From assembly GCF_007748115.1 (NCBI RefSeq), contig NZ_CP036289.1, positions 2,666,001 to 2,730,000 of the forward strand: a DNA stretch of 64,000 nt, read 5' to 3'. Shown one piece after another: positions 1 through 64,000 of the stretch. The translations under genes and the position numbers were made by a program. Under the pieces are notes generated by a model. It saw nothing but the letters and a program-made list of their open reading frames with translations, had not been told where the DNA came from and did not search any database. Each line of letters starts with the position of its first letter. The stretch's first letter is position 1. The DNA comes from Bremerella volcania. Its GTDB lineage: Bacteria > Planctomycetota > Planctomycetia > Pirellulales > Pirellulaceae.

Positions 1-821
1 CGATGCAGCCGATCCTGCGGCGAAACGATCGCCAAGGCAACCTGGTTTCCGAAAACGGAATCATGGTCATGCCGTGGACCTATGTGCGGTGCGATGCGAA
101 CGACGGGCTGCAGCTCAAGGGAACGATGATCTCCGGCTACAATCAGCCGCTGCCTGGCCGGCGGAACGTTCGTACACAACGATTGGCTCTGGCGGTCCGG
201 CCGGCGTATGACGCAACCGAACTGAAGTTGGTCGATAAATCGACCGAGGCGATGCCGTTGGCTGGATACGAAATCTATTCCAAAGATCCGGAAGGCCCCA
301 CGCTGCTGGGAGCATCCGATGCCAGGGGAAATGTCCAGATTACAAAAGACCCGCGTTCCGCGGTTCGGGCACTCTACGTGCGAAGCGGTGGCAATTTATT
401 GGCCCGCCTACCGGTGGTGCCCGGCCACGATCCGGCGGTAACGGCACGAATTCCCAACGACAGTCCTCGTTTGCTCGCCGAAGGTTTCGTTGAGGGATGG
501 CGCGATCAACTCGTCGATACGATGGCTCGTCGTCAGATTCTCGCCCAGCGCGTGCAGCGGAAGATTGAGCTTGGCGAGCTCGACGACGCCGAAAAGTGGC
601 TGGCCGAACTGCGGTCGGGAAGAACGGTCAATGAACTGGCGTTCGAGCTTCGCTCGGCGAAGGGGCAGTTTTTAAAGGACAACAAGCTCGACCCGATGAT
701 TAAACGCCGAATCGACGAACTGTTCGAGAAAGGCCAGCGACTGGTGACGCAGGATAAGAGCTTGCTGACCGAAGGCAATCTGGCCAAGCAGTTGGAAGAG
801 GCCCAAGACGCACAGCGTTAA
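1..821 (+). CDS. Hypothetical protein, 5' end outside the window
   Basis: The reading frame is open from the left window edge; an ATG at 3 exists, but the sequence there looks like the middle of a protein, so I treat the gene as 5' truncated. About 272 residues are visible. The first half looks beta-rich, with a carboxypeptidase-regulatory-like flavour (segments around KLVDKSTEAMPLAGYEIY and GASDARGNVQI). The last 100 residues are charged and helical, probably coiled coil. No catalytic motif is seen and I do not recognise the family. It ends 9 bp before the stop of the convergent kinase gene. Confidence 0.6.
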   Translation, partial: MQPILRRNDRQGNLVSENGIMVMPWTYVRCDANDGLQLKGTMISGYNQPLPGRRNVRTQRLALAVRPAYDATELKLVDKSTEAMPLAGYEIYSKDPEGPTLLGASDARGNVQITKDPRSAVRALYVRSGGNLLARLPVVPGHDPAVTARIPNDSPRLLAEGFVEGWRDQLVDTMARRQILAQRVQRKIELGELDDAEKWLAELRSGRTVNELAFELRSAKGQFLKDNKLDPMIKRRIDELFEKGQRLVTQDKSLLTEGNLAKQLEEAQDAQR

Positions 822-830
822 AGGGGCCGT

Positions 831-2234
831 CTATTGGCTGATCACAGTGGCAACATAGGCCACAATCGCCCCAAACACGGCAGAAGCTGGCAGTCCGAAG
901 ACGAGCGCCATAATCAGCTGCTTCTCACGCCGCGTGTAGCGCGTGATGACAGGGATCGGAGGCGGTATCACAGCCGACTTGCGCGAGTCGCGAATGGTCT
1001 TCGTATCTTGATCCGCCATCAGGGCCTGGACGGTTGACTGTGAATATTGGCTTCCCTGTTCAGCACTTGAGCCACTCTCGGAAAGCTCGTAAACGTTCGA
1101 GCCGGCTTCCGTATCGTTCAAGCGGGCCGATTCGGAACCGGTGTAAACCGGAGGTGGCGGCTGCCAGGCAGACTTGATGGGCTGACCAGTGAAATCGGAG
1201 GCACGATGATCCGAGGCCCACGGCTCGAGCCGGGCCACGACTTCGCTGGCCGAAGCGATCCGGCGCAGCGGATCCTTCTCCATCATTTCCGCAATGATTT
1301 CGACCAATTCCCGATCGATGCTCGGATTGAAACGGTGCGGATGTAGCGGTGGTTCTTCGCAGTGCCGGCGTGCTTTATCTTTGACGTTGCCGCCAGGAAA
1401 AGGAACTTTGCCGGTCAGTGCGTAATAGAAAGTGCAGCCCAGTGAATAAATATCCCACTTGGCCGAAACGTCGTGCGGATCGCGAATCTGTTCGGGGGCG
1501 AGGTAATCGATGGTGCCAACGATTTTTCCGAGTTTCGATTCCTCGGAGTTGTCGTTCATGAAGTCGGCCAAACCGAGATCGGAAACCTTCGAGGTACCGT
1601 CTCGCGTGACCAGGATATTGCCGGGCTTTACGTCGCGGTGGATCAGCTTCTTTTCGTGGGCATACGCCAAACCACGAGCGGCTTGCGAGATGATGCTTGC
1701 CCCTTGGTGCTGATTGAGGTGTCCTTTGGCGCGGACTAAGCGGCGAAGATCGGTACCTGGGACATATTCAGTCACCAGAAAATGAACGTTACCATCCTGC
1801 CCGGCATCGTAAGCTCGCACCAGGTTGGCATGATCCAATTGGGCCTGCATCCGGATTTCGCGAAGAAATCGACCGATCGACTCTGGGGTCGATCGCTGCT
1901 GCGGCAAAACTTTAATGGCAACTTCACGTCCCATGAAGTTATGCTCGGCCTTGAAGACCTGACCCATCCCCCCCTGCCCGATCCAGTCGGTGATGACATA
2001 GGGACCTAGGGTTAACTTGGTGAGCCCCTTGGAAAGCTGGTCGGCCTGATACTGCGTCAGCATTTTGCAGTTGATCAGGTACTCCGAGAGTTCCTCGTCA
2101 GAAAACTCGTGCTTGAGCGAGCCTTCGCGCAGCGTCTTCATGGCGTCCTCGAGCTGTTTGGCAGTCACGAGGCCGCTGGCAAGCGCGGAATCTCGAAATT
2201 TCTTAGTCTGAGAGCTGGGCACCGTAAGGATCAA
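831..2234 (-). CDS. Membrane-anchored Ser/Thr protein kinase
   Basis: Hanks-type protein kinase that phosphorylates Ser/Thr on target proteins; the catalytic domain is probably cytoplasmic. Visible motifs: glycine loop GQGGMGQVF (about residues 86-94), VAIK lysine 108, HRDVKPGN at 199-206, DLG at 219-221 in place of DFG, and APE at 246-248. Residues 1-75 form a helical segment (ASGLVTAKQLE... LTQYQADQL) of the kind found at the N terminus of planctomycete kinases. A Pro/Ser/Thr-rich linker (about 350-430) leads to a single C-terminal TM helix (about 440-465). No sensor domain follows the TM. The start is uncertain: the upstream codons are TTG (2234) or GTG (2222), and the first ATG (2141) would cut into the conserved N-terminal segment. 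Confidence 0.93.
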   Translation of the reverse strand: MILTVPSSQTKKFRDSALASGLVTAKQLEDAMKTLREGSLKHEFSDEELSEYLINCKMLTQYQADQLSKGLTKLTLGPYVITDWIGQGGMGQVFKAEHNFMGREVAIKVLPQQRSTPESIGRFLREIRMQAQLDHANLVRAYDAGQDGNVHFLVTEYVPGTDLRRLVRAKGHLNQHQGASIISQAARGLAYAHEKKLIHRDVKPGNILVTRDGTSKVSDLGLADFMNDNSEESKLGKIVGTIDYLAPEQIRDPHDVSAKWDIYSLGCTFYYALTGKVPFPGGNVKDKARRHCEEPPLHPHRFNPSIDRELVEIIAEMMEKDPLRRIASASEVVARLEPWASDHRASDFTGQPIKSAWQPPPPVYTGSESARLNDTEAGSNVYELSESGSSAEQGSQYSQSTVQALMADQDTKTIRDSRKSAVIPPPIPVITRYTRREKQLIMALVFGLPASAVFGAIVAYVATVISQ

Positions 2235-2367
2235 TTGAAGAGGCTTGAGGCACTACTAGTTTAACTTTCGACGGTCGTTTTTGGGGAGGCTTTACGCTTG
2301 ATTATTACCCAAAAAACAGAACATTGTTCATGTCATTTTACCTTTGCGATCGTCATAAGGTTTTGTT

Positions 2368-3084
2368 TTAAAGGAAGTTGTGCCAAATTGGAGGAATCGG
2401 TGCCGTGATCGTCAGCTTTTGCTGACTGACCGGGTGTCCGATCACCAACTGGGCGGCATGGAGGGCGATTCCTGCTGGAAATGGAGCCGAACTTCCGTAC
2501 TTTCGGTCCCCCAAAATGGGCACGCGACGGCTCGCCAGTTGCACGCGAATTTGATGCTTGCGACCGGTCAGGAGTTGGATGGTCAGTCGATATCCTGATT
2601 TGACGTCTTCGACCGCCTCGACCAGCAGTTCCGCTTTCTGGCCCCCAGCCGTATGATGTCGGGAAGCGATCATGCGGTGATTCTTCTCGTCTTTGCGAAT
2701 CCAATCGGTCAACTTGCCGGTTTCGACGACTCCACTTCCTGAGACAATCGCCTGATACGTCTTTTCGGTTGTACGCTCACGAAATTGTTCGTTCAGTCGC
2801 TTCGCTGCTTTGGAAGTTCTGGCAAAAAGCAATACGCCCGTCACCATGCTATCTAAGCGACTCACAACGCCCAGGTAGACGTTGCCAGGTTTATCGTACT
2901 TCTGTTTGAGATACGCTTTTACCTGGGTTACCGCGCTGGGCTCTCCTTCCTGAACTCCCATGGTCGGAAGGCCTGGCGGTTTCATGATGGCGATCAGGTG
3001 GTTATCTTCGTACAGAACTTCCAAGGGAGCCAACGCAGCACTTTCCGGTAAATCAATGATGGCGAAATTCGCTGAATCTCTCAT
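2368..3084 (-). CDS. RluA-family pseudouridine synthase
   Basis: Isomerises uridine to pseudouridine in rRNA or tRNA. The conserved RLD motif (residues 76-78, catalytic Asp78) is followed by the TGVLLFARTSKAAKRL block, and a C-terminal GRKHQIRVQLA motif is typical of the RluA/RluC/RluD family. At 238 residues it lacks an N-terminal S4 domain, so it resembles the short members (RluA, TruC). The specific target base cannot be read from sequence. With the ATG at 3084 its 5' end overlaps the divergent maf gene; an in-frame TTG at 3033 would remove the overlap. Confidence 0.9.
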   Translation of the reverse strand: MRDSANFAIIDLPESAALAPLEVLYEDNHLIAIMKPPGLPTMGVQEGEPSAVTQVKAYLKQKYDKPGNVYLGVVSRLDSMVTGVLLFARTSKAAKRLNEQFRERTTEKTYQAIVSGSGVVETGKLTDWIRKDEKNHRMIASRHHTAGGQKAELLVEAVEDVKSGYRLTIQLLTGRKHQIRVQLASRRVPILGDRKYGSSAPFPAGIALHAAQLVIGHPVSQQKLTITAPIPPIWHNFL

Positions 3085-3640
3085 TTTGGCCAGTCAGTCT
3101 CCTCGACGGCAACTCCTGTTAAAAGAGGCAGGCTACGATGTTACGGTAGTCACGCCGAGCCCCCATGCGGAAACGCCTCCTCGTCTAGACGAAACGCCGC
3201 GGGAATCGGTTCTTCGGATCGCGCGAGAAAAAGCGGAAGACGTCGCTGGCCGAGTCGAAAAAGGAGTCATTCTCGCCGGGGATACGCTGGCGGAGCTTCA
3301 TGGTCAGCCGCTCGGCAAGCCCACCGATCGTGACCATGCTCGCGAGATTCTAAGAGCCTTGCGCGGGCAGGATCACTTTGTGTGGTCCGCCATTTGTCTG
3401 TGGCGCCGGCCGACGGATGAGATCATCGTGGATGTCGATCGAACAACCGTAAAGATGGCCCCTCTTTCCGACGAAGAAATCGAAGAGTACCTCGATTCCG
3501 GCCTCTGGGAAGGAAAAGCCGGTGCGTTTGGGATTCAAGATCGCACCGGCTGGGTCGATATCGACGAGGGAAGCCTTACCAACGTGGTGGGACTGCCCAT
3601 GGAGTTGCTTTCGCGAATGCTAAGTCAGATGAAGCAATGA
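3059..3640 (+). CDS. maf: Maf family nucleotide pyrophosphatase
   Basis: Maf/YhdE-type nucleoside triphosphate pyrophosphatase, a house-cleaning enzyme that hydrolyses dTTP/UTP or modified NTPs. The start is set by the family N terminus LILASQSPRR, which begins a few residues after the ATG pair at 3056/3059; the longer upstream frame lies inside the divergent pseudouridine synthase and is not used. Other motifs: LAGDTL with the catalytic Asp, LGKPTD, and GKAGAFGIQ near residue 160. At about 194 residues the length is normal. The following small gene starts inside its stop codon (ATGA), which indicates translational coupling. Confidence 0.93.
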   Translation: MAKFAESLILASQSPRRQLLLKEAGYDVTVVTPSPHAETPPRLDETPRESVLRIAREKAEDVAGRVEKGVILAGDTLAELHGQPLGKPTDRDHAREILRALRGQDHFVWSAICLWRRPTDEIIVDVDRTTVKMAPLSDEEIEEYLDSGLWEGKAGAFGIQDRTGWVDIDEGSLTNVVGLPMELLSRMLSQMKQ

Positions 3641-3894
3641 ATGAAACTCATCAGCACACCAGTTCCTGGCAGAAATGGACGGTTATCGCCTTCGCCTTGC
3701 CACTGCTCTACGTGCTAAGCAGCGGCCCAGTCATCGGCCTGACGTTCTCTCTGCGGGAGTCGACCGGCTGGGATGGTTTCTACCAGGTGATGTGGCTCTA
3801 CTATCCGATTCTCATTCTCGGGCACGAGAGTCCACTGTTTCTCTACATCGAGTGGTGGGTTGTCGAGGTGTTTCACACGGTCGGACCTGGCTAG
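3637..3894 (+). CDS. Small hypothetical membrane protein
   Basis: 85 residues with one clear hydrophobic helix (about 14-36) and a second aromatic, hydrophobic stretch (about 47-80). It overlaps the maf stop by four bases (ATGA) and is probably cotranslated with it. Its TAG stop shares the palindrome CTAG with the stop of the convergent methyltransferase gene. The family is not recognised. Confidence 0.7.
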   Translation: MNETHQHTSSWQKWTVIAFALPLLYVLSSGPVIGLTFSLRESTGWDGFYQVMWLYYPILILGHESPLFLYIEWWVVEVFHTVGPG

Positions 3895-4838
3895 AATCCG
3901 CCTTGGTAGTCGGATAGCAGTTCTCGATCGGACAAAATGCTGGGACTCTTGCGACCCAGGAAGAAAAACGCCGAGGCGGCGTCCATTGCCTGTTTCTTTT
4001 TGGCGAGATAGTAGTCGAAATATTTCAGCCAGAAGAAGGAAATCCGTGAGGCAAAGCTAACCGCTCCCCGCATTCGCTGCGACGAAAAGAAGCTCAGCAA
4101 GAAGTAACGCAGCGACCAGGCCAGCGCGACGCCGGGACCGCAGCTGATGCCGCTGTCGATTTCCTCGAAGTGACGAAACAGCCGGCGATGTCCCAAACGG
4201 GTAAAGCGAGTGAAGTCGTACTGTCGGCCGTGTACCTGTTGGATGAATGGTGTATCGGCATAGACGACGCCGTCATCCTTTAGCACGCGATGGATCTCGT
4301 CGACGCAGCGTGCTGGGTCGACGACATGTTCGAGAACCGCTTGGACGATGACCGCATCGAAGACGCCATCGCGAAACGGTAGGTCGTGGGCATCGCAAAT
4401 GACTTTGGTTTGGGGCCCCCAGGAAACATCCGTCTCGACCCATTCGATATCGAGATCCTTCAGCGCGTCTCCGAGGCCTGCTCCGACAACTCCGCCGCCC
4501 ACGACCAAAACGCGGGTTCGGCCTGGTCGGCTTTTGAGCAGATCCAATAGCTTCTGGGCATTTCGATCCGCATTGATATTCAGGGAGACGTCGGGGATTC
4601 GGTGACTGATCCACTCGCGCCATTTGGGGATTGAACGAAAGAAGGTGTCTTCTTTTTTCAGGAAAGATTGCGTATCGAAGATGCTGTTGTCTTCACGGAC
4701 CAGGATCGGCACGCCTTCGGTGGTCGGGAATTCCGAGTGACACTCGGCATTGGTGCATACGACGGTATCACCACGTAACTCCAGCCCATGATGACACTTA
4801 GGGCACGCGGCAATCTGCCAGTCGAGAAACGTTGCCAT
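3891..4838 (-). CDS. Zinc-ribbon class I SAM-dependent methyltransferase
   Basis: The N terminus (residues 12-45) is a Trm112-like zinc ribbon with Cys12, Cys15, Cys28 and Cys33. A Rossmann methyltransferase core follows: motif I around VLVVGGG (110-116), an acidic residue in the next strand (Asp137), and CDAHDLPF (148-155) as in Methyltransf_11 enzymes. The later VLEHV and LKDDG segments fit the same fold. Helical, aromatic stretches near 230-290 may bind a lipid or membrane. The substrate is unknown; ubiquinone/sugar-type methyltransferases share this pattern. The gene is convergent with the small membrane protein and shares its stop palindrome. Confidence 0.87.
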   Translation of the reverse strand: MATFLDWQIAACPKCHHGLELRGDTVVCTNAECHSEFPTTEGVPILVREDNSIFDTQSFLKKEDTFFRSIPKWREWISHRIPDVSLNINADRNAQKLLDLLKSRPGRTRVLVVGGGVVGAGLGDALKDLDIEWVETDVSWGPQTKVICDAHDLPFRDGVFDAVIVQAVLEHVVDPARCVDEIHRVLKDDGVVYADTPFIQQVHGRQYDFTRFTRLGHRRLFRHFEEIDSGISCGPGVALAWSLRYFLLSFFSSQRMRGAVSFASRISFFWLKYFDYYLAKKKQAMDAASAFFFLGRKSPSILSDRELLSDYQGGF

Positions 4839-4965
4839 GGGCGGCGAATCCTTGAAGTGAGGACAAAATCAGTCCAGAAATCGATTCAAGGATAGGTCGC
4901 AATTGGTGTTCGAGCCGACTTAAAATACCGCCCCTGATCCAAAGGTGGCGAGACAAGCGATGGCG

Positions 4966-5532
4966 TTACGAGGCACTGCCGTCTTCGGCATCCATCGCGG
5001 GGTCCGATTCTTCCGAATCTGACGATGAAGAGGATTCCATCTCATCCCACTCAGACGTCTCGCTCAAGGGGACGTAGGAGTCTGGCGTTGGTCCCAGGTC
5101 GAATTCGCCGTTGGAAGTTCGGAGAATTCGTTGTGAGAAATCGGAGTCATTGGTCAGGCCTTGCGCTTCGACGATGATCGTGCCGCTCCCCTTGGTTCCT
5201 TCGACGTCGAACGACCAGAAGTCTTCCGATCCAAACTCGTCATCCGCGTCGACAGAGTCCATGATGTTGGCGCTGACCGATTCGATCTCACCGAGTTCAC
5301 GTTTGACATCGGGATGATCTTTCAATTGATTTTCGACTTCAAGCTCCATCTCGCGCATGAAGACCAGGCCGGAACCGTCCGAGAATGCCCCCAGTCCAAG
5401 AACTCCCAGGAAGCAGCCGCCACAGCCGAGGCAGGCGATCACGGTAATCGCGCCGATGACGCCGAGAATGATCATTACCGGGTTGTTGCTTGATCCAGTT
5501 CGCGAAGTGCGATACGACGAGGGCGTCATCAT
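4966..5532 (-). CDS. Coa1-like single-pass membrane protein
   Basis: 188 residues: a short Ser/Thr-rich N terminus, one TM helix with a Cys/Gly-rich end (about 18-50), then an extracytoplasmic domain with the pattern HPDVKRELGEIESV ... GTKGSGTIIVEA that resembles the cytochrome-oxidase-assembly Coa1 family common in planctomycetes. The C terminus is an acidic Ser/Asp/Glu tail. AAGGA lies six bases before the ATG at 5532, which supports that start. It is followed (on + coordinates) by the terminator of the rRNA operon, which also reads toward it. Function is inferred only from resemblance. Confidence 0.75.
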   Translation of the reverse strand: MMTPSSYRTSRTGSSNNPVMIILGVIGAITVIACLGCGGCFLGVLGLGAFSDGSGLVFMREMELEVENQLKDHPDVKRELGEIESVSANIMDSVDADDEFGSEDFWSFDVEGTKGSGTIIVEAQGLTNDSDFSQRILRTSNGEFDLGPTPDSYVPLSETSEWDEMESSSSSDSEESDPAMDAEDGSAS

Positions 5533-5612
5533 GGGTGTTCCTTCTGGATTTCCCTGGTTGGGAAATGATCTGCGACTTGTGATGTAGCAGTTTTACAACC
5601 CCATTGCCCAAT

Positions 5613-5644
5613 AAAAAAGCCCCGCTTGGGTTAAGCGGGGCTTT
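5613..5644 (-). terminator. Intrinsic terminator of the 23S-5S operon
   Basis: On the minus strand a perfect 12-bp stem (5633-5644 with 5616-5627) with a 5-base loop is followed by a run of six T. It sits 17 bp past the 3' end of 5S rRNA. Confidence 0.93.
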
Positions 5645-5660
5645 GTCATAAGTAAATGAA

Positions 5661-5768
5661 TCCGGCGATACCTACTTTCGCACTGGTGGGCACTATCATC
5701 GGCTGGTTGTGCTTAACTGCTGTGTTCGGAATGGGAACAGGTGTTTCCACAACCATATGGTCACCGGA
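5661..5768 (-). rRNA. rrf: 5S ribosomal RNA
   Basis: On the minus strand the 108-nt segment starts TCCGGTGACC and ends with the complementary CGCCGGA, closing helix I. The internal block around CCATTCCGAACACAGCAGTTAAG is the classic 5S signature. It lies about 150 nt downstream of 23S. Confidence 0.96.
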
Positions 5769-5770
5769 AA

Positions 5771-5803
5771 AAGCCTGACTGACGTGGGGGCCAAGTCAGG
5801 CTT
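5771..5803 (-). other. Hairpin in the 23S-5S spacer
   Basis: Perfect 10-bp inverted repeat (5771-5780 with 5794-5803) and a 13-base loop directly upstream of 5S. It is a likely RNA processing stem; there is no T-run, so a terminator is unlikely. Confidence 0.6.
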
Positions 5804-5921
5804 CATTTGGTTGGGTAGAGGTGTTTGCGTATTGGCAACACGTTCAATGTTTCGAGAACTTCGATTATTGTGAATCGCACTTGATGATTCAAGTCTGCTC
5901 AACGAGTGAGCGTTGAATATA

Positions 5922-8763
<2,842 letters not shown>

Positions 8764-9402
8764 ACAAATATTCAAAGCTCGCTTAGGGTTAGCACACCCA
8801 TACAAACTAAGAACAACCAAGCCATTTCGGACTACCTATTGTGACTGGCTTGTCTAAGAACCAGTCACTGAGATCCGATCTTGTAACGATTCACAATGCT
8901 GCGTGACCCAACTTACTTGCCAACCCTCTCAGGCTGACCATGCAAAAAGGCCCGACAGACATCGAGATTCTCTTTAAGAACGGCTATCACTCAAATCGAC
9001 ACTGCCCTGATTCCAGCCAAAGCTGAAAACCAAGAGCAACACTTTTGGTAATAACCATAACTCTATGAAATTGCATCGTTTATGTCGCAACAAAGCTTCT
9101 GCTGAGCTTACGGCTTGCCATAAGCAAACCCCAAACCCGACATCCACTTTGCTACGCAAATGCCATCTACCAACCAAATTGTCAAAGATCATTTCGACTC
9201 GGCTTGAAGGCCTAGTCGTCTTCCGCTGAGCGGAATGAAAAAGAGTTCAATGAACTCCGTTTCATTGCAGTCAGCCGAAGATGTTTCCCCGTGGGGAAGC
9301 GTCAAAGTTTACTCAGCAAGTTTGCTTTGTAAAGGGCCTCGCGAAAAAGTTTCGCGAGATTTTCTCGTGGCGGCAAATCGTATCGATTCTTAGCCTTGAA
9401 AG
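8764..9402 (-). other. Spacer between tRNA-Ala and 23S
   Basis: Untranslated 640-nt spacer of the rRNA transcript without a credible gene. It holds several short perfect hairpins: 8841-8868 (8-bp stem), 9221-9235 (6 bp), 9243-9257 (7 bp), 9285-9298 (6 bp) and 9338-9358 (9 bp with a 3-base loop). They probably serve rRNA processing or antitermination. Confidence 0.7.
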
Positions 9403-9475
9403 TGGAGCTGACAGGGATCGAACCTGCGACCCTCTGCTTGCAAAGCAGATGCTCTCCCAACTGAGCTACAGCCCC
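9403..9475 (-). tRNA. tRNA-Ala (TGC)
   Basis: Folds as a standard cloverleaf: acceptor GGGGCTG with CAGCTCC, including the G3:U70 pair that identifies alanine tRNA; anticodon loop TTTGCAA with anticodon TGC; T-arm GGTTCGATCC. CCA is not encoded. Second gene of the minus-strand rRNA transcript. Confidence 0.97.
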
Positions 9476-9523
9476 TTTTTCATGGGATCGACTACTCTAG
9501 GATAACGTCCCGGAGTCGTCTAG

Positions 9524-9597
9524 TGGGCGCACCAAGATTCGAACTTGGGACCTCGTCGTTATCAGCGACGCGCTCTAACCAACTGAGCTATGCGCCC
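9524..9597 (-). tRNA. tRNA-Ile (GAT)
   Basis: Acceptor GGGCGCA pairs with TGCGCCC; anticodon GAT in the loop CTGATAA; T-arm GTTCGAATC. CCA is not encoded. First gene of the transcript, 48 bp before tRNA-Ala. In a standard operon 16S would lie just upstream, but here a promoter does. Confidence 0.97.
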
Positions 9598-9631
9598 TAT
9601 CGAGGCTATTGCCCCGAGCGGGAAATAGCAA

Positions 9632-9659
9632 ATTCTATCGGCCGATTGGGATCTGTCAA
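9632..9659 (-). promoter_or_regulatory. Promoter of the tRNA-Ile/tRNA-Ala/23S/5S operon
   Basis: On the minus strand the -35 TTGACA (9659-9654) and -10 TAGAAT (9637-9632) are separated by 16 bp. A start point near 9625 would place tRNA-Ile about 28 nt into the transcript. A hairpin-forming leader (TTGCTATT ... AATAGC) lies between -10 and the tRNA. Sequence match only. Confidence 0.75.
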
Positions 9660-9896
9660 ACCGGTGTGGCCGCTTTTTGACAGGAACCCTCGAAATATCG
9701 GCTACGTACAGACATAACTTCACAGTTCAGGACCCCGAAAACAGGGAAATGTTCGGGGAATGCACGCTGACTGGCCGCAAAAAACTGATGGTGATTCCAT
9801 GAGCGGTTTTGTGGATAATCGTTGGCAGCTATCGCAAGCAATGATGAGTTGCTGCCACAAGCATTTGCTGCATTTTTTGAGACAAGGATGGTTGGA

Positions 9897-11804
9897 ATGA
9901 AGAGTCACAAGGCTCATTGGGCGATGGCCCTGGGCGTAAGCATGGTTTGTGGGAGTTCGGTATTGGCTGCCGGACCGACCGCGGAGCAAGCTTTGCAGTT
10001 GCAGCCCATTCAAGAGAACGTCAACTACCAGACGCCTGACGCGAATCAAATCCCCAAATGCAACATTGGGGCGGAAAAGGTCGGCGAAGCTGCCGGCTGG
10101 GTCGTCACAGGGCCCAACGGAGAACGCCTACGGGTGTTTCTCGATACCAACAACGATAAGAAGGTCGATTTCTGGGCCTACTATAAGGACGGCGTCGAGG
10201 TCTACCGCGACGTCGATACCGACTTCAACGGCAAGGCCGATCAGTATCGTTGGCTTGGCATGGCGGGTACCCGGTGGGGGCTCGATAAAGACGAAGACGG
10301 TTTGGTCGATCAGTGGAAGATGATTTCGGCCGAAGAAGTCTCTGCTGAACTGGTCGAAGCGGCCAAGACCGGCGATGCCGACCGCTTTGCTGCCCTTCTG
10401 CCCACCGATGCCGAGTTCCAGTCGCTCGGGCTTACCGGTGAGCGTGCCCAAGAGGTGGCCGATAAGATCGACAACGGCGCCGAGGAGTTCGTCATTTGGG
10501 CTCGCCAGCAAAAGCTGATTGATAAGGGGACCAAGTGGGTTCACTTCGGTGCGACTCGACCTGGAATCGTGCCTGCCGGAACCGAAGGTGTTTCCAAGGA
10601 TCTAGTCGTCTACGAAAACGCCATCGCCATGCTCGATAAGGCTGGAGAACACAGCCAGCTTGAGCTGGGGACGCTTGTTCGGATCGGGGATGCCTGGCGT
10701 TTGATCGGAGCACCCGCTGGTGATCCAGGGGCAGCTGATTTGGCCTCCAATCCTCAAGGCTATTTTTTCTCGGTTAGTTACAGTGGCAATCCAGCTGCTG
10801 GGCAAGCCGGAATGGGCGTTGGAGGCGAGATTCAGGAGATTCTGACTTCGCTGGAAGAACTCGATCAGAAGATGGCTCAAGCTGCTTCGGCCGATCAGCG
10901 TGAAAAGTTGGCGATGGACCGTATTGAAGTCATCAAAAAGGTGATCGCGGCCGCCAACGACGACGAAATGCGTGAGAACTGGATCAAACAGCTGGCCGAC
11001 GCACTGAGCGGCGGCATTCAAACGGGTGAGCTGAGCCAGGGTCTCGGTCAGCTTCAATCGCTGGCAGATCAGGTCGAAAAGCGAGCCCCTAAGAGCGATC
11101 TGGCGGCCTACGTTCGTTTCCGTGAGATGTCGGCCGGTTACACCCAGCAGTTCCAGGATCCCAAGGCCGATTACGCCAAGATTCAAGAAGCATGGCTGGC
11201 CAAGCTCGAGGGCTTCATCGACACTTACCCCAAGAGTCCTGACGCAGCCGAAGCCATGATGCAGTTGGCGATCGCTCATGAATTCGCAGGCGAAGAAGAG
11301 AACGCCAAGAAATGGTACGCTCGAATTCGTACCGATTTCTCCGGTACCGTTCTGGGGGATAAGGCCAACGGAGCGATCCGTCGTCTCGACGCCGTTGGGA
11401 AGCCGTTCGTCATCCGTGGGACGACGGTCGATGGCAAGAAGCTCGATTCTTCCGGTGCGAAAGGCAGCGCCCTGCTGGTACATTACTGGGCAACCTGGTG
11501 CGAGCCGTGCAAGGAAGATATGGACGTCATCCGCCAGATGCAGGCCAAGTATGGGGCTCGCGGTTTTCAGGTCGTTGGCGTCAGCTTGGATTCCAGCCAG
11601 GCAGACCTCAAGCAGTTCCTTACTGCCAATCGCCTGGCATGGCCTCAGCTGTATGAAGAAGGTGGTCTCGATAGCCGCTATGCTCTCGAGATGGGCGTCC
11701 TTACGTTGCCCACCATGATCTTGGTTGGCCCTGACGGCAAGGTCATCAGCCGCAGTCTTCATATCTCGCAGTTGGATACCGAACTGGGCAAGTTGATCAA
11801 ATAG
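9897..11804 (+). CDS. Exported TlpA-like thioredoxin with Asp-rich repeats
   Basis: 635-residue exported protein. The ATG at 9897 is preferred because AAGG lies eight bases upstream and a Sec signal peptide (MKSHKAHWAM ... AAG) follows. Residues about 80-140 contain repeated D-x-N-x-D-x-x-x-D patterns (DTNNDKKVDFW, DTDFNGKADQ, DKDEDGLVDQ), which look like calcium-binding loops. A helical middle includes a TPR-like segment (about 410-490). The C-terminal 150 residues are a TlpA/AhpC-type thioredoxin fold with WCEPC (Cys535, Cys538) and the cis-Pro region LTLPTM. It probably acts as a periplasmic thiol-disulfide reductase. The gene is divergent from the rRNA operon. Confidence 0.9.
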   Translation: MKSHKAHWAMALGVSMVCGSSVLAAGPTAEQALQLQPIQENVNYQTPDANQIPKCNIGAEKVGEAAGWVVTGPNGERLRVFLDTNNDKKVDFWAYYKDGVEVYRDVDTDFNGKADQYRWLGMAGTRWGLDKDEDGLVDQWKMISAEEVSAELVEAAKTGDADRFAALLPTDAEFQSLGLTGERAQEVADKIDNGAEEFVIWARQQKLIDKGTKWVHFGATRPGIVPAGTEGVSKDLVVYENAIAMLDKAGEHSQLELGTLVRIGDAWRLIGAPAGDPGAADLASNPQGYFFSVSYSGNPAAGQAGMGVGGEIQEILTSLEELDQKMAQAASADQREKLAMDRIEVIKKVIAAANDDEMRENWIKQLADALSGGIQTGELSQGLGQLQSLADQVEKRAPKSDLAAYVRFREMSAGYTQQFQDPKADYAKIQEAWLAKLEGFIDTYPKSPDAAEAMMQLAIAHEFAGEEENAKKWYARIRTDFSGTVLGDKANGAIRRLDAVGKPFVIRGTTVDGKKLDSSGAKGSALLVHYWATWCEPCKEDMDVIRQMQAKYGARGFQVVGVSLDSSQADLKQFLTANRLAWPQLYEEGGLDSRYALEMGVLTLPTMILVGPDGKVISRSLHISQLDTELGKLIK

Positions 11805-11972
11805 TTTTGGTCGATGGATGACGATAACAAGCAAAGTGCACGTCGCATGGTTCGTGACGTGCCCTTTTTATGGATATGCGACCGAATTCGTATTTGGGAA
11901 ATGGCTTGGCTTTAGTAAAACTTGGCCTTCTCGAAATGAATTCGCAGAATGTTTCCAAGGATTGGATCGCGG

Positions 11973-12254
11973 ATGTTTCCCTTTCATATGCCGCCGCAGG
12001 TCTGGTGGTTTTCCGCCCTGCTCTATCTGTGCGTCATGCTGAGCGTGGCTTGGGTTCGCTTTGCCCGCGAATCTGCCAGCCAGCAGCTTGCGCAGTTTAC
12101 GTCCGTGATTTGCTTTCTTGTGCTGACCGTCCATTTGGTTCACGAGATCATCAGTGGGTCCGGTTTTTGGCTCGGTGGTAGCATCGTCTATGTTGTTCTG
12201 GCCGTGACCTGCGTTTTCGAGCCCAGTGCGACCAAGCCAACCCGACAGATCTAG
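11973..12254 (+). CDS. Small hypothetical membrane protein
   Basis: About 93 residues with three hydrophobic segments (around WWFSALLYLCVMLSVAW, LAQFTSVICFLVLTVHLV and IVYVVLAVTCVF), so probably a three-helix membrane protein. In-frame ATGs at 11949, 11973 and 11988 are all possible and none has a strong ribosome binding site. The family is not recognised. It is convergent with the next gene. Confidence 0.6.
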   Translation: MFPFHMPPQVWWFSALLYLCVMLSVAWVRFARESASQQLAQFTSVICFLVLTVHLVHEIISGSGFWLGGSIVYVVLAVTCVFEPSATKPTRQI

Positions 12255-12291
12255 CGTGAGATCTCGTGTTCGTTGATTGGCTGACCTGTTT

Positions 12292-13041
12292 CTAGCCAGG
12301 CATTGCCAGCGGTTGCTCGCCTTGCTGCCAGAGAACGTTGATTTGAGGGACCGCGGACTCGCTTAAGCTATCGGAGACCTTTCGAGGCAAGGGGACTTTC
12401 GTAGTAGCGGGATTTGATAGCACGATCATCCCGGTGGCTGTCCCTGCGAGTGCGAGTGCTGTTCCAAACGAATCTCCGAAGTCGGAATTCGAGCGAAGGA
12501 ATATGCCATCGTAAAATCGAATTCGCCGCCCTTTGCCGTTGGGGTATTGTACCGAAGCTCCCACCTCGAACGATTGACGCTTACCTTGCAGTTCCTCGGG
12601 GATAGGTATTGCCATTCGCACAAAGCCAAATCCGGACGCGGGGCATTCGATCTCAAAAGTGATGGCATCGATATTCGCGCGAGTCAGGAAGAAGCCACGA
12701 GCAGGACGCAAAGCAATACGTCCTACCGATGGTTGGTCGTATTGTGATTGAAAGTAGGCTTCGATGTACGCGACCCCGTTGATCGGCCGGACGATAAAGC
12801 CAAAGCAAAAGCCGTCTCGATTGAAATAGGTTCCTAGAACGGATCGTAAATAATCGTGTTCCAGGTCGCGTCGAAGATGCAGTCTAAGGAGCAAGCCCAG
12901 TGCCAGCGCCGATGATATCGGCCCGCCGATACGGAATACCCATGTCGTTTGGTCAGGGCGGTCGTGTGCCCATGCGAACACCGCGGCGATCAATCCGATA
13001 ATCATCAGCAACGCTAGGAAAGCTTTGATGGATTCTCTCAT
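12292..13041 (-). CDS. Hypothetical membrane protein
   Basis: From the ATG at 13041 the protein has 249 residues: two TM helices at the N terminus (LALLMIIGLIAAVFAWA and ISSALALGLLLRLHL) followed by a beta-rich soluble domain and a hydrophobic patch near the C terminus. The frame stays open to a GTG at 13254, which would add 71 residues including another hydrophobic stretch; that start has no well-spaced ribosome binding site. No family is recognised. Confidence 0.65.
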   Translation of the reverse strand: MRESIKAFLALLMIIGLIAAVFAWAHDRPDQTTWVFRIGGPISSALALGLLLRLHLRRDLEHDYLRSVLGTYFNRDGFCFGFIVRPINGVAYIEAYFQSQYDQPSVGRIALRPARGFFLTRANIDAITFEIECPASGFGFVRMAIPIPEELQGKRQSFEVGASVQYPNGKGRRIRFYDGIFLRSNSDFGDSFGTALALAGTATGMIVLSNPATTKVPLPRKVSDSLSESAVPQINVLWQQGEQPLAMPG

Positions 13042-13377
13042 GGCATTTGATGAGCTGGCAGCAACCTCTATGGAGTTGTGGCCAGGTAACAAAAGGTTCG
13101 TTGCGACCGTAACCCATAGCAAGGAGAGGATTATCTTGAGAGGAGCCTGCTTGCTAGCAGCCGTGCCCCTGACTTCTCTCCGGACATAAAATACCGCACA
13201 ACTGTCAGAATTGGAAAATTTCCTACTTCTCGATGCGGCATTCTGCCGAAACACCCTCTAGGTCAATTTATGTCTATGACCCGAGCGATGGTGTTTGTCT
13301 AGCCGAAAACGGCGAGAGTTTGCCCCTGAGACGCTCGGTATCGCGCAAACATTGCCGCGCACTATCGGGAGAATGCG
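13042..13377. other. Divergent intergenic region
   Basis: 336 bp between two divergent genes. The minus-strand frame remains open through 13254 (possible longer N terminus of the upstream gene). I see no clear promoter or RNA. Confidence 0.4.
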
Positions 13378-13809
13378 ATGCGTTTGTCGGTCTTACATTT
13401 AGCGTTGGTGCTGGGTGCCTTCGCGTTGCCCGCGACGGCCATGTCGCAAGAAGCCATGCCTATGGCCGCTGGCCCGCAGGCCATGCCAGTCAACTATGGC
13501 CAGGCCATGCCGCATCAGGCGTATGCACCAGGTGCCTACGGCCAGGCTTATTGTCCACCCGGTTACGGCCATCACGGCATGCACCATCAGCCGCGGCTGC
13601 CAGGCTATCAAGGTCCAGTTCCTGCGGGACATCCACACTTCGGTGCTATGGACCATCCAAAGACCAATGCCCCGGCGGTTTGGCCTTACACTGGCATGTA
13701 CTACCCGTATCCGCAGATCCCACCAGGCTGGAAGCATGTTGCTCTGGAATGGGATGACGGCTACTGGTACCTGGACTTCAAGTCGTTCAAGAAGCCGAAG
13801 CATCATTAA
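13378..13809 (+). CDS. Exported Gly/His/Tyr/Pro-rich protein with aromatic C-terminal module
   Basis: 143 residues. A Sec signal peptide (MRLSVLHLALVLGAFALPATA) is followed by a low-complexity region rich in Met, Gly, His, Tyr and Pro. The last 42 residues, from WPYTGMYYPYPQIPPGW through LEWDDGYWYLDF, closely match the end of the next gene's product, so both share a module of unknown function. GGGAGA lies five bases before the ATG. The protein is probably located at the cell envelope. The family is not recognised. Confidence 0.8.
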   Translation: MRLSVLHLALVLGAFALPATAMSQEAMPMAAGPQAMPVNYGQAMPHQAYAPGAYGQAYCPPGYGHHGMHHQPRLPGYQGPVPAGHPHFGAMDHPKTNAPAVWPYTGMYYPYPQIPPGWKHVALEWDDGYWYLDFKSFKKPKHH

Positions 13810-13836
13810 GCTTCCGCCAACGGTATAAGCAGAAGA

Positions 13837-13868
13837 AAAGCCTTCACTTGCGAGTGGAGGCTTTTTTT
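13837..13868 (+). terminator. Intrinsic terminator
   Basis: 12-bp stem (13837-13848 with 13853-13864, one G-T pair), a 4-base loop and a T-run, 28 bp after the stop of the preceding gene. Confidence 0.9.
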
Positions 13869-14131
13869 GTGCGCTGGTGGTAACGGTTAGGTAAACCTTG
13901 GAATCGAGATTCGGGCCTTTTAACTCGCAAAATCGAAAAAACACTGCCTTTTGGACCAATCGTTAGCCGAATGAAGGGAAGGCAGAACCGCTGTGAACGG
14001 TTTCTGCACTATTGCAAGCAAGATCCTGTAGATTGAAAACAGATTCCAGCTTCGGCCGCTTCCCGTTGCGGAACCAATCGCTGGATAGCAGTAATCAACG
14101 CGTGAAGATGAATTTCCTAGGAGGGGGGACG

Positions 14132-15118
14132 ATGTCACGTCTAATTCATTTGGCGATCATCGCGGCCTTTATGGCCGTGCCTGCGATCGCGATGGGTGGG
14201 GATACCGAAATTGCCCAGTCCATCGTCAAGCAGCTGCAAGCCAAGAAGTCGGAAGGAAGTCTGAAAGGCTTCAATATTGGTTTGCGAGTGGAAGAAGGGG
14301 TCGTCTGGCTGGAAGGCCACGTCTCGAACCCTCAACAGCATGATCTGGCGATCGATATCGCTCGTCGTGTTTCTGGTGTGGAACGCGTTGTCGATGGCAT
14401 TCGCATCGAAGGCAACGTGATCGCTCAACCAGAAGCGACCGAGCCGGTATCCGCTCCGCGTGATCTGGCCGCTGGCGATCTGAGCAAGCCTGCTCCTCAG
14501 GTTCAGCCTGAACCGGCTGCCAAGCCTATGGTTCGGGAAGTCGCTCAGCAAGTGCCTGCCATTCCGCAGATCATGGAAGGGCCTTCGCTCGAGCCACAAG
14601 GCGAGTTCAGCTTCTCTCCGGTTCAGCCGGTTAGTGCTGAAAAGCCGAGTGAAGAACGCAGCGTTCTGGCCAATCAGCCAACGCCAGCGACTCCGATCCG
14701 TCAGCTGAAGCCAGTTCCGGCTGGTCAGCCTCGACCGATCCCCGCTCAAGCACCGGCCTACCAGGTTGCCGCGAACAACAATGCCGCCGCTGCCAACGCC
14801 AATGCTCAAATGGTTCAGCAGCCGATGGCGACTGTGGCTCCTCCGGCTTACTACCCAGCTCAGTACGGCTATGGTTACTACCGACCAACTCGGTACGACC
14901 ACCCGCACATGCCTGGCTACGCCTGGCCTGCCTACGCGGCTCACCCGAACTACGCGGCGGTTACCTACCCGCGTCAGTACTCGCCGCAAGCCTGGCCGTA
15001 CATCGGCCCATTCTATCCTTACCCACAAGTCCCGCTGGGATGGCGTAAGGTCGAAATGGAATGGAAAGATGGCTGGTGGACGCTGGACTTCAAGGCCCGC
15101 CGTCACAACTCCTTCTAA
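14132..15118 (+). CDS. Exported BON-domain protein with aromatic C-terminal module
   Basis: 328 residues from the ATG at 14132, which follows the strong ribosome binding site AGGAGG (14119-14124); the longer upstream frame is not needed. Signal peptide (MSRLIHLAIIAAFMAVPAIA), then a BON domain (about 25-95: LEGHVSNPQQHDLA ... RRVSGVERVVDGI). A Pro/Ala/Gln-rich linker (about 100-240) and a Tyr/Pro-rich segment follow. The final 42 residues (WPYIGPFYPYPQVPLGW ... WKDGWWTLDF) match the end of the previous gene's product. BON domains often bind membranes or polymers, so an envelope role is inferred. Confidence 0.87.
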   Translation: MSRLIHLAIIAAFMAVPAIAMGGDTEIAQSIVKQLQAKKSEGSLKGFNIGLRVEEGVVWLEGHVSNPQQHDLAIDIARRVSGVERVVDGIRIEGNVIAQPEATEPVSAPRDLAAGDLSKPAPQVQPEPAAKPMVREVAQQVPAIPQIMEGPSLEPQGEFSFSPVQPVSAEKPSEERSVLANQPTPATPIRQLKPVPAGQPRPIPAQAPAYQVAANNNAAAANANAQMVQQPMATVAPPAYYPAQYGYGYYRPTRYDHPHMPGYAWPAYAAHPNYAAVTYPRQYSPQAWPYIGPFYPYPQVPLGWRKVEMEWKDGWWTLDFKARRHNSF

Positions 15119-15177
15119 AGAAGATGTCGGTCACGCTCGCCAGTTGCGGGCGTGACACGACCTTCAAGAACCCCCTC

Positions 15178-15209
15178 AAGCCTTCGCAGTTCCGGCGAAG
15201 GCTTTTTTT
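15178..15209 (+). terminator. Intrinsic terminator
   Basis: 10-bp perfect stem (15178-15187 with 15195-15204) with a 7-base loop, followed by T7. Confidence 0.9.
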
Positions 15210-15435
15210 ATGCACTGCGTGCGGCCAGGCTCAGCCGCGAAATGTGAAGTCTCGGGTGCTAGCGACCGCATTGCTTGAATTTTCGAGCCAGGCGGAAAAA
15301 GCCGCAAGTTTGTTACAGCTTCACACGATAACTACTTACAGATAAGCGCCCACTTCATGGAGGAAGTGGTTATCCGGTGGGTCGGATTGATAGGGGCCCA
15401 GCCCTATATCGCCCTGGAAGGCATTGAGGAAAACG
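15210..15435. other. Intergenic region
   Basis: Together with the terminator just before it, this is a gene-free stretch of about 317 bp. It probably contains the promoter of the next gene, but I see no convincing -10/-35 pair. Confidence 0.4.
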
Positions 15436-16038
15436 ATGAAACGAAGCATTCTTAAGCTCAGCTTGATCTTGGGTGTGGGGTTGTCGGCATTGAGCAGCAC
15501 CGGTTGCACGACCCAGGGCCCGTACTTTGGCCCATTGCTGTTCCCGATTCCCGTGTCCCCTTACTACATGGACGCCAAGGAAGACGAGTTCCACGATCAC
15601 GAACGTTATGAACGTGCACCGATCCTGCCGCCGATTCCTCCGGGGGCACCACACGTTGCCTTGGATCCGCCAAGCGACGACGAAGTGATGCAGGCTCTGG
15701 AACGTGCCCGCCCAGTCGAAGGTGGTCTGCCGTTCCTCCACGAAGTTCAACGTAACAACGTGCGTATCACTAAGGAAAAAATCGCTGACTACGTCGATCC
15801 ACCACGAGTTATGCCACTTGTGGGTCCTGTTCAGTTGCACCATGCTCACTACAAGTGCACGGTTTACTACACCGAAGTCAAGCGAATTGGCTGGCCGATC
15901 CCGCACACCCTGCGAGACGAAGACACCCGCGAGGTGATCTACATCGACCACAACCACCTGCACCGCGTTGGCAACATCCAAGAGGATCTCCCAGGTCCGG
16001 TTGGCCCGACGCCGCTTCCTCCGCAAACGCCGCTGTAA
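15436..16038 (+). CDS. Hypothetical lipoprotein
   Basis: 200 residues. The ATG at 15436 has GAGGA five bases upstream; the TTG at 15424 is an unlikely start. The N terminus is a lipoprotein signal with Cys in the lipobox (LSSTGC). The mature part is rich in Pro, His and charged residues, including ILPPIPPGAPHVAL and a beta-rich second half (QLHHAHYKCTVYYTEVKRIG ... EVIYIDHNHLHRV). It follows two exported Tyr/Pro-rich proteins and ends with its own terminator. The family is not recognised. Confidence 0.78.
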   Translation: MKRSILKLSLILGVGLSALSSTGCTTQGPYFGPLLFPIPVSPYYMDAKEDEFHDHERYERAPILPPIPPGAPHVALDPPSDDEVMQALERARPVEGGLPFLHEVQRNNVRITKEKIADYVDPPRVMPLVGPVQLHHAHYKCTVYYTEVKRIGWPIPHTLRDEDTREVIYIDHNHLHRVGNIQEDLPGPVGPTPLPPQTPL

Positions 16039-16070
16039 GCCGCCACAGGCCTCAAAACGAGCTACAATTG

Positions 16071-16105
16071 AGCGTCGGATCCAGCCCGGGTCCGACGCTT
16101 TTTTT
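16071..16105 (+). terminator. Intrinsic terminator
   Basis: 9-bp perfect stem (16071-16079 with 16091-16099), GC-rich loop and T7. Confidence 0.9.
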
Positions 16106-16148
16106 GGATCATCTGGGAATTTATCTTGATGATTTCGGTTGCCCGATG

Positions 16149-16178
16149 TTTCACCTATCGCCGAATCTGGGTTATAGT
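16149..16178 (+). promoter_or_regulatory. Possible promoter of the AraC gene
   Basis: TTTCAC (16149-16154), an 18-bp spacer and TATAGT (16173-16178), about 60 bp before the ATG of the regulator. Match by eye only. Confidence 0.4.
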
Positions 16179-16236
16179 AATGCCGATTTGAGTTAGGTTA
16201 GGGAGCGTTTCTCCCCATCGAGCCAGCGTAGGGCCC

Positions 16237-17088
16237 ATGTTGAATTTGACGCCTTCACTGACAAATCGCGCTTTGGATGAGACCCTGCCTTCGTGGGGTG
16301 TCTTGATTCTCGAAAGTCATCACGGTCCTGACTTCGAGATGGAGTTTCGCGTCCATGACTTCGTGAAGATGCTTTACGTGATCTCGGGTAATGGTCACGT
16401 ACATGTGGCCGAAGATCGCCATGAGGTGGGGCCACGAGACATGGTGGTGGTTTTGCCGGGCCGCAAGAACCGCATCGAAGACTCACCGAACTCGCCTATT
16501 TCCTGCTATGTGCTGTGTGTGCACCGCTCGCTGCTCTCGTTCGACCAGCAAGCGGTTTCGGCCTTGCCACTAGGGCTGCTGCCCCGTCAGGCACACTTTG
16601 CCCAGCGAATCGAGCGTCGCCTGCGGCGTCTGCTTTATCAGCAACTGCAAAATAGTCCCTTAACCCCATTGGCGATGGTTTCGAATGGGCTGGAAATCCT
16701 TTCGCTAATTTCCAGTCACCGCGTCGACAAGTCGGATGGGCTGACGGATCTGTCGCAAGAGCCAGGTGTTGACGAGATGGTGGCCTACATTCGCCATCTG
16801 GATACCCACTTCTTTGAAGCCACGACGATTGACGAGGCCTCGACCAATATCGGGATCCCCCGTCGTCGCTTTACCCAATTGTTTCGTGGGGTAACCGGAC
16901 AGACCTGGCTGAACTACGTGCAAGAGCTGCGCGTCGAACATGCTTGTAAGCTCCTGGAAACGACCGATCGTCCGATTACCTCGATTGCATTCGAGTGCGG
17001 GTTCGCCGAACTTTCGACTTTCTACCGCGCATTTCGCAAGATGCGCGACGTGACCCCCAGTGCCTGGCGTCGTTCTCGAGCTGACTAG
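16237..17088 (+). CDS. AraC-family transcriptional regulator
   Basis: 283 residues. The N-terminal half is a cupin-like sensor domain (KMLYVISGNGHVHV ... GPRDMVVVLPGRKNRI). The C-terminal 100 residues carry two helix-turn-helix motifs of the AraC/XylS type; the second contains the family signature ITSIAFECGFAELSTFYRAF and the ending TPSAWRR. It presumably binds a sugar or related ligand and activates transcription. The closest candidate target by position is the DUF1080 protein that follows 158 bp downstream; this is inference. Confidence 0.93.
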   Translation: MLNLTPSLTNRALDETLPSWGVLILESHHGPDFEMEFRVHDFVKMLYVISGNGHVHVAEDRHEVGPRDMVVVLPGRKNRIEDSPNSPISCYVLCVHRSLLSFDQQAVSALPLGLLPRQAHFAQRIERRLRRLLYQQLQNSPLTPLAMVSNGLEILSLISSHRVDKSDGLTDLSQEPGVDEMVAYIRHLDTHFFEATTIDEASTNIGIPRRRFTQLFRGVTGQTWLNYVQELRVEHACKLLETTDRPITSIAFECGFAELSTFYRAFRKMRDVTPSAWRRSRAD

Positions 17089-17246
17089 TACGCGGGAATT
17101 CTCCATCTGGCTGTCAGCTAAATCGCGGCGCGAATGGTTCAAAAATAGACCGCTTTGTGCTTTGACGCGCGCTGATATCTCGCGCAGAATGATATTTCTC
17201 AATTTGACCCACCTCTATTTCCTCACCTCGTGACGAGAATCACACA

Positions 17247-17912
17247 ATGCGAACTCTTTTGGCTTCCCTTTTGTTGGGCCTGTTGATTGTTGGTCCGACC
17301 GTTTCTGTTTCTGCGGCCGAGTCTGAAGAAGGCTTTGTTTCGATCTTCAACGGCAAGAACTTCGACGGTTGGGTTGGTAACACCAAAGGATACAAAGTCG
17401 AAGAAGAAAGCATCGTCTGCGATCCGACTGCTGGCGGCGGTAACATCTATACCGAGAAAGAGTACGCCAACTTCGTACTGCGGTTTGAATTCAAGCTGCC
17501 GCCAGGGGCGAACAACGGCCTGGGCATCCGAGCACCTCTGCAGGGCAACGCTGCCTACAACGGCTACGAGCTTCAGATTCTGGACAACACCGCCAAGAAG
17601 TACGAAAAGCTGAAGCCTTACCAGTATCACGGATCGCTTTACGGTTTGGCTCCAGCCAAGCGTGGTCACCTGAAGCCGATTGGCGAGTGGAACGAGCAGG
17701 AAGTGACCGTCGATGGTGACCTGGTGAAGGTCGTCCTCAACGGCACCGAAATCCTGAACGTCGACCTGGAAGAGATTCGCAGCAAGCCAACGCTCGATGG
17801 TAGCGAGCACCCAGGCCTGAAACGCTCCACCGGGCACATCGGCTTTTTGGGACACGGCGACAAAGTCGAGTTCCGCAACCTGCGAATCAAGTCGCTGCCC
17901 GAGATGAAGTAG
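17247..17912 (+). CDS. Exported DUF1080 protein (3-keto-disaccharide hydrolase family)
   Basis: 221 residues with a Sec signal peptide (MRTLLASLLLGLLIVGPTVSVSA). The rest is a single DUF1080 domain, a concanavalin-like beta-sandwich: FVSIFNGKNFDGWVG near the start, LRFEFKLPPGANNGLGIRAP, GYELQILDN and the closing GHIGFLGHGDKVEFRNLRIK. The family includes 3-keto-disaccharide hydrolases and many uncharacterised planctomycete secreted proteins, so a role in breakdown of oxidised sugars is possible. A second member lies at 57285-58265. Confidence 0.92.
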   Translation: MRTLLASLLLGLLIVGPTVSVSAAESEEGFVSIFNGKNFDGWVGNTKGYKVEEESIVCDPTAGGGNIYTEKEYANFVLRFEFKLPPGANNGLGIRAPLQGNAAYNGYELQILDNTAKKYEKLKPYQYHGSLYGLAPAKRGHLKPIGEWNEQEVTVDGDLVKVVLNGTEILNVDLEEIRSKPTLDGSEHPGLKRSTGHIGFLGHGDKVEFRNLRIKSLPEMK

Positions 17913-17944
17913 CCTTCGTACTCACAACTTCAAATCCATTCGAT

Positions 17945-17977
17945 GAGCCTCTTTCGCCCGAAGGAGGCTCTTTTTTT
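17945..17977 (+). terminator. Intrinsic terminator
   Basis: 12-bp stem (17945-17956 with 17959-17970, one G-T pair) and T7. Confidence 0.9.
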
Positions 17978-18269
17978 ATAAAGTAACGACACGAAATTCT
18001 CTTCGTGAAGAGACTCCAGGCTATTGGTGCTGATTCGTTGAACGCGGTTTTCTATCCATCGAGTCGCGCTGGAATGGCGTTCTCAACTTGAACTTCTGAG
18101 CTGTCATCTTGGCATGCCATCTGGACGACGTTGACGGGCTTGGCTGGTCGACAGGTTAAATTTTCGAACTTAAAGAAAAGCTACCTAATTTTCGCTTGAT
18201 GAGGCCCCCCTCGCGCGGTAGCATCCGATCACGGTGTCTCTATTTTTACATGAATGGAGTGAGAGTTTG
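17978..18269. other. Intergenic region upstream of an exported-protein operon
   Basis: About 290 bp without a gene. It ends with a possible promoter (18196-18224) and GGAG before the ATG at 18270. Confidence 0.5.
18196..18224 (+). promoter_or_regulatory. Possible promoter of the 18.2-23.0 kb operon
   Basis: TTGATG (18196-18201), a 17-bp spacer and TAGCAT (18219-18224), 45 bp before the first ATG. Match by eye only. Confidence 0.45.
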
Positions 18270-19172
18270 ATGAACCCATATTACAGTCTCTATCGTCGTG
18301 GATCGAAGTTTCCTGGCTGGCTCTACAGCACGGATCATCTCAACCTCGTTTCCAGCCAGCCAGCTACGATTTCTGAGGCGGCTGAATTACCCGAATTGAA
18401 TCGGCGGACGGCACTGAAGCTTGGTGCGGGTGCATTAACTGTTGCAGCCATTGGCACGACACCTCGGCGGGCCGAGGCGGTCGGCCCCCTGTTGTGGTGG
18501 TTGGGAGTGGTTGTGGTCGAAGCCGCCATAGGATGGGTCATCGAGCGAACGCTAGAACGCTATGCGACCGGCTACATCGATGCGGCATTGGATATGGGGG
18601 AACAACAGTTCACTCGGACTGCAGAGACGATCCGCGCGAAACCGGCTGAAGTGATCAAGCCCGGTTTTCCAAAGTTCAAGAGGCCGGCACTGGCTGATGG
18701 AAAGCCTCAGCCCATTAACCAGCTACACGAAGAGACTCGCGACCCGTATCACATTGCCGAGGCGTATCATACGCCCACGGCGAAGCTTGTTGGATACAAC
18801 GGTGAAAAGAAGGGTTACAAGACCAACGACGGAAAGCCTGTCTTGAAGGTGGATTCGCTTCTCGCCCCCATCGATGCCAAGGCCGGCATGATGTACGTCA
18901 ATAAGAAAGAAGCGGAAGCCCAAGGCCAATATGGAGGCGAGTATCTCGTTCCAGACGAAGTACGGACCCAGCCCATTGACCAAAGGGTATTCAAGACGAA
19001 TTTCAAAAAGGCGGTCCAGATGTACGATCTCGACAATATGTCACGAGAGTTGACGTATGACGACGTCGCGTACATTCAGAAGACGGGAGACATCGAAGGA
19101 CGACCAACACTGGCTTACTATCTCAAAGAAGATGTCGCGAAGCAGGCAAATCTTCCAGGGATCTATTTTTAG
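18270..19172 (+). CDS. Tat-signal hypothetical protein
   Basis: 300 residues from the ATG at 18270 (GGAG 11 bases upstream; the GTG at 18234 is less likely). An unusually long N-terminal region precedes a twin-arginine signal (NRRTALKLGAGALTVAAIG, about 44-62). A hydrophobic helix (LLWWLGVVVVEAAIGWVI) follows, then a soluble part rich in Lys, Asp and Tyr without recognised motifs. First gene of a run of four with short gaps, all encoding exported proteins. The family is not recognised. Confidence 0.75.
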   Translation: MNPYYSLYRRGSKFPGWLYSTDHLNLVSSQPATISEAAELPELNRRTALKLGAGALTVAAIGTTPRRAEAVGPLLWWLGVVVVEAAIGWVIERTLERYATGYIDAALDMGEQQFTRTAETIRAKPAEVIKPGFPKFKRPALADGKPQPINQLHEETRDPYHIAEAYHTPTAKLVGYNGEKKGYKTNDGKPVLKVDSLLAPIDAKAGMMYVNKKEAEAQGQYGGEYLVPDEVRTQPIDQRVFKTNFKKAVQMYDLDNMSRELTYDDVAYIQKTGDIEGRPTLAYYLKEDVAKQANLPGIYF

Positions 19173-19211
19173 AACCCTGCTTTCCGAGAATCCAGAATTG
19201 GTGATGCTGGT

Positions 19212-20330
19212 ATGCGAATCGTTCTGACGACCGTGGTGTTGTGGCTAATCGCGTTGACGAACATCGGGCATTCAGAAAGGCCGATGTTCGTCGGCGTACG
19301 TGATGATTTGGCGATCGGCGAATTCGATTTGAATCGCATCTTACAAGGTCTTTCGCACCCCTCTGTTTTGCATGCCATCTATGACGGACGTCCTTTTCTA
19401 GGGGATTCCTCATCTCAGGGCAGGCTTGCGAGTATTGGCGAGAAGATCCTGGAGTCGGCCAACGACTCAGCGGCAAATCCGTGGGACGGTGCTCAGGCTC
19501 AGGCCCAATCGTTTCTTCGTGAGATCGTAGGAAACCTTCTCATTGGCGTAGCAAATGGTCAGCTAAAGCCGCTGGAAGTAGCACGAACGAAGTTTGCCAT
19601 CCTGACCGAGCATGAGCTGAATAAACTCGAATCCAATCCCGGGGCGTTCGAGTTCGAGGAAAATAGGCTGGAGTTTGCTAAACGCTATGCCCCTACTCTG
19701 TTTCAATACTCCGTGGAGTTGATCGAACTTCCAGTTCATTTTCACAAAATACGGCAGATGGATGGGATGCTGCAGAATGTTTCCAAGCTGAACAAGCAGA
19801 TGGAGGCTCTCCGCTTGGAGGAGCGATTCAAGAGCTCTGAAATCGATCGATTGAAGCGTCAGCATGAGCTGACTTCCGATCCAAACCTTGCTGGTGAATT
19901 GGCCAAAGCCGCCGAGTCCTTGATCTCTGAAGTCGAGAACATCACGCGGGATTACAACTCCCTGCTAGTCACGCGAGCGCCTAAGTTCAGCAATGCGGTT
20001 GATCTCAATGATGACGTAAGGGCATTCTATGCCGCCATCGTATTTACGATCGGTCAACGGAAGAGAGGCGGGCAACTTGGGGAGAAGGAGCCACAATACC
20101 TGAGGCAGCTGATTTACCTGGAGCGAGGTCGTTTTGATACGTACTCCATACTGGAAGATTACTCCTCGTCAGTTGGCATGCAAGATGAGGCTGAGCAGTT
20201 CCTTGCCCAGCGGGATCAATCTTTCACAAAACTAGAAGGCCTTCTAGCCGAGTACCGACAACTTGCCCAAAGCGACGAAGGATTAGTAGTTCACTGGGCC
20301 CAGACTCAGCAGCCGGAGTTGAGCCCGTGA
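19212..20330 (+). CDS. Exported alpha-helical hypothetical protein
   Basis: 372 residues with a Sec signal peptide (MRIVLTTVVLWLIALTNIGHS). The mature protein is predicted mostly helical, with a coiled-coil-like stretch around residues 180-255 (KLNKQMEALRLEERFKSS and onward). It starts 39 bp after the Tat-signal gene, and its stop overlaps the GTG start of the next gene by four bases, so the three are very likely cotranscribed. No known family. Confidence 0.75.
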   Translation: MRIVLTTVVLWLIALTNIGHSERPMFVGVRDDLAIGEFDLNRILQGLSHPSVLHAIYDGRPFLGDSSSQGRLASIGEKILESANDSAANPWDGAQAQAQSFLREIVGNLLIGVANGQLKPLEVARTKFAILTEHELNKLESNPGAFEFEENRLEFAKRYAPTLFQYSVELIELPVHFHKIRQMDGMLQNVSKLNKQMEALRLEERFKSSEIDRLKRQHELTSDPNLAGELAKAAESLISEVENITRDYNSLLVTRAPKFSNAVDLNDDVRAFYAAIVFTIGQRKRGGQLGEKEPQYLRQLIYLERGRFDTYSILEDYSSSVGMQDEAEQFLAQRDQSFTKLEGLLAEYRQLAQSDEGLVVHWAQTQQPELSP

Positions 20331-21967
20331 CAATAAAACATCTTTGCCACCTTGTTTTACTCATGGTGGTTCTTGTCTTTTCGCGCACTGCCTCCGCCGA
20401 AGTGTCGTCTCGGTATTGGTATAGTTCGACCTGCGAGAATCGCTTTAAAGCGGCCTTCGAGGAGTTGGTGGGTGATACGATCATTTTGCGAATGGAGGAC
20501 GACACACGTTCCAAGTTTGAACTTGGTGACCTGTCCCCTTCCGAGCGGCGGTTCGTCGACGCGATAAAGAATGCCCGCGAAGCGGCTACGCATCTCGAAG
20601 AGTCGCGCTGGCGCCCGGAAAAAGAACGTCAGCAAATGGAACGGCTGTTGACTCGATATCGCGTTCCGCCATATCGGGCTGTCTTTTCCGGGAATGAACC
20701 GGATTTGCCATACATGCAGTTTCCCGATCTCAGGGGACGATGGATTGAGATTCGGGGTGTGGAATACTTCGTTGTGGCCGCTCGCGAAGCGGTGGATGCG
20801 ACAGCATACGATCATTTGGTCGTTGTTGACCCAAACTTTGGAAGTGCGACGCTTCAAGGATCGGATGTTCCCGAGTTTCACATCCTTCCTTCCTATTGGA
20901 CCAAACGCAATTACCAGCCGCGGATTAGCACTACGAAAGGGAATCCGTTTCGCCAACGCGGGTGGGTAAACGTGAGCGTTCATCGACCCTTTATCCCTGA
21001 CGAAATGTACTTCGCCTCAGGTAATTGGACGAATCGAGAGATCGCGCTGGCGTTACCCAAAATCGAGGCGACTCGCACGAACTTCCATCTGTGGGAGAAC
21101 GAATACAGGCTTGCCGAAGCATGCTGGAACTATCACAAGGGAAATCAGATTGCTTCGCGTTGCTTTCAAGAAGGGTGGATCGACGCGTTCCCCTATCATT
21201 CTGGAAAGGCAAGCAACGCCGGTGAACTGTTAGAGGCCCAGGCGTACTACGACGAAGCGTTTCGCCTGGCACCCGACTGGGGAGAGCCGCTGTTGCGTTC
21301 GGCGGCCATTGATGAACGCGTAGGGAGGTTGGCTTCCGCCCACCGAAAAATCGACCAATTCTCATCGTTGCCTGGTACGTGGGATGAGTTGCCGATCCCT
21401 GTTCGGAGTCATAAGGACCTGGAATCTGCCGCGATCATTCTACGAGCCCGGCTATTAGTAATTTCGCCACGCCCCTGGCAATTCGGTGACGGCAGGGTAA
21501 CGTCTCTCGTCGATTCTGCCATTTCCGAAATCCAAAAAATCGCATCGGAGTCTTCGGCAGCAATGAATCTTGCTCCGAGGCTTCTCAAGAACCTACTAGT
21601 CGCATCGACTCAGCACTTCGAAATTCGGAGAGATCAATATTACGCGGAAGATCCGCCTGAACTGTTGAGCCTGTTTGCAGCGATTTCCGCTTCTAAATAC
21701 GGATCACATCGACTGGCCGACGTCGATCTGGAGGGCGTAAGTACCGAGGTTGAAATCGACCTGACGGCCGAGGTTACCGACGCGATAGCACGCAGTCAGG
21801 AGCAAATCGATTTGGCACAGTTTCGCAAAGCTTACAACTTGGCCCTGGGGGCCGTCGAAAGGTCTCGCGAATCCAGTCGCTCGCAGGACGTCGTGGGGAA
21901 AGCGGATGCCCAACTCAGTCACGCAGCGGCCAATTGGATCTTGTTTAACCTAAATTATGGACTGTAA
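20327..21967 (+). CDS. Exported protein with SHD1-like domain and TPR-like helices
   Basis: 546 residues from a GTG start that overlaps the previous stop (GTGA). Signal peptide (HLVLLMVVLVFSRTASA). Residues about 35-77 (FKAAFEELVGDTIILRMEDD ... FELGDLSPSERRFV) fit the SLA1 homology domain 1 pattern often seen in planctomycete exported proteins. A C-terminal helical region includes one TPR-like repeat (LEAQAYYDEAFRLAPDWGEP). The precise function is unknown. It is in the same operon as its neighbours on both sides. Confidence 0.75.
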   Translation: MTIKHLCHLVLLMVVLVFSRTASAEVSSRYWYSSTCENRFKAAFEELVGDTIILRMEDDTRSKFELGDLSPSERRFVDAIKNAREAATHLEESRWRPEKERQQMERLLTRYRVPPYRAVFSGNEPDLPYMQFPDLRGRWIEIRGVEYFVVAAREAVDATAYDHLVVVDPNFGSATLQGSDVPEFHILPSYWTKRNYQPRISTTKGNPFRQRGWVNVSVHRPFIPDEMYFASGNWTNREIALALPKIEATRTNFHLWENEYRLAEACWNYHKGNQIASRCFQEGWIDAFPYHSGKASNAGELLEAQAYYDEAFRLAPDWGEPLLRSAAIDERVGRLASAHRKIDQFSSLPGTWDELPIPVRSHKDLESAAIILRARLLVISPRPWQFGDGRVTSLVDSAISEIQKIASESSAAMNLAPRLLKNLLVASTQHFEIRRDQYYAEDPPELLSLFAAISASKYGSHRLADVDLEGVSTEVEIDLTAEVTDAIARSQEQIDLAQFRKAYNLALGAVERSRESSRSQDVVGKADAQLSHAAANWILFNLNYGL

Positions 21968-21981
21968 GAGAAACGCCATCC

Positions 21982-23043
21982 ATGTTCGAATGCAACCGAT
22001 GTGCCTTACCGACCTCCTTAGTGTTAGTTGTAACACTATGTTTCTGCCAAGCCGCGCATGGACAGAATACACAATCACAGACTGGGGCGCGGGATTGGAA
22101 TTTCAATCTCTCGGAATCCCTCTGGAAGGATCAGATTGTCCGCAAGACTTCCCTGACGATTGGCAATCAACCTCCGGTTAAGTCGGAAACGACTCAATCG
22201 CTTTGGACCTCAATTACCGGGTTGGCCTTTGAATCGTCGACGAACCGATTTAATGTGACGACCGTGGTCCGTCGAGTAAGGTACGCCATTGTTCTGCCAG
22301 GTAGCGAAGAAGTTGTGTTCGACTTGGCCTTGGATGACGAGGAAGAAGACGCCCCTGACACGTTACCTTTCGTGCGAAAGGACATGGAGGAGGTTTTAGG
22401 CCTTCGAGGCTACTTTTTTGTATCGAAGAATGGGGACGTATCAGATGTCACGTTGATCAAGAATCGGGATCGTTCTTCAGGCGGCCGGGGCCTGAATGCC
22501 GGATTACCGAGCTTAGATGCGATTACCGGCAATTCCTCTCGCCAACCCGCATCCCGTTTCCAGGCTCAGCTTGAGCGGAGGTTTAAACTCGTCGACCAGG
22601 GGAATGCCTGGGAAGTGCAAGAGACCTATCTTTCGGGCGATAAGAACTTAGGATGGCAGGTCGATATTACCTGGCAATGCAATGCTAAGGGGATGATCGA
22701 TGCATCGACTGAGGAGATCGCATTGCAATGTAAACAAATAACGCTCACCATGCCGTCGGAAGACATTGGCGAAATGTCGGCTCCAATTCCCATGACGCTT
22801 ATTTCAGGCACAGGGACCATTCATTTTGATCATTCTGTCGGACAGATAGCCGCATTTACCAAGGAGATTGAGTTTTCTGGGGAAATAACTCTGAACAATA
22901 AGTCACTGCCAAGCGGATCAATCGTGGCTCGTGTCGAATGCGATTGGTCGCATTCTGCCGAGAACCAGATACTACAGCGACCGGTTCAAAGGCCGGTTTC
23001 CGTTCCCAGTTCGCCAATGTCGACGGGCAATGTCAATCCATAG
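21982..23043 (+). CDS. Exported beta-rich hypothetical protein
   Basis: 353 residues. The N terminus holds a signal peptide (SLVLVVTLCFCQAAHG). The mature part is beta-rich, with segments about complete salt-like repeats such as FVSKNGDVSDVTLIKN and an acidic turn DLALDDEEEDAPD. The overall pattern resembles DUF6263-type proteins, but I cannot confirm it. It starts 14 bp after the previous stop and closes the four-gene run; no terminator hairpin is obvious after it. Confidence 0.72.
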   Translation: MFECNRCALPTSLVLVVTLCFCQAAHGQNTQSQTGARDWNFNLSESLWKDQIVRKTSLTIGNQPPVKSETTQSLWTSITGLAFESSTNRFNVTTVVRRVRYAIVLPGSEEVVFDLALDDEEEDAPDTLPFVRKDMEEVLGLRGYFFVSKNGDVSDVTLIKNRDRSSGGRGLNAGLPSLDAITGNSSRQPASRFQAQLERRFKLVDQGNAWEVQETYLSGDKNLGWQVDITWQCNAKGMIDASTEEIALQCKQITLTMPSEDIGEMSAPIPMTLISGTGTIHFDHSVGQIAAFTKEIEFSGEITLNNKSLPSGSIVARVECDWSHSAENQILQRPVQRPVSVPSSPMSTGNVNP

Positions 23044-23430
23044 TGGTCTCATACCGAGGTCACTTGCTTTCGATTGTCTGCATTCTTCCGGCGGGCAGAC
23101 GTTAAACGCTTTTACTCCACATTGGTAGGGCAGGCCAAATGGCTCCTTTTGCATCAGAGGCAATTGATGCTTTTGGTGCGTGAAGCCAAGTAGATTCTGT
23201 GACACACTGCTAGCAGCGAGTGGGATTTTCCGACGTTCTTTGAAATCGCAAGTGCTTGCGCGAATTCAGGTAAACTCCGTCGTTCAGGTAGGACGATTTT
23301 CTTAGGGGAGGCATTGTGGTCCTTTCCCATTGGTCTGGACCGCTCTTCACGTGAAGCGATGCTTGCGGATATGATCTCCGCGACACGCTCCCAGTTCTCA
23401 AGGATCGAGACTGCTGCACGGGTTCAAGGA
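23044..23430. other. Intergenic region before the TPR/ExbB/ExbD operon
   Basis: 387 bp. The frame of the next gene is open from a TTG at 23314 that follows AGGGGAGG, so translation might begin there or at 23359, but the signal peptide favours 23431. A short inverted repeat GCAAG-TG-CTTGC is near 23247. Otherwise nothing recognisable. Confidence 0.45.
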
Positions 23431-26382
23431 ATGAGACCCTCTTTTCAAAAGATTTGGCTAGTTGCTGTATTCGCCCTGGTTGCGACCGGGAGTGCTATGG
23501 TCCGAGCGGATCAGGCCACCGACCAATATCGGATCGCCTCGTTTCACTACGCCAGGGGTGATTGGCAGCAAGCGATCGACGCATTCGATCAATTCCTGGC
23601 TCAGCACCCTGATCATTCGCAGGTAGGCGTCATTCACTTCTACCGCGGTGAGTCGCTCGTTCAGTTGTCGCGCAGTGAGGAAGCGCTGCGTGCTTACACG
23701 CTTTTCCTGAGCAAGCTGCCGCAGCACAGCTTCGCCGAACATGCTGAATTCCGAGTCGCCGAATGCTACTTTCTTTCTGGCCAGTACGAAGCGGCCAAGA
23801 ACGCATTTCAAATCTTTCAAGGTAAGTACAAGAACAGCAAGCTGATTCCTCACGCCTATCCGTACCTCGCTGAGATCGCGAGCAAAGAACAGCGTTGGGA
23901 CGAAGCGATCCTGATGTACGGTAAGTCGGTCAAAGAAGCGACCACACCAAACATGACGATTGAATCCCGCTTGGGGCTGGCTCGGTGCTACGGTCAAACA
24001 GGCGACTGGAAGGAAGCGGGGCTCACTTACGAACAACTGCTGATCGATTTGAAGGACCATCCCGGCAAGTACGCCGCAGGTACGATCGCCCTGGAAGCAG
24101 GCATCGCGGAATTCAAGGCCGGAAACTACCGCAGGGCCGTCGATCGCTTTGAATTGGCCGCCAAGCAGCAGCCCAAGCTTGACGAGCAAACCAGCTTCTG
24201 GATTGCCAAAACTTACTACCAGGTTCGCGACTGGCCCAATGCGGCCGAGCGACTTGAGCAGCTTAAAGCCAACCAATCCTTGCCGGAATTCCAGGACGAA
24301 ATCCATTACTTGATGGCGAAGATTTCGCTCGCTCAAGGCAGCGCCGATGATGCCATTGCCTTGTTCAACGAACAGATCGAAAGCTGGCCGGAATCTTCGT
24401 GGACCGATGAGGCCCTCTACCAGTTGATCACCATTCACCTGGATGGCAATGACATGGACGCGGCGCAGGCGGCCTGGCAGCAGTTGTCGAAACGCCCGCA
24501 GCCGAACTCGCTGACCATTCGTGCTCAGATGAGCCTGGCTGCCCATCTGCAAACGCACGACGCCCACGCCAAAGCCCTCGAGGTTCTGCAATCGGAGTTT
24601 CCTCAGGTCGAAGCGAAGGTCGCCCAGGCAGATCGCCGGAACTACTTGACGGCCGTTTCTCTATTTGCCTTGTCGCGAAAGGAGGAAGCGAAGCAGCTTC
24701 TTGAGTCTTCCGAATCGATGCCTGCGGGACCGTACCGCGGCATGTCGCTCATGCTGTTGGGGCTGATCCATAGTCAAGATGAAGAGTGGACCAACACGGT
24801 CGACGTGCTGGATCGCTCGCTGCAGGATCTGACTGCGACCGAACATCGCAACCTGGTTCAACTTCGCCGCACGACGGCCCTGCTCCATTGCGACCGGGTA
24901 AAAGACGCGAAAGAGGCCTGGAGCCAGGTCGATCGTCGACAGATCGCCACGACGACTTACTTGAATGAGGTGTCGCAAATCGCGGGGGCCGCTTACCGAA
25001 GTGGTGAGATTGCCTGGGCGAAGACGCTTTACCAGGAGTTGGCTGCCCAGGACAACCCAGAGAAGTTCGTCGAGCAAGGTCTGGCCGGTTTGGCCTGGTG
25101 CCAGTTGGCGACCTCCGATGCGGCCGCCGCCACGAAGACCCTCGATCAGCTCCTTGAGAAGAACCCCAACAGTGCGTTGGCCGTGGGGGCGATGTACCAA
25201 CAGGCCCAACAGATGGAAGAAGTTGACGTCGAATTGGCCATCGGACGCTACCAACAGTTGGCTGCGCATCATCCTCAAGACCCGCTGGCGGCTCACGCCA
25301 AGCTCCGATGTGCTTCGCTTCTCGATCAGCTACAGCGAGACGCCGAGGCGGAAGCCATCCTGGTGGAACTGACCGAAAGCAAGCCAGATGTGCTGCCAGC
25401 GGAAGATCTCTGGTACCGCCTGGCCTGGGTTCGCATCGACCAAAAGAAGCAGGACGAAGCGATCGAGGCGTTCGAGCAGATCCATCAAAGGTTCCAGGAT
25501 AGCGACCTGTGGGAAGACTCGACCTACCGCATCGCCGAGGCCGCACTTAGTGCCGGTGACATCGAAAAAGCCCGAGAGTACCTGAAAAAGCTGCTAGAGA
25601 AAAAGGGACAGAGCAAGGTCGCCATGTTTGGCCGCTACATGCTCGGCCAGGTCGAAGTACATGCCGGAAACTGGCAGGCTGCGATCCCGCACATGGACGC
25701 CGTGGCCGAGCACGTCGCCGACGAACCACTACACAGCATGGCCATGTTCTGGGGTGGCGAAGCTCGCTTTCGCAGCGAGAAGTTCGCCGAAGCCAAGACC
25801 AAGTTCGAGCAGATGCTGACCGACAACATGGGCCGCGATTTGGAAAGCTTGCCGATTGCTGAAATGCGGCTCGCCCAGATCTTCGCGCATCAAGACGACT
25901 GGGAAGCCGCCTACCAGAAGGCGTTGGAAATCGAAAACCATTACCCCAACTTCGCTCAGGCTCATGAGCTTGATTATCTGATGGGGCGATGCCTGGCCCG
26001 TCAGGGAGAGTTCCAGAAGGCCCGCGCTGCCTACCGCAAGGTGACTCAGTCGCCGACCGCCGCGCAGGGGGAAACGGCCGCGATGGCTCAGTGGATGATT
26101 GGCGAGACCTACTTCCATCAAAAGAACTACGATGCGGCTGTTCGGGCCTACGCCCAAGTCGCAACCAATCACGAAGCCTTCTCGAAGTGGAAAGCGGCCG
26201 CTCTGCTGCAGATCGGCAAATGCCGCGAGATTCAAGAGAACTGGGAGAAGGCCACGCAGTACTACACGGAAGTAAGTACTGATTTCGGGGACTCGCCTTT
26301 TGCCCCAGAGGCGGAAACGCGTTTGAGCGTCGTGCGACAACGCACACAGCAAGCTCAACGGGAAGGAACAAGGACCAAGTAA
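23431..26382 (+). CDS. Large exported TPR protein
   Basis: 983 residues from the ATG at 23431, where a Sec signal peptide (KIWLVAVFALVATGSAMVRA) begins. The rest is an almost continuous array of TPR-like helix pairs, for example ARGDWQQAIDAFDQFLAQHP and SGQYEAAKNAFQIFQGKY, and similar repeats down to the C terminus. TPR arrays bind other proteins, so it is probably a periplasmic scaffold. The ExbB gene begins directly after its stop codon (TAA-ATG), and the next three genes are tightly packed, so all four form one operon. It may be the periplasmic partner of the ExbB/ExbD motor, in the way YbgF/CpoB accompanies Tol-Pal; that is inference. Confidence 0.88.
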   Translation: MRPSFQKIWLVAVFALVATGSAMVRADQATDQYRIASFHYARGDWQQAIDAFDQFLAQHPDHSQVGVIHFYRGESLVQLSRSEEALRAYTLFLSKLPQHSFAEHAEFRVAECYFLSGQYEAAKNAFQIFQGKYKNSKLIPHAYPYLAEIASKEQRWDEAILMYGKSVKEATTPNMTIESRLGLARCYGQTGDWKEAGLTYEQLLIDLKDHPGKYAAGTIALEAGIAEFKAGNYRRAVDRFELAAKQQPKLDEQTSFWIAKTYYQVRDWPNAAERLEQLKANQSLPEFQDEIHYLMAKISLAQGSADDAIALFNEQIESWPESSWTDEALYQLITIHLDGNDMDAAQAAWQQLSKRPQPNSLTIRAQMSLAAHLQTHDAHAKALEVLQSEFPQVEAKVAQADRRNYLTAVSLFALSRKEEAKQLLESSESMPAGPYRGMSLMLLGLIHSQDEEWTNTVDVLDRSLQDLTATEHRNLVQLRRTTALLHCDRVKDAKEAWSQVDRRQIATTTYLNEVSQIAGAAYRSGEIAWAKTLYQELAAQDNPEKFVEQGLAGLAWCQLATSDAAAATKTLDQLLEKNPNSALAVGAMYQQAQQMEEVDVELAIGRYQQLAAHHPQDPLAAHAKLRCASLLDQLQRDAEAEAILVELTESKPDVLPAEDLWYRLAWVRIDQKKQDEAIEAFEQIHQRFQDSDLWEDSTYRIAEAALSAGDIEKAREYLKKLLEKKGQSKVAMFGRYMLGQVEVHAGNWQAAIPHMDAVAEHVADEPLHSMAMFWGGEARFRSEKFAEAKTKFEQMLTDNMGRDLESLPIAEMRLAQIFAHQDDWEAAYQKALEIENHYPNFAQAHELDYLMGRCLARQGEFQKARAAYRKVTQSPTAAQGETAAMAQWMIGETYFHQKNYDAAVRAYAQVATNHEAFSKWKAAALLQIGKCREIQENWEKATQYYTEVSTDFGDSPFAPEAETRLSVVRQRTQQAQREGTRTK

Positions 26383-27249
26383 ATGATCAGTCATGGGGTA
26401 GAATGGATGCTCACCTCACACGTTCGCCGTTCGCTGGCTTATGGTGCGCTGCTGACCATCGTTTGGGGATGTATGGCCTCGAGCCTACTGGCGCAAGGAG
26501 CGGTCGAACCGGCTCCTCTTCCGCCAGGTCTGCCGACGCTCAGTGAAGATAGTCCTATCCCGACCAAGAACCTGCTGCAGGTCTTTCATGACGGTGGACT
26601 GCTGATGTATCCCATCGCGCTTTGCTCTTTCATTCTGCTGGTCTTCGTCTTCGAACGTGCCATCAGCCTAAGGCGCGGTCGCGTGATTCCACGCCCTTTC
26701 GTCAAGCGTTTCATCGAGCAGGTCAAGGATGGTCGCATCGACCAGGATCAGGCTCTTGCCCTGTGTGAAGAAAATCAAAGCCCCGTCGCGGAAGTCTTTG
26801 CGGCAGCCGTGAAAAAGTGGGGACGCAGTTGCGTGGAAGTCGAACAGGCAATTCTCGACGCTGGAGAACGCGTCACGTCGCGGCTTCGTCAGTACCTGAG
26901 ATTGTTCAACGGCATCAGCACGATCAGTCCTCTGCTGGGATTACTCGGCACGGTGCTCGGCATGATCAGTGCGTTTAACGCGATTGCCGCCAACGGAGAA
27001 GCAGCCGGCCAGCGAGAACTTCTGGCCAGCGGCATCAGCCAGGCACTACTCACCACGGCAGCCGGGATGACGGTCGCCTTGCCGGCACTGATCGCCTACT
27101 TGTTCTTCTCGGGCCGGGTCGATCGCTTGATCATGGAGATCGACTTGCACAGCCAGGAAGTCGTCAACGCGATTGCCTCGGACGGCTGGAAGGATAAGAA
27201 GAAGTCGCCATCACGGCGTGCATCACGTTCCACCGCGAAAGCGGCCTAG
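26383..27249 (+). CDS. exbB: MotA/TolQ/ExbB proton channel family protein
   Basis: 288 residues, the channel subunit of a proton-driven motor. Signal-like N terminus (about 17-38), then a TM helix (LLMYPIALCSFILLVFVFE, about 73-91), a cytoplasmic loop, and the pair of conserved TM helices with the family block SPLLGLLGTVLGMISAF (about 184-200) and LTTAAGMTVALPALIAYLFF. The ATG abuts the preceding stop; an alternative ATG is at 26407. It is followed 23 bp later by exbD. Confidence 0.92.
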   Translation: MISHGVEWMLTSHVRRSLAYGALLTIVWGCMASSLLAQGAVEPAPLPPGLPTLSEDSPIPTKNLLQVFHDGGLLMYPIALCSFILLVFVFERAISLRRGRVIPRPFVKRFIEQVKDGRIDQDQALALCEENQSPVAEVFAAAVKKWGRSCVEVEQAILDAGERVTSRLRQYLRLFNGISTISPLLGLLGTVLGMISAFNAIAANGEAAGQRELLASGISQALLTTAAGMTVALPALIAYLFFSGRVDRLIMEIDLHSQEVVNAIASDGWKDKKKSPSRRASRSTAKAA

Positions 27250-27272
27250 TCACACCCACCAGGGAGACGGTC

Positions 27273-27692
27273 ATGCCGCTGAAGACGCATAACGAAGAAG
27301 CCCCGGCGCTGAACCTGACGCCGATGATCGACATCCTTTTCCTGTTGATCATCTTCTTCATGGTCGGATCGAAGTTTACCGAGATGGAACGCTCGGTCGA
27401 CCTGGACGTGCCGCAGGTAAGCGACATGGGGGCGCTGACGGCCGCACCTGAAAAGAAGGTCATCAATATCTTTCGCGACGGCCGGGTGATGCTTGGCACG
27501 CAAGAGGTCAACCTGGAAGATCTCAAGGCACACTTAGCCGCTTCTCAGGCCGAATACCGGGACCTAGGGGTTCTCGTACGTGGCGATAGTGACGTTCCCT
27601 TTCAGCAGGTTGCTACGGTGCTGACGACTGTCCGGCAGGCAGGCATCGCTGAGATGGCCATTTCGGTCCGCCTATCCAACGAGCGGAGGTAG
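27273..27692 (+). CDS. exbD: ExbD/TolR family biopolymer transport protein
   Basis: 139 residues. A short cytoplasmic N terminus, one TM helix with the essential Asp20 in the family motif LNLTPMIDILFLLIIFF, and a periplasmic ExbD/TolR domain. It couples the proton channel of ExbB to a periplasmic partner. The next gene starts 3 bp after its stop. Confidence 0.93.
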   Translation: MPLKTHNEEAPALNLTPMIDILFLLIIFFMVGSKFTEMERSVDLDVPQVSDMGALTAAPEKKVINIFRDGRVMLGTQEVNLEDLKAHLAASQAEYRDLGVLVRGDSDVPFQQVATVLTTVRQAGIAEMAISVRLSNERR

Positions 27693-27695
27693 CCG

Positions 27696-29804
27696 ATGCC
27701 AGCCGCTTCGTTCGCACTGATCGCGGAGCTGAGTCAATCGACCTCGCAAGTTGTTTGGGGCGTTCTTTGGGGTGGCTTGGCGTTTATCACCTTGTCGCTG
27801 TTGATCCTCATGCAGACGCGTTGGGGTCAGGCACGGCCCGTGTCGAAATGCGTCGTGCTATCGATCTTTGCTCATTTGCTGCTGATGACCTATGCCCAGG
27901 TAACCGATCTGTTCGCCCCGGCCGGCGTCGGCAATTCAGCCCCGGTCAACATTCGCCTGAGCCAGATCGACTTTCAAAAGGAGGATCAGTCCGAATCCAA
28001 TAAAGAAGTCAAACCGTGGGACCAGTTGGCCATGTCCCCTGCCCCGGTCGAAGGTTTGATGACGCCGCTCGAACGGATGGAGATGCCGACGCCAGACATG
28101 CCGGTTCCTCCCATGCCGCAGCCGCCGATGCCGAGCCTGCAGCAGCGTCCCTGGGACATCCCTCAGCCGCAACTCCCACCTCAGCAAGTCGTCGAAAACA
28201 CAATCCCGGCGACTGGGCCGCAGCCAGAACTTGAGATGACGCCTAGCCCTGTTTCGGCCAAAGAAATGGCGGCCCCCATGCCTGCCGCGGCGACAGCCCA
28301 GGTCGAGAAACAATCGTCCCCCATGCCAATGCCTCCGCTTGATCGCATGGATCGGACCATGCCACAGATTCGCAGCGCCCCGCTGCCGACCCAAGTGGTG
28401 AGTGATCCGTCGAACGATGTGCAGATGCTGCGCGACACGGCGACAAACCCCGATTCCGCGGATGCCCTACCTGGCGAGCGAGACCAGCTTCAGGCCTCGA
28501 CAAACCAGTTAGAAGCAATGGCCCGAAGCCAACGCCCTCAGCCAAGTTCGACCGCACTCGATGCGACGCTGGCTTCTCTGCATGGAAACCAAATGCAAGA
28601 TTTGTGGGCCAGCCGGATGGCGGCTCGGAATCTGCCACTTCCCCGCGCCACACGCACGCGGATGGATGCTCAGCCGCTGCCGCTGATCATGCAGGCTCGC
28701 GTGGTCGAGGACTCAGGGGCGTGGATCGAAATGATGGGGGGCTCGAAGGAGATCGAGCCGGCAGTGAACTCGGCACTCGATTGGCTGGCCGCCAACCAGG
28801 AGGAGGACGGCCGCTGGGACGCCGTCGCTCATGGTGCCGGTCAGGAAACCAAGGTCGCCGGTCACGATCGCCAAGGGGCCGGCAACAATGCCGACATGGG
28901 CATTACCGGTTTGGCGACGCTCGCGTTCTTGGGTAAAGGACATACTCACCTGGAAGGCAAGCACCGGGAAACCGTTCAAAAGGCGCTGGAGTACCTGGTC
29001 AATCATCAACATCGCGACGGCTGCCTGGGTGGTCAGGCCGGCACTTACGCCAAGATGTATTGCCACGCGATGGCCCTCTTGGCGATCAGCGAGGCCTACG
29101 CGATGACCAAGGACGAACGTATTCGTCCGTTCCTGGATCGGGGCCTGGCCTACACGATCACGGCGCAGCATCCGCGCATGGGTGGTTGGCGGTATCATCC
29201 CGGCGATCGCGGAGACATGAGCCAATTCGGCTGGCAGGTCCTCGCGCTGCATAGCGCCGCACTATCGGGCATCGAAATCGACAAAACCACGCGCGACCTG
29301 ATGACGCGGTTTCTGGATGATTCGTCGGCCGGTCCATCCAAAGGACTGGCCGCCTATCGTCCTGGTGAGAAAGCGAGCCCGACGATGACGGCCGAAGCAC
29401 TGACGTGCCGTTTCTTTTTAGGAATCGAGAACTCGCCGAAGCAGATTGAAGAAGCGTCCGAGTTCGTCATGCTGAACGAACCCAACCGCGACGACATCGA
29501 TCTTTACTACTGGTACTACGGAACATTAGCCATGTACCAGATGCAGGATGAATCGTGGCGGCGCTGGGCCAGCAAGCTTCAGCCGAAGCTGCTCGACTCG
29601 CAGGTTAAGGGGGGCGAATTCTCCGGAAGCTGGGATCCAAAGTGTCGCTGGGGGGGCTATGGTGGCCGTGTCTATTCGACCGCGATGGCGGCATTGTCGC
29701 TGGAAGTTTACTTCCGTTACTTGCCTATCTACCGCGATTTCGAGGCCGAAGAGCCCCGAGTCGCCGAAAAACCGTCACCATCGGTAGCAATTCCCCGCTA
29801 CTAA
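27696..29804 (+). CDS. Membrane-anchored proline-rich protein with squalene-cyclase-like toroid
   Basis: 702 residues. Two N-terminal TM helices (about 18-40 and 48-68), a long Pro/Met/Gln-rich linker (about 110-330: MPTPDMPVPPMPQPPMPS) and a C-terminal prenyltransferase/squalene-oxidase-repeat domain (about 365-690). In that domain, repeats such as ALDWLAANQEEDGRWD, ALEYLVNHQHRDGCLGG and GGWRYHPGDRGDMSQFGWQV show the QxxDGxW-type pattern of an alpha/alpha toroid. No cyclase DXDD acid motif is evident, so it is probably a binding module, not a cyclase. It occupies the place of TonB in a Ton-like operon. Confidence 0.87.
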   Translation: MPAASFALIAELSQSTSQVVWGVLWGGLAFITLSLLILMQTRWGQARPVSKCVVLSIFAHLLLMTYAQVTDLFAPAGVGNSAPVNIRLSQIDFQKEDQSESNKEVKPWDQLAMSPAPVEGLMTPLERMEMPTPDMPVPPMPQPPMPSLQQRPWDIPQPQLPPQQVVENTIPATGPQPELEMTPSPVSAKEMAAPMPAAATAQVEKQSSPMPMPPLDRMDRTMPQIRSAPLPTQVVSDPSNDVQMLRDTATNPDSADALPGERDQLQASTNQLEAMARSQRPQPSSTALDATLASLHGNQMQDLWASRMAARNLPLPRATRTRMDAQPLPLIMQARVVEDSGAWIEMMGGSKEIEPAVNSALDWLAANQEEDGRWDAVAHGAGQETKVAGHDRQGAGNNADMGITGLATLAFLGKGHTHLEGKHRETVQKALEYLVNHQHRDGCLGGQAGTYAKMYCHAMALLAISEAYAMTKDERIRPFLDRGLAYTITAQHPRMGGWRYHPGDRGDMSQFGWQVLALHSAALSGIEIDKTTRDLMTRFLDDSSAGPSKGLAAYRPGEKASPTMTAEALTCRFFLGIENSPKQIEEASEFVMLNEPNRDDIDLYYWYYGTLAMYQMQDESWRRWASKLQPKLLDSQVKGGEFSGSWDPKCRWGGYGGRVYSTAMAALSLEVYFRYLPIYRDFEAEEPRVAEKPSPSVAIPRY

Positions 29805-29829
29805 GCAGGTTGTGACAAATTGAGACCCT

Positions 29830-29857
29830 TTGACATCGGGACTGGTCTGCATAGAAT
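29830..29857 (+). promoter_or_regulatory. Promoter upstream of the tatA genes
   Basis: TTGACA (29830-29835), a 16-bp spacer and TAGAAT (29852-29857). The hexamers and spacing are identical to those of the rRNA promoter. It would give a leader of about 145 nt before the first tat ATG. Confidence 0.72.
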
Positions 29858-30009
29858 AGAGAGTCGGAATTCAATCTAACACGTTCCGTTTTTTATCTTG
29901 GGAACCGCACGAGTTTGGTTCTGGTTAGACCCACCCGGGTGCTGACTCGCTTTCGCCGACTTGTTTGCGTGTATTTTCAATGCTCTGAATTTGAGTGTGA
30001 GGATATAGC

Positions 30010-30228
30010 ATGATCGGTATGAATGATTTAGCGTTGGTTGGCTTTGGTATGCCCGGGATCCAGGAAATGATTATTATCCTGGCGATCTTTTTGCTGCTGT
30101 TTGGTTCGACCAAGCTGCCTGGTTTGATGCGTAGCATGGGCCAGAGCGTGAACGAATTCAAACGCGGAATGAACGACACGTCGGACGACTCGGCCGACCA
30201 CGACAACAGCGAATCGCCCAAGGCGTAA
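30010..30228 (+). CDS. tatA: TatA/TatE family twin-arginine translocase subunit
   Basis: 72 residues. A short periplasmic N terminus, one TM helix (MIIILAIFLLLFG), the FGSTKLPGLMRSMGQ amphipathic-helix signature and FKRGM, then an acidic Asp/Ser tail. It forms the pore of the Tat pathway that exports folded, often cofactor-bearing proteins. Several Tat-signal proteins are encoded in this window. The second TatA/B-like gene lies 90 bp downstream. Confidence 0.93.
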   Translation: MIGMNDLALVGFGMPGIQEMIIILAIFLLLFGSTKLPGLMRSMGQSVNEFKRGMNDTSDDSADHDNSESPKA

Positions 30229-30318
30229 CTTGCGGTAAGTCGTAACGATTCATTTTCAAGCAAATTACACGGCAGCGTCGTTCTGGGACGTTGCCCGATG
30301 GAGTGAAACATTCACGCA

Positions 30319-30669
30319 ATGTTGCATGAAATAGGAACATCGTCGGCGCTTCTCGGTTTCTTTGGCGGGATGGGCATGCAAGAGATGGCGATCATTGGCG
30401 TCATCGCGATCCTGCTGTTCGGTAAGAACCTGCCTGGCGTGGCCAAAACGTTCGGGAAGTATTACGGCGACTTCAAGCGGGGCCTCTCCGACATCCAGTC
30501 CGAGTTTCACAACGCGACAAGGGAGGTTGAGGATTCTTCGAGCAGCGGGTATAGTTCCAAGAGTTCGCCCGCTCAGTTCGATGATTACGACGACTTCGAA
30601 GAGGCCAGTGCTCCAAAATTCGAGCCGCCACCTCAATCGTCGACGCCGGAGAAATCGGAACTTACCTGA
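30319..30669 (+). CDS. TatA/TatB family protein
   Basis: 116 residues. One TM helix (MAIIGVIAILLFG), then FGKNLPGVAKTFGKYYGDFKR, a TatA-type amphipathic helix, followed by a helix (GLSDIQSEFHNATREV) and a Ser/Pro/Asp-rich tail. Its longer length suggests a TatB-like role, but the sequence around the helix is TatA-like, so the exact subunit is uncertain. Confidence 0.87.
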   Translation: MLHEIGTSSALLGFFGGMGMQEMAIIGVIAILLFGKNLPGVAKTFGKYYGDFKRGLSDIQSEFHNATREVEDSSSSGYSSKSSPAQFDDYDDFEEASAPKFEPPPQSSTPEKSELT

Positions 30670-30734
30670 TTCAGGCGAACCTTTTGGCCCACACGTCCGA
30701 CCTATAACAAGGGACTACGTCGGTCAGAAATCTG

Positions 30735-30808
30735 GGGCGATTAGCTCAGTTGGTTAGAGCACTGTCTTCACACGGCAGGGGTCGTTGGTTCGAATCCAAT
30801 ATCGCCCA
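30735..30808 (+). tRNA. tRNA-Val (CAC)
   Basis: Acceptor GGGCGAT pairs with ATCGCCC; D-arm TAGCTCAGTTGGTTAGAGC; anticodon loop TTCACAC gives CAC; T-arm GTTCGAATC; discriminator A. CCA is not encoded. It reads a GTG valine codon. Confidence 0.95.
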
Positions 30809-30831
30809 CTTTTTACATCTTTCAGGCCAAA

Positions 30832-30859
30832 GGCCAGCCCCAAGACGAAAGGGCTGGCC
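30832..30859. terminator. Hairpin between tRNA-Val and a convergent gene
   Basis: Perfect 9-bp stem (30832-30840 with 30851-30859), 10-base loop. No long T-run on either side, so termination is possible but not certain. Confidence 0.45.
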
Positions 30860-30897
30860 CACTCCACACAATTGCTTGTTTCGCAAAACTCGGCTTG

Positions 30898-31203
30898 CTA
30901 TTGGGTTGTTTTCGCCAGTTTCTTTTTGACTTCCGACGACAATTTTTTGGCACTCCGCTTAACTCTCTCCTCGCTTTCCAGAGTGGAGAATTGCTGGAGA
31001 TTCGCCGCTTCTTGCATCAGGCCTTCACGCTCCAGGCCGATGGTAAGTTGCTGCAAGACATCTTGGTACTTGCCTGTTTCGGCGATTTTATCCAGCGTGG
31101 CAACCAGTTCGGCCTTGGCTATCCCTGGCGGCGGTTTAGACGCTTCATTTCCCCAAATACCGCACCCGGAAACCAGTCCGAGGCATCCCACTAGTATCAT
31201 CAT
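30898..31203 (-). CDS. Small lipoprotein
   Basis: 101 residues from the ATG at 31203 (GTG at 31212 is possible). The signal peptide ends in a lipobox with Cys (LGLVSGC). The mature part is Lys/Glu-rich and helical. It is encoded 86 bp after the DUF1559 protein. A DUF1559 gene followed by a small lipoprotein is a common planctomycete arrangement. Function unknown. Confidence 0.78.
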   Translation of the reverse strand: MMILVGCLGLVSGCGIWGNEASKPPPGIAKAELVATLDKIAETGKYQDVLQQLTIGLEREGLMQEAANLQQFSTLESEERVKRSAKKLSSEVKKKLAKTTQ

Positions 31204-31288
31204 TCGTAACACGTTTGCATTCCCTTTGAAAATGGTTCTGCCAGTCCCCGTTTCAGCCTGGCGGCTTTTACCTATTCTTTGTCCCTAT

Positions 31289-32194
31289 TTAGAATGAGCC
31301 GAGAACTTTTCCGTCCGAAATGGCTCCCAAGTTTTGATAGGTTGGTCCTTCGATCGTCTCGGCAATGAATCGCCCGGAGCCATCTCCCAGCAGAAACAGT
31401 GCGCCGCCAGGATGAGCACTGGTGAGGTTAAAGTTTCCGGCAGTCCCATTGATGGAATAGTAAGCACTGTTAGTGACAATCGCGTTGTTGTAGTAGTATT
31501 CGCCATTGGTCGTCCCACCGATCCACAACGTCCCTTTCTTAATGTAGCCGGCACCGGAAAGTTGGACGGTACTTCGCTCGCCCACGAACACTGTATTGCT
31601 GAGACCATCGATGATGTCTCGAAACTTGGTTGGTGAGTTGTCGTAGAAGGTTCCCGATGGAGTCGTAGTGGCTGAGGAGATATAAGCATTTCCTCCGATC
31701 CCGGTGTAGTTCGACTTGCCGTAACTGTGCAGGTTTGTGTTGATGCCAGGGGAAGGATCGGACGGGCAAATAAACGCATCGACAATCGTCTTGGCGTACG
31801 GATCGGGAACCGCGGCCGTACCGGTCGTCATTTCGGCAAGCGATGACCACTTCTGATCAAATGCTCCGACGGCTTTCATGGAATCATGCAGCGCTGACTG
31901 CTCCAGAAAGGGAAGGAGAAAGACTCCCCACCCCAGCAGATTTCGATTCGTCGAATCGGCGTATGGATCGTCGTCGATCCAGCCTGGAGGCAGGACCTTA
32001 AACGTGTCATGATAGTTGTGCATCGCCAAACCAAGTTGCTTCAAGTTGTTATTGCATTGCGTCCGACGAGCAGCCTCGCGTGCCTGTTGTACGGCGGGAA
32101 GCAACAAGGCGATCAACACGCCAATAATCGCGATCACCACTAGTAATTCAACCAGGGTGAATGCCGACTTGCGGCCGGTAAATTTCTTGTTCAT
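31289..32194 (-). CDS. DUF1559 protein with prepilin-type N-terminus
   Basis: 301 residues from the ATG at 32194 (AGAGGA upstream); the longer upstream frame is not needed. The N terminus has a type IV prepilin cleavage/methylation motif (SAFTLVELLVVIAIIGVLIA), followed by the conserved planctomycete DUF1559 pattern: ARRTQCNNNLKQLGLAMHNYHD, LLPFLEQ, and FVGERS and GGALFLLGDGSGRFI near the end. These pseudopilin-like proteins occur in many copies in planctomycetes; the exact role is unknown. Confidence 0.93.
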   Translation of the reverse strand: MNKKFTGRKSAFTLVELLVVIAIIGVLIALLLPAVQQAREAARRTQCNNNLKQLGLAMHNYHDTFKVLPPGWIDDDPYADSTNRNLLGWGVFLLPFLEQSALHDSMKAVGAFDQKWSSLAEMTTGTAAVPDPYAKTIVDAFICPSDPSPGINTNLHSYGKSNYTGIGGNAYISSATTTPSGTFYDNSPTKFRDIIDGLSNTVFVGERSTVQLSGAGYIKKGTLWIGGTTNGEYYYNNAIVTNSAYYSINGTAGNFNLTSAHPGGALFLLGDGSGRFIAETIEGPTYQNLGAISDGKVLGSF

Positions 32195-32269
32195 TCTCGT
32201 TCCTCTGAGAAAAATAAAAATTGGACGGGTTTCAGGTACGTAAGTTGAAAATCGTAGATTCGTGACCAA

Positions 32270-33523
32270 TCAAACGAGTGAGATCGGCTGGGTGAACGTT
32301 CGATCGCTACCATCCTGCTCGTCTGCTTCCACGCGAACAAAAACATGATTTCGAGTCGATCCTTCTCCGGCAGGCAGGGTCCATGAACATTCCATGCCGG
32401 TTTGCTCGTGGACAACTCCCTTGGCGGTTACCACACGCAGACTGGAAGGTTTGGTCACCTCAACCGACAACCGGCCGCCAGAAAAATCAATCCGGTTGAG
32501 GCAAACCCTGCCAAGCAGCGTTGCGTAAAAGTTGCCGTTTCGATAGGCACGCAAGCAAGCCGCCGGCAACTGGTAGACAGGCGTCTCCTGGGGAACCAGC
32601 AAAATATTGCGTCCATGAAACTTCGGGTTGGAGTTGTGTCCGTGATCCGGCACGGCAAAGCCCCAGCAGCGCCGGCCGGTACTCAGCAGCGAATCCCACT
32701 GAGTCAGTGACCATCCCCTGCCGTTGATGTCGTGCCCTGTTTGATTCCAGATCTCGATGCCCAAAACGCGCGGATCGAAGTCGAGCAGTTCCTGGGCATG
32801 AGCCGCACTCATCCGACTCCAGTGGGGATGATTGATCGTTACGCCTCCTCCATCAGCCACTTCAAGTTCCGCAAACATTCGCTCGAAGGCTTCACGCCAA
32901 GGCAAGCCCGTTCCCATAGCGAAGCCGTGCTTGTGCAGTAGGTACCTTCCGCGGACATCGAACGTGCCACTGGCGAACTGGGAACCAACCGCATTGAAAT
33001 GGCCCCCAGAATCGGTCATCGAATGGTGTTCCGCATTCGGGCAAAGGATCACGTCAGAGGGGATCTGGGAAAAACAAGGCCTTCCTATTTTAAACGGCAT
33101 CGCCTCTTGCAAATCAGCGGGAAGCTTCTCGTACCATCCGCTTTGGGGATCACGGATGATCTCATTCCAATGGAAGGGCTTCTCCGTATACCCTTTCCCT
33201 GTGACCGTGGCGAAATTCTGGCTAACCTGGTATTCGCGTACACGCTCGTCGGGACGGCACGGGGCGGAAGGATAGTAGTTCGAGATGGCCAGGTGTTTTA
33301 GTTGGTGGCGGCAGAGCATGTCGAGCGATGTCTGCGAGCGGCAATGGGCATGAGTGACAGAACCGATTTGCCGGCACGCATTCCAATCAATATCCGAGTA
33401 AGGTAGGGCCAGTTCGGAACGATTGGCCCCTTGAGCAAATTGACCGTGGACGAGCCCCAAGCCAGTCCAAGCCGCACCTGAAAGAAATGTTCGCCGGGAA
33501 GCGTTGGAAGAAAATCTATTCAT
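32270..33523 (-). CDS. Tat-exported PHP-like metal-dependent hydrolase
   Basis: 417 residues from the ATG at 33523. A twin-arginine signal (SRRTFLSGAAWTGLGL) is followed by a PHP-like domain: THAHCRSQTSLDMLCRHQLKH near the start carries the His pair expected for metal binding; NHPHWSRM and VPDHGH supply further His. The length and order of motifs fit a metal-dependent hydrolase of the PHP superfamily. The substrate is unknown. It is the first gene of a three-gene minus-strand run with the DUF1559 protein and small lipoprotein. Confidence 0.78.
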   Translation of the reverse strand: MNRFSSNASRRTFLSGAAWTGLGLVHGQFAQGANRSELALPYSDIDWNACRQIGSVTHAHCRSQTSLDMLCRHQLKHLAISNYYPSAPCRPDERVREYQVSQNFATVTGKGYTEKPFHWNEIIRDPQSGWYEKLPADLQEAMPFKIGRPCFSQIPSDVILCPNAEHHSMTDSGGHFNAVGSQFASGTFDVRGRYLLHKHGFAMGTGLPWREAFERMFAELEVADGGGVTINHPHWSRMSAAHAQELLDFDPRVLGIEIWNQTGHDINGRGWSLTQWDSLLSTGRRCWGFAVPDHGHNSNPKFHGRNILLVPQETPVYQLPAACLRAYRNGNFYATLLGRVCLNRIDFSGGRLSVEVTKPSSLRVVTAKGVVHEQTGMECSWTLPAGEGSTRNHVFVRVEADEQDGSDRTFTQPISLV

Positions 33524-34171
33524 TATCACTCGTCGTCTGGAAAAACTTCTTATGTGATGTCAGTTTGGTACCCCTTGTTTGGACACCTAATCCCCATGGC
33601 TGAATAAAATATCCGTTCCTGTTTTAGAAGTCCAATCGAATCCCGGTCAATCACAGACGATTAACTATCCCTTAATGATAAGGGAATATTTTCGTTTCAC
33701 ATAAGAACTGCTAAATTCTCGGCGAGTCGGCTAATGGATGCCTGTGGCACGCTAGGGAACTACTGAGAGGATTATTTATCCAGTGGGCTTGGAGACAATC
33801 GCAAGACGCATCAGGACGTGTCGCGCGGGCCCAATCGTGCGGTATCGAATTTGGGAACTTCAGCAAATCCCCATACGCCTAGAGGGTGGGTATGCGAAAG
33901 TGAACAGGGGGTCTTCTAGTGCTCGCTTTGAAGGCGAAAAAACTCCGATTGCAGTTCAAAGAGGAAATAGCCTTCCTTAAAACAGACTTAAGCCACGGCA
34001 AGAAGCTATGATACATAACTCGTTCCAAGCCTCACTGCCTAATGAGAGCTTTAAAAAGCAAGTTGGAAAGAGGGTTTGTGAATGGAGCAAGGGCGGGTAA
34101 CCGGAAAAGAGAAATGAAGTAGCGTCACCGCCCACTCGAAACGGATGCCAGTGGCAATCAGCTTTGATTTC
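33524..34171. other. Gene-poor intergenic region
   Basis: About 650 bp, AT-richer than its neighbours (for example near 33660-33720). The short frame at 33783-33980 has no family resemblance and is rejected. Nothing else is recognisable. Confidence 0.5.
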
Positions 34172-35029
34172 CTAAAACCGCAGCCCCACACCCACGTTAC
34201 TGAAGAAGTTGGGGGACTGGTCGTTGAGGCCCCAGCCGACTCGGACGCCGATTTCGAAGTCGGGGTTGATCAAATAGTGCACGCCAGGGCTGATGAAGTG
34301 TTGGGTGCTTTCCGCTTCGCGTCCTTCGGTGAAGATCCCGAAGTATTCGACGTGTCCTTTCCAACGTTCGCAAAAGGGTACCTTGATGACTGACGAGGGG
34401 GCCCAGACGTTGAAGTGGTCTTCTTCCTGGCTGCCGGTGCTATAGCGTAGTGCCGAGTCCCAAACCCAATTGTTGGCCAGTTTCCAGCCCCCGACGTACG
34501 TCATTGATAGGCTACTGTCGTTCGCTTCGCCGCTGGTGGGTGTGAAGCCTTGGACGATCAATGAGCCCTCAGGCGTCCAGCCACACTGTTCGGTGAGCAG
34601 AAACTTCGCACCGTATAGCAGTGTGCTTTCTCGTTCGAGTTCGGCTTCTTCCTCGAACTGATCCGGGACGTTACCAGAAATCGGATTGCCGGCTCCCCCC
34701 ACTTCGTAGTTCCAACCCAAGCGAAGTTCGACGTTCTCGGAGATGCCGTATCGCGTGATGATCTCGGGGAAACTGTGGGTCTCTGGGACACCACGGTTGT
34801 CGACGATCGAGTAGGCCGATTCAAAGACCATGTATCCGGTTCCGACGACGGATGTCGACGGCGTGAACGAATCGCGATCGGTCTCGATCTCGTCCTCTTC
34901 TTCCTCTTCGAGTTCAAATTCCTCGAAGGCGTCTTCGGCGATGCTTTCCATGGGGAATTGCGCACGGCTGACACTAGGAGCAACCGCAATGATTGCCACA
35001 AAGGTCCAGAGAATCCATAGGCGAGCCAT
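34172..35029 (-). CDS. Outer-membrane beta-barrel-like exported protein
   Basis: 285 residues from the ATG at 35029 (AGGA nine bases upstream); an ATG at 35038 also exists. A signal peptide (LWILWTFVAIIAVAPSVSRA) is followed by an acidic Glu/Asp-rich segment and then many short beta strands with aromatic ends. The pattern starting TDRDSFTPSTSVVGTGYMVF resembles the MetA-type phenol-degradation/transporter family (PF13557). The protein ends in Phe (VGVGLRF), typical of outer membrane barrels. The substrate is unknown. Confidence 0.78.
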   Translation of the reverse strand: MARLWILWTFVAIIAVAPSVSRAQFPMESIAEDAFEEFELEEEEEDEIETDRDSFTPSTSVVGTGYMVFESAYSIVDNRGVPETHSFPEIITRYGISENVELRLGWNYEVGGAGNPISGNVPDQFEEEAELERESTLLYGAKFLLTEQCGWTPEGSLIVQGFTPTSGEANDSSLSMTYVGGWKLANNWVWDSALRYSTGSQEEDHFNVWAPSSVIKVPFCERWKGHVEYFGIFTEGREAESTQHFISPGVHYLINPDFEIGVRVGWGLNDQSPNFFSNVGVGLRF

Positions 35030-35178
35030 GAGCGTCATTCCTGCGCAAGCCGAAGTCGAGTCGAAGGGGCACTACGATAGCACCCCTTCATCAGACATCG
35101 ACCGGCAGATGTCCGCCTATGAATCGATCTGTCGTGCGCAACAAACTTGCCGCAATCGAAGTATCCAGAAAGGTCGTG

Positions 35179-36555
35179 CTAGCTCCAGCCTTCGAGGTGG
35201 CCGGTGCTATCGCCGAAACTTTCGGCTTCGACCCCCATGTGCCGCAACAACGAGACGTACATGTTGCACAACGGAGTCTCTTTTGGGGCAGTGATGCGAC
35301 GATTGGTTTTGAAGTTGCCACCCCCCTTGCCTGCCAGCAGGAGCGGAAGATCTTTTTCCTGGTGAGTATTGCCATCTTTGATGCTGGAACCGTACATCAC
35401 CAGGCTGTTGTCCAGCAGCGACCGGCCTCCCTCATCCAGGCTACGCATCTTGTCGATCAGGTAGGCATATTGTGCCAAGTGCCAGAGCACGATTTTTTCG
35501 TACTGCTCGCGTTCCTTCTCCTCGTTGCGATGGTGCGACAAGCCGTGGAACGAACCACGCACTCCATCGATGAAGCTGAAGTTCCGGCCAGTTTGCGCGT
35601 TGCCGAGCATGAACGTCGAGATGCGCGTCGTGTCGGTCCAGAAAGCGAGAACCATGATATCGAGCATCAAGCGAACGTGTTCCTCGTGACTTTCCGGGAT
35701 GCCTGGCCCAGGCCGCGGCAGGTCGAAGCGTCCCTCGTTGATCCAGCGCATCTGCGGCTTAAGCGAACTCTCGATGCGTTTCTCGACGCTGCGCACCGAC
35801 TCGAGGTATTCGTCCAGCTTCGCTCGGTCCCCTTCTCCCACTTTGCCGCGTAGCGATTTGGCGTCTTCCATCACCAGGTCGAGCACGCTGGCATCGTCTC
35901 GGGCCAGCGAATCGGCGACGGCCTTTTGATTCGGATTGAATCCCGAAACAACCGGGCCGGCCGTGGTGGTGCGGAACAAGCGATCGAAGGCGAGTCGCGG
36001 GACGATTTCCTTCGGGACCGGCGTGTGAGGATCGCGCCAGGCGATGTGCGAGCCATAGATGCGAGTAAACCCTCCGCCGACATTGTCGACGCCGGTGTAG
36101 GCCGCGTCGACGCCAAGCTCTAAAGATGGAAGCGGCGTACGATCGCCGATCTTGCTGGCGAGTACCTGGTCGACCGAAATGCCTCCGGTGTTGATGTCGC
36201 GGCCGGATGTTCGTTCGACGAACCCCCCCGAGAGCCATGCCGGGACCTTGGGCCAATGCCCATTGCGACCGACCGTCTTCTTATGCCACAGGTTTTCCAG
36301 CAGGGTAATCTCTTCTTTGACGTCCTTCAGCGGCTGAAGCATCGGCGTCAACTCGAAGCTGCCGTCTTCCGTCTTCGGCGGGTTCCATTGATCGCTGCGC
36401 ACGCCATTGGGAACGAAGAGGAACGCGACACGTTTCGGTGGCTCGCTCAGCGTTTCAGAGCCGAAGCTGCGATGGCTCATCGATTCGAGCCACGGGAGTG
36501 CCAACGCCGCGCCGGTACCTTTGAGCAGCGTCCGTCGTGAAATGGGCTGAGGCAT
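35179..36555 (-). CDS. DUF1552 domain-containing protein with Tat signal
   Basis: 458 residues from the ATG at 36555 (the TTG at 36558 is unlikely). The N terminus has a Tat signal (ISRRTLLKGTGAALALPWLE). The rest is the planctomycete DUF1552 family, with the recognisable start RVAFLFVPNGVRSDQWNP and later FSFIDGVRGSFHGLSHH and YGSSIKDGNTH. The family is nearly always next to a DUF1592 cytochrome protein, as here. The function is unknown. Confidence 0.93.
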   Translation of the reverse strand: MPQPISRRTLLKGTGAALALPWLESMSHRSFGSETLSEPPKRVAFLFVPNGVRSDQWNPPKTEDGSFELTPMLQPLKDVKEEITLLENLWHKKTVGRNGHWPKVPAWLSGGFVERTSGRDINTGGISVDQVLASKIGDRTPLPSLELGVDAAYTGVDNVGGGFTRIYGSHIAWRDPHTPVPKEIVPRLAFDRLFRTTTAGPVVSGFNPNQKAVADSLARDDASVLDLVMEDAKSLRGKVGEGDRAKLDEYLESVRSVEKRIESSLKPQMRWINEGRFDLPRPGPGIPESHEEHVRLMLDIMVLAFWTDTTRISTFMLGNAQTGRNFSFIDGVRGSFHGLSHHRNEEKEREQYEKIVLWHLAQYAYLIDKMRSLDEGGRSLLDNSLVMYGSSIKDGNTHQEKDLPLLLAGKGGGNFKTNRRITAPKETPLCNMYVSLLRHMGVEAESFGDSTGHLEGWS

Positions 36556-36591
36556 CAATGTCTCCTTCGTGGCAGTACGGGGCGAGGGGAT

Positions 36592-38889
36592 TTAGTGGGA
36601 GGAGTGGGCAGGCAATGGCACCACTTGGCGATAGCCAAACGGCGTGCTGATCACAATTTCTTCGATCAGCGTTTGAAAGCGATAGTCGTTTTCTTCGAGC
36701 GACGTGACCAGCGATTCAATCGTGCAGCTGTCGGGATCTTCCAGGCTACGTCCTAATGCATAACCTAAGACTTTTCGGCTGAAATGACGAGCGAATTCCT
36801 GCTTTCTTTCCAGCAGAATCTTTTTCAGCTCGCCTGGGCCAGCAAACTTTTCTCCAGAGGGAAGAATACCAGTGGCATCGACGGGCTTGCCGTTCTCGGT
36901 CTTATCGCGCCAACGCCCCAACAAGTCGTAGTTATCCAGGCCGAAACCGATCGGGTCGATCAAGTCGTGACACGCCGCACAGGAAGGATTGTCGCGATGC
37001 TTTTCCAACTTCTCGCGGAACGTCTTGGGATCTTTCTCGCTCACCTTTTTAGGCAGGGCCGGAATGTCGGCCGGTGGGCTGGGAACCGGCGTCCCGAGCA
37101 ACGTTTCCAAGACCCAAGCACCCCGCAGCACCGGGCTCGATCGCTGCGGGTACGAGGTCACCATATGCACGCCGCCTAGTCCCAGTAAACCGCCGCGTTG
37201 GCCGTTGGCGACTTCGACCTTTCGCAGCTCGCGTCCCTTGACCTGGGGCAGCCCATAGTGCTTGGCCAGGCGATCGTTGAGGAAGCTATAGTCGGCGTCG
37301 AGGAAATCAAGGATCGATCGATTCTCCCGGGCTATATAGGTGGTTAACTGAACAGCTTCCTCGCGAAAGTCGGCCGCTAACTCGCTGGAGTAGACGTCGC
37401 GGTATTCGCCATTGATCGGCGAAACGCTTCCGCCCACTTCTTTAGTGCCAAGCCACTGCCCGGTGAAGGTATCGAAAAAGATATTGGCTTTCGGGTCTTG
37501 CAGCATGCGCTGCACTTCCGCTTTAAGAATCGGTGTCTGGTGAAGTTTCCCCTGCCTGGCCAGGTCGAACAAACGCTGATCCGGCATGCTCGACCATAGG
37601 AAGTACGACAGCCGCGTGGCCAGTTCATAGTCGTTGATTCGCTGCAACTCGGAGGACGTGGGCGTTGCTTCGATCCGGAACAGGAAATGGGGTGAAACCA
37701 GGATGCCCTTGAGTGCCAGTTTGACGCATTCCTCGTAGGGATCGTTACGGCTTACGCCACGGTCGTACAGAGCGAAAAATGGTTTCAGCTCGTCATCACT
37801 GACAGGACGACGAAAGGCCTTCGCTGCGAACTGGTGAATCAGCTTGGTCGCCGCGGCTCGGTCTTTGGCATACTTGCCGTCTTGGGCTTGGAAGATTCGG
37901 TCGTGAAACTTCTGCGCGTCTTGGGGACGTTTGATGCCCAGTTCCTTCACTTTCAAACGAAGTAGTTCGATGTTGGGTTGTTCCTTGGGATTGTAAACCG
38001 CGACGGCGTGAAAGCCGCGATTCAGGCGGACGGTCGTGCTGAACGATTGCTCTTCATACTTCGAGTTCAGCTTGAATCGATCGGCTGGAAGGCCATCGAG
38101 CTTCAAGACGAGCCGGAGATCCTCTTTCGTCGAGTTGCGTGTGTCGATCGTCAGCTCGTAGTCCCCACTGACGTAAATCACGGTACCGGCGGTCAGCTCT
38201 TGTCCGGGCTGTAAGAGGCGTGCTCCGCTTTCTTGCGCGTCGCCGGCTGGGATCAGCTGATCACCGGAGTACTGCTCGTGTAAAGCGGGCGTGACGATCG
38301 CCGCGTCGAGAATCTCTTGAGCCGCTTCCACGTAGCGTTCCATGAGCATCGGCGGCAGGAAGAGCGTTTCGCCGTTGTTGTTGAAGCCTTCGCCTCCTCC
38401 GCCGTCAGTCGGAAAGGTCTCGTGATAGCCAAGCTCAGGGCCAACGAGATCGCGGATGGTGTTCTCGTACTCCAGGCGATTCAAACGGCGTGTCGTCACA
38501 TTGCCGGCGTAGGGACCAAGCTCGCAGGCGGTGGCTCGCAAGTGATCGTCAATCCACTGGGCCAGTTCCAGTCGCGCCTTCTCACTGGGTTGGTCTTCAT
38601 CCGGCGGAGGCATCGTCCGATTGCGAAGCTGCGCGGCCGTGCTGCCCCAAATACCGCGCAAATGCTGAATATCCGCGGCCGTGTTGGCCTCGAGGAACTT
38701 GATGTGATTGTCAGGGTCTTCCGGATCATGGCAGGCAGCGCAGTAGGTTTCGAGGACGGGGCGAATCTTCGTCTCGAAGTGATCCGCGGCTTCTGGCTCC
38801 AGGCCCCAAGATGATGTCGGCAAAACAGCGACCAGCCCGAGGATGGCCAGGTAAAGAATGCTCCGCGCATTAACAAGGTCGAGATGCAT
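36592..38889 (-). CDS. DUF1592/DUF1588/DUF1585 c-type cytochrome-like protein
   Basis: 765 residues with a signal peptide (ILYLAILGLVAVLPTSSWG). A cytochrome c-like heme site CAACH (about residues 53-57) begins the planctomycete cytochrome segment; DUF1587, DUF1592, DUF1588 and DUF1585 regions follow in order, with a second CAACH in PSCAACHDLIDPIGFGLDNYD near residue 650. It is encoded directly upstream of the DUF1552 gene (36 bp gap) and likely works with it at the cell surface or periplasm. The biochemical role is not known. Confidence 0.93.
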   Translation of the reverse strand: MHLDLVNARSILYLAILGLVAVLPTSSWGLEPEAADHFETKIRPVLETYCAACHDPEDPDNHIKFLEANTAADIQHLRGIWGSTAAQLRNRTMPPPDEDQPSEKARLELAQWIDDHLRATACELGPYAGNVTTRRLNRLEYENTIRDLVGPELGYHETFPTDGGGGEGFNNNGETLFLPPMLMERYVEAAQEILDAAIVTPALHEQYSGDQLIPAGDAQESGARLLQPGQELTAGTVIYVSGDYELTIDTRNSTKEDLRLVLKLDGLPADRFKLNSKYEEQSFSTTVRLNRGFHAVAVYNPKEQPNIELLRLKVKELGIKRPQDAQKFHDRIFQAQDGKYAKDRAAATKLIHQFAAKAFRRPVSDDELKPFFALYDRGVSRNDPYEECVKLALKGILVSPHFLFRIEATPTSSELQRINDYELATRLSYFLWSSMPDQRLFDLARQGKLHQTPILKAEVQRMLQDPKANIFFDTFTGQWLGTKEVGGSVSPINGEYRDVYSSELAADFREEAVQLTTYIARENRSILDFLDADYSFLNDRLAKHYGLPQVKGRELRKVEVANGQRGGLLGLGGVHMVTSYPQRSSPVLRGAWVLETLLGTPVPSPPADIPALPKKVSEKDPKTFREKLEKHRDNPSCAACHDLIDPIGFGLDNYDLLGRWRDKTENGKPVDATGILPSGEKFAGPGELKKILLERKQEFARHFSRKVLGYALGRSLEDPDSCTIESLVTSLEENDYRFQTLIEEIVISTPFGYRQVVPLPAHSSH

Positions 38890-39302
38890 AAATCAGGCGG
38901 GAGAGAAAAAGGAAGGATTCAGGAGGGAAGGTGCTATCACCCATCATAGCGGCGAATGTGATTCGGTTTAAGCTCGAAATCGCGAGTGACCAAACGTGTC
39001 ATCAGCCTTGCTATCTTGTGCAGATGGGATGAAGGCCAAATAAGAGGTTGATAAAGTCCAAAAAAATTTGGATTCACTCGCGATAGAGAGCTTTGCTGCC
39101 ACAAGATCTAGTGTTGAAGCAGGGCTCGGATAGCTAAGTGTCGTGTTTTCAGGCACTTGGGGAGCGAGAATCCGCCCTTGCGGGATCACCCTGGGGACGC
39201 AGACAGCATTGGTTTGCTAGCGACCTGCGTGTGGAAAGATATGTCGAATGTTGGCCTTACCTATTGGCTAGCAATGAGTTAGGTCATGTGAAGATAATGT
39301 GG
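38890..39302. other. Intergenic region upstream of the nrdA promoter
   Basis: About 410 bp between divergent genes, without a credible gene. The short frames here do not resemble proteins. The regulatory elements are described separately. Confidence 0.5.
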
Positions 39303-39330
39303 TTGACGCGATCTGCTACCACGATATATT
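39303..39330 (+). promoter_or_regulatory. Possible nrdA promoter
   Basis: TTGACG (39303-39308), a 16-bp spacer and TATATT (39325-39330). The -10 lies within an NrdR-like box. The predicted leader is about 340 nt. Confidence 0.55.
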
Positions 39331-39334
39331 GGGC
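39319..39334 (+). promoter_or_regulatory. NrdR-like box overlapping the -10
   Basis: The 16-mer CCACGATATATTGGGC matches 12 of 16 positions of the NrdR consensus ACACAATATATTGTGT. A weaker, 9-of-16 match at 39287-39302 lies 32 bp upstream. Confidence 0.55.
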
Positions 39335-39394
39335 TCCCGTCGCTGAGAATGATTCAATTCGCCCCCAACATCTGGCGATAAATCATTTTTAGCG

Positions 39395-39441
39395 ACCCAG
39401 GATATTGTGCCTTGGTGATCCAGTGATACAATATCTTGTAG
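39395..39441 (+). promoter_or_regulatory. Pair of NrdR-like boxes
   Basis: ACCCAGGATATTGTGC (39395-39410) and ATACAATATCTTGTAG (39426-39441) each match about 12 of 16 positions of the NrdR consensus. They start 31 bp apart, the three-helical-turn spacing usual for this repressor. Confidence 0.68.
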
Positions 39442-39677
39442 TGGTGCCCACGAGGTAGCGCGGCATTAGGCGGCCAAGCTGAGCGGGTGGCAATTCCCCT
39501 GTTGTCAGGGGGTGAAGATTAGGAGTCTCAAGTTCTCGTCTGAACGTTGTGTCATGGACGACCAAGCAAAACCTATGCGGCTTGCTTGCGCTTGATGCTG
39601 TCAATTTTCGAACGTTGTCACCCACAGGTGTGAGGTTCATACAAGGTTTGTTTCAAGGCTGAATTAAGGCGACGGCA

Positions 39678-42605
<2,928 letters not shown>

Positions 42606-42736
42606 GCACGCGTTGTCCTCGCCTGCCCAGTTGCGGTTAGGCACCTGTTGAACATGCGTCGGCCAAGTGGCCGCCCTCGGCCGACGCCCTTGCAAGAAGC
42701 AATTTCCCTGCACAACTTTCCCTTCGGAGAAACACG

Positions 42737-43798
42737 ATGTCTACTCCAAGCCTCGGCTTCGATACCGAAATGACTGGAACGCAGCGCGTTAACGCCAGTG
42801 AAAAGCGTCTGATCAACGCCCACCAGGTTGACGTGAACCAACTGATGCCGCTGAAGTATCACTGGGCCTGGGAGCATTACCTTAATGGTTGCGCCAATCA
42901 CTGGATGCCTACCGAAGTTCCCATGACCAAGGACATTGAAACCTGGCGGAGCGACAAGCTGACCGAAGATGAACGTAAGGTCATCATGCGGAACCTCGGT
43001 TTCTTCTCCACCGCGGAAAGCCTGGTGGGTAACAACCTGGTGCTGGCCATCTTCAAGCATGTGACCAACGCCGAAGCTCGCCAGTACCTGCTGCGTCAGG
43101 CCTTTGAAGAAGCGATCCACTCGCATACGTTCCTGTACGTGGTGGAAAGCCTGGGCCTCAACGAAGGCGAAGTCTTCAACATGTATCACGAAGTCCCGGC
43201 GATCACCAAGAAGGACGAGTTCGAGATGAACTTGACCCGCGAAGTGCTCGACCCAGACTTCAAGACCGACTCGTACGAAGGAATTCAAACCTTCCTGAAG
43301 AACCTGATCGGTTATTACATCATCATGGAAGGCATCTTCTTCTATACCGGTTTCGTGATGGTGCTTTCGTTCCATCGGCGTAACTTGATGACCGGCATCG
43401 GCGAGCAGTTTCAGTACATCCTGCGTGACGAAACGGTTCACTTGAACTTTGGTATCGACCTGATCAACGGCATCAAGGAAGAGAACCCCGACGTCTGGAC
43501 CGAAGAGTTCCAGCAGTCGATCATCGACCTGATTCACGAAGCGGTCGAACTGGAAATCGCCTACGCTGCGGACTGCCTGCCCAACGGCATCCTCGGTCTG
43601 AACCGTGACCTGTTCCGCGATTACGTGCATCACATTGCTGATCGCCGCCTGGAACGTATCGGCTTGCCGAAGCAGTTCAACCAGTCGAACAACCCGTTCC
43701 CCTGGATGAGCGAAACGATGGACCTCGCCAAAGAAAAGAACTTCTTTGAAACGCGAGTCACCGAATACCAAAGCTCCAGCGGTCTCAACTGGGACTAG
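42737..43798 (+). CDS. nrdB: Ribonucleotide reductase beta subunit, class Ic type
   Basis: 353-residue radical-generating subunit. Predicted metal ligands are Glu94, Glu125, His128, Glu198, Glu232 and His235. The position of the usual radical Tyr (seven after Glu125) is Phe132, and the first ligand is Glu, not Asp. Those are the hallmarks of the chlamydial class Ic R2, and each ligand here is offset by exactly five residues from the Chlamydia trachomatis numbering (E89, E120, H123, F127, E193, E227, H230) as I recall it. A Mn/Fe-type cofactor without a tyrosyl radical is therefore likely. Tyr344 near the C terminus matches the radical-transfer Tyr. It lies 131 bp after nrdA. Confidence 0.95.
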
Positions 43799-43803
43799 CA
43801 CCT

Positions 43804-43837
43804 GCAGGGAATCGACGATTGAGTGCAGATTCCCTGC
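43804..43837 (+). other. Stem-loop after nrdB
   Basis: Perfect 10-bp inverted repeat (43804-43813 with 43828-43837), 14-base loop, directly after the nrdB stop. No T-run follows, so mRNA stabilisation or weak attenuation is possible. Confidence 0.5.
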
Positions 43838-43857
43838 GAGCTACCTTTCATCTCTTG

Positions 43858-43897
43858 TCCCCTCGCCCCTGAGGGGAGAGGGCTAGTGTGAGGGGTT
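43858..43897. repeat. REP-like palindromic element
   Basis: Imperfect palindrome (CCCTCGCCCCT with AGGGGAGAGGG) followed by GCTAGTGTGAGGGG. This looks like the dispersed GC-rich elements found between genes in planctomycetes and other bacteria; only one copy is in the window. Confidence 0.5.
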
Positions 43898-43932
43898 AAC
43901 GATCCAAGGATTGCGTCTTGTAAAGGACTACG

Positions 43933-43969
43933 AAGGCGGGCTACCCTAGAGGTGGCTCGCCTTTTTTTA
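43933..43969 (+). terminator. Intrinsic terminator
   Basis: 13-bp stem (43933-43945 with 43951-43963, two G-T pairs), 5-base loop and T7, about 30 bp before the next gene. Confidence 0.85.
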
Positions 43970-43998
43970 ATGACTCTCATCAAGATAGAAACCCTGCC

Positions 43999-44196
43999 AT
44001 GAAAACCTTGGGGATTGTGCTCGTTATCATCGGTGGCCTGATGGTCATGTCTGGCCTTAGGTTAGCGCTTACCGAATACGATTTGAGCGATACTAACGAC
44101 ATCTCGAAAGCCTCTGGTGGTATTGGATTCTCGGTAGCCATGATTGCCGTGGGTGGATACCTGGCATTTGGGAAGTCAGGCAAAGGCAAAGACTAA
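43999..44196 (+). CDS. Small hypothetical membrane protein
   Basis: 65 residues with two hydrophobic helices (LGIVLVIIGGLMVMSGL and GIGFSVAMIAVGGYLAF) joined by an acidic loop. No strong ribosome binding site precedes the ATG. The family is not recognised. It starts right after a terminator. Confidence 0.55.
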   Translation: MKTLGIVLVIIGGLMVMSGLRLALTEYDLSDTNDISKASGGIGFSVAMIAVGGYLAFGKSGKGKD

Positions 44197-44229
44197 GACA
44201 ATGGGCGAATTGACTCGAAGATCGCACCC

Positions 44230-44829
44230 ATGAAAACGGCCATCATCGGCTGGGGTTCCCTCCTTTGGGATGACCGGCCCAAGTTCGATCAGCATCACGG
44301 TCCCTGGTATTTCGATGGCCCTCGGCTGCGATTGGAGTTCACGCGCATCTCGATCAGCCGCAAGCGGGCACTTACGCTGGTTCTCCAAGAAGAGCTGGGG
44401 GCCGAGTGCCGCGCGGCTTACACCGTGAGCAAACGCGAGAGCCTTGCCCAGGCAATCCAGGACCTTCTCGTCCGCGAAAATGCGACCGATAAGGAAATCG
44501 GCGTCTACCGGCCTCATTCCGATCCCACCGAGTTGTCGCAAGCCGTCATCCCGCCGACGATCATCCAGTGGGCCGATCAAACCGATTTCGATGCCGTCGT
44601 GTGGACGGGCCTGCCCAACAACTTCCGCGAGCTGAACGAGCGGGGGGAAGACTTCTCCCATGCGTCGGCCATCACGCACATCGAATCGCTCTGCGCCGAA
44701 GGCAAATGGAAGGCGGCCGAGTACATCTTTCGTGCGCCAGACTTCATCGACACGCCGCTGCGCCGCGAACTTCAGTCGCTCGAATGGTTTGCCAAATTGT
44801 GGAAAGATGGCAGAGACGCGTCTTCATGA
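44230..44829 (+). CDS. Gamma-glutamylcyclotransferase-like protein
   Basis: 199 residues. The N terminus carries IIGWGSLLW, resembling the YGSLL signature of the gamma-glutamylcyclotransferase/AIG2 fold, and the later ESLAQAIQDLLVRE and FDAVVWTGLP regions are compatible. The substrate is uncertain. No signal peptide, so cytoplasmic. It lies 33 bp after the small membrane gene. Confidence 0.6.
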   Translation: MKTAIIGWGSLLWDDRPKFDQHHGPWYFDGPRLRLEFTRISISRKRALTLVLQEELGAECRAAYTVSKRESLAQAIQDLLVRENATDKEIGVYRPHSDPTELSQAVIPPTIIQWADQTDFDAVVWTGLPNNFRELNERGEDFSHASAITHIESLCAEGKWKAAEYIFRAPDFIDTPLRRELQSLEWFAKLWKDGRDASS

Positions 44830-44957
44830 CGGCTGTCTGCGGCTTGGATGAATTCGGCTCACCTTGCGTTCGGCCATGAGATCATGGTATTTCTGAACTG
44901 CCCAAATGTCGCATTCCCAAAAGACAACTATCTTGGACAGGCATACATAGGCTCACC

Positions 44958-45479
44958 ATGCGTCCGGAAATGATCCAAGCCCTGCAAGAAGGCGTGTTCC
45001 CTGTGACCACGCGAATCGCCATTGGGCGGTTTCCGGCTCCTGGACGATGTGTTTATTTGCTTAAGCAAGGATTCACACACGTCCTCAACGTGAGCGATAC
45101 ACCGAGTCTTCCGTCGACTCGTACGGCGGGGTTTGCCGAGGTGAAGGACTTTCGGATCGACGATTATCTGCGAATTCCTACGCAAGAGGCCTTGGAGGTC
45201 GTTGGTACGCTGCACGGTATGTTGAACGTGCCCAACTCGCAGGTTTATCTGCACTGCATCGCCGGCCAGATGCGTAGTCCGACCGTTTTGTGGTTGTACC
45301 TGGTGGGGCTGGGCATGAGCGAAGATGCCGCGAAACAGATGATTGCCCAGCACAGCCCAGATGCGCAGCCTGGGCACGAGACGTTGGTCGACGCCAGACT
45401 GGTAGCCAGCATCAAACAGTGGGGACAGAAGCTCGGCTATATCGATCGTGCGCCGCTGATGAAGCCTGCCAGTGCATAA
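44958..45479 (+). CDS. Dual-specificity/tyrosine phosphatase-like protein
   Basis: 173 residues. The active-site loop HCIAGQMRS fits the HCxxGxxR(S/T) signature (nucleophile Cys100, Arg107) of protein tyrosine and dual-specificity phosphatases. An upstream Asp (in DDYLRIP) may serve as general acid. No signal peptide, so cytoplasmic. The substrate is unknown. Confidence 0.82.
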   Translation: MRPEMIQALQEGVFPVTTRIAIGRFPAPGRCVYLLKQGFTHVLNVSDTPSLPSTRTAGFAEVKDFRIDDYLRIPTQEALEVVGTLHGMLNVPNSQVYLHCIAGQMRSPTVLWLYLVGLGMSEDAAKQMIAQHSPDAQPGHETLVDARLVASIKQWGQKLGYIDRAPLMKPASA

Positions 45480-45495
45480 CTTATTGAAACGCGAA

Positions 45496-45676
45496 AACTT
45501 TGCGTTGGCGCGAGGCTTCTGATAGTTTCAACGGAAACTAACCCCTCCTCGCGCGAGTCTCGCTACATGCCTCGCTTTCTACGCCAATTCGGACTGCGCA
45601 CCCTGCTGATCTTTTGCACGTTGGCGGCCGGGTGTTTCGGTCTGTGGCGGTGGCACATGACCTGGGTTGATCAGCA
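45496..45676 (+). repeat. Direct repeat, copy 1 (leader and 5' coding)
   Basis: About 180 bp repeated at 47254-47435: a 71-bp leader with few differences followed by 110 identical coding bases. The leader contains an inverted repeat GCGCGAGG (45508-45515) / CCTCGCGC (45547-45554). Confidence 0.85.
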
Positions 45677-47234
45677 GCGTGAGTTTGCCTCGCAGATCGC
45701 CGATGCAGGCGGTAATGTGCGCTGGAAAACTTGGGGGCCCCAGTGGATGCACAAGGCTTTTGGAAGCTTCTATTTCTCCGAAATCGTGGCCGTCGATCTG
45801 AATCACAAGCGAATCGAACATAAACACGTTGGACTTCTCAGGCAGCTACCGACGCTGGAAGAACTGTATCTGGCGGGAACCGATCTCCAGGGGCAAAGCC
45901 TAGTGGTGCTCGAAAACTTGCCCAAGCTTCGCAAGCTGGCTTTGTGGAACACGCGTCTTAAGAACGACGCCTTGCAGCATGTCGGCAAACTGAAAAAACT
46001 GGAGACACTCGATATTCATCGAACCGCGATGACCGAAGAGGGGCTAGTGCATCTGCGAAACCATCCCCGCTTGAAAGTCCTGCGCTACGACATGCCGCTC
46101 GGCGAAGTGGGCGTCGATCACCTTGCCACGATCGAGAACCTTGAACTGACCATGCTTACGGTCCACGGCGGATCAGAGAAAACGTTCCGGCAACTGCGCG
46201 ACCATTTCGAGATCCTGTCGCTTAAAATGCACTCCCCCGAGAACGATCAGTGGGCGAAGTACCTGGCTGGCCATCCCACCTTGGTCGCATTACAGATCAC
46301 CGATGCTCCGGTGCAAACGGATCAGTTTGCCGACCTTTTGTCACAGAACACGCTGACCACAATCAGGCTGGATAGAGTGCCGATTGACGATGAAACGCTA
46401 TCTGAGGTGCCGGGTGCTTTTCGGCTTAAGAGATTATCGCTACACGAAACCAACGTCACCGCGACGGGGCTGCTCACCTGCCTCGGCCCCTCGGCAACCG
46501 ATATTCAGATCAGGGATAGCTGGCTGAAGCTGTCTGACAGTAACGCAAAGCGGGAAGTGGACTGGATCGGCTCCATGACCGGCGAAGACCTGGCGGCTCT
46601 GGTCAACTGTCGTAAGCTGACGGCAATGACTTTCTTCTCGGTGAAATTCCGGGGTGAGATCGATTTCGCGTTTCTCCCTGAACTGAAATCACTCCAGCAC
46701 ATTACGATTGGGCATCAAGAGCATTACCCCGTCATGATGCATCTCGATTCATTGACCAAGTTGGAGTCCGTTGTCCTTTTTCCTTTCAATAATGCGACGC
46801 CTGATGAGTTGGCCGAGTTAGCATCGATCAAGTCATTGGAAAAACTAGCACTACCGCATTCCCCTATTTCCGATGAACAGTTGAAGGCCATCTGCACAAT
46901 CACGCAACTCAAGCAGCTGAACATTCAAGGCGCCAACATAACCGACGAAGGGATGAAGTCGATCGTCGAGCTGAAGAGCCTCGAAGAGCTTGATATTGCC
47001 GAGTGTCGTAAATTGACCGACCAGTCCCTGCTGTACGTCAGCCAATTGAAACAATTGCGGCGTCTTGATATCGCCGGAACAAACATCACCGACCAAGGCT
47101 TCAAGCATTTGCACGGAATGCCAAAACTCTTCGATATCCAAGTCGGTGGGACAAAACATACCCCGGAAGGATTTCGGCAGCTGTATAAATCGTTGCCGGT
47201 CAGCGAAGATCACCTCGAAGAGCACATCCCGTAA
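45567..47234 (+). CDS. Membrane-anchored leucine-rich-repeat protein
   Basis: 555 residues. The N terminus is a signal anchor (LRTLLIFCTLAAGCFGLWRW). The rest consists of LRR-like units such as LEELYLAGTDLQGQSL, LRKLALWNTRLKNDAL and LEELDIAECRKLTDQSL, mostly the cysteine-containing/F-box-like type common in planctomycetes. Repeats bind proteins; partners are unknown. It is one of two tandem paralogs and shares its first 36 codons identically with the second. Confidence 0.88.
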   Translation: MPRFLRQFGLRTLLIFCTLAAGCFGLWRWHMTWVDQQREFASQIADAGGNVRWKTWGPQWMHKAFGSFYFSEIVAVDLNHKRIEHKHVGLLRQLPTLEELYLAGTDLQGQSLVVLENLPKLRKLALWNTRLKNDALQHVGKLKKLETLDIHRTAMTEEGLVHLRNHPRLKVLRYDMPLGEVGVDHLATIENLELTMLTVHGGSEKTFRQLRDHFEILSLKMHSPENDQWAKYLAGHPTLVALQITDAPVQTDQFADLLSQNTLTTIRLDRVPIDDETLSEVPGAFRLKRLSLHETNVTATGLLTCLGPSATDIQIRDSWLKLSDSNAKREVDWIGSMTGEDLAALVNCRKLTAMTFFSVKFRGEIDFAFLPELKSLQHITIGHQEHYPVMMHLDSLTKLESVVLFPFNNATPDELAELASIKSLEKLALPHSPISDEQLKAICTITQLKQLNIQGANITDEGMKSIVELKSLEELDIAECRKLTDQSLLYVSQLKQLRRLDIAGTNITDQGFKHLHGMPKLFDIQVGGTKHTPEGFRQLYKSLPVSEDHLEEHIP

Positions 47235-47253
47235 TCGACCCCCTAGGTCAGGA

Positions 47254-47435
47254 AACTTTGCGTTGGCGCGAGGCTTCTGGTAGTTTCAACGGAAACCACT
47301 CCTCTCCTCGCGCGAGTCTCGCCATATGCCTCGCTTTCTACGCCAATTCGGACTGCGCACCCTGCTGATCTTTTGCACGTTGGCGGCCGGGTGTTTCGGT
47401 CTGTGGCGGTGGCACATGACCTGGGTTGATCAGCA
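47254..47435 (+). repeat. Direct repeat, copy 2 (leader and 5' coding)
   Basis: Second copy of the repeat at 45496-45676. The inverted repeat in the leader is kept (47266-47273 with 47306-47313). Confidence 0.85.
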
Positions 47436-48978
47436 ACAAGAGGTCGCGGCCCAGATCGCCGAGGCCAAGGGGGACGTTCGCTGGGGGACGTGGGGGCCGG
47501 AGTGGGTTCATCAACTTTTCGGCAGCTATTATTTCTCGAACATCGTCGCCGTCGACTGGCACCACAAGCGAATCAAGGACGAAGATCTGCAACTGCTTCG
47601 TAAGACGCCCACGCTGGAAGAGTTGTATATCCCTGGCACGCGAATCACGGACGAAAGCCTGACCGTGCTCGAGGACTTGCCCAGAATACGCAAGCTGGCT
47701 TTGTGGAATACGCGCCTCACCAATAAAACGCTCGAGCAGGTAGGCAAGCTCAAGCGATTGGAAGTGCTCGATATTCATCGCACCAAAATGGACGAAACGG
47801 GACTGGTGCATCTGCGAGACCATCCCCGTCTGCAGATCTTGCGGCACGATTTGACGATGACCGACGTCGGTATCGACCATCTGGCTTCCATCCCCAATGT
47901 CTCGGTGGAATGGTTGGTGACCCAAGAGCTTGGTTTCGAAAGCTTCTGGCTGCTGCGTGATAAGATCAGCGTCGAGCGTCTTTACGTTTCTCGCCCGGTG
48001 TACTCAGGGTGGGCAACGTATCTGACTGGGCATCCTACCCTTGTCTCGCTTGAAGTCACGGACGCCCCGATGACCGACTTGGAGCTAGAGTCACTGATTG
48101 CGGCCAATACTCTGGAAAACTTGGAACTCACCAACGTACCGGTCGGAGACGCAGGCATCGCGAATGTACCGTACGCTTCGCGTCTGAAATCGCTCCGGTT
48201 TTCCCATACCAATGTGACGCCGGAAGGATTTCTGCTGACTTTTGGGCAGTTCCCCAGAAACGTGGTCATACTCAAGGATTGGATTCGTCTCAACAATGGA
48301 ACGAACGGGCAGAGTGTTGACTGGATGGGGGCACTTAGCGCGAAGGACCTGGAAGCTCTGAAGTATTGCCGCAACGCGAAGTCCCTGACTTTCGACACCA
48401 ACCAACTCGAGGGTATGAACTATCAGTGGCTGGAGATGCTTCAGGAACTCACGTACCTGCGCGTCGATTACTTCGGCAACGACCAGATGCTACGGCACGT
48501 TGCGTCACTACAAGACCTGCAATATCTCGACCTGGCAGGAGCGAAGAACGTGACGGCCGATGGATTGCAGGCGATCGTGCCGCTGGGCAAGCTCACGAAC
48601 CTGAACCTGCGCAGCGCCGAGGTTTCCGACGAGGCGTTGGAAGTGATTGGTCAGATGAAACAGTTGGAAATGCTCAATATTGCGGGATCCAACGTGACCG
48701 ACGATGGCCTTCGTCATCTTACCGGCCTGCAAAAGCTTGTCGTGATTCATCTTTCCGCTTGCAAGAATCTTACCGACGATGCGCTCAAGTCGGTCGGCCA
48801 GCTTAGGAGCTTGCAGTACCTGCATGCCCAGGGAACGCAGTTTACGGACGAGGGGCTCAAGCACTTGCACGGCATGCCCTTTCTCTCGAATGTAAGTTTG
48901 CTGGGCTCGAAACATACCAGTCACGGCGTCCGCCAACTGCGCGATTCGCTTCTGTTCAAAGGGGCGAACATCTATTAG
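47326..48978 (+). CDS. Membrane-anchored leucine-rich-repeat protein, paralog
   Basis: 550 residues. Same signal anchor as the preceding gene, with an identical first 36 codons, then a clearly diverged but collinear body of LRR units (LEELYIPGTRITDESL, LRSLQYLHAQGTQFTDEGL). The tandem pair arose by duplication, and the sharp change from identity to divergence suggests later gene conversion of the 5' end or constraint on it. Localised at the cytoplasmic membrane facing out, by inference from the anchor. Confidence 0.88.
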   Translation: MPRFLRQFGLRTLLIFCTLAAGCFGLWRWHMTWVDQQQEVAAQIAEAKGDVRWGTWGPEWVHQLFGSYYFSNIVAVDWHHKRIKDEDLQLLRKTPTLEELYIPGTRITDESLTVLEDLPRIRKLALWNTRLTNKTLEQVGKLKRLEVLDIHRTKMDETGLVHLRDHPRLQILRHDLTMTDVGIDHLASIPNVSVEWLVTQELGFESFWLLRDKISVERLYVSRPVYSGWATYLTGHPTLVSLEVTDAPMTDLELESLIAANTLENLELTNVPVGDAGIANVPYASRLKSLRFSHTNVTPEGFLLTFGQFPRNVVILKDWIRLNNGTNGQSVDWMGALSAKDLEALKYCRNAKSLTFDTNQLEGMNYQWLEMLQELTYLRVDYFGNDQMLRHVASLQDLQYLDLAGAKNVTADGLQAIVPLGKLTNLNLRSAEVSDEALEVIGQMKQLEMLNIAGSNVTDDGLRHLTGLQKLVVIHLSACKNLTDDALKSVGQLRSLQYLHAQGTQFTDEGLKHLHGMPFLSNVSLLGSKHTSHGVRQLRDSLLFKGANIY

Positions 48979-49019
48979 GGGGCGAAATCGATCGCCGTTT
49001 ACCGATTGGCAGACTCGCT

Positions 49020-50195
49020 TTAGGCCGGCTGAATCGGCAGCGAGAAGCACCACGATGGATGATCCCACCACGGTAACTTGCCTTCGTCGAGCTTCAAGGG
49101 TGAAAAGGTCCGAACCGTCAGCGTGACGCCATCGGGCTCGAAGGTAAGTAGCCGTATCCAGCCATCACCGCCATTCCCTTTCTCGGCGGAGCCACCTCCC
49201 ATTCCTTGGGCATTAAACAGCATCTGATGGACCGGCATGCCTAGGGCGTTCGGATCAGTCCGGCGACCGACGTGACTTCCCATTTCATGACCGTTGAGTA
49301 CCAGTTGAAACTGAGGAGCGTCGTGGACCAGTGCCTGCCAGAGGTCTTCCCCGTCATGTGTATTGCCGGTTTTGCCGGTGGGATAGGTGTGCGGGTTGCC
49401 ACTTCGTTTCCGGTTGCCGTCTTGTCCGTCACGTTTCGACTCAGGCGTGATGAAGTCATGCACCAGCAGGATGCCGGTGTGTTGTCTGAAACGGTCTTGC
49501 TCTACCAACTGCTTTGCCCAATGGACTGCTTCGCGGCGTGGTCCCCATTCCAGCGACACGACCAGCAGATTGCGTCCATCCGGTAAGCGAACCTCGTAGG
49601 CGGCATTTTCCAAGGTTTGCTGCCCTGCAGCGTTTTGGCCTGCCTCGATCAGAATGCCGCCCCCCTGCCCGTCCGAGACCAACTTGTTGTCGGTCATGCC
49701 GAAGTAGTCGTTGAACTGCGTCTCCCGCGTTTCGGCATTACGGATGCCGTAATCGTGGTTGCCGGTCGCAAAGATCATCGGCACCTGTCCTTCGAGCCGT
49801 TCGAGCGCTCGTTTGGCGCTTTCCCATTGCGATTTCGAGTGTTGGTCCCCCCAGCCGCGACCACCTCCTTCGGCAATGTTGTTCTGCTCGACGAAATCCC
49901 CTTCGTGCATTACCAGGCCAATTCGCCAGGCATCGAGGTGCTCTAACACCCATTGGCACATCCGCTCGAAGTTCTTTTGGTTCTTGCCATACTTGGCGTA
50001 GTTTTGCGTGTCGGGAAAGACAGCCACGGTCCACCCTTCCCGTATGCCCCGGGCCGGATCCTTTGGCAGGTGAAGCGGCCGTGTCGTTTCCTCAGCCGAC
50101 AGCGACGAAGCCAGCCCAAGTAGCGGCAACGATGCCACACCTCGATTGAACGTACGGCGAGTCAGGGAAGAAGTCGTTGAGGTAGGACGCGTCAT
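49020..50195 (-). CDS. Tat-exported metallophosphoesterase
   Basis: 391 residues from the ATG at 50195. A Tat signal (TRRTFNRGVASLPLLGLAS) precedes a calcineurin-like phosphoesterase domain: PDTQ (Asp62), HEGD (Asp100), GNHD (145-148), VHDF and NGHEMG supply the usual metal ligands. It hydrolyses phosphomonoesters or diesters; the substrate is unknown. The gene is convergent with the LRR paralog. Confidence 0.9.
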   Translation of the reverse strand: MTRPTSTTSSLTRRTFNRGVASLPLLGLASSLSAEETTRPLHLPKDPARGIREGWTVAVFPDTQNYAKYGKNQKNFERMCQWVLEHLDAWRIGLVMHEGDFVEQNNIAEGGGRGWGDQHSKSQWESAKRALERLEGQVPMIFATGNHDYGIRNAETRETQFNDYFGMTDNKLVSDGQGGGILIEAGQNAAGQQTLENAAYEVRLPDGRNLLVVSLEWGPRREAVHWAKQLVEQDRFRQHTGILLVHDFITPESKRDGQDGNRKRSGNPHTYPTGKTGNTHDGEDLWQALVHDAPQFQLVLNGHEMGSHVGRRTDPNALGMPVHQMLFNAQGMGGGSAEKGNGGDGWIRLLTFEPDGVTLTVRTFSPLKLDEGKLPWWDHPSWCFSLPIQPA

Positions 50196-50391
50196 GGTTG
50201 GGCTCAGGCAGGCGGGAGGTAAGTGCTTAGGCGAGTTCTGCGCGAAAACATATTTTCGTACAGAAAGGAACATCCTGCAATCTGTTTTCTCGAATCGAAG
50301 TTAAATCAAATTGATATCACGTTCTACGTTGGTACATTGTGAGAACCCGCCTTTTTGTTCGCCCGCCTCCCGTCAGGAAATGGAAAACCCC

Positions 50392-51843
50392 ATGCTTCGT
50401 GATCACATGTCCCTCTTGTTTTGCGTACTCTTGGGCTTGGTGGCTTTCGCTTCGTCTGCGTCCGCCGCCGAAAAGCAATTGCTGGCCGGCGCGGCGACCA
50501 GCAACATCACGCCGCCGCTGGGAGAATTAATCGTCGGCGGCTGGCAGCCCATTCCGGCTCGGCACATTCACGACGAACTCCATGCCCGCTGCCTGGTGCT
50601 CGACGACGGCAACACTCGCCTGGCGATTGTCCTCTGCGACAACGTCGGCATTCCCGAAGAGGTATTCGACAACGCCAAGGCACTGGTGGAAGAGGCAACG
50701 GGAATCCCCGCTTCGCATCAGTTGATGGCCGCCACGCATACCCACTCGGCGACCACCGCGCGGGGGCAGTCAAAGTTGATCAAGCAGAACGAACTGACCG
50801 GGTATCAAACGTTTCTTACCCAGCGCATCGCCGACGGCGTGCAGCGTGCCGTCAATCAACTAGAACCAGCCCAAATTGGTTGGGGACGCACCGAAGAGCC
50901 GAGCGAGGTCTTCAATCGTCGCTGGTTCATGAACGATGCGGCGCAGCTGACCAATCCGTTTGGTGGTGTCGATCGCGTGCGGATGAATCCTCCCCGCGGC
51001 AGCAGTGCTCTTGATCGTCAGGCTGGTCCGGTTGATCCCGAAGTATGTTTTCTCTCGGTGCAAAGCAAAGAAGGACGTCCAATCGCACTTCTGGCCAACT
51101 ATTCGCTGCACTACGTCGGGGGCGTTCGCAGTGGCGACGTATCGGCCGACTACTTCGGCTACTTCGCCAAGTATATCGAAGACAAGCTTGGCGCCGCCGA
51201 TCAGCAGCCGGCGTTCGTGGGGATTCTTTCCAACGGAACCAGCGGCGACGTGAACAACATCGACTTCACCGAGAAGAGCCCCAAACGCTACGCACCGTAC
51301 GAGAAGATGCAGGAAGTTGCCCAGAAGGTGGCCAGCAAAGTGGCCGACGCGCACGCTCAGATCAAATTTCAAACATGGGTTCCTCTGGCAGCCGCCACAT
51401 CGAAACTACCGCTCAAAGCACGCAAGCCGACGCCGGAAATGCGCAAGCACTTTGAAGAGGTCGCCGCTCGCTCGAAGGACGATTCGTCCGGGCATCGCCG
51501 CGAACAGATCTATGCCAGCCGCATCGAAAAACTGAAAGATGCCCCCGATGTGGTCGAAGTTCCGCTGCAGGTCTTGAAGATTGGTGACCTGGGGATTTCG
51601 GCGATTCCGTTCAAAACATTCGCCGAAACCGGCCTCGAGATCAAAGATCGCAGTCCGTTTATGGAAGCCTTCACGATCGAACTGGCTAACGGTTCGTTCG
51701 GTTACTTGCCGACCCCACAGCAGCACCGCTATGGCGGCTACGAAACGTGGTTGGGTACCAACTTCGTCGAAGAAAAAGCGAGCACAAAGATTGTCGAAAA
51801 TTTAATGAAGCTGTCTAATTCTCTTCAGGAGCAGGCTAAGTAG
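50392..51843 (+). CDS. Exported neutral ceramidase-like hydrolase
   Basis: 483 residues from the ATG at 50392 (GGAAAA five bases upstream; 50380 is an alternative). A signal peptide (LLFCVLLGLVAFASSASA) is followed by GAATSNITPPLG, AATHTHSATT (metal-binding His) and FVGILSNGTSGDVNN, which match the neutral/alkaline non-lysosomal ceramidase N-terminal family widely found in planctomycetes. The true substrate is unproven. Confidence 0.8.
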   Translation: MLRDHMSLLFCVLLGLVAFASSASAAEKQLLAGAATSNITPPLGELIVGGWQPIPARHIHDELHARCLVLDDGNTRLAIVLCDNVGIPEEVFDNAKALVEEATGIPASHQLMAATHTHSATTARGQSKLIKQNELTGYQTFLTQRIADGVQRAVNQLEPAQIGWGRTEEPSEVFNRRWFMNDAAQLTNPFGGVDRVRMNPPRGSSALDRQAGPVDPEVCFLSVQSKEGRPIALLANYSLHYVGGVRSGDVSADYFGYFAKYIEDKLGAADQQPAFVGILSNGTSGDVNNIDFTEKSPKRYAPYEKMQEVAQKVASKVADAHAQIKFQTWVPLAAATSKLPLKARKPTPEMRKHFEEVAARSKDDSSGHRREQIYASRIEKLKDAPDVVEVPLQVLKIGDLGISAIPFKTFAETGLEIKDRSPFMEAFTIELANGSFGYLPTPQQHRYGGYETWLGTNFVEEKASTKIVENLMKLSNSLQEQAK

Positions 51844-51876
51844 ATCTTTGAGGCGGTCGAAAGAGGCATCCGTGCT

Positions 51877-52275
51877 ATGCCGGAATTCTTAATCGTGTTG
51901 CATCGTAAAGTCGCGGACGTTTCGGACGATGTGCCGGGCAAGGAAATTGCCAAGGCCGAGATCTTTCTCGCTCGGCTTGCTCGGAAGTTGGGGGTCGTCT
52001 CGCTGACCGATTTCAAGAGCCAATCCCCTGCGGTGACCGATGCGTTGGCAGGGCTCAACGGGATTGATCTGTCCGACGTCAAGCTCGAAAAAGAAACCTG
52101 GTACGCACCCCTGCAAGGTTTACAAACCGTCACCGCGCTGCGCGACCACCTGCACTCCCACCCGGCGACACTTCCCAATACAAAAGAAGTGCTTGGCGAA
52201 CTCGACCAGTGGAGTCACGTCCTGACCCAGGCAACTAAGGAAGGTGTGCCCTGGCATCTATTGGTTGCGATTTAG
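51877..52275 (+). CDS. Hypothetical cytoplasmic protein
   Basis: 132 residues, no signal peptide or TM. Mixed alpha/beta with no motif I recognise. It follows the ceramidase-like gene by 33 bp, so cotranscription is possible. Ends just before a 23-bp inverted repeat. Confidence 0.6.
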   Translation: MPEFLIVLHRKVADVSDDVPGKEIAKAEIFLARLARKLGVVSLTDFKSQSPAVTDALAGLNGIDLSDVKLEKETWYAPLQGLQTVTALRDHLHSHPATLPNTKEVLGELDQWSHVLTQATKEGVPWHLLVAI

Positions 52276-52283
52276 TAGGTTCC

Positions 52284-52351
52284 GTAGGGCCCGCGTGTCG
52301 CGGGTCGGATACCTGGTACCTGCTTTGTGACCCGCGACACGCGGGCCCTAC
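52284..52351. repeat. 23-bp perfect inverted repeat between convergent genes
   Basis: Arms 52284-52306 and 52329-52351 are exact inverted copies with a 22-base loop. The GC-rich arms could act as a bidirectional terminator. The high GC palindrome, starting GTAGGGCCCGCG, looks like a dispersed element; only this copy is in the window. Confidence 0.8.
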
Positions 52352-52352
52352 C

Positions 52353-52922
52353 TCAGCTTGGCGAAACGAACCAGGCTGTGCCTGCGATCATCGCCAGGGC
52401 AAAAGCCGATAGCCAGGCCGCTTGGGTGCTCACCGGTGAGTCTTCTCTCCATAGTTCGGTCGGCGAACCCAACCGGTGCCACAGCCAGAAGCCGCTCGGG
52501 ATGGTCACGATACCAAACAGCCACATCGTCCAAATGGGCGAGCCTGTCCTCAGTATCTCTTGGCAATCTCCAACTTGCTCGAAAGATCCGAGTCCTAGAT
52601 AAGCCCCGTTGGCAATCAGACAGAAGCCGGCGAAGAACTGTAAAAGCCCACGCGGCCAGGTCCAGCCGCGCGGAATCAGACTCCAGGCAATCAGTGGAAA
52701 GAGCGCGCCGAATAACGGCCCCAACCAGACGACTATCGCTGGCCAAGGATTCGGCGAGACATCTGTTCTGGAGATAGCAAAAGGACTGAGAACGACGTTG
52801 GTCACCGTTCCGCCACTGGCAATTGCCGCCACGATGTGCCCCGTCTCGTGTACCGTCATCATCCCCAGCCAGCAAACCCCAAGCCAGCACAGGCAAAATA
52901 AGATGACCCAGAACGGACGCAT
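52353..52922 (-). CDS. M50-like membrane zinc metalloprotease
   Basis: 189 residues with about five hydrophobic segments. The first or second helix carries HETGH (His25-Glu26-His29), the zinc-binding HExxH motif embedded in membrane as in M50-type site-2 proteases. The second conserved M50 motif (an NPDG-like loop) is not obvious, so activity is uncertain. It is convergent with the hypothetical gene and divergent from the GH62 gene. Confidence 0.68.
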   Translation of the reverse strand: MRPFWVILFCLCWLGVCWLGMMTVHETGHIVAAIASGGTVTNVVLSPFAISRTDVSPNPWPAIVVWLGPLFGALFPLIAWSLIPRGWTWPRGLLQFFAGFCLIANGAYLGLGSFEQVGDCQEILRTGSPIWTMWLFGIVTIPSGFWLWHRLGSPTELWREDSPVSTQAAWLSAFALAMIAGTAWFVSPS

Positions 52923-53009
52923 GAAAAGAACTTTCTAAAACTCGATCGGCGGATGGGTCTATGATAATGTGAAAGGCAATACCCTTCCCCTTTTGTGCCG
53001 AGATATTTC

Positions 53010-54032
53010 ATGAACCGTTTTCTCTCGCTCGCTTTGCTTCTTGCGACTTGTGCGGCTGCCGAAGCCCAGCAGCAGTTGCAACTTCCCAAGCGTTGGACGT
53101 ACAGTGCTCCGTTGATTTCGCCGGAAGTTCGCGAGAAGGCGCCAAGTCACGCTCAGAAAGATCCCACCGTGGTCTATTTCGAGGGGAAGTGGCACGTCTT
53201 CATGACGGCCAAGCTCGAAGGTCGTTCGGTGATCGAGTACTGCTCGTTCGCCGACTGGAACGATGCGGACAAGGCGGCGCGGACCATTCTGCCGGTCAGT
53301 GAGAGCGACTATTACTGTGCCCCGCAGGTCTTTTACTTCACGCCCCATAAAAAGTGGTACCTGATCTACCAGGTTGGCATGCCAATGCAGAAGAAGATGT
53401 GGGTTGCCTACTCAACCACCGAGGACATTGCCGACCCCACCAGCTGGACCCAGGCTGCGCCGATTCTGGATGGCGGACCGAACGATCCGCGACCGCAAGG
53501 TGGTCTCGACTACTGGATCATCTGCGATGACTCCAAAGCGTATCTCTTCTACACGACCCTCAACGGCAAGATGTGGCGGCTGTCGACGCCAATCGACCAG
53601 TTTCCCCGCGGTTTCGACGACTGCCAGCTCGCTTTGGAAGACAAAATCTTCGAGGCCAGCCACACTTATCGCGTTCAGGGGCAAGACAAGTACCTCACCC
53701 TGATCGAAGAAAACGGCAGACGCTACTTCAAAGCCTACGTCGCCGATTCTCTGGACGGCAAGTGGACGCCGCTGGCAGCCACGGCGAAGAACCCTTTTGC
53801 CGCTTACTCGAACATTGAACCGGCCGATGGCGTCGAGCCGTGGACCGAAAACGTCAGCCATGGCGAACTCATCCGGGCAGGTCACGACCAGACATTGACC
53901 ATCGACCCGGCCGACATGCGGTTCATCTTTCAAGGAATGTGGGACAAAGATAAGCAGGGCAAAGCATACGGTAGGTTCTCGTGGCGAATCGGCATGCTGA
54001 CGCCCAAAACGGAGATGACGGCCCAGCCGTGA
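53010..54032 (+). CDS. Exported GH62-like alpha-L-arabinofuranosidase
   Basis: 340 residues from the ATG at 53010. A signal peptide (LSLALLLATCAAAEA) is followed by a five-bladed propeller-like domain. Motifs match GH62: DPTVVYFEGKWHVF with putative base Asp51, GLDYWIICDDSKAYLFYTT with Asp167, and IFEASHTYRV with putative acid Glu215. GH62 enzymes remove arabinose from arabinoxylan and arabinan. The identification rests on motif order, not a search. Confidence 0.83.
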   Translation: MNRFLSLALLLATCAAAEAQQQLQLPKRWTYSAPLISPEVREKAPSHAQKDPTVVYFEGKWHVFMTAKLEGRSVIEYCSFADWNDADKAARTILPVSESDYYCAPQVFYFTPHKKWYLIYQVGMPMQKKMWVAYSTTEDIADPTSWTQAAPILDGGPNDPRPQGGLDYWIICDDSKAYLFYTTLNGKMWRLSTPIDQFPRGFDDCQLALEDKIFEASHTYRVQGQDKYLTLIEENGRRYFKAYVADSLDGKWTPLAATAKNPFAAYSNIEPADGVEPWTENVSHGELIRAGHDQTLTIDPADMRFIFQGMWDKDKQGKAYGRFSWRIGMLTPKTEMTAQP

Positions 54033-54106
54033 TGACCTCGGATTGCGGCCGCTTCGCGTTATAATAGCAGCACGTTGATTTTCTGCCTGAGCTTTCGTTA
54101 CTGCCT

Positions 54107-55060
54107 ATGTCCAGTCGCCGCAATCTGAGTTTACCGATTACGATCGCCGTGATCATGATCGTGCTGTTGATCGTACTGATCGTGGGCTGGGTGTTGATCA
54201 CGGTGTGGGGTGCGACCGAGAACGAAAAGGCCGCGCCGCTGTACTGGATCTTTCTGCCGATCGGAGCGACCTTTCTCGCCGCGATTTTGGCCGGCGTTAT
54301 CTTCTACATGGTGGTGTCGATCAAGGCGATCAATTTGAGCCAGCGTCAGGCCAATTTCATCGACAGCGTCACGCACGAACTGAAGAGCCCGATCGCTTCG
54401 CTCAAGTTGTATCTGCAAACGCTCAATCGCCGATCGATTCCGCCTGAAAAGGTGGGTGCGTTCTACGAGACGATGCTGGAGGATATCGAGCGTCTCGATC
54501 ACCTGATCAATCACCTGTTAGAGGCCGGCCGGCTCGATCGGCGGCGAGAAGATGCCGAAGAGGGGGACGTTCGGCTCGATAAGGTGCTGGCCGGCTGTGC
54601 CCAGTCGGTGGCCCTGCTCTATCGTTTGCCCCCTAACACCATCCAGGTGAAGTCGGTTCCTTGCACCGTTCGCGGGCTGCATGGCGATATCGAGATCATC
54701 TTCCGAAACTTAATCGATAACGCCGTAAAATATTCAGGCAAAGATCCCGAAGTAAGAGTACAACTGCGCGTAAAATACAACGACGAAGCGGTCATTGAAG
54801 TGACCGACAACGGACCGGGGATTCCCTTCTCGCAGCGGCGGAAGATCTTCGGTCGTTTCGTACGACTTGGATTAGAACTGCAGCGCGAGAAGCCTGGTAC
54901 CGGGCTGGGATTGTACTTGGTGCGTACGCTCGTTCGCCGCATGAAGGGCGAAGTGCGGGTCAAGGATCCGCCGAAGGGAACCGGTACGGTCTTTGTTGTG
55001 ACGCTGCCGGGGGCCAAGACGTTGGCAGAAGCCAAGGCGCCTGAACCTGTCCCTGTTTAA
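54107..55060 (+). CDS. Sensor histidine kinase
   Basis: 317 residues. Two TM helices (about 10-33 and 47-70) enclose a short loop, so little sensing domain is present. H-box FIDSVTHELKSPIASLKL with phospho-acceptor His90, N-box NLIDNAVKYS, G1 DNGPGI and G2 GTGLGLYLV. No HAMP or PAS domain is seen. It phosphorylates the response regulator encoded 51 bp downstream; kinase-then-regulator order is the less common arrangement. Confidence 0.93.
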   Translation: MSSRRNLSLPITIAVIMIVLLIVLIVGWVLITVWGATENEKAAPLYWIFLPIGATFLAAILAGVIFYMVVSIKAINLSQRQANFIDSVTHELKSPIASLKLYLQTLNRRSIPPEKVGAFYETMLEDIERLDHLINHLLEAGRLDRRREDAEEGDVRLDKVLAGCAQSVALLYRLPPNTIQVKSVPCTVRGLHGDIEIIFRNLIDNAVKYSGKDPEVRVQLRVKYNDEAVIEVTDNGPGIPFSQRRKIFGRFVRLGLELQREKPGTGLGLYLVRTLVRRMKGEVRVKDPPKGTGTVFVVTLPGAKTLAEAKAPEPVPV

Positions 55061-55111
55061 ACCCGTCATAATCACGGTATTTGTCAACGTTCATTCTGCC
55101 TGCTGATAATC

Positions 55112-55906
55112 ATGACGATGAAATCGAACGCCGACACGCACATCCTGGTGGTGGAAGATGAGGAACATCTGGCCGTAGGGATACGCTATAACCTGGAAGC
55201 GGAAGGGTACCAGGTTTCCGTCGCGGAAGATGGCCGTCAGGCGCTGCGGATCGTGGAAGAGAATACGGGCCGCGTCGACCTGGTCATTCTCGATTTGATG
55301 CTGCCCGGCATGAGCGGTTACGCCGTGTGCGAAACGCTACGGAGTAACGGCGAGGACATGCCGATCCTGATTCTCAGTGCCCGCACGCTTTCGGAAGATC
55401 GTACCCGCGGCTTCGATGTCGGGGCCGATCAGTACATGATGAAACCGTTCGACCTGGACGAGTTTCTTAGCCGCGTGAAGAATCTGTTGTCCTTGCGTCG
55501 TCGTCGGCAGCCGCAGAAAGACGTCGAAGAGGATCTGGTCCATCAATACAGCTTCGGCGACGTCGAGATCGACTTCGACACCTTCCAGGCGTTCGTCGGG
55601 GGCAAACCGATCCGCCTGACGCAGCTGGAATCGAAACTACTCTACTACTTCGTCAGCCACCCCAATCGCATCATCCCCAAGGGAGAACTGCTGCGGGAAG
55701 TGTGGGAAATACCGGCTAACGTCTCGACCCGAGCCCCTGACCAGTTCATTGCCCGGCTGCGAAAGATGTTCGAGAAAGACAAATCGAAGCCCAAGCACTT
55801 CATCACCATCCGCGATGCTGGCTATCAGTTTATTCCCAATGGCGCCGTCACGTCGCCGGAAGCTGAAAAGAAACAAGCGGACGACGAATCGGATGCGAAG
55901 GAATAA
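55112..55906 (+). CDS. OmpR-family response regulator
   Basis: 264 residues. The receiver domain (residues 10-125) has the acidic pocket VVEDEE, phospho-acceptor Asp61 in ILDLMLPG and the conserved Lys111 in KPF. A winged-helix Trans_reg_C domain (about 145-240) ends with HFITIRDAGYQFIP, typical of OmpR/PhoB regulators. A charged tail follows. It pairs with the upstream histidine kinase. The two-base-cluster of ATGs at 55112/55118 leaves the start slightly uncertain. Confidence 0.95.
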   Translation: MTMKSNADTHILVVEDEEHLAVGIRYNLEAEGYQVSVAEDGRQALRIVEENTGRVDLVILDLMLPGMSGYAVCETLRSNGEDMPILILSARTLSEDRTRGFDVGADQYMMKPFDLDEFLSRVKNLLSLRRRRQPQKDVEEDLVHQYSFGDVEIDFDTFQAFVGGKPIRLTQLESKLLYYFVSHPNRIIPKGELLREVWEIPANVSTRAPDQFIARLRKMFEKDKSKPKHFITIRDAGYQFIPNGAVTSPEAEKKQADDESDAKE

Positions 55907-55937
55907 AAGAGGCCATGCGGTTGGCATGGCCTCTTTT
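55905..55937. terminator. Bidirectional intrinsic terminator
   Basis: 14-bp perfect stem (55905-55918 with 55924-55937), 5-base loop, and A/T runs on both sides. It lies between the convergent regulator and desaturase genes, so both transcripts may end here. Confidence 0.88.
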
Positions 55938-55966
55938 GGGGATTCATTCGATATGAAAGCAGGCGG

Positions 55967-56944
55967 TTAAACCTTGATCGTGCCGTCTTTGGTCTTTTGC
56001 TTGTAGTCGACAACGTCCCATATCACGCCGCACATTCGCAGGCCGCGGATGACGTTCCAGGTCAGGTCGAATTCCCACCATTTGTGACCGTGAACGGCCA
56101 TGCGGGGGTAAGCGTGATGGTTGTTGTGCCAACCTTCGCCGAAGGCCAAAAGACCAACCCACCACAGGTTGGTGCTCTTGTCGGTCGTTTCGTAGTTGCG
56201 ATAGCCCCACATGTGCGTGGCTGAGTTCACGAACCAGGTGACGTGCAGCAGGATGGTCAATCGCAGGAACATCCCCCACACGACCAGCGAAACGCCGGTG
56301 TACCAGCCGCCGATCGCGTAGCCCAGACCCAGCAGACCGAAGCCAAGTGCCAGGTGCCAGAGGATGAAGGTCTTGTGCAGGAACCAGATGACCTTGTCTT
56401 TACGCAGGTCTGGACCCCAACGCATGTGCAGTTCGTCCTTTTCAGGACCGGTGTGATGTGGGAAGAGCCAGATGATGTGAGCCCACAGACCACCGTCGAG
56501 CGGCGAGTGTGGGTCGTCTTCCCCATCGCTATGAGCGTGATGCTTACGGTGCGTCGAAACCCAGTCGAGGGCCGAGCCTTCGCCGGACAACTGACCGATG
56601 AACGCCAAGGCCCACTTCACTGGCTTGGTGGTCTTGAAACCGGCATGGGTCAGGTAACGGTGGAAGCCCAGGGTCACGCCGATGCAGCCGGTCAAGTAGA
56701 ACAGCACCACCGCGGCAACCAGTCCGCTCCAGGTAAAGCAGAACGGTGCTGCGAGCGCCCCCAGGTGAATCAGGCCGATCCAGCCAATAATGGGCCAGGC
56801 ACCACCGTGGCGGAAACGCTGAGCATAGGGCTTCGATTGGCGCGGGCGGCTGGGATCCGATTTTTTATTTTTGCTAGGTCGCTCTTTTGTGAGATTGCTC
56901 TCACCGAGTAGCGAAGTCTTTTCGTTTTCGGTGACGATCGACAT
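55967..56944 (-). CDS. Acyl-CoA/lipid fatty-acid desaturase
   Basis: 325 residues from the ATG at 56944 (AAGGA seven bases upstream); the TTG at 56986 is unlikely. Four hydrophobic segments and the three His boxes HRYLTH (95-100), HRKHH (132-136) and HNNHH bind the di-iron centre of the stearoyl-CoA delta-9 type desaturases. It introduces a double bond in membrane fatty acids, using oxygen and electron carriers. A basic 50-residue N-terminal extension is present. The gene is probably terminated by the shared hairpin. Confidence 0.94.
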   Translation of the reverse strand: MSIVTENEKTSLLGESNLTKERPSKNKKSDPSRPRQSKPYAQRFRHGGAWPIIGWIGLIHLGALAAPFCFTWSGLVAAVVLFYLTGCIGVTLGFHRYLTHAGFKTTKPVKWALAFIGQLSGEGSALDWVSTHRKHHAHSDGEDDPHSPLDGGLWAHIIWLFPHHTGPEKDELHMRWGPDLRKDKVIWFLHKTFILWHLALGFGLLGLGYAIGGWYTGVSLVVWGMFLRLTILLHVTWFVNSATHMWGYRNYETTDKSTNLWWVGLLAFGEGWHNNHHAYPRMAVHGHKWWEFDLTWNVIRGLRMCGVIWDVVDYKQKTKDGTIKV

Positions 56945-57284
56945 GGAAATGTCCTTATTTGCGATCCATTCGGGGGAGAGGTCCAAGTCGCGATTCTCTG
57001 GCGGCAGCTGAAGCTTCGCGGGATTGAGAAGAATTGTAAGAGGAATCGTCTCGACGAGGGTAAACGGCGTGTCGAAGCTGTGTAATAGTTGTGTAAATGC
57101 GGGCGAGAACTAGGGTTAACGCCCCTGAATCGATGAAAATTGCCCCACTCAGGTGGGGAGGTGTCTGCTAGCTGGGGTGTTTGGGTAAGTGCATCGTCGA
57201 CAGCCAAGCCAAGAAACGACACGAGGGTGACCCGGTGGGGCACCCTCGCCAATTGTTAGTTTAGGAAGCGTACGCAGCGGAGGC

Positions 57285-58265
57285 TTACTCGGGTTTCTCT
57301 TCCTTTTTGGCTTCCTGCTTGGGCTCTTCGGTCTTCGCCTGTGGCTTGGCTTCTTCCTTTACCTCTTCCTTCTTCGGCTTGGCGTCCTTCGCTTTGGGCT
57401 CTTCTTTCTTATTCGGTTCTTCTTTCGCAGGAGCTTCCTCAGCGGTGGCTTCACTTTCCTTGGGCGGCGCGGCGGTGATTTTTTCGGTCGACCAGTCGGC
57501 GCGGTAGCGAACCATTTTGGTATCTTCCGGCACGAAGGTTGGTTCGATCGGTTCGATCTCGCGGACCCACATGTTACGGAAGCGTACCGGGTTGCCGTGA
57601 AACTGTAGGCTGATGCTTTCGGCGTCCTTGTGGCGGTCGTATGCCGGCGGCTTGTGCCAGTTGGTGCTGCCACGGATCGGGTAGCTGTTTTGCACCAGCA
57701 CCCCGTTATGAATCACCGTGATGCGAGCCGGAGCGACGACGTCTCCCTTTTCGTTGCGGATCGGCTTGGTGAAGACGATGTCGTACGTGTTCCACTCGCC
57801 GGGCTTCTTCATCGCGTTGACCATCGGGGGCGACTGCTTGTAAACGGCACCCGCCTGGCCATCGAAGTAGGTCGTATTGTCGTACGAATCGAGGATCTGA
57901 ACCTCGTAGTGTCCCATCAGAAACACGCCGCTGTTACCGCGTCCCTGGCCACTTCCTTTGACTTCATCCGGCGCGGCCCATTCCATGTGCAGCTGAATGT
58001 CGCCGAACTTCTGCTTGGTGTTGATTCCCCCCTTGGCTGCCGTGGCGACGCCGTCCTCAAACTTCCACTTTTCACCTCCATTCCAGGCCGACATGCCGTC
58101 GGTGCCGATCAGAACGATCGCGTCCGAAGGAGGATCCGAGGGCTTCTCGCCGGGGGTGATGACCTTCGGTTCGGGCCACTCGATACCACTTTTGAACTCT
58201 TGACCACAGGCAACCGAGGCCACAGCGAGGCAACAAACCAAGGAAATAAAACTACGCATCGACAT
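57285..58265 (-). CDS. Exported DUF1080 protein with Lys/Glu/Pro-rich tail
   Basis: 326 residues. GAGGAC lies six bases before the ATG at 58265. Signal peptide (SFISLVCCLAVASVACG), then a DUF1080/3-keto-disaccharide hydrolase domain (about 30-255: GTDGMSAWNGG, GRGNSGVFLMGHYEVQILDS, WNTYDIVF, and RVRFRNMWVREI-type closure). After residue 270 the protein is a low-complexity Lys/Glu/Ala/Pro repeat (KKEEPKAKDAKPKKEEVKEE). The tail has no catalytic role that I can see; it may tether the protein to the envelope. Confidence 0.9.
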   Translation of the reverse strand: MSMRSFISLVCCLAVASVACGQEFKSGIEWPEPKVITPGEKPSDPPSDAIVLIGTDGMSAWNGGEKWKFEDGVATAAKGGINTKQKFGDIQLHMEWAAPDEVKGSGQGRGNSGVFLMGHYEVQILDSYDNTTYFDGQAGAVYKQSPPMVNAMKKPGEWNTYDIVFTKPIRNEKGDVVAPARITVIHNGVLVQNSYPIRGSTNWHKPPAYDRHKDAESISLQFHGNPVRFRNMWVREIEPIEPTFVPEDTKMVRYRADWSTEKITAAPPKESEATAEEAPAKEEPNKKEEPKAKDAKPKKEEVKEEAKPQAKTEEPKQEAKKEEKPE

Positions 58266-58403
58266 CAGATGTCCTCTTCGGGGTGGGTGATTTTTGCAAC
58301 AATACGAGAAGGGTAACCGTTGCGGACGTGATCCCCTATTCTAACTTGCCCCGTTTTGAAAAACGATAGGTTGGCCTCGGGCCCCGATTTCCCCGGAAAA
58401 AGC

Positions 58404-58853
58404 ATGCTGAAAGAGATTAGCTGCCCCGATTGTCACTGGCACCGGCTGGTCGGAACGGCCGAGAAGCTGTGCCTGCTGCACCAGGTCGGGATGCTTCGCC
58501 GCGAGGAAAATCCCGACCAAGCCATCATCGAAGAGCTGTTCCAGCGCAGCAGCCGCAAGCTGACCTGTGGCGAGTGCGGCCGAGTCGGGCTGCGGATCGA
58601 TTTCCCTCGTGACGAAGAGGAAGACTGGGGAGATGGCCGCGTCTGCCAACAGTGCCGTAAGACGATCCCGCCCGAGCGGCTCGAGGTCTTCCCCGATACC
58701 AAGATCTGCGTTGCCTGCCAGCAGAAAGATGACGACGGCCACGACGACACCCAGCCCGATTTTTGTCCCAGGTGCGGAGAGATTATGATATCTGGCACCT
58801 CTCGCGGCGGCGGACTGACGCGTTATCGCTTGCGTTGCCCCCGTTGCGGCTGA
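58404..58853 (+). CDS. Multi-zinc-ribbon protein with DksA/TraR-like finger
   Basis: 149 residues from the ATG at 58404 (GGAAAA upstream; the earlier TTG is unlikely). It contains six CxxC pairs: CPDC (7-10), CGEC, CQQC, CVAC, CPRC and CPRC. The central pair block CQQCRKTIPPERLEVFPDT..C..C follows the DksA/TraR zinc-finger pattern. The last two pairs may form another ribbon. Probably a nucleic-acid or RNA-polymerase-associated protein; its exact role is unknown. Confidence 0.72.
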   Translation: MLKEISCPDCHWHRLVGTAEKLCLLHQVGMLRREENPDQAIIEELFQRSSRKLTCGECGRVGLRIDFPRDEEEDWGDGRVCQQCRKTIPPERLEVFPDTKICVACQQKDDDGHDDTQPDFCPRCGEIMISGTSRGGGLTRYRLRCPRCG

Positions 58854-58886
58854 CCTTACCTGAACACTTATTTCCGAGAAGATTGA

Positions 58887-59570
58887 ATGTCGCGATTCCT
58901 GCTACTTGTTTTCGCCGCCTTGCTGACCGGCTGTTTCGTCAAACCTCCCAGCCAGGAAACACAGCGCGCCGAACCTTCGTTCGAGCGGCAACTGCTTGAC
59001 GTCTCGTCGGCCGCGACCGATAGCATTCACGTGTCGGACTCGGCCGTGCCGCTGCAACAACTACAGCACCTGACCCAGGCCACCGATCTACGCGAGGTTC
59101 GCCTGGATCAAACCCCAGTGACGGATGAAGAAGCAGAGATCATCGCCTCGATTCCAACGCTCAAGATCGTCAACTTGCCGATGAGTGAACTGACGGACGA
59201 AGGGATCGCGAAGATCGCTTCCTTGCCGAAATTGGAACTGCTGCGCGTCGGCTCGCCGAAGATCACCGACGCAGGCATCGCCAAGGTTAGCGAAAGCCCT
59301 ACGATTCTTTACCTGCATTTGCTCAACAGTCCGGTGACCGATGACGCGGTCGATGCGATCGCGGCCATGCAGCAGCTCGAATCGTTCTACGCGGACGGCA
59401 CCCAACTGACCGACGACGGCATGTCGAAGCTGGTCAAGGCACGCCCGAAACTGCACATCCATTTCAACGACCTGCATCCGGCCGGCAGCCACGCCGATCA
59501 TTCGCACGATCACGATCATCACGACCATGATCACAGTCATGACCATGGCGATCACGACCACAAGCACTAA
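58887..59570 (+). CDS. LRR lipoprotein with His/Asp-rich C terminus
   Basis: 227 residues. A lipoprotein signal (FLLLVFAALLTGC) precedes LRR-like repeats (LREVRLDQTPVTDEEAEII, LELLRVGSPKITDAGIAKV, LYLHLLNSPVTDDAVDAI). The final 25 residues are almost entirely His and Asp (SHDHDHHDHDHSHDHGDHDH), a likely metal-binding or metal-storage tail. Exported and attached to a membrane by inference from the lipobox. Cotranscription with the zinc-ribbon gene 33 bp upstream is plausible. Confidence 0.85.
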   Translation: MSRFLLLVFAALLTGCFVKPPSQETQRAEPSFERQLLDVSSAATDSIHVSDSAVPLQQLQHLTQATDLREVRLDQTPVTDEEAEIIASIPTLKIVNLPMSELTDEGIAKIASLPKLELLRVGSPKITDAGIAKVSESPTILYLHLLNSPVTDDAVDAIAAMQQLESFYADGTQLTDDGMSKLVKARPKLHIHFNDLHPAGSHADHSHDHDHHDHDHSHDHGDHDHKH

Positions 59571-59666
59571 TGCCCAGGCGACTTGATTTCCTGGTAATTG
59601 CTTGCGATAACCAGACGGCCGCGCTATTCCCCCTTCCAACCAACCTTTCCCTCGAAGTGATGAACT

Positions 59667-60551
59667 ATGGCCCGCGACTTGTCTGAACTGCATGAACTTG
59701 CCACCGATTTGTTTGCCTGGCCCGCCAATGCCGCTGGCTGGGACCAGTATCGACTCACCCAAGAGCAAGTCGATTTCTTCAACGAAGAAGGCTACCTGGC
59801 CGGCGTGAAGATCTTGGATGAGAAGCAGATAGAAACGCTGCGCGGTGAACTGGCCGAGTTCTTCGAAGCGGATCACGAAGGCCGAGAGCTATGGTACGAG
59901 TACCACACCAACGAATCGACCACGCCGGAGACGGTCCTGTTTCATGCCCTGGGCGCGTGGCGTCTGCGTCCTGCATTTCATGACGTCCTGTGGGCTCCTG
60001 GCTTCGTGATGGCGGCCAGCCAACTGCTGGGTGGTCCGGTCCGTTTCTGGCACGATCAGCTCTTCTGCAAGCCCGCCAAGCATGGCGGCGTGGTGGCCTG
60101 GCACCAAGATTATTCGTACTGGACGCGAACCAAGCCGATCGCGCACCTGACCTGTTGGATCGGTCTGGACGATGCCACCAACGACAACGGTTGCGTGCAG
60201 TACATACCCGGTAGTCACAAGTGGGATCTACTGCCGATCACCGGCCTGGCCGGCAACATGGAAGCCATCCGCGAGGTGCTGACCGACCAGCAATGGGAGC
60301 AGTTTCAGCATCCGGTCGGTGCCGAGCTGAAAGCAGGCCAAGCGACCTTCCATCATCCGCTGATGGTGCATGGCTCGTTTGAAAATCGCATCAATCGCCC
60401 GCGCCGCGCGACGGTGATCAATGCATTTCGCGATGGGGTCGTCAGCGACAAGAACGAGGAACTGCTCACCGGCGTGCCACCGATTCCGCAAGGTCAGAAG
60501 ATGGAAGGACAGTTCTTTCCGCTGCTGTTCGACCCGGCCAGCATCGGCTAA
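59667..60551 (+). CDS. Phytanoyl-CoA dioxygenase (PhyH) family protein
   Basis: 294 residues, no signal peptide. An Fe(II)/2-oxoglutarate oxygenase: the HxD motif is in WHQDYSYW (His146, Asp148), the distal His in [11 protein letters not shown] (His235), and an Arg in NRPRRATV probably binds 2-oxoglutarate. Family members hydroxylate lipids and small metabolites; the substrate here is unknown. Confidence 0.9.
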
Positions 60552-60653
60552 ACCGAAAAGTTTCTTGTCATTTTTCCGGAACGTTCCTACGATACGAATG
60601 GTCTCTTCTGGAAGAGCTTTTCGTGTTCGTTGGGCATCTCGGGAGTTCGTGGC

Positions 60654-61943
60654 ATGGGGCATCATCCCCGCAGAATCGTATCGGTATTGTTCTCGGCTGC
60701 CGTTGTATTGGCAGGCAGCCTGACCTGGTCGGCCTGCCAGGTCGCGGCCGCGAATGCCCAAGAGGTGATCGACCAGCTTCTCCGCGAAGGTTGGCAGGTC
60801 GGCCCCGATGGCATGGCCGCTGCGCGGCAGGGAACCGCATCGGCACGCCAGCTGCAAGATGCCGACGCCCTGTATGCCGCCGGCCTGGCGCTGTTGCGGC
60901 ATCATCAATACGACGATGCGGCCGAGGTATTTCAGGCCGCGATCGAAGTCGACCCGAAACATTACCGCAGCTGGCGAGCACTCATCTGGATTCGCACGCT
61001 GCAGGAAAAGTTTGACGCGGCGCTGGTCCAGGTGCAGCGATTGGCCAAGCAGCTACCGGCCAGTGAGCTTACCGGCCAGGACGAAGCGAAAGTCTTGGAG
61101 ACGGTTCGCCTGCTGGGGCGCTTGTTCGGCTTCTACGAAGGTCCGCGATCGGGCGATGTATCGGCGGCGCTGGTAACCCGCGCGCGAGATGCGATCCGTC
61201 CCGCCCTGGTCGGTCAGCGGCAGACCGAATTCGATAACAACTATCAAGACGTTGCAACGCTGTTCACCTCGTCGACGACCGAGCAGCAAGATGCCAAGGA
61301 CGACGCCAAGCTGAAGGAGCAGATGGAGAAGCAGAATAATCAGCAGCAGCTAGAGGTCCGCCGAAAACAGATCGAAGTCGACACGCAGCAGGCCACCGAT
61401 CAGATCGACAAACTGCGCAGCGAGTGGATTCAGGAAGAACAACGCTTCACCCAGCTGGAAGGTCCGCTGAACGTCTCCATTTCGCAGCTCGAGTCGCAGC
61501 AGAGCGTCATACGCCGCGAGCTGGCCATCTTGATTGACGACGTCTTTCGCCTGACTGAAGAGCGCCGACAGACGACCGATCCGGTGCGCAAAGACCGCTT
61601 GGACCGCGAGATCTTCCGACTCGAACGATTGATCAACGATTACGAACGCGACCTGGCCCTGGTTCAGGCCGAAGGGCGACGGCTGGTTGCCAGTCGTGAT
61701 GTTTTGCGAACCCGCCAATTGCAAACACAGCAGCGGTTCGAGGCCGAGATCAAACAGCATGCCGATCGTAAGCAAGATTTGGAACGAGCCGAGAAACGCC
61801 TTTCGCTAGAGACCCGTCGCAACAATCGGCCGGCCACTGGCAACTCAGCGAAGGTGCGCGTTCTTTCTGCTAAGACGTCCAGCATTCGTACCTACCACGA
61901 CTTTCCGTTGGAAGTCGAACGCTTGACGCTGTTGGGCCCCTAG
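60654..61943 (+). CDS. Exported TPR/coiled-coil hypothetical protein
   Basis: 429 residues from the ATG at 60654 (TTG at 60630 is unlikely). Signal-peptide-like N terminus (RIVSVLFSAAVVLAGSLTW), a TPR-like unit (YAAGLALLRHHQYDDAAEVFQAAIEVDP), then a long coiled-coil region (about 215-390). Its TAG stop shares a CTAG palindrome with the stop of the convergent CBS protein gene. No known family. Confidence 0.75.
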   Translation: MGHHPRRIVSVLFSAAVVLAGSLTWSACQVAAANAQEVIDQLLREGWQVGPDGMAAARQGTASARQLQDADALYAAGLALLRHHQYDDAAEVFQAAIEVDPKHYRSWRALIWIRTLQEKFDAALVQVQRLAKQLPASELTGQDEAKVLETVRLLGRLFGFYEGPRSGDVSAALVTRARDAIRPALVGQRQTEFDNNYQDVATLFTSSTTEQQDAKDDAKLKEQMEKQNNQQQLEVRRKQIEVDTQQATDQIDKLRSEWIQEEQRFTQLEGPLNVSISQLESQQSVIRRELAILIDDVFRLTEERRQTTDPVRKDRLDREIFRLERLINDYERDLALVQAEGRRLVASRDVLRTRQLQTQQRFEAEIKQHADRKQDLERAEKRLSLETRRNNRPATGNSAKVRVLSAKTSSIRTYHDFPLEVERLTLLGP

Positions 61944-62827
61944 TTGCAGGTGCAGACGGCTTCTGGCTGCTTGGCCAGTTCGACCTCGCAGATACGCCGC
62001 AGGATTTCTTCCTCGGTGATCACCCCGTGGTATTCTTCCCCCCGCGGGCAGATCATGACTGCGTTGATCTGCTGCTCGTACATCGTCGCGGCAGCATGAC
62101 CCAAGGTGCACGTTCGTTGCAGGCAACTGGTCGTTTTCAACAAGTCGATCGCTTTGTACGATTTGCCGGTCTGCCCGTCGAACAGTGATCGAGCCATTTG
62201 CCGACAACAGTCGCGGCGGAGATCCCGGTTCGTGATGACCCCCAGCGGACAATCGCCTTGGACGACCAAGACGTACGAGAGGCCCTTTTCTAGGAACATT
62301 CTGCGGACGTCGTCGATCGGGGTATTGCTTTCTACAAGCTGAGGTTCACTGTCGTATGCCTGCTGGATGGCCATATCGTGTACGACATGCGAACTGTAAG
62401 CAAACTCACGAGTGAAGTCGGTCGTCGTTACGATTCCCGATAGAACGCCATCTTTGGTAACCGGCAAACAGTGGATGCCCCGCTCAAGGATCCGGGCTAA
62501 AGCCTCTCGAGGGCTGCCCGAATAGTCGATCGTTTCTACGTTTCGCTTCATGAAACTGCTGATGGGTACCTGGTAGTTTTTGCGGCACTGTTCCAGGGAT
62601 ACATTGGCAATGTAACGCTCGGTGGCAGCCTGGATGATGTCTTGATCCGATACGATTCCGACGACGCGCTGCTGATCGTCGACAACCGGCCAATGATGAA
62701 AGCCGGTGCTGTAGAGCCGCTCGAGGAGTTCGTCGAGCATAACGTCTTCGTGAACGCTAATCGGATTAAACGTGACCAGCGTTTCCATGCCCCGTGCCAA
62801 GAACGAATGACTAACGACCATGTCCAT
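61940..62827 (-). CDS. Protein with four CBS domains
   Basis: 295 residues made up of four CBS-like repeats, for example MDELLERLYSTGFHHWPVVDDQQRVVGIVSDQDI, ARILERGIHCLPVTKDGVLSGIVTTTDFT, MFLEKGLSYVLVVQGDCPLGVITNRD and AATMYEQQINAVMICPRGEEYHGVITEEE. Such modules usually bind adenosyl nucleotides and regulate partners. The C terminus has a Cys pair (CTC). No other domain or membrane segment is present, so it is probably a soluble regulatory protein. Confidence 0.87.
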   Translation of the reverse strand: MDMVVSHSFLARGMETLVTFNPISVHEDVMLDELLERLYSTGFHHWPVVDDQQRVVGIVSDQDIIQAATERYIANVSLEQCRKNYQVPISSFMKRNVETIDYSGSPREALARILERGIHCLPVTKDGVLSGIVTTTDFTREFAYSSHVVHDMAIQQAYDSEPQLVESNTPIDDVRRMFLEKGLSYVLVVQGDCPLGVITNRDLRRDCCRQMARSLFDGQTGKSYKAIDLLKTTSCLQRTCTLGHAAATMYEQQINAVMICPRGEEYHGVITEEEILRRICEVELAKQPEAVCTCN

Positions 62828-63205
62828 TTCTGTCCCGAAAGGTATGCGCGTGTGGTAATTCTCAACTTTTGAAACTTACTGCTTTACCCGTGCTTTCATC
62901 GGCACTTTGTCTGTTAGATGAGGCCAATTCTGGGGGGGAAATGTCGGTTGGTGCCGGTTGTAACGAAGATGCATCCCTCTGGCAGGGAATCCGTTGTGGA
63001 TGCCCGAGAGTTACGGCAGGACTAAAGTCCGCCAACGCGTGATATCACGAAGCGTGCGCGAAGCGCATCGCACCCATATCTACAGCGAACCAAGAAAACG
63101 TTTCGGCAGCGATCCATGGATGTAGAGTCCACTGACCCCTGCCGAAGACGAAGTTCTTCATACTACTGGATTACCCGAAGAATGACCTCACAGGCAACCT
63201 TCGGA
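62828..63205. other. Intergenic region
   Basis: 378 bp between two minus-strand genes. A short inverted repeat GTGCG ... CGCAC lies near 63053. I see no gene or clear promoter; the plus-strand frame from 63116 is a shadow of the esterase. Confidence 0.45.
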
Positions 63206-64000
63206 TTACTTCTTCGCGTCGATCATGCCGCGGTTTTTCAGCCACAGATAGCACAGATTGCCCCACTCGGAAGTGCCAGGGATCGACTTGGCCAGGCCCA
63301 CGCCGTGACGCCCTTTCTCGAAGACGTGCATCTCGGCCGGGACTTTGTTCTTAATCAAAGCCAGGTAGAAGACGACACTGTTTTCCGGTGGCACGCCGGT
63401 GTCTTCGGTGGTGTGAAAGAGGAACGTCGGCGGCGTGTCGGAAGTGACCTGCAGTTCGCTCGACATCGACTGGACCAACTCTTTGTCAGCATCGTCACCC
63501 AACAGGTTGCGCTGCGAGCCCTTGTGCGTGTACGGCTGATCGAACGCGATCACTGGGTAGCACAGAATGGCAAAGTCAGGTCGGCAACTGACGCGGTCGA
63601 TCGGGTCTTTCGCATCGGGGTTGCCTGCGTCGAAGTGAGTTGCTGCGGACGATGCCAGGTGACCGCCGGCTGAAAAGCCCTGGATGCCGATACGGTTAGG
63701 ATCGACGCCATATTCTTCGGCCCGGGCACGCACGGTGCGGATGGCCCGTTGGGCGTCTTGCAGCGGAATGGGGTGCTTGTAGCCGCGGCCCGAGTGACGA
63801 TATTCCAGCACGAACGCGGCCACGCCACGGTCGTTCCAGAAGTCCGCGATATCGACCCCTTCGTGCCCAACCGCCAAATGGCCGTAGCCGCCCCCAGGAA
63901 AGACAACCACCGCGCAGCCGGTATTGATCTCGGAGGCTGGCAGGTAGGTGGTCAGCGTGGGGATGTCCTTTTCTTCGGTTCCCTTGGCACCAGGGGCACC
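63206..64000 (-). CDS. Alpha/beta-hydrolase (acetylesterase-like), 5' truncated
   Basis: The frame is open to the right edge of the window, with sensible protein sequence upstream of the first GTG (around TYLPASEINTGCAVVVFPGGG), so the gene starts outside. Visible 265 residues: oxyanion-hole-like PGGGYGHLA, nucleophile elbow GFSAGGHLAS, and a C-terminal His in KGRHGVGL, typical of BD-FAE/acetyl-xylan-esterase-like exported enzymes. Substrate unknown. Confidence 0.9.
   Translation of the reverse strand, partial: GAPGAKGTEEKDIPTLTTYLPASEINTGCAVVVFPGGGYGHLAVGHEGVDIADFWNDRGVAAFVLEYRHSGRGYKHPIPLQDAQRAIRTVRARAEEYGVDPNRIGIQGFSAGGHLASSAATHFDAGNPDAKDPIDRVSCRPDFAILCYPVIAFDQPYTHKGSQRNLLGDDADKELVQSMSSELQVTSDTPPTFLFHTTEDTGVPPENSVVFYLALIKNKVPAEMHVFEKGRHGVGLAKSIPGTSEWGNLCYLWLKNRGMIDAKK

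Follow-up and report, generated by a model that had tools for sequence, protein, structure and literature searches.

Bremerella volcania very probably depends on a class Ic ribonucleotide reductase (RNR), encoded by nrdA-nrdB, in which a Mn/Fe center would take the place of the tyrosyl radical and which is the cell's only detected reductive source of deoxynucleotides. The two genes lie in a 64,000-nt stretch of DNA, here called the window (assembly GCF_007748115.1, contig NZ_CP036289.1, forward strand, positions 2,666,001 to 2,730,000). The nrdB product scored 620 bits against the NCBIfam model NF005550, whose cut-off is 309, so the match is not due to chance. In a phmmer search of the PDB, the top match was the R2 subunit of Chlamydia trachomatis (R2c) at 588 bits, followed by 6y2n at 473 and yeast R2 at 146. 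NrdB is 73% identical to C. trachomatis R2c (PDB 1syy; 246 of 336 positions). In that alignment, residue 16 of NrdB faces chain residue 11, and no gap occurs until beyond residue 300, so that an offset of five is constant at all six ligands and at Phe132. An offset of exactly five had been stated in the initial annotation of this DNA, and printed residue numbers agree with it: E89, E193, and E227 of the chlamydial protein (PMC11883743) match E94, E198, and E232 here, and W51, F197, and Y222 (PMC4118035) match W56, F202, and Y227.

Table 1. Features of the nrdA-nrdB region, in window positions
Feature	Position	Strand	Basis or remark
NrdR-box-like site upstream of nrdA	39099-39114		Motif search
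NrdR-box-like site upstream of nrdA	39319-39334	-	3 mismatches; almost unchanged across nine sequences from two genera
Two degenerate NrdR-box-like sites, 31 bp apart	39395-39410, 39426-39441	+	By eye, 4 mismatches each
nrdA, class I catalytic subunit, 975 aa	39678-42605	+	NF005544, 1460 bits (cut-off 965); 131 bp before nrdB
nrdB, class Ic-type R2 radical-generating subunit	42737-43798	+	353 aa then stop, by translation
Glu94 codon, first carboxylate ligand, where class Ia/Ib have Asp	43016-43018	+	Alignment; C. trachomatis Glu89
Span holding ligands Glu125, His128, Glu198, Glu232, and His235	43109-43441	+	Each invariant in 203/203 aligned rows
Glu125 codon, ligand	43109-43111	+	Read from DNA
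His128 codon, ligand	43118-43120	+	Read from DNA
Phe132 codon, at the radical Tyr position (Phe127 in C. trachomatis)	43130-43132	+	Alignment, 2ani
Tyr134 codon	43136-43138	+	Read from DNA
Glu198 codon, ligand	43328-43330	+	Read from DNA
Glu232 codon, ligand	43430-43432	+	Read from DNA
His235 codon, ligand	43439-43441	+	Read from DNA
Tyr344 codon, conserved C-terminal Tyr	43766-43768	+	Invariant in 203/203 rows

The six metal ligands and the Phe in the slot of the radical Tyr had been proposed in the same annotation, and both stood up to translation and alignment with 1syy; PDB 2ani, titled as an F127Y mutant, has Tyr where 1syy has Phe, which is the slot of Phe132. NrdB accordingly carries Glu as its first carboxylate ligand, a redox-inert residue at the position of the radical Tyr, a C-terminal Tyr, and a partner NrdA encoded upstream. 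Trp56, Phe202, Asp231, and Tyr344 are, like the five ligands other than Glu94, each invariant in all 203 aligned R2 rows, and position 227 is Tyr in 191 of them. Assignment to class Ia or Ib, which have an Asp ligand and a radical Tyr, is rejected on Glu94 and Phe132. In class Ie R2 proteins the metal ligands are lost; NrdB has all six and no Tyr at position 132, and class Ie is likewise rejected. Class Ie R2 is described as metal free, with a DOPA radical at the Tyr (PMC9669993). The Phe132 codon also rejects class Id, since a Phe/Glu pairing denotes class Ic and a Tyr/Glu pairing class Id (PMC8463856). The C-terminal Tyr is conserved in R2c and standard R2 alike (PMC3824934).

The likeness to the C. 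trachomatis enzyme (PDB 1syy, 4d8f, and 4m1i) extends to the second-shell Trp, Tyr, and Phe and to the nrdA-nrdB gene order (PMC3019208). The NrdA encoded here has an all-alpha domain (PF00317), a barrel domain (PF02867), and ATP-cones (PF03477) in two stretches, compared with three reported in C. trachomatis (PMC9669993), and its host, unlike C. trachomatis, appears to be of a free-living type. A predicted structure of NrdB (AlphaFold2, 39 rows) had a mean pLDDT of 76.6 and a pTM of 0.78, with pLDDT below 50 at residues 1 to 15, 25 to 44, 54 to 58, and 330 to 353. Its 14 best PDB fold matches were thirteen C. trachomatis R2c chains and 6y2n (query TM, 0.73 to 0.77; R2c chains, 0.74 to 0.77), but the rmsd of 9.8 to 14.9 Å indicates that the model is partly misplaced, and it adds little to the sequence evidence.

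The host genome (6,496,182 bases on one contig, 99.49% complete) was searched for other RNRs. It contains a single PF00268 (R2) match, which is nrdB, and a single PF02867 match, which is nrdA and the only class I or II catalytic subunit. No NRDD match indicative of class III was found in the genome, and its single match to the class II model NrdJ_Z was nrdA itself, at 389.7 bits and below the cut-off of 399.95. We conclude that nrdA-nrdB is the only RNR found in this genome. One B12-binding domain is left, within a 1272-residue frame that we take to be MetH-sized. The residue pair, the nearest homologue, the paired NrdA, and the finding of no other RNR together support, at the level of sequence, both the membership of NrdB in class Ic and the earlier proposal that this planctomycete would make deoxynucleotides without a tyrosyl radical.

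Searches upstream of nrdA for cobalamin riboswitches or other Rfam RNAs yielded none at E values up to 1, and no RNA upstream of nrdA reached an Rfam gathering score in the window. The rRNA region of the window (5660-9597, minus strand) contains 23S and 5S rRNA and two tRNAs; no 16S gene was reported in the window, and the 16S rRNA is probably unlinked. A gene for NrdR lies elsewhere in the genome. Using what we take to be the NrdR-box consensus, we observed three matches at two places, both upstream of nrdA; as many matches were obtained in 8 of 100 window shuffles, so the count alone is weak. The stretch around the three sites from 39319 to 39441 shows good conservation across nine sequences from two genera.

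This type of R2 is patchy among planctomycetes. An R2 match was present in 69 of 392 Planctomycetota genomes, and 24 of the 392 had the window type at at least 69% identity, all 24 reading Glu/Phe at positions 94 and 132. Relatives at 57 to 61% identity occurred in 7 of the 392 genomes, and the six that were read were all Asp/Tyr. Within the host's taxonomic class, the NF005550 cut-off was exceeded in 29 of 148 genomes and the class II cut-off in 123. A class II match over the cut-off was lacking in 20 of the 29 class Ic-type carriers and in 5 of the 119 noncarriers, although many of the 148 genomes are drafts and the absence of class II may be a gap. The nine carriers with both the R2 type and class II were G121, G339, G421, G436, G369, G105, G181, G299, and G488, and the six sampled genomes of the host's own genus were all class Ic only. 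In this host the class Ic enzyme seems to have fully replaced the vitamin B12-dependent enzyme of most sampled relatives. In two genomes the genes are separated: in G361, a distance of over 1 Mb on a single contig lies between nrdA (L206) and nrdB (L023), and G464 has the two genes on different contigs. Outside the Planctomycetota, R2 matches were found in 139 of 151 Chlamydiota genomes and in 92 of 288 Verrucomicrobiota genomes (at least 68% identity in 116, one of them as two fragments, and in 12, respectively). The best 80 of 578 relatives also include records of the same type from Chloroflexota, Thermomicrobiota, Latescibacterota, Verrucomicrobiota, Rubrobacter, and Clostridiales.

Positions 94 and 132 vary strictly together. 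The 203 aligned R2 rows (199 loci, the window gene, and three PDB chains, with L001 to L003, which are the window gene itself, left out of all counts) read Glu/Phe in 123 cases, Glu/Leu in 25, and Asp/Tyr in 55, with no mixed rows; put differently, all 148 rows with Glu94 have Phe or Leu at position 132, and all 55 with Asp have Tyr. Some rows represent the same gene twice, which is covered by clustering at 80% (54 rows; Glu/Phe, 27; Glu/Leu, 9; Asp/Tyr, 18). The 110 close rows divide into 68, 1, and 41. The Asp/Tyr sister enzymes resemble NrdB in identity (57 to 64%) and in having nrdA upstream on the same strand where this was seen, but they differ in Asp94 and Tyr132, and a tyrosyl radical is expected in them; they are probably the NrdAz clade of PMC9669993. 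A distinct R2 group, formed by L170 to L187 (Verrucomicrobiota), L113 to L116 (Planctomycetota), and L197 and L198 (Chlamydiota), shares Glu as the first ligand and the lack of Tyr in the radical slot but has Leu there in place of Phe (24 of 24 rows). This group is 41 to 46% identical to the window NrdB (34% for L198), its nrdB comes ahead of nrdA in the ten loci for which flanks were retrieved, and it is possibly another metal-centered RNR group.

PDB 6y2n, 60% identical to NrdB, carries the same Glu/Phe pair and belongs, in the trees that include it, to a second Glu/Phe group made up of Actinomycetota, Alphaproteobacteria, and two gammaproteobacteria. Unlike the window gene, this group lies among the Asp/Tyr enzymes: it was inside the Asp/Tyr group on six of six trees, with high bootstrap support on three of them, and it occupied two places on NrdA-only trees. 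Its Glu/Phe pair may therefore be a separate change. The Glu/Phe pair had been taken to define chlamydial R2c; it is indeed present here, but the second group shows that it is not confined to one chlamydial lineage.

Trees were built from hand-picked rows (93 for R2 and 75, both out of the 203, and another set of 72), with positions 94 and 132 removed before each R2 or NrdA+NrdB tree. A 66-row NrdA+NrdB tree comprised the 72 minus L039 and L057, which are long, and L066, L108, L222, and L216, taken as near-copies; a further tree left out thirteen of the 72. One side of the 66-row tree held 33 Glu/Phe or Glu/Leu rows, and the other held G369 (Glu/Phe, from the host's order), the Asp/Tyr rows, and the second Glu/Phe group. 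Every tree required at least two changes of the Glu/Phe pair, with mixed AU support. A single Asp/Tyr clade was not rejected on R2 (p = 0.30, or 0.235 without L058 in the group) or on NrdA+NrdB (p = 0.11) and was rejected on NrdA alone only (p = 0.028); the NrdA-only data also split the second Glu/Phe group, and a single clade for it was not rejected (p = 0.063). On the best rooted NrdA+NrdB tree, an equal-rates model had an advantage of 1.7 log units over one allowing loss only, whereas loss only was better by 1.8 log units on the NrdA-only tree and better on 36 of the 40 bootstrap trees sampled, which may lack full branch lengths. Since these comparisons disagree between trees, a re-gain of the Tyr site is not upheld. 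It is unlikely that the subfamily switched repeatedly between Asp/Tyr and Glu/non-Tyr, both residues together, with the Tyr of the proteobacterial and planctomycete sister enzymes perhaps re-gained from a Mn/Fe-type ancestor rather than primitive. Class Ic-like and Tyr enzymes are mixed in NrdAz, and class Ic-like enzymes occur also in NrdAq (PMC9669993); Phe variants and their transfer have been described in haloarchaea (PMC3019208), and polyphyly has been debated (PMC3824934).

The initial annotation had suggested inheritance or transfer within the PVC superphylum, to which the Chlamydiae also belong. In the 93-row R2 tree, the window gene fell in a set of 11 planctomycete rows and one Chlamydiota genome (100/97), around which the rows from Chlamydiae, Verrucomicrobia, Latescibacterota, and Chloroflexota were poorly resolved; other planctomycetes were its closest kin both in this clade and among the best 80 of the 578 relatives. 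That the gene came to planctomycetes directly from Chlamydiae, or was inherited exclusively with them, is distinctly unlikely. The type is common in Chlamydiota, as noted above, and a PVC core of 26 NrdA+NrdB rows, chosen after the tree had been seen, was not rejected (p = 0.28). Planctomycetes and Chlamydiae as one group, however, were rejected on R2 (p = 0.00011), and the planctomycete core with Chlamydiae was borderline on NrdA+NrdB (p = 0.058) with the outlying planctomycete rows L207 and L208 left out. All PVC rows as one group were rejected as well, both on R2 (Glu/Phe rows; p = 0.005) and on NrdA+NrdB (p = 1.8e-6). The R2 groups were named by taxonomy; the core groups omit L207 and L208 and were hence named after the tree was seen, and L048 and L049, titled only "bacterium," were counted as PVC in the NrdA+NrdB AU tests, the tree having put them in the chlamydial clade. 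The patchiness of the type in the host's class also speaks against such an origin, as does the reconstruction in PMC9816063, which places class Ic in the last common ancestor of the Chlamydiae and, for the older Verrucomicrobia-Chlamydiae ancestor, names class III rather than class Ic. From the AU results on PVC groups, a shared PVC core of class Ic genes is possible, an exclusive planctomycete-Chlamydiae kinship is not favored, and some transfer of class Ic genes is likely. The PVC suggestion is thus weakly served, keeping the reduced core but not the planctomycete-Chlamydiae grouping on R2.

Several individual loci had unusual placements. In both the NrdA trees and the combined ones, the Glu/Phe nrdAB of G369 (L207/L026) was placed next to or within the Asp/Tyr enzymes, away from the other planctomycete class Ic genes; this genome also carries class II. 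The nrdAB of the Chlamydiota genome G535 (L215/L194) grouped with the planctomycete clade, possibly reflecting transfer between Chlamydiota and planctomycetes. Another Chlamydiota genome, G564, has a second R2 (L192) that is 61% identical to the window NrdB and has a very long branch; it was assigned to the second Glu/Phe group in the 93-row R2 tree but went to a long branch elsewhere. The Asp/Tyr nrdAB of L075, titled a Klebsiella pneumoniae MAG, grouped with environmental gammaproteobacteria, and the record name may be wrong.

With regard to mechanism, the ligands are presumably arranged as in other R2 proteins, Glu94, Glu125, and His128 forming site 1 and Glu198, Glu232, and His235 forming site 2. 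By analogy with C. trachomatis R2c, we infer a Mn/Fe content for NrdB, with Mn binding at site 1 and Fe at site 2. Reaction of this center with O2 would yield Mn(IV)/Fe(III), and the metal center rather than a tyrosyl radical would draw an electron over Trp56 and Tyr344 to form the cysteine radical in the NrdA active site. As in other RNRs, the ATP-cones of NrdA probably act as the switch for overall activity, with NrdR as the probable repressor of the nrdA-nrdB operon. A metal-centered R2 that likewise lacks a Tyr radical but in the cell holds a different pair of metals (Fe/Fe or Mn/Mn) is highly unlikely: the metals do not follow from the ligands alone, and R2c of C. trachomatis can take Fe/Fe or Mn at both sites, but that protein, 73% identical to NrdB, is highly active with Mn/Fe only (PMC4118035).

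Tyr134, two residues from Phe132, is an extremely improbable site of a stable radical, as would be any other Tyr. Named beforehand as the residue that could overturn the class Ic reading, it proved common to both kinds of enzyme: it stands beside Tyr132 in 41 of 55 Asp/Tyr rows and is rejected on that ground. The corresponding residue of C. trachomatis R2c is also Tyr, and the chlamydial Glu/Phe gene L043 has His there, one of two such rows, the second (L151) presumably being the same gene. We give next to no credence to NrdB being an R2-like ligand-binding oxidase (R2lox) rather than an RNR subunit, for although R2lox also has a Mn/Fe center and all-Glu carboxylates (PMC4118035), Tyr344 is kept, nrdA adjoins nrdB, five R2lox models score 43 to 59 bits against cut-offs of 194 to 346, and NrdB has Phe202 where R2lox has Ala (PMC4118035).

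The class Ic kind of RNR is known; what the Mn/Fe-type reading of nrdA-nrdB adds is a planctomycete example in which a class Ic enzyme is the only RNR found in the cell, and a case of such an enzyme standing in for a cobalamin enzyme, as the 20 carriers in the host's class without a class II match over the cut-off suggest. How class Ic-only organisms manage their metal supply is a question raised in PMC4118035, and a class Ic-only planctomycete with class II-only or dual relatives would allow it to be tested. The strict 94/132 pairing across relatives about 60% identical likewise provides natural pairs for studying the switch between a tyrosyl and a metal-centered oxidant. In open-licence literature, we found no report of a class Ic RNR in Planctomycetes, the matches concerning chlamydial ancestors or another planctomycete enzyme, and none of R2c in Verrucomicrobia; among the matches listed there was no mention of Blastopirellula or Pirellula. 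Some planctomycete strain papers mention class II RNR, and a planctomycete R2c may well be included in the 2010 R2c sequence survey cited by PMC4118035.

Two further features were observed. The NrdA frames of L058, L060, and L109 are 1176 to 1268 residues long, with the best match ending at query residue 586, and perhaps contain inteins or other inserts. Downstream of nrdB, two tandem open reading frames on the plus strand (45567-47234 and 47326-48978; 555 and 550 residues) share an identical N-terminal stretch, seem to contain leucine-rich repeats, and apparently arose by duplication.
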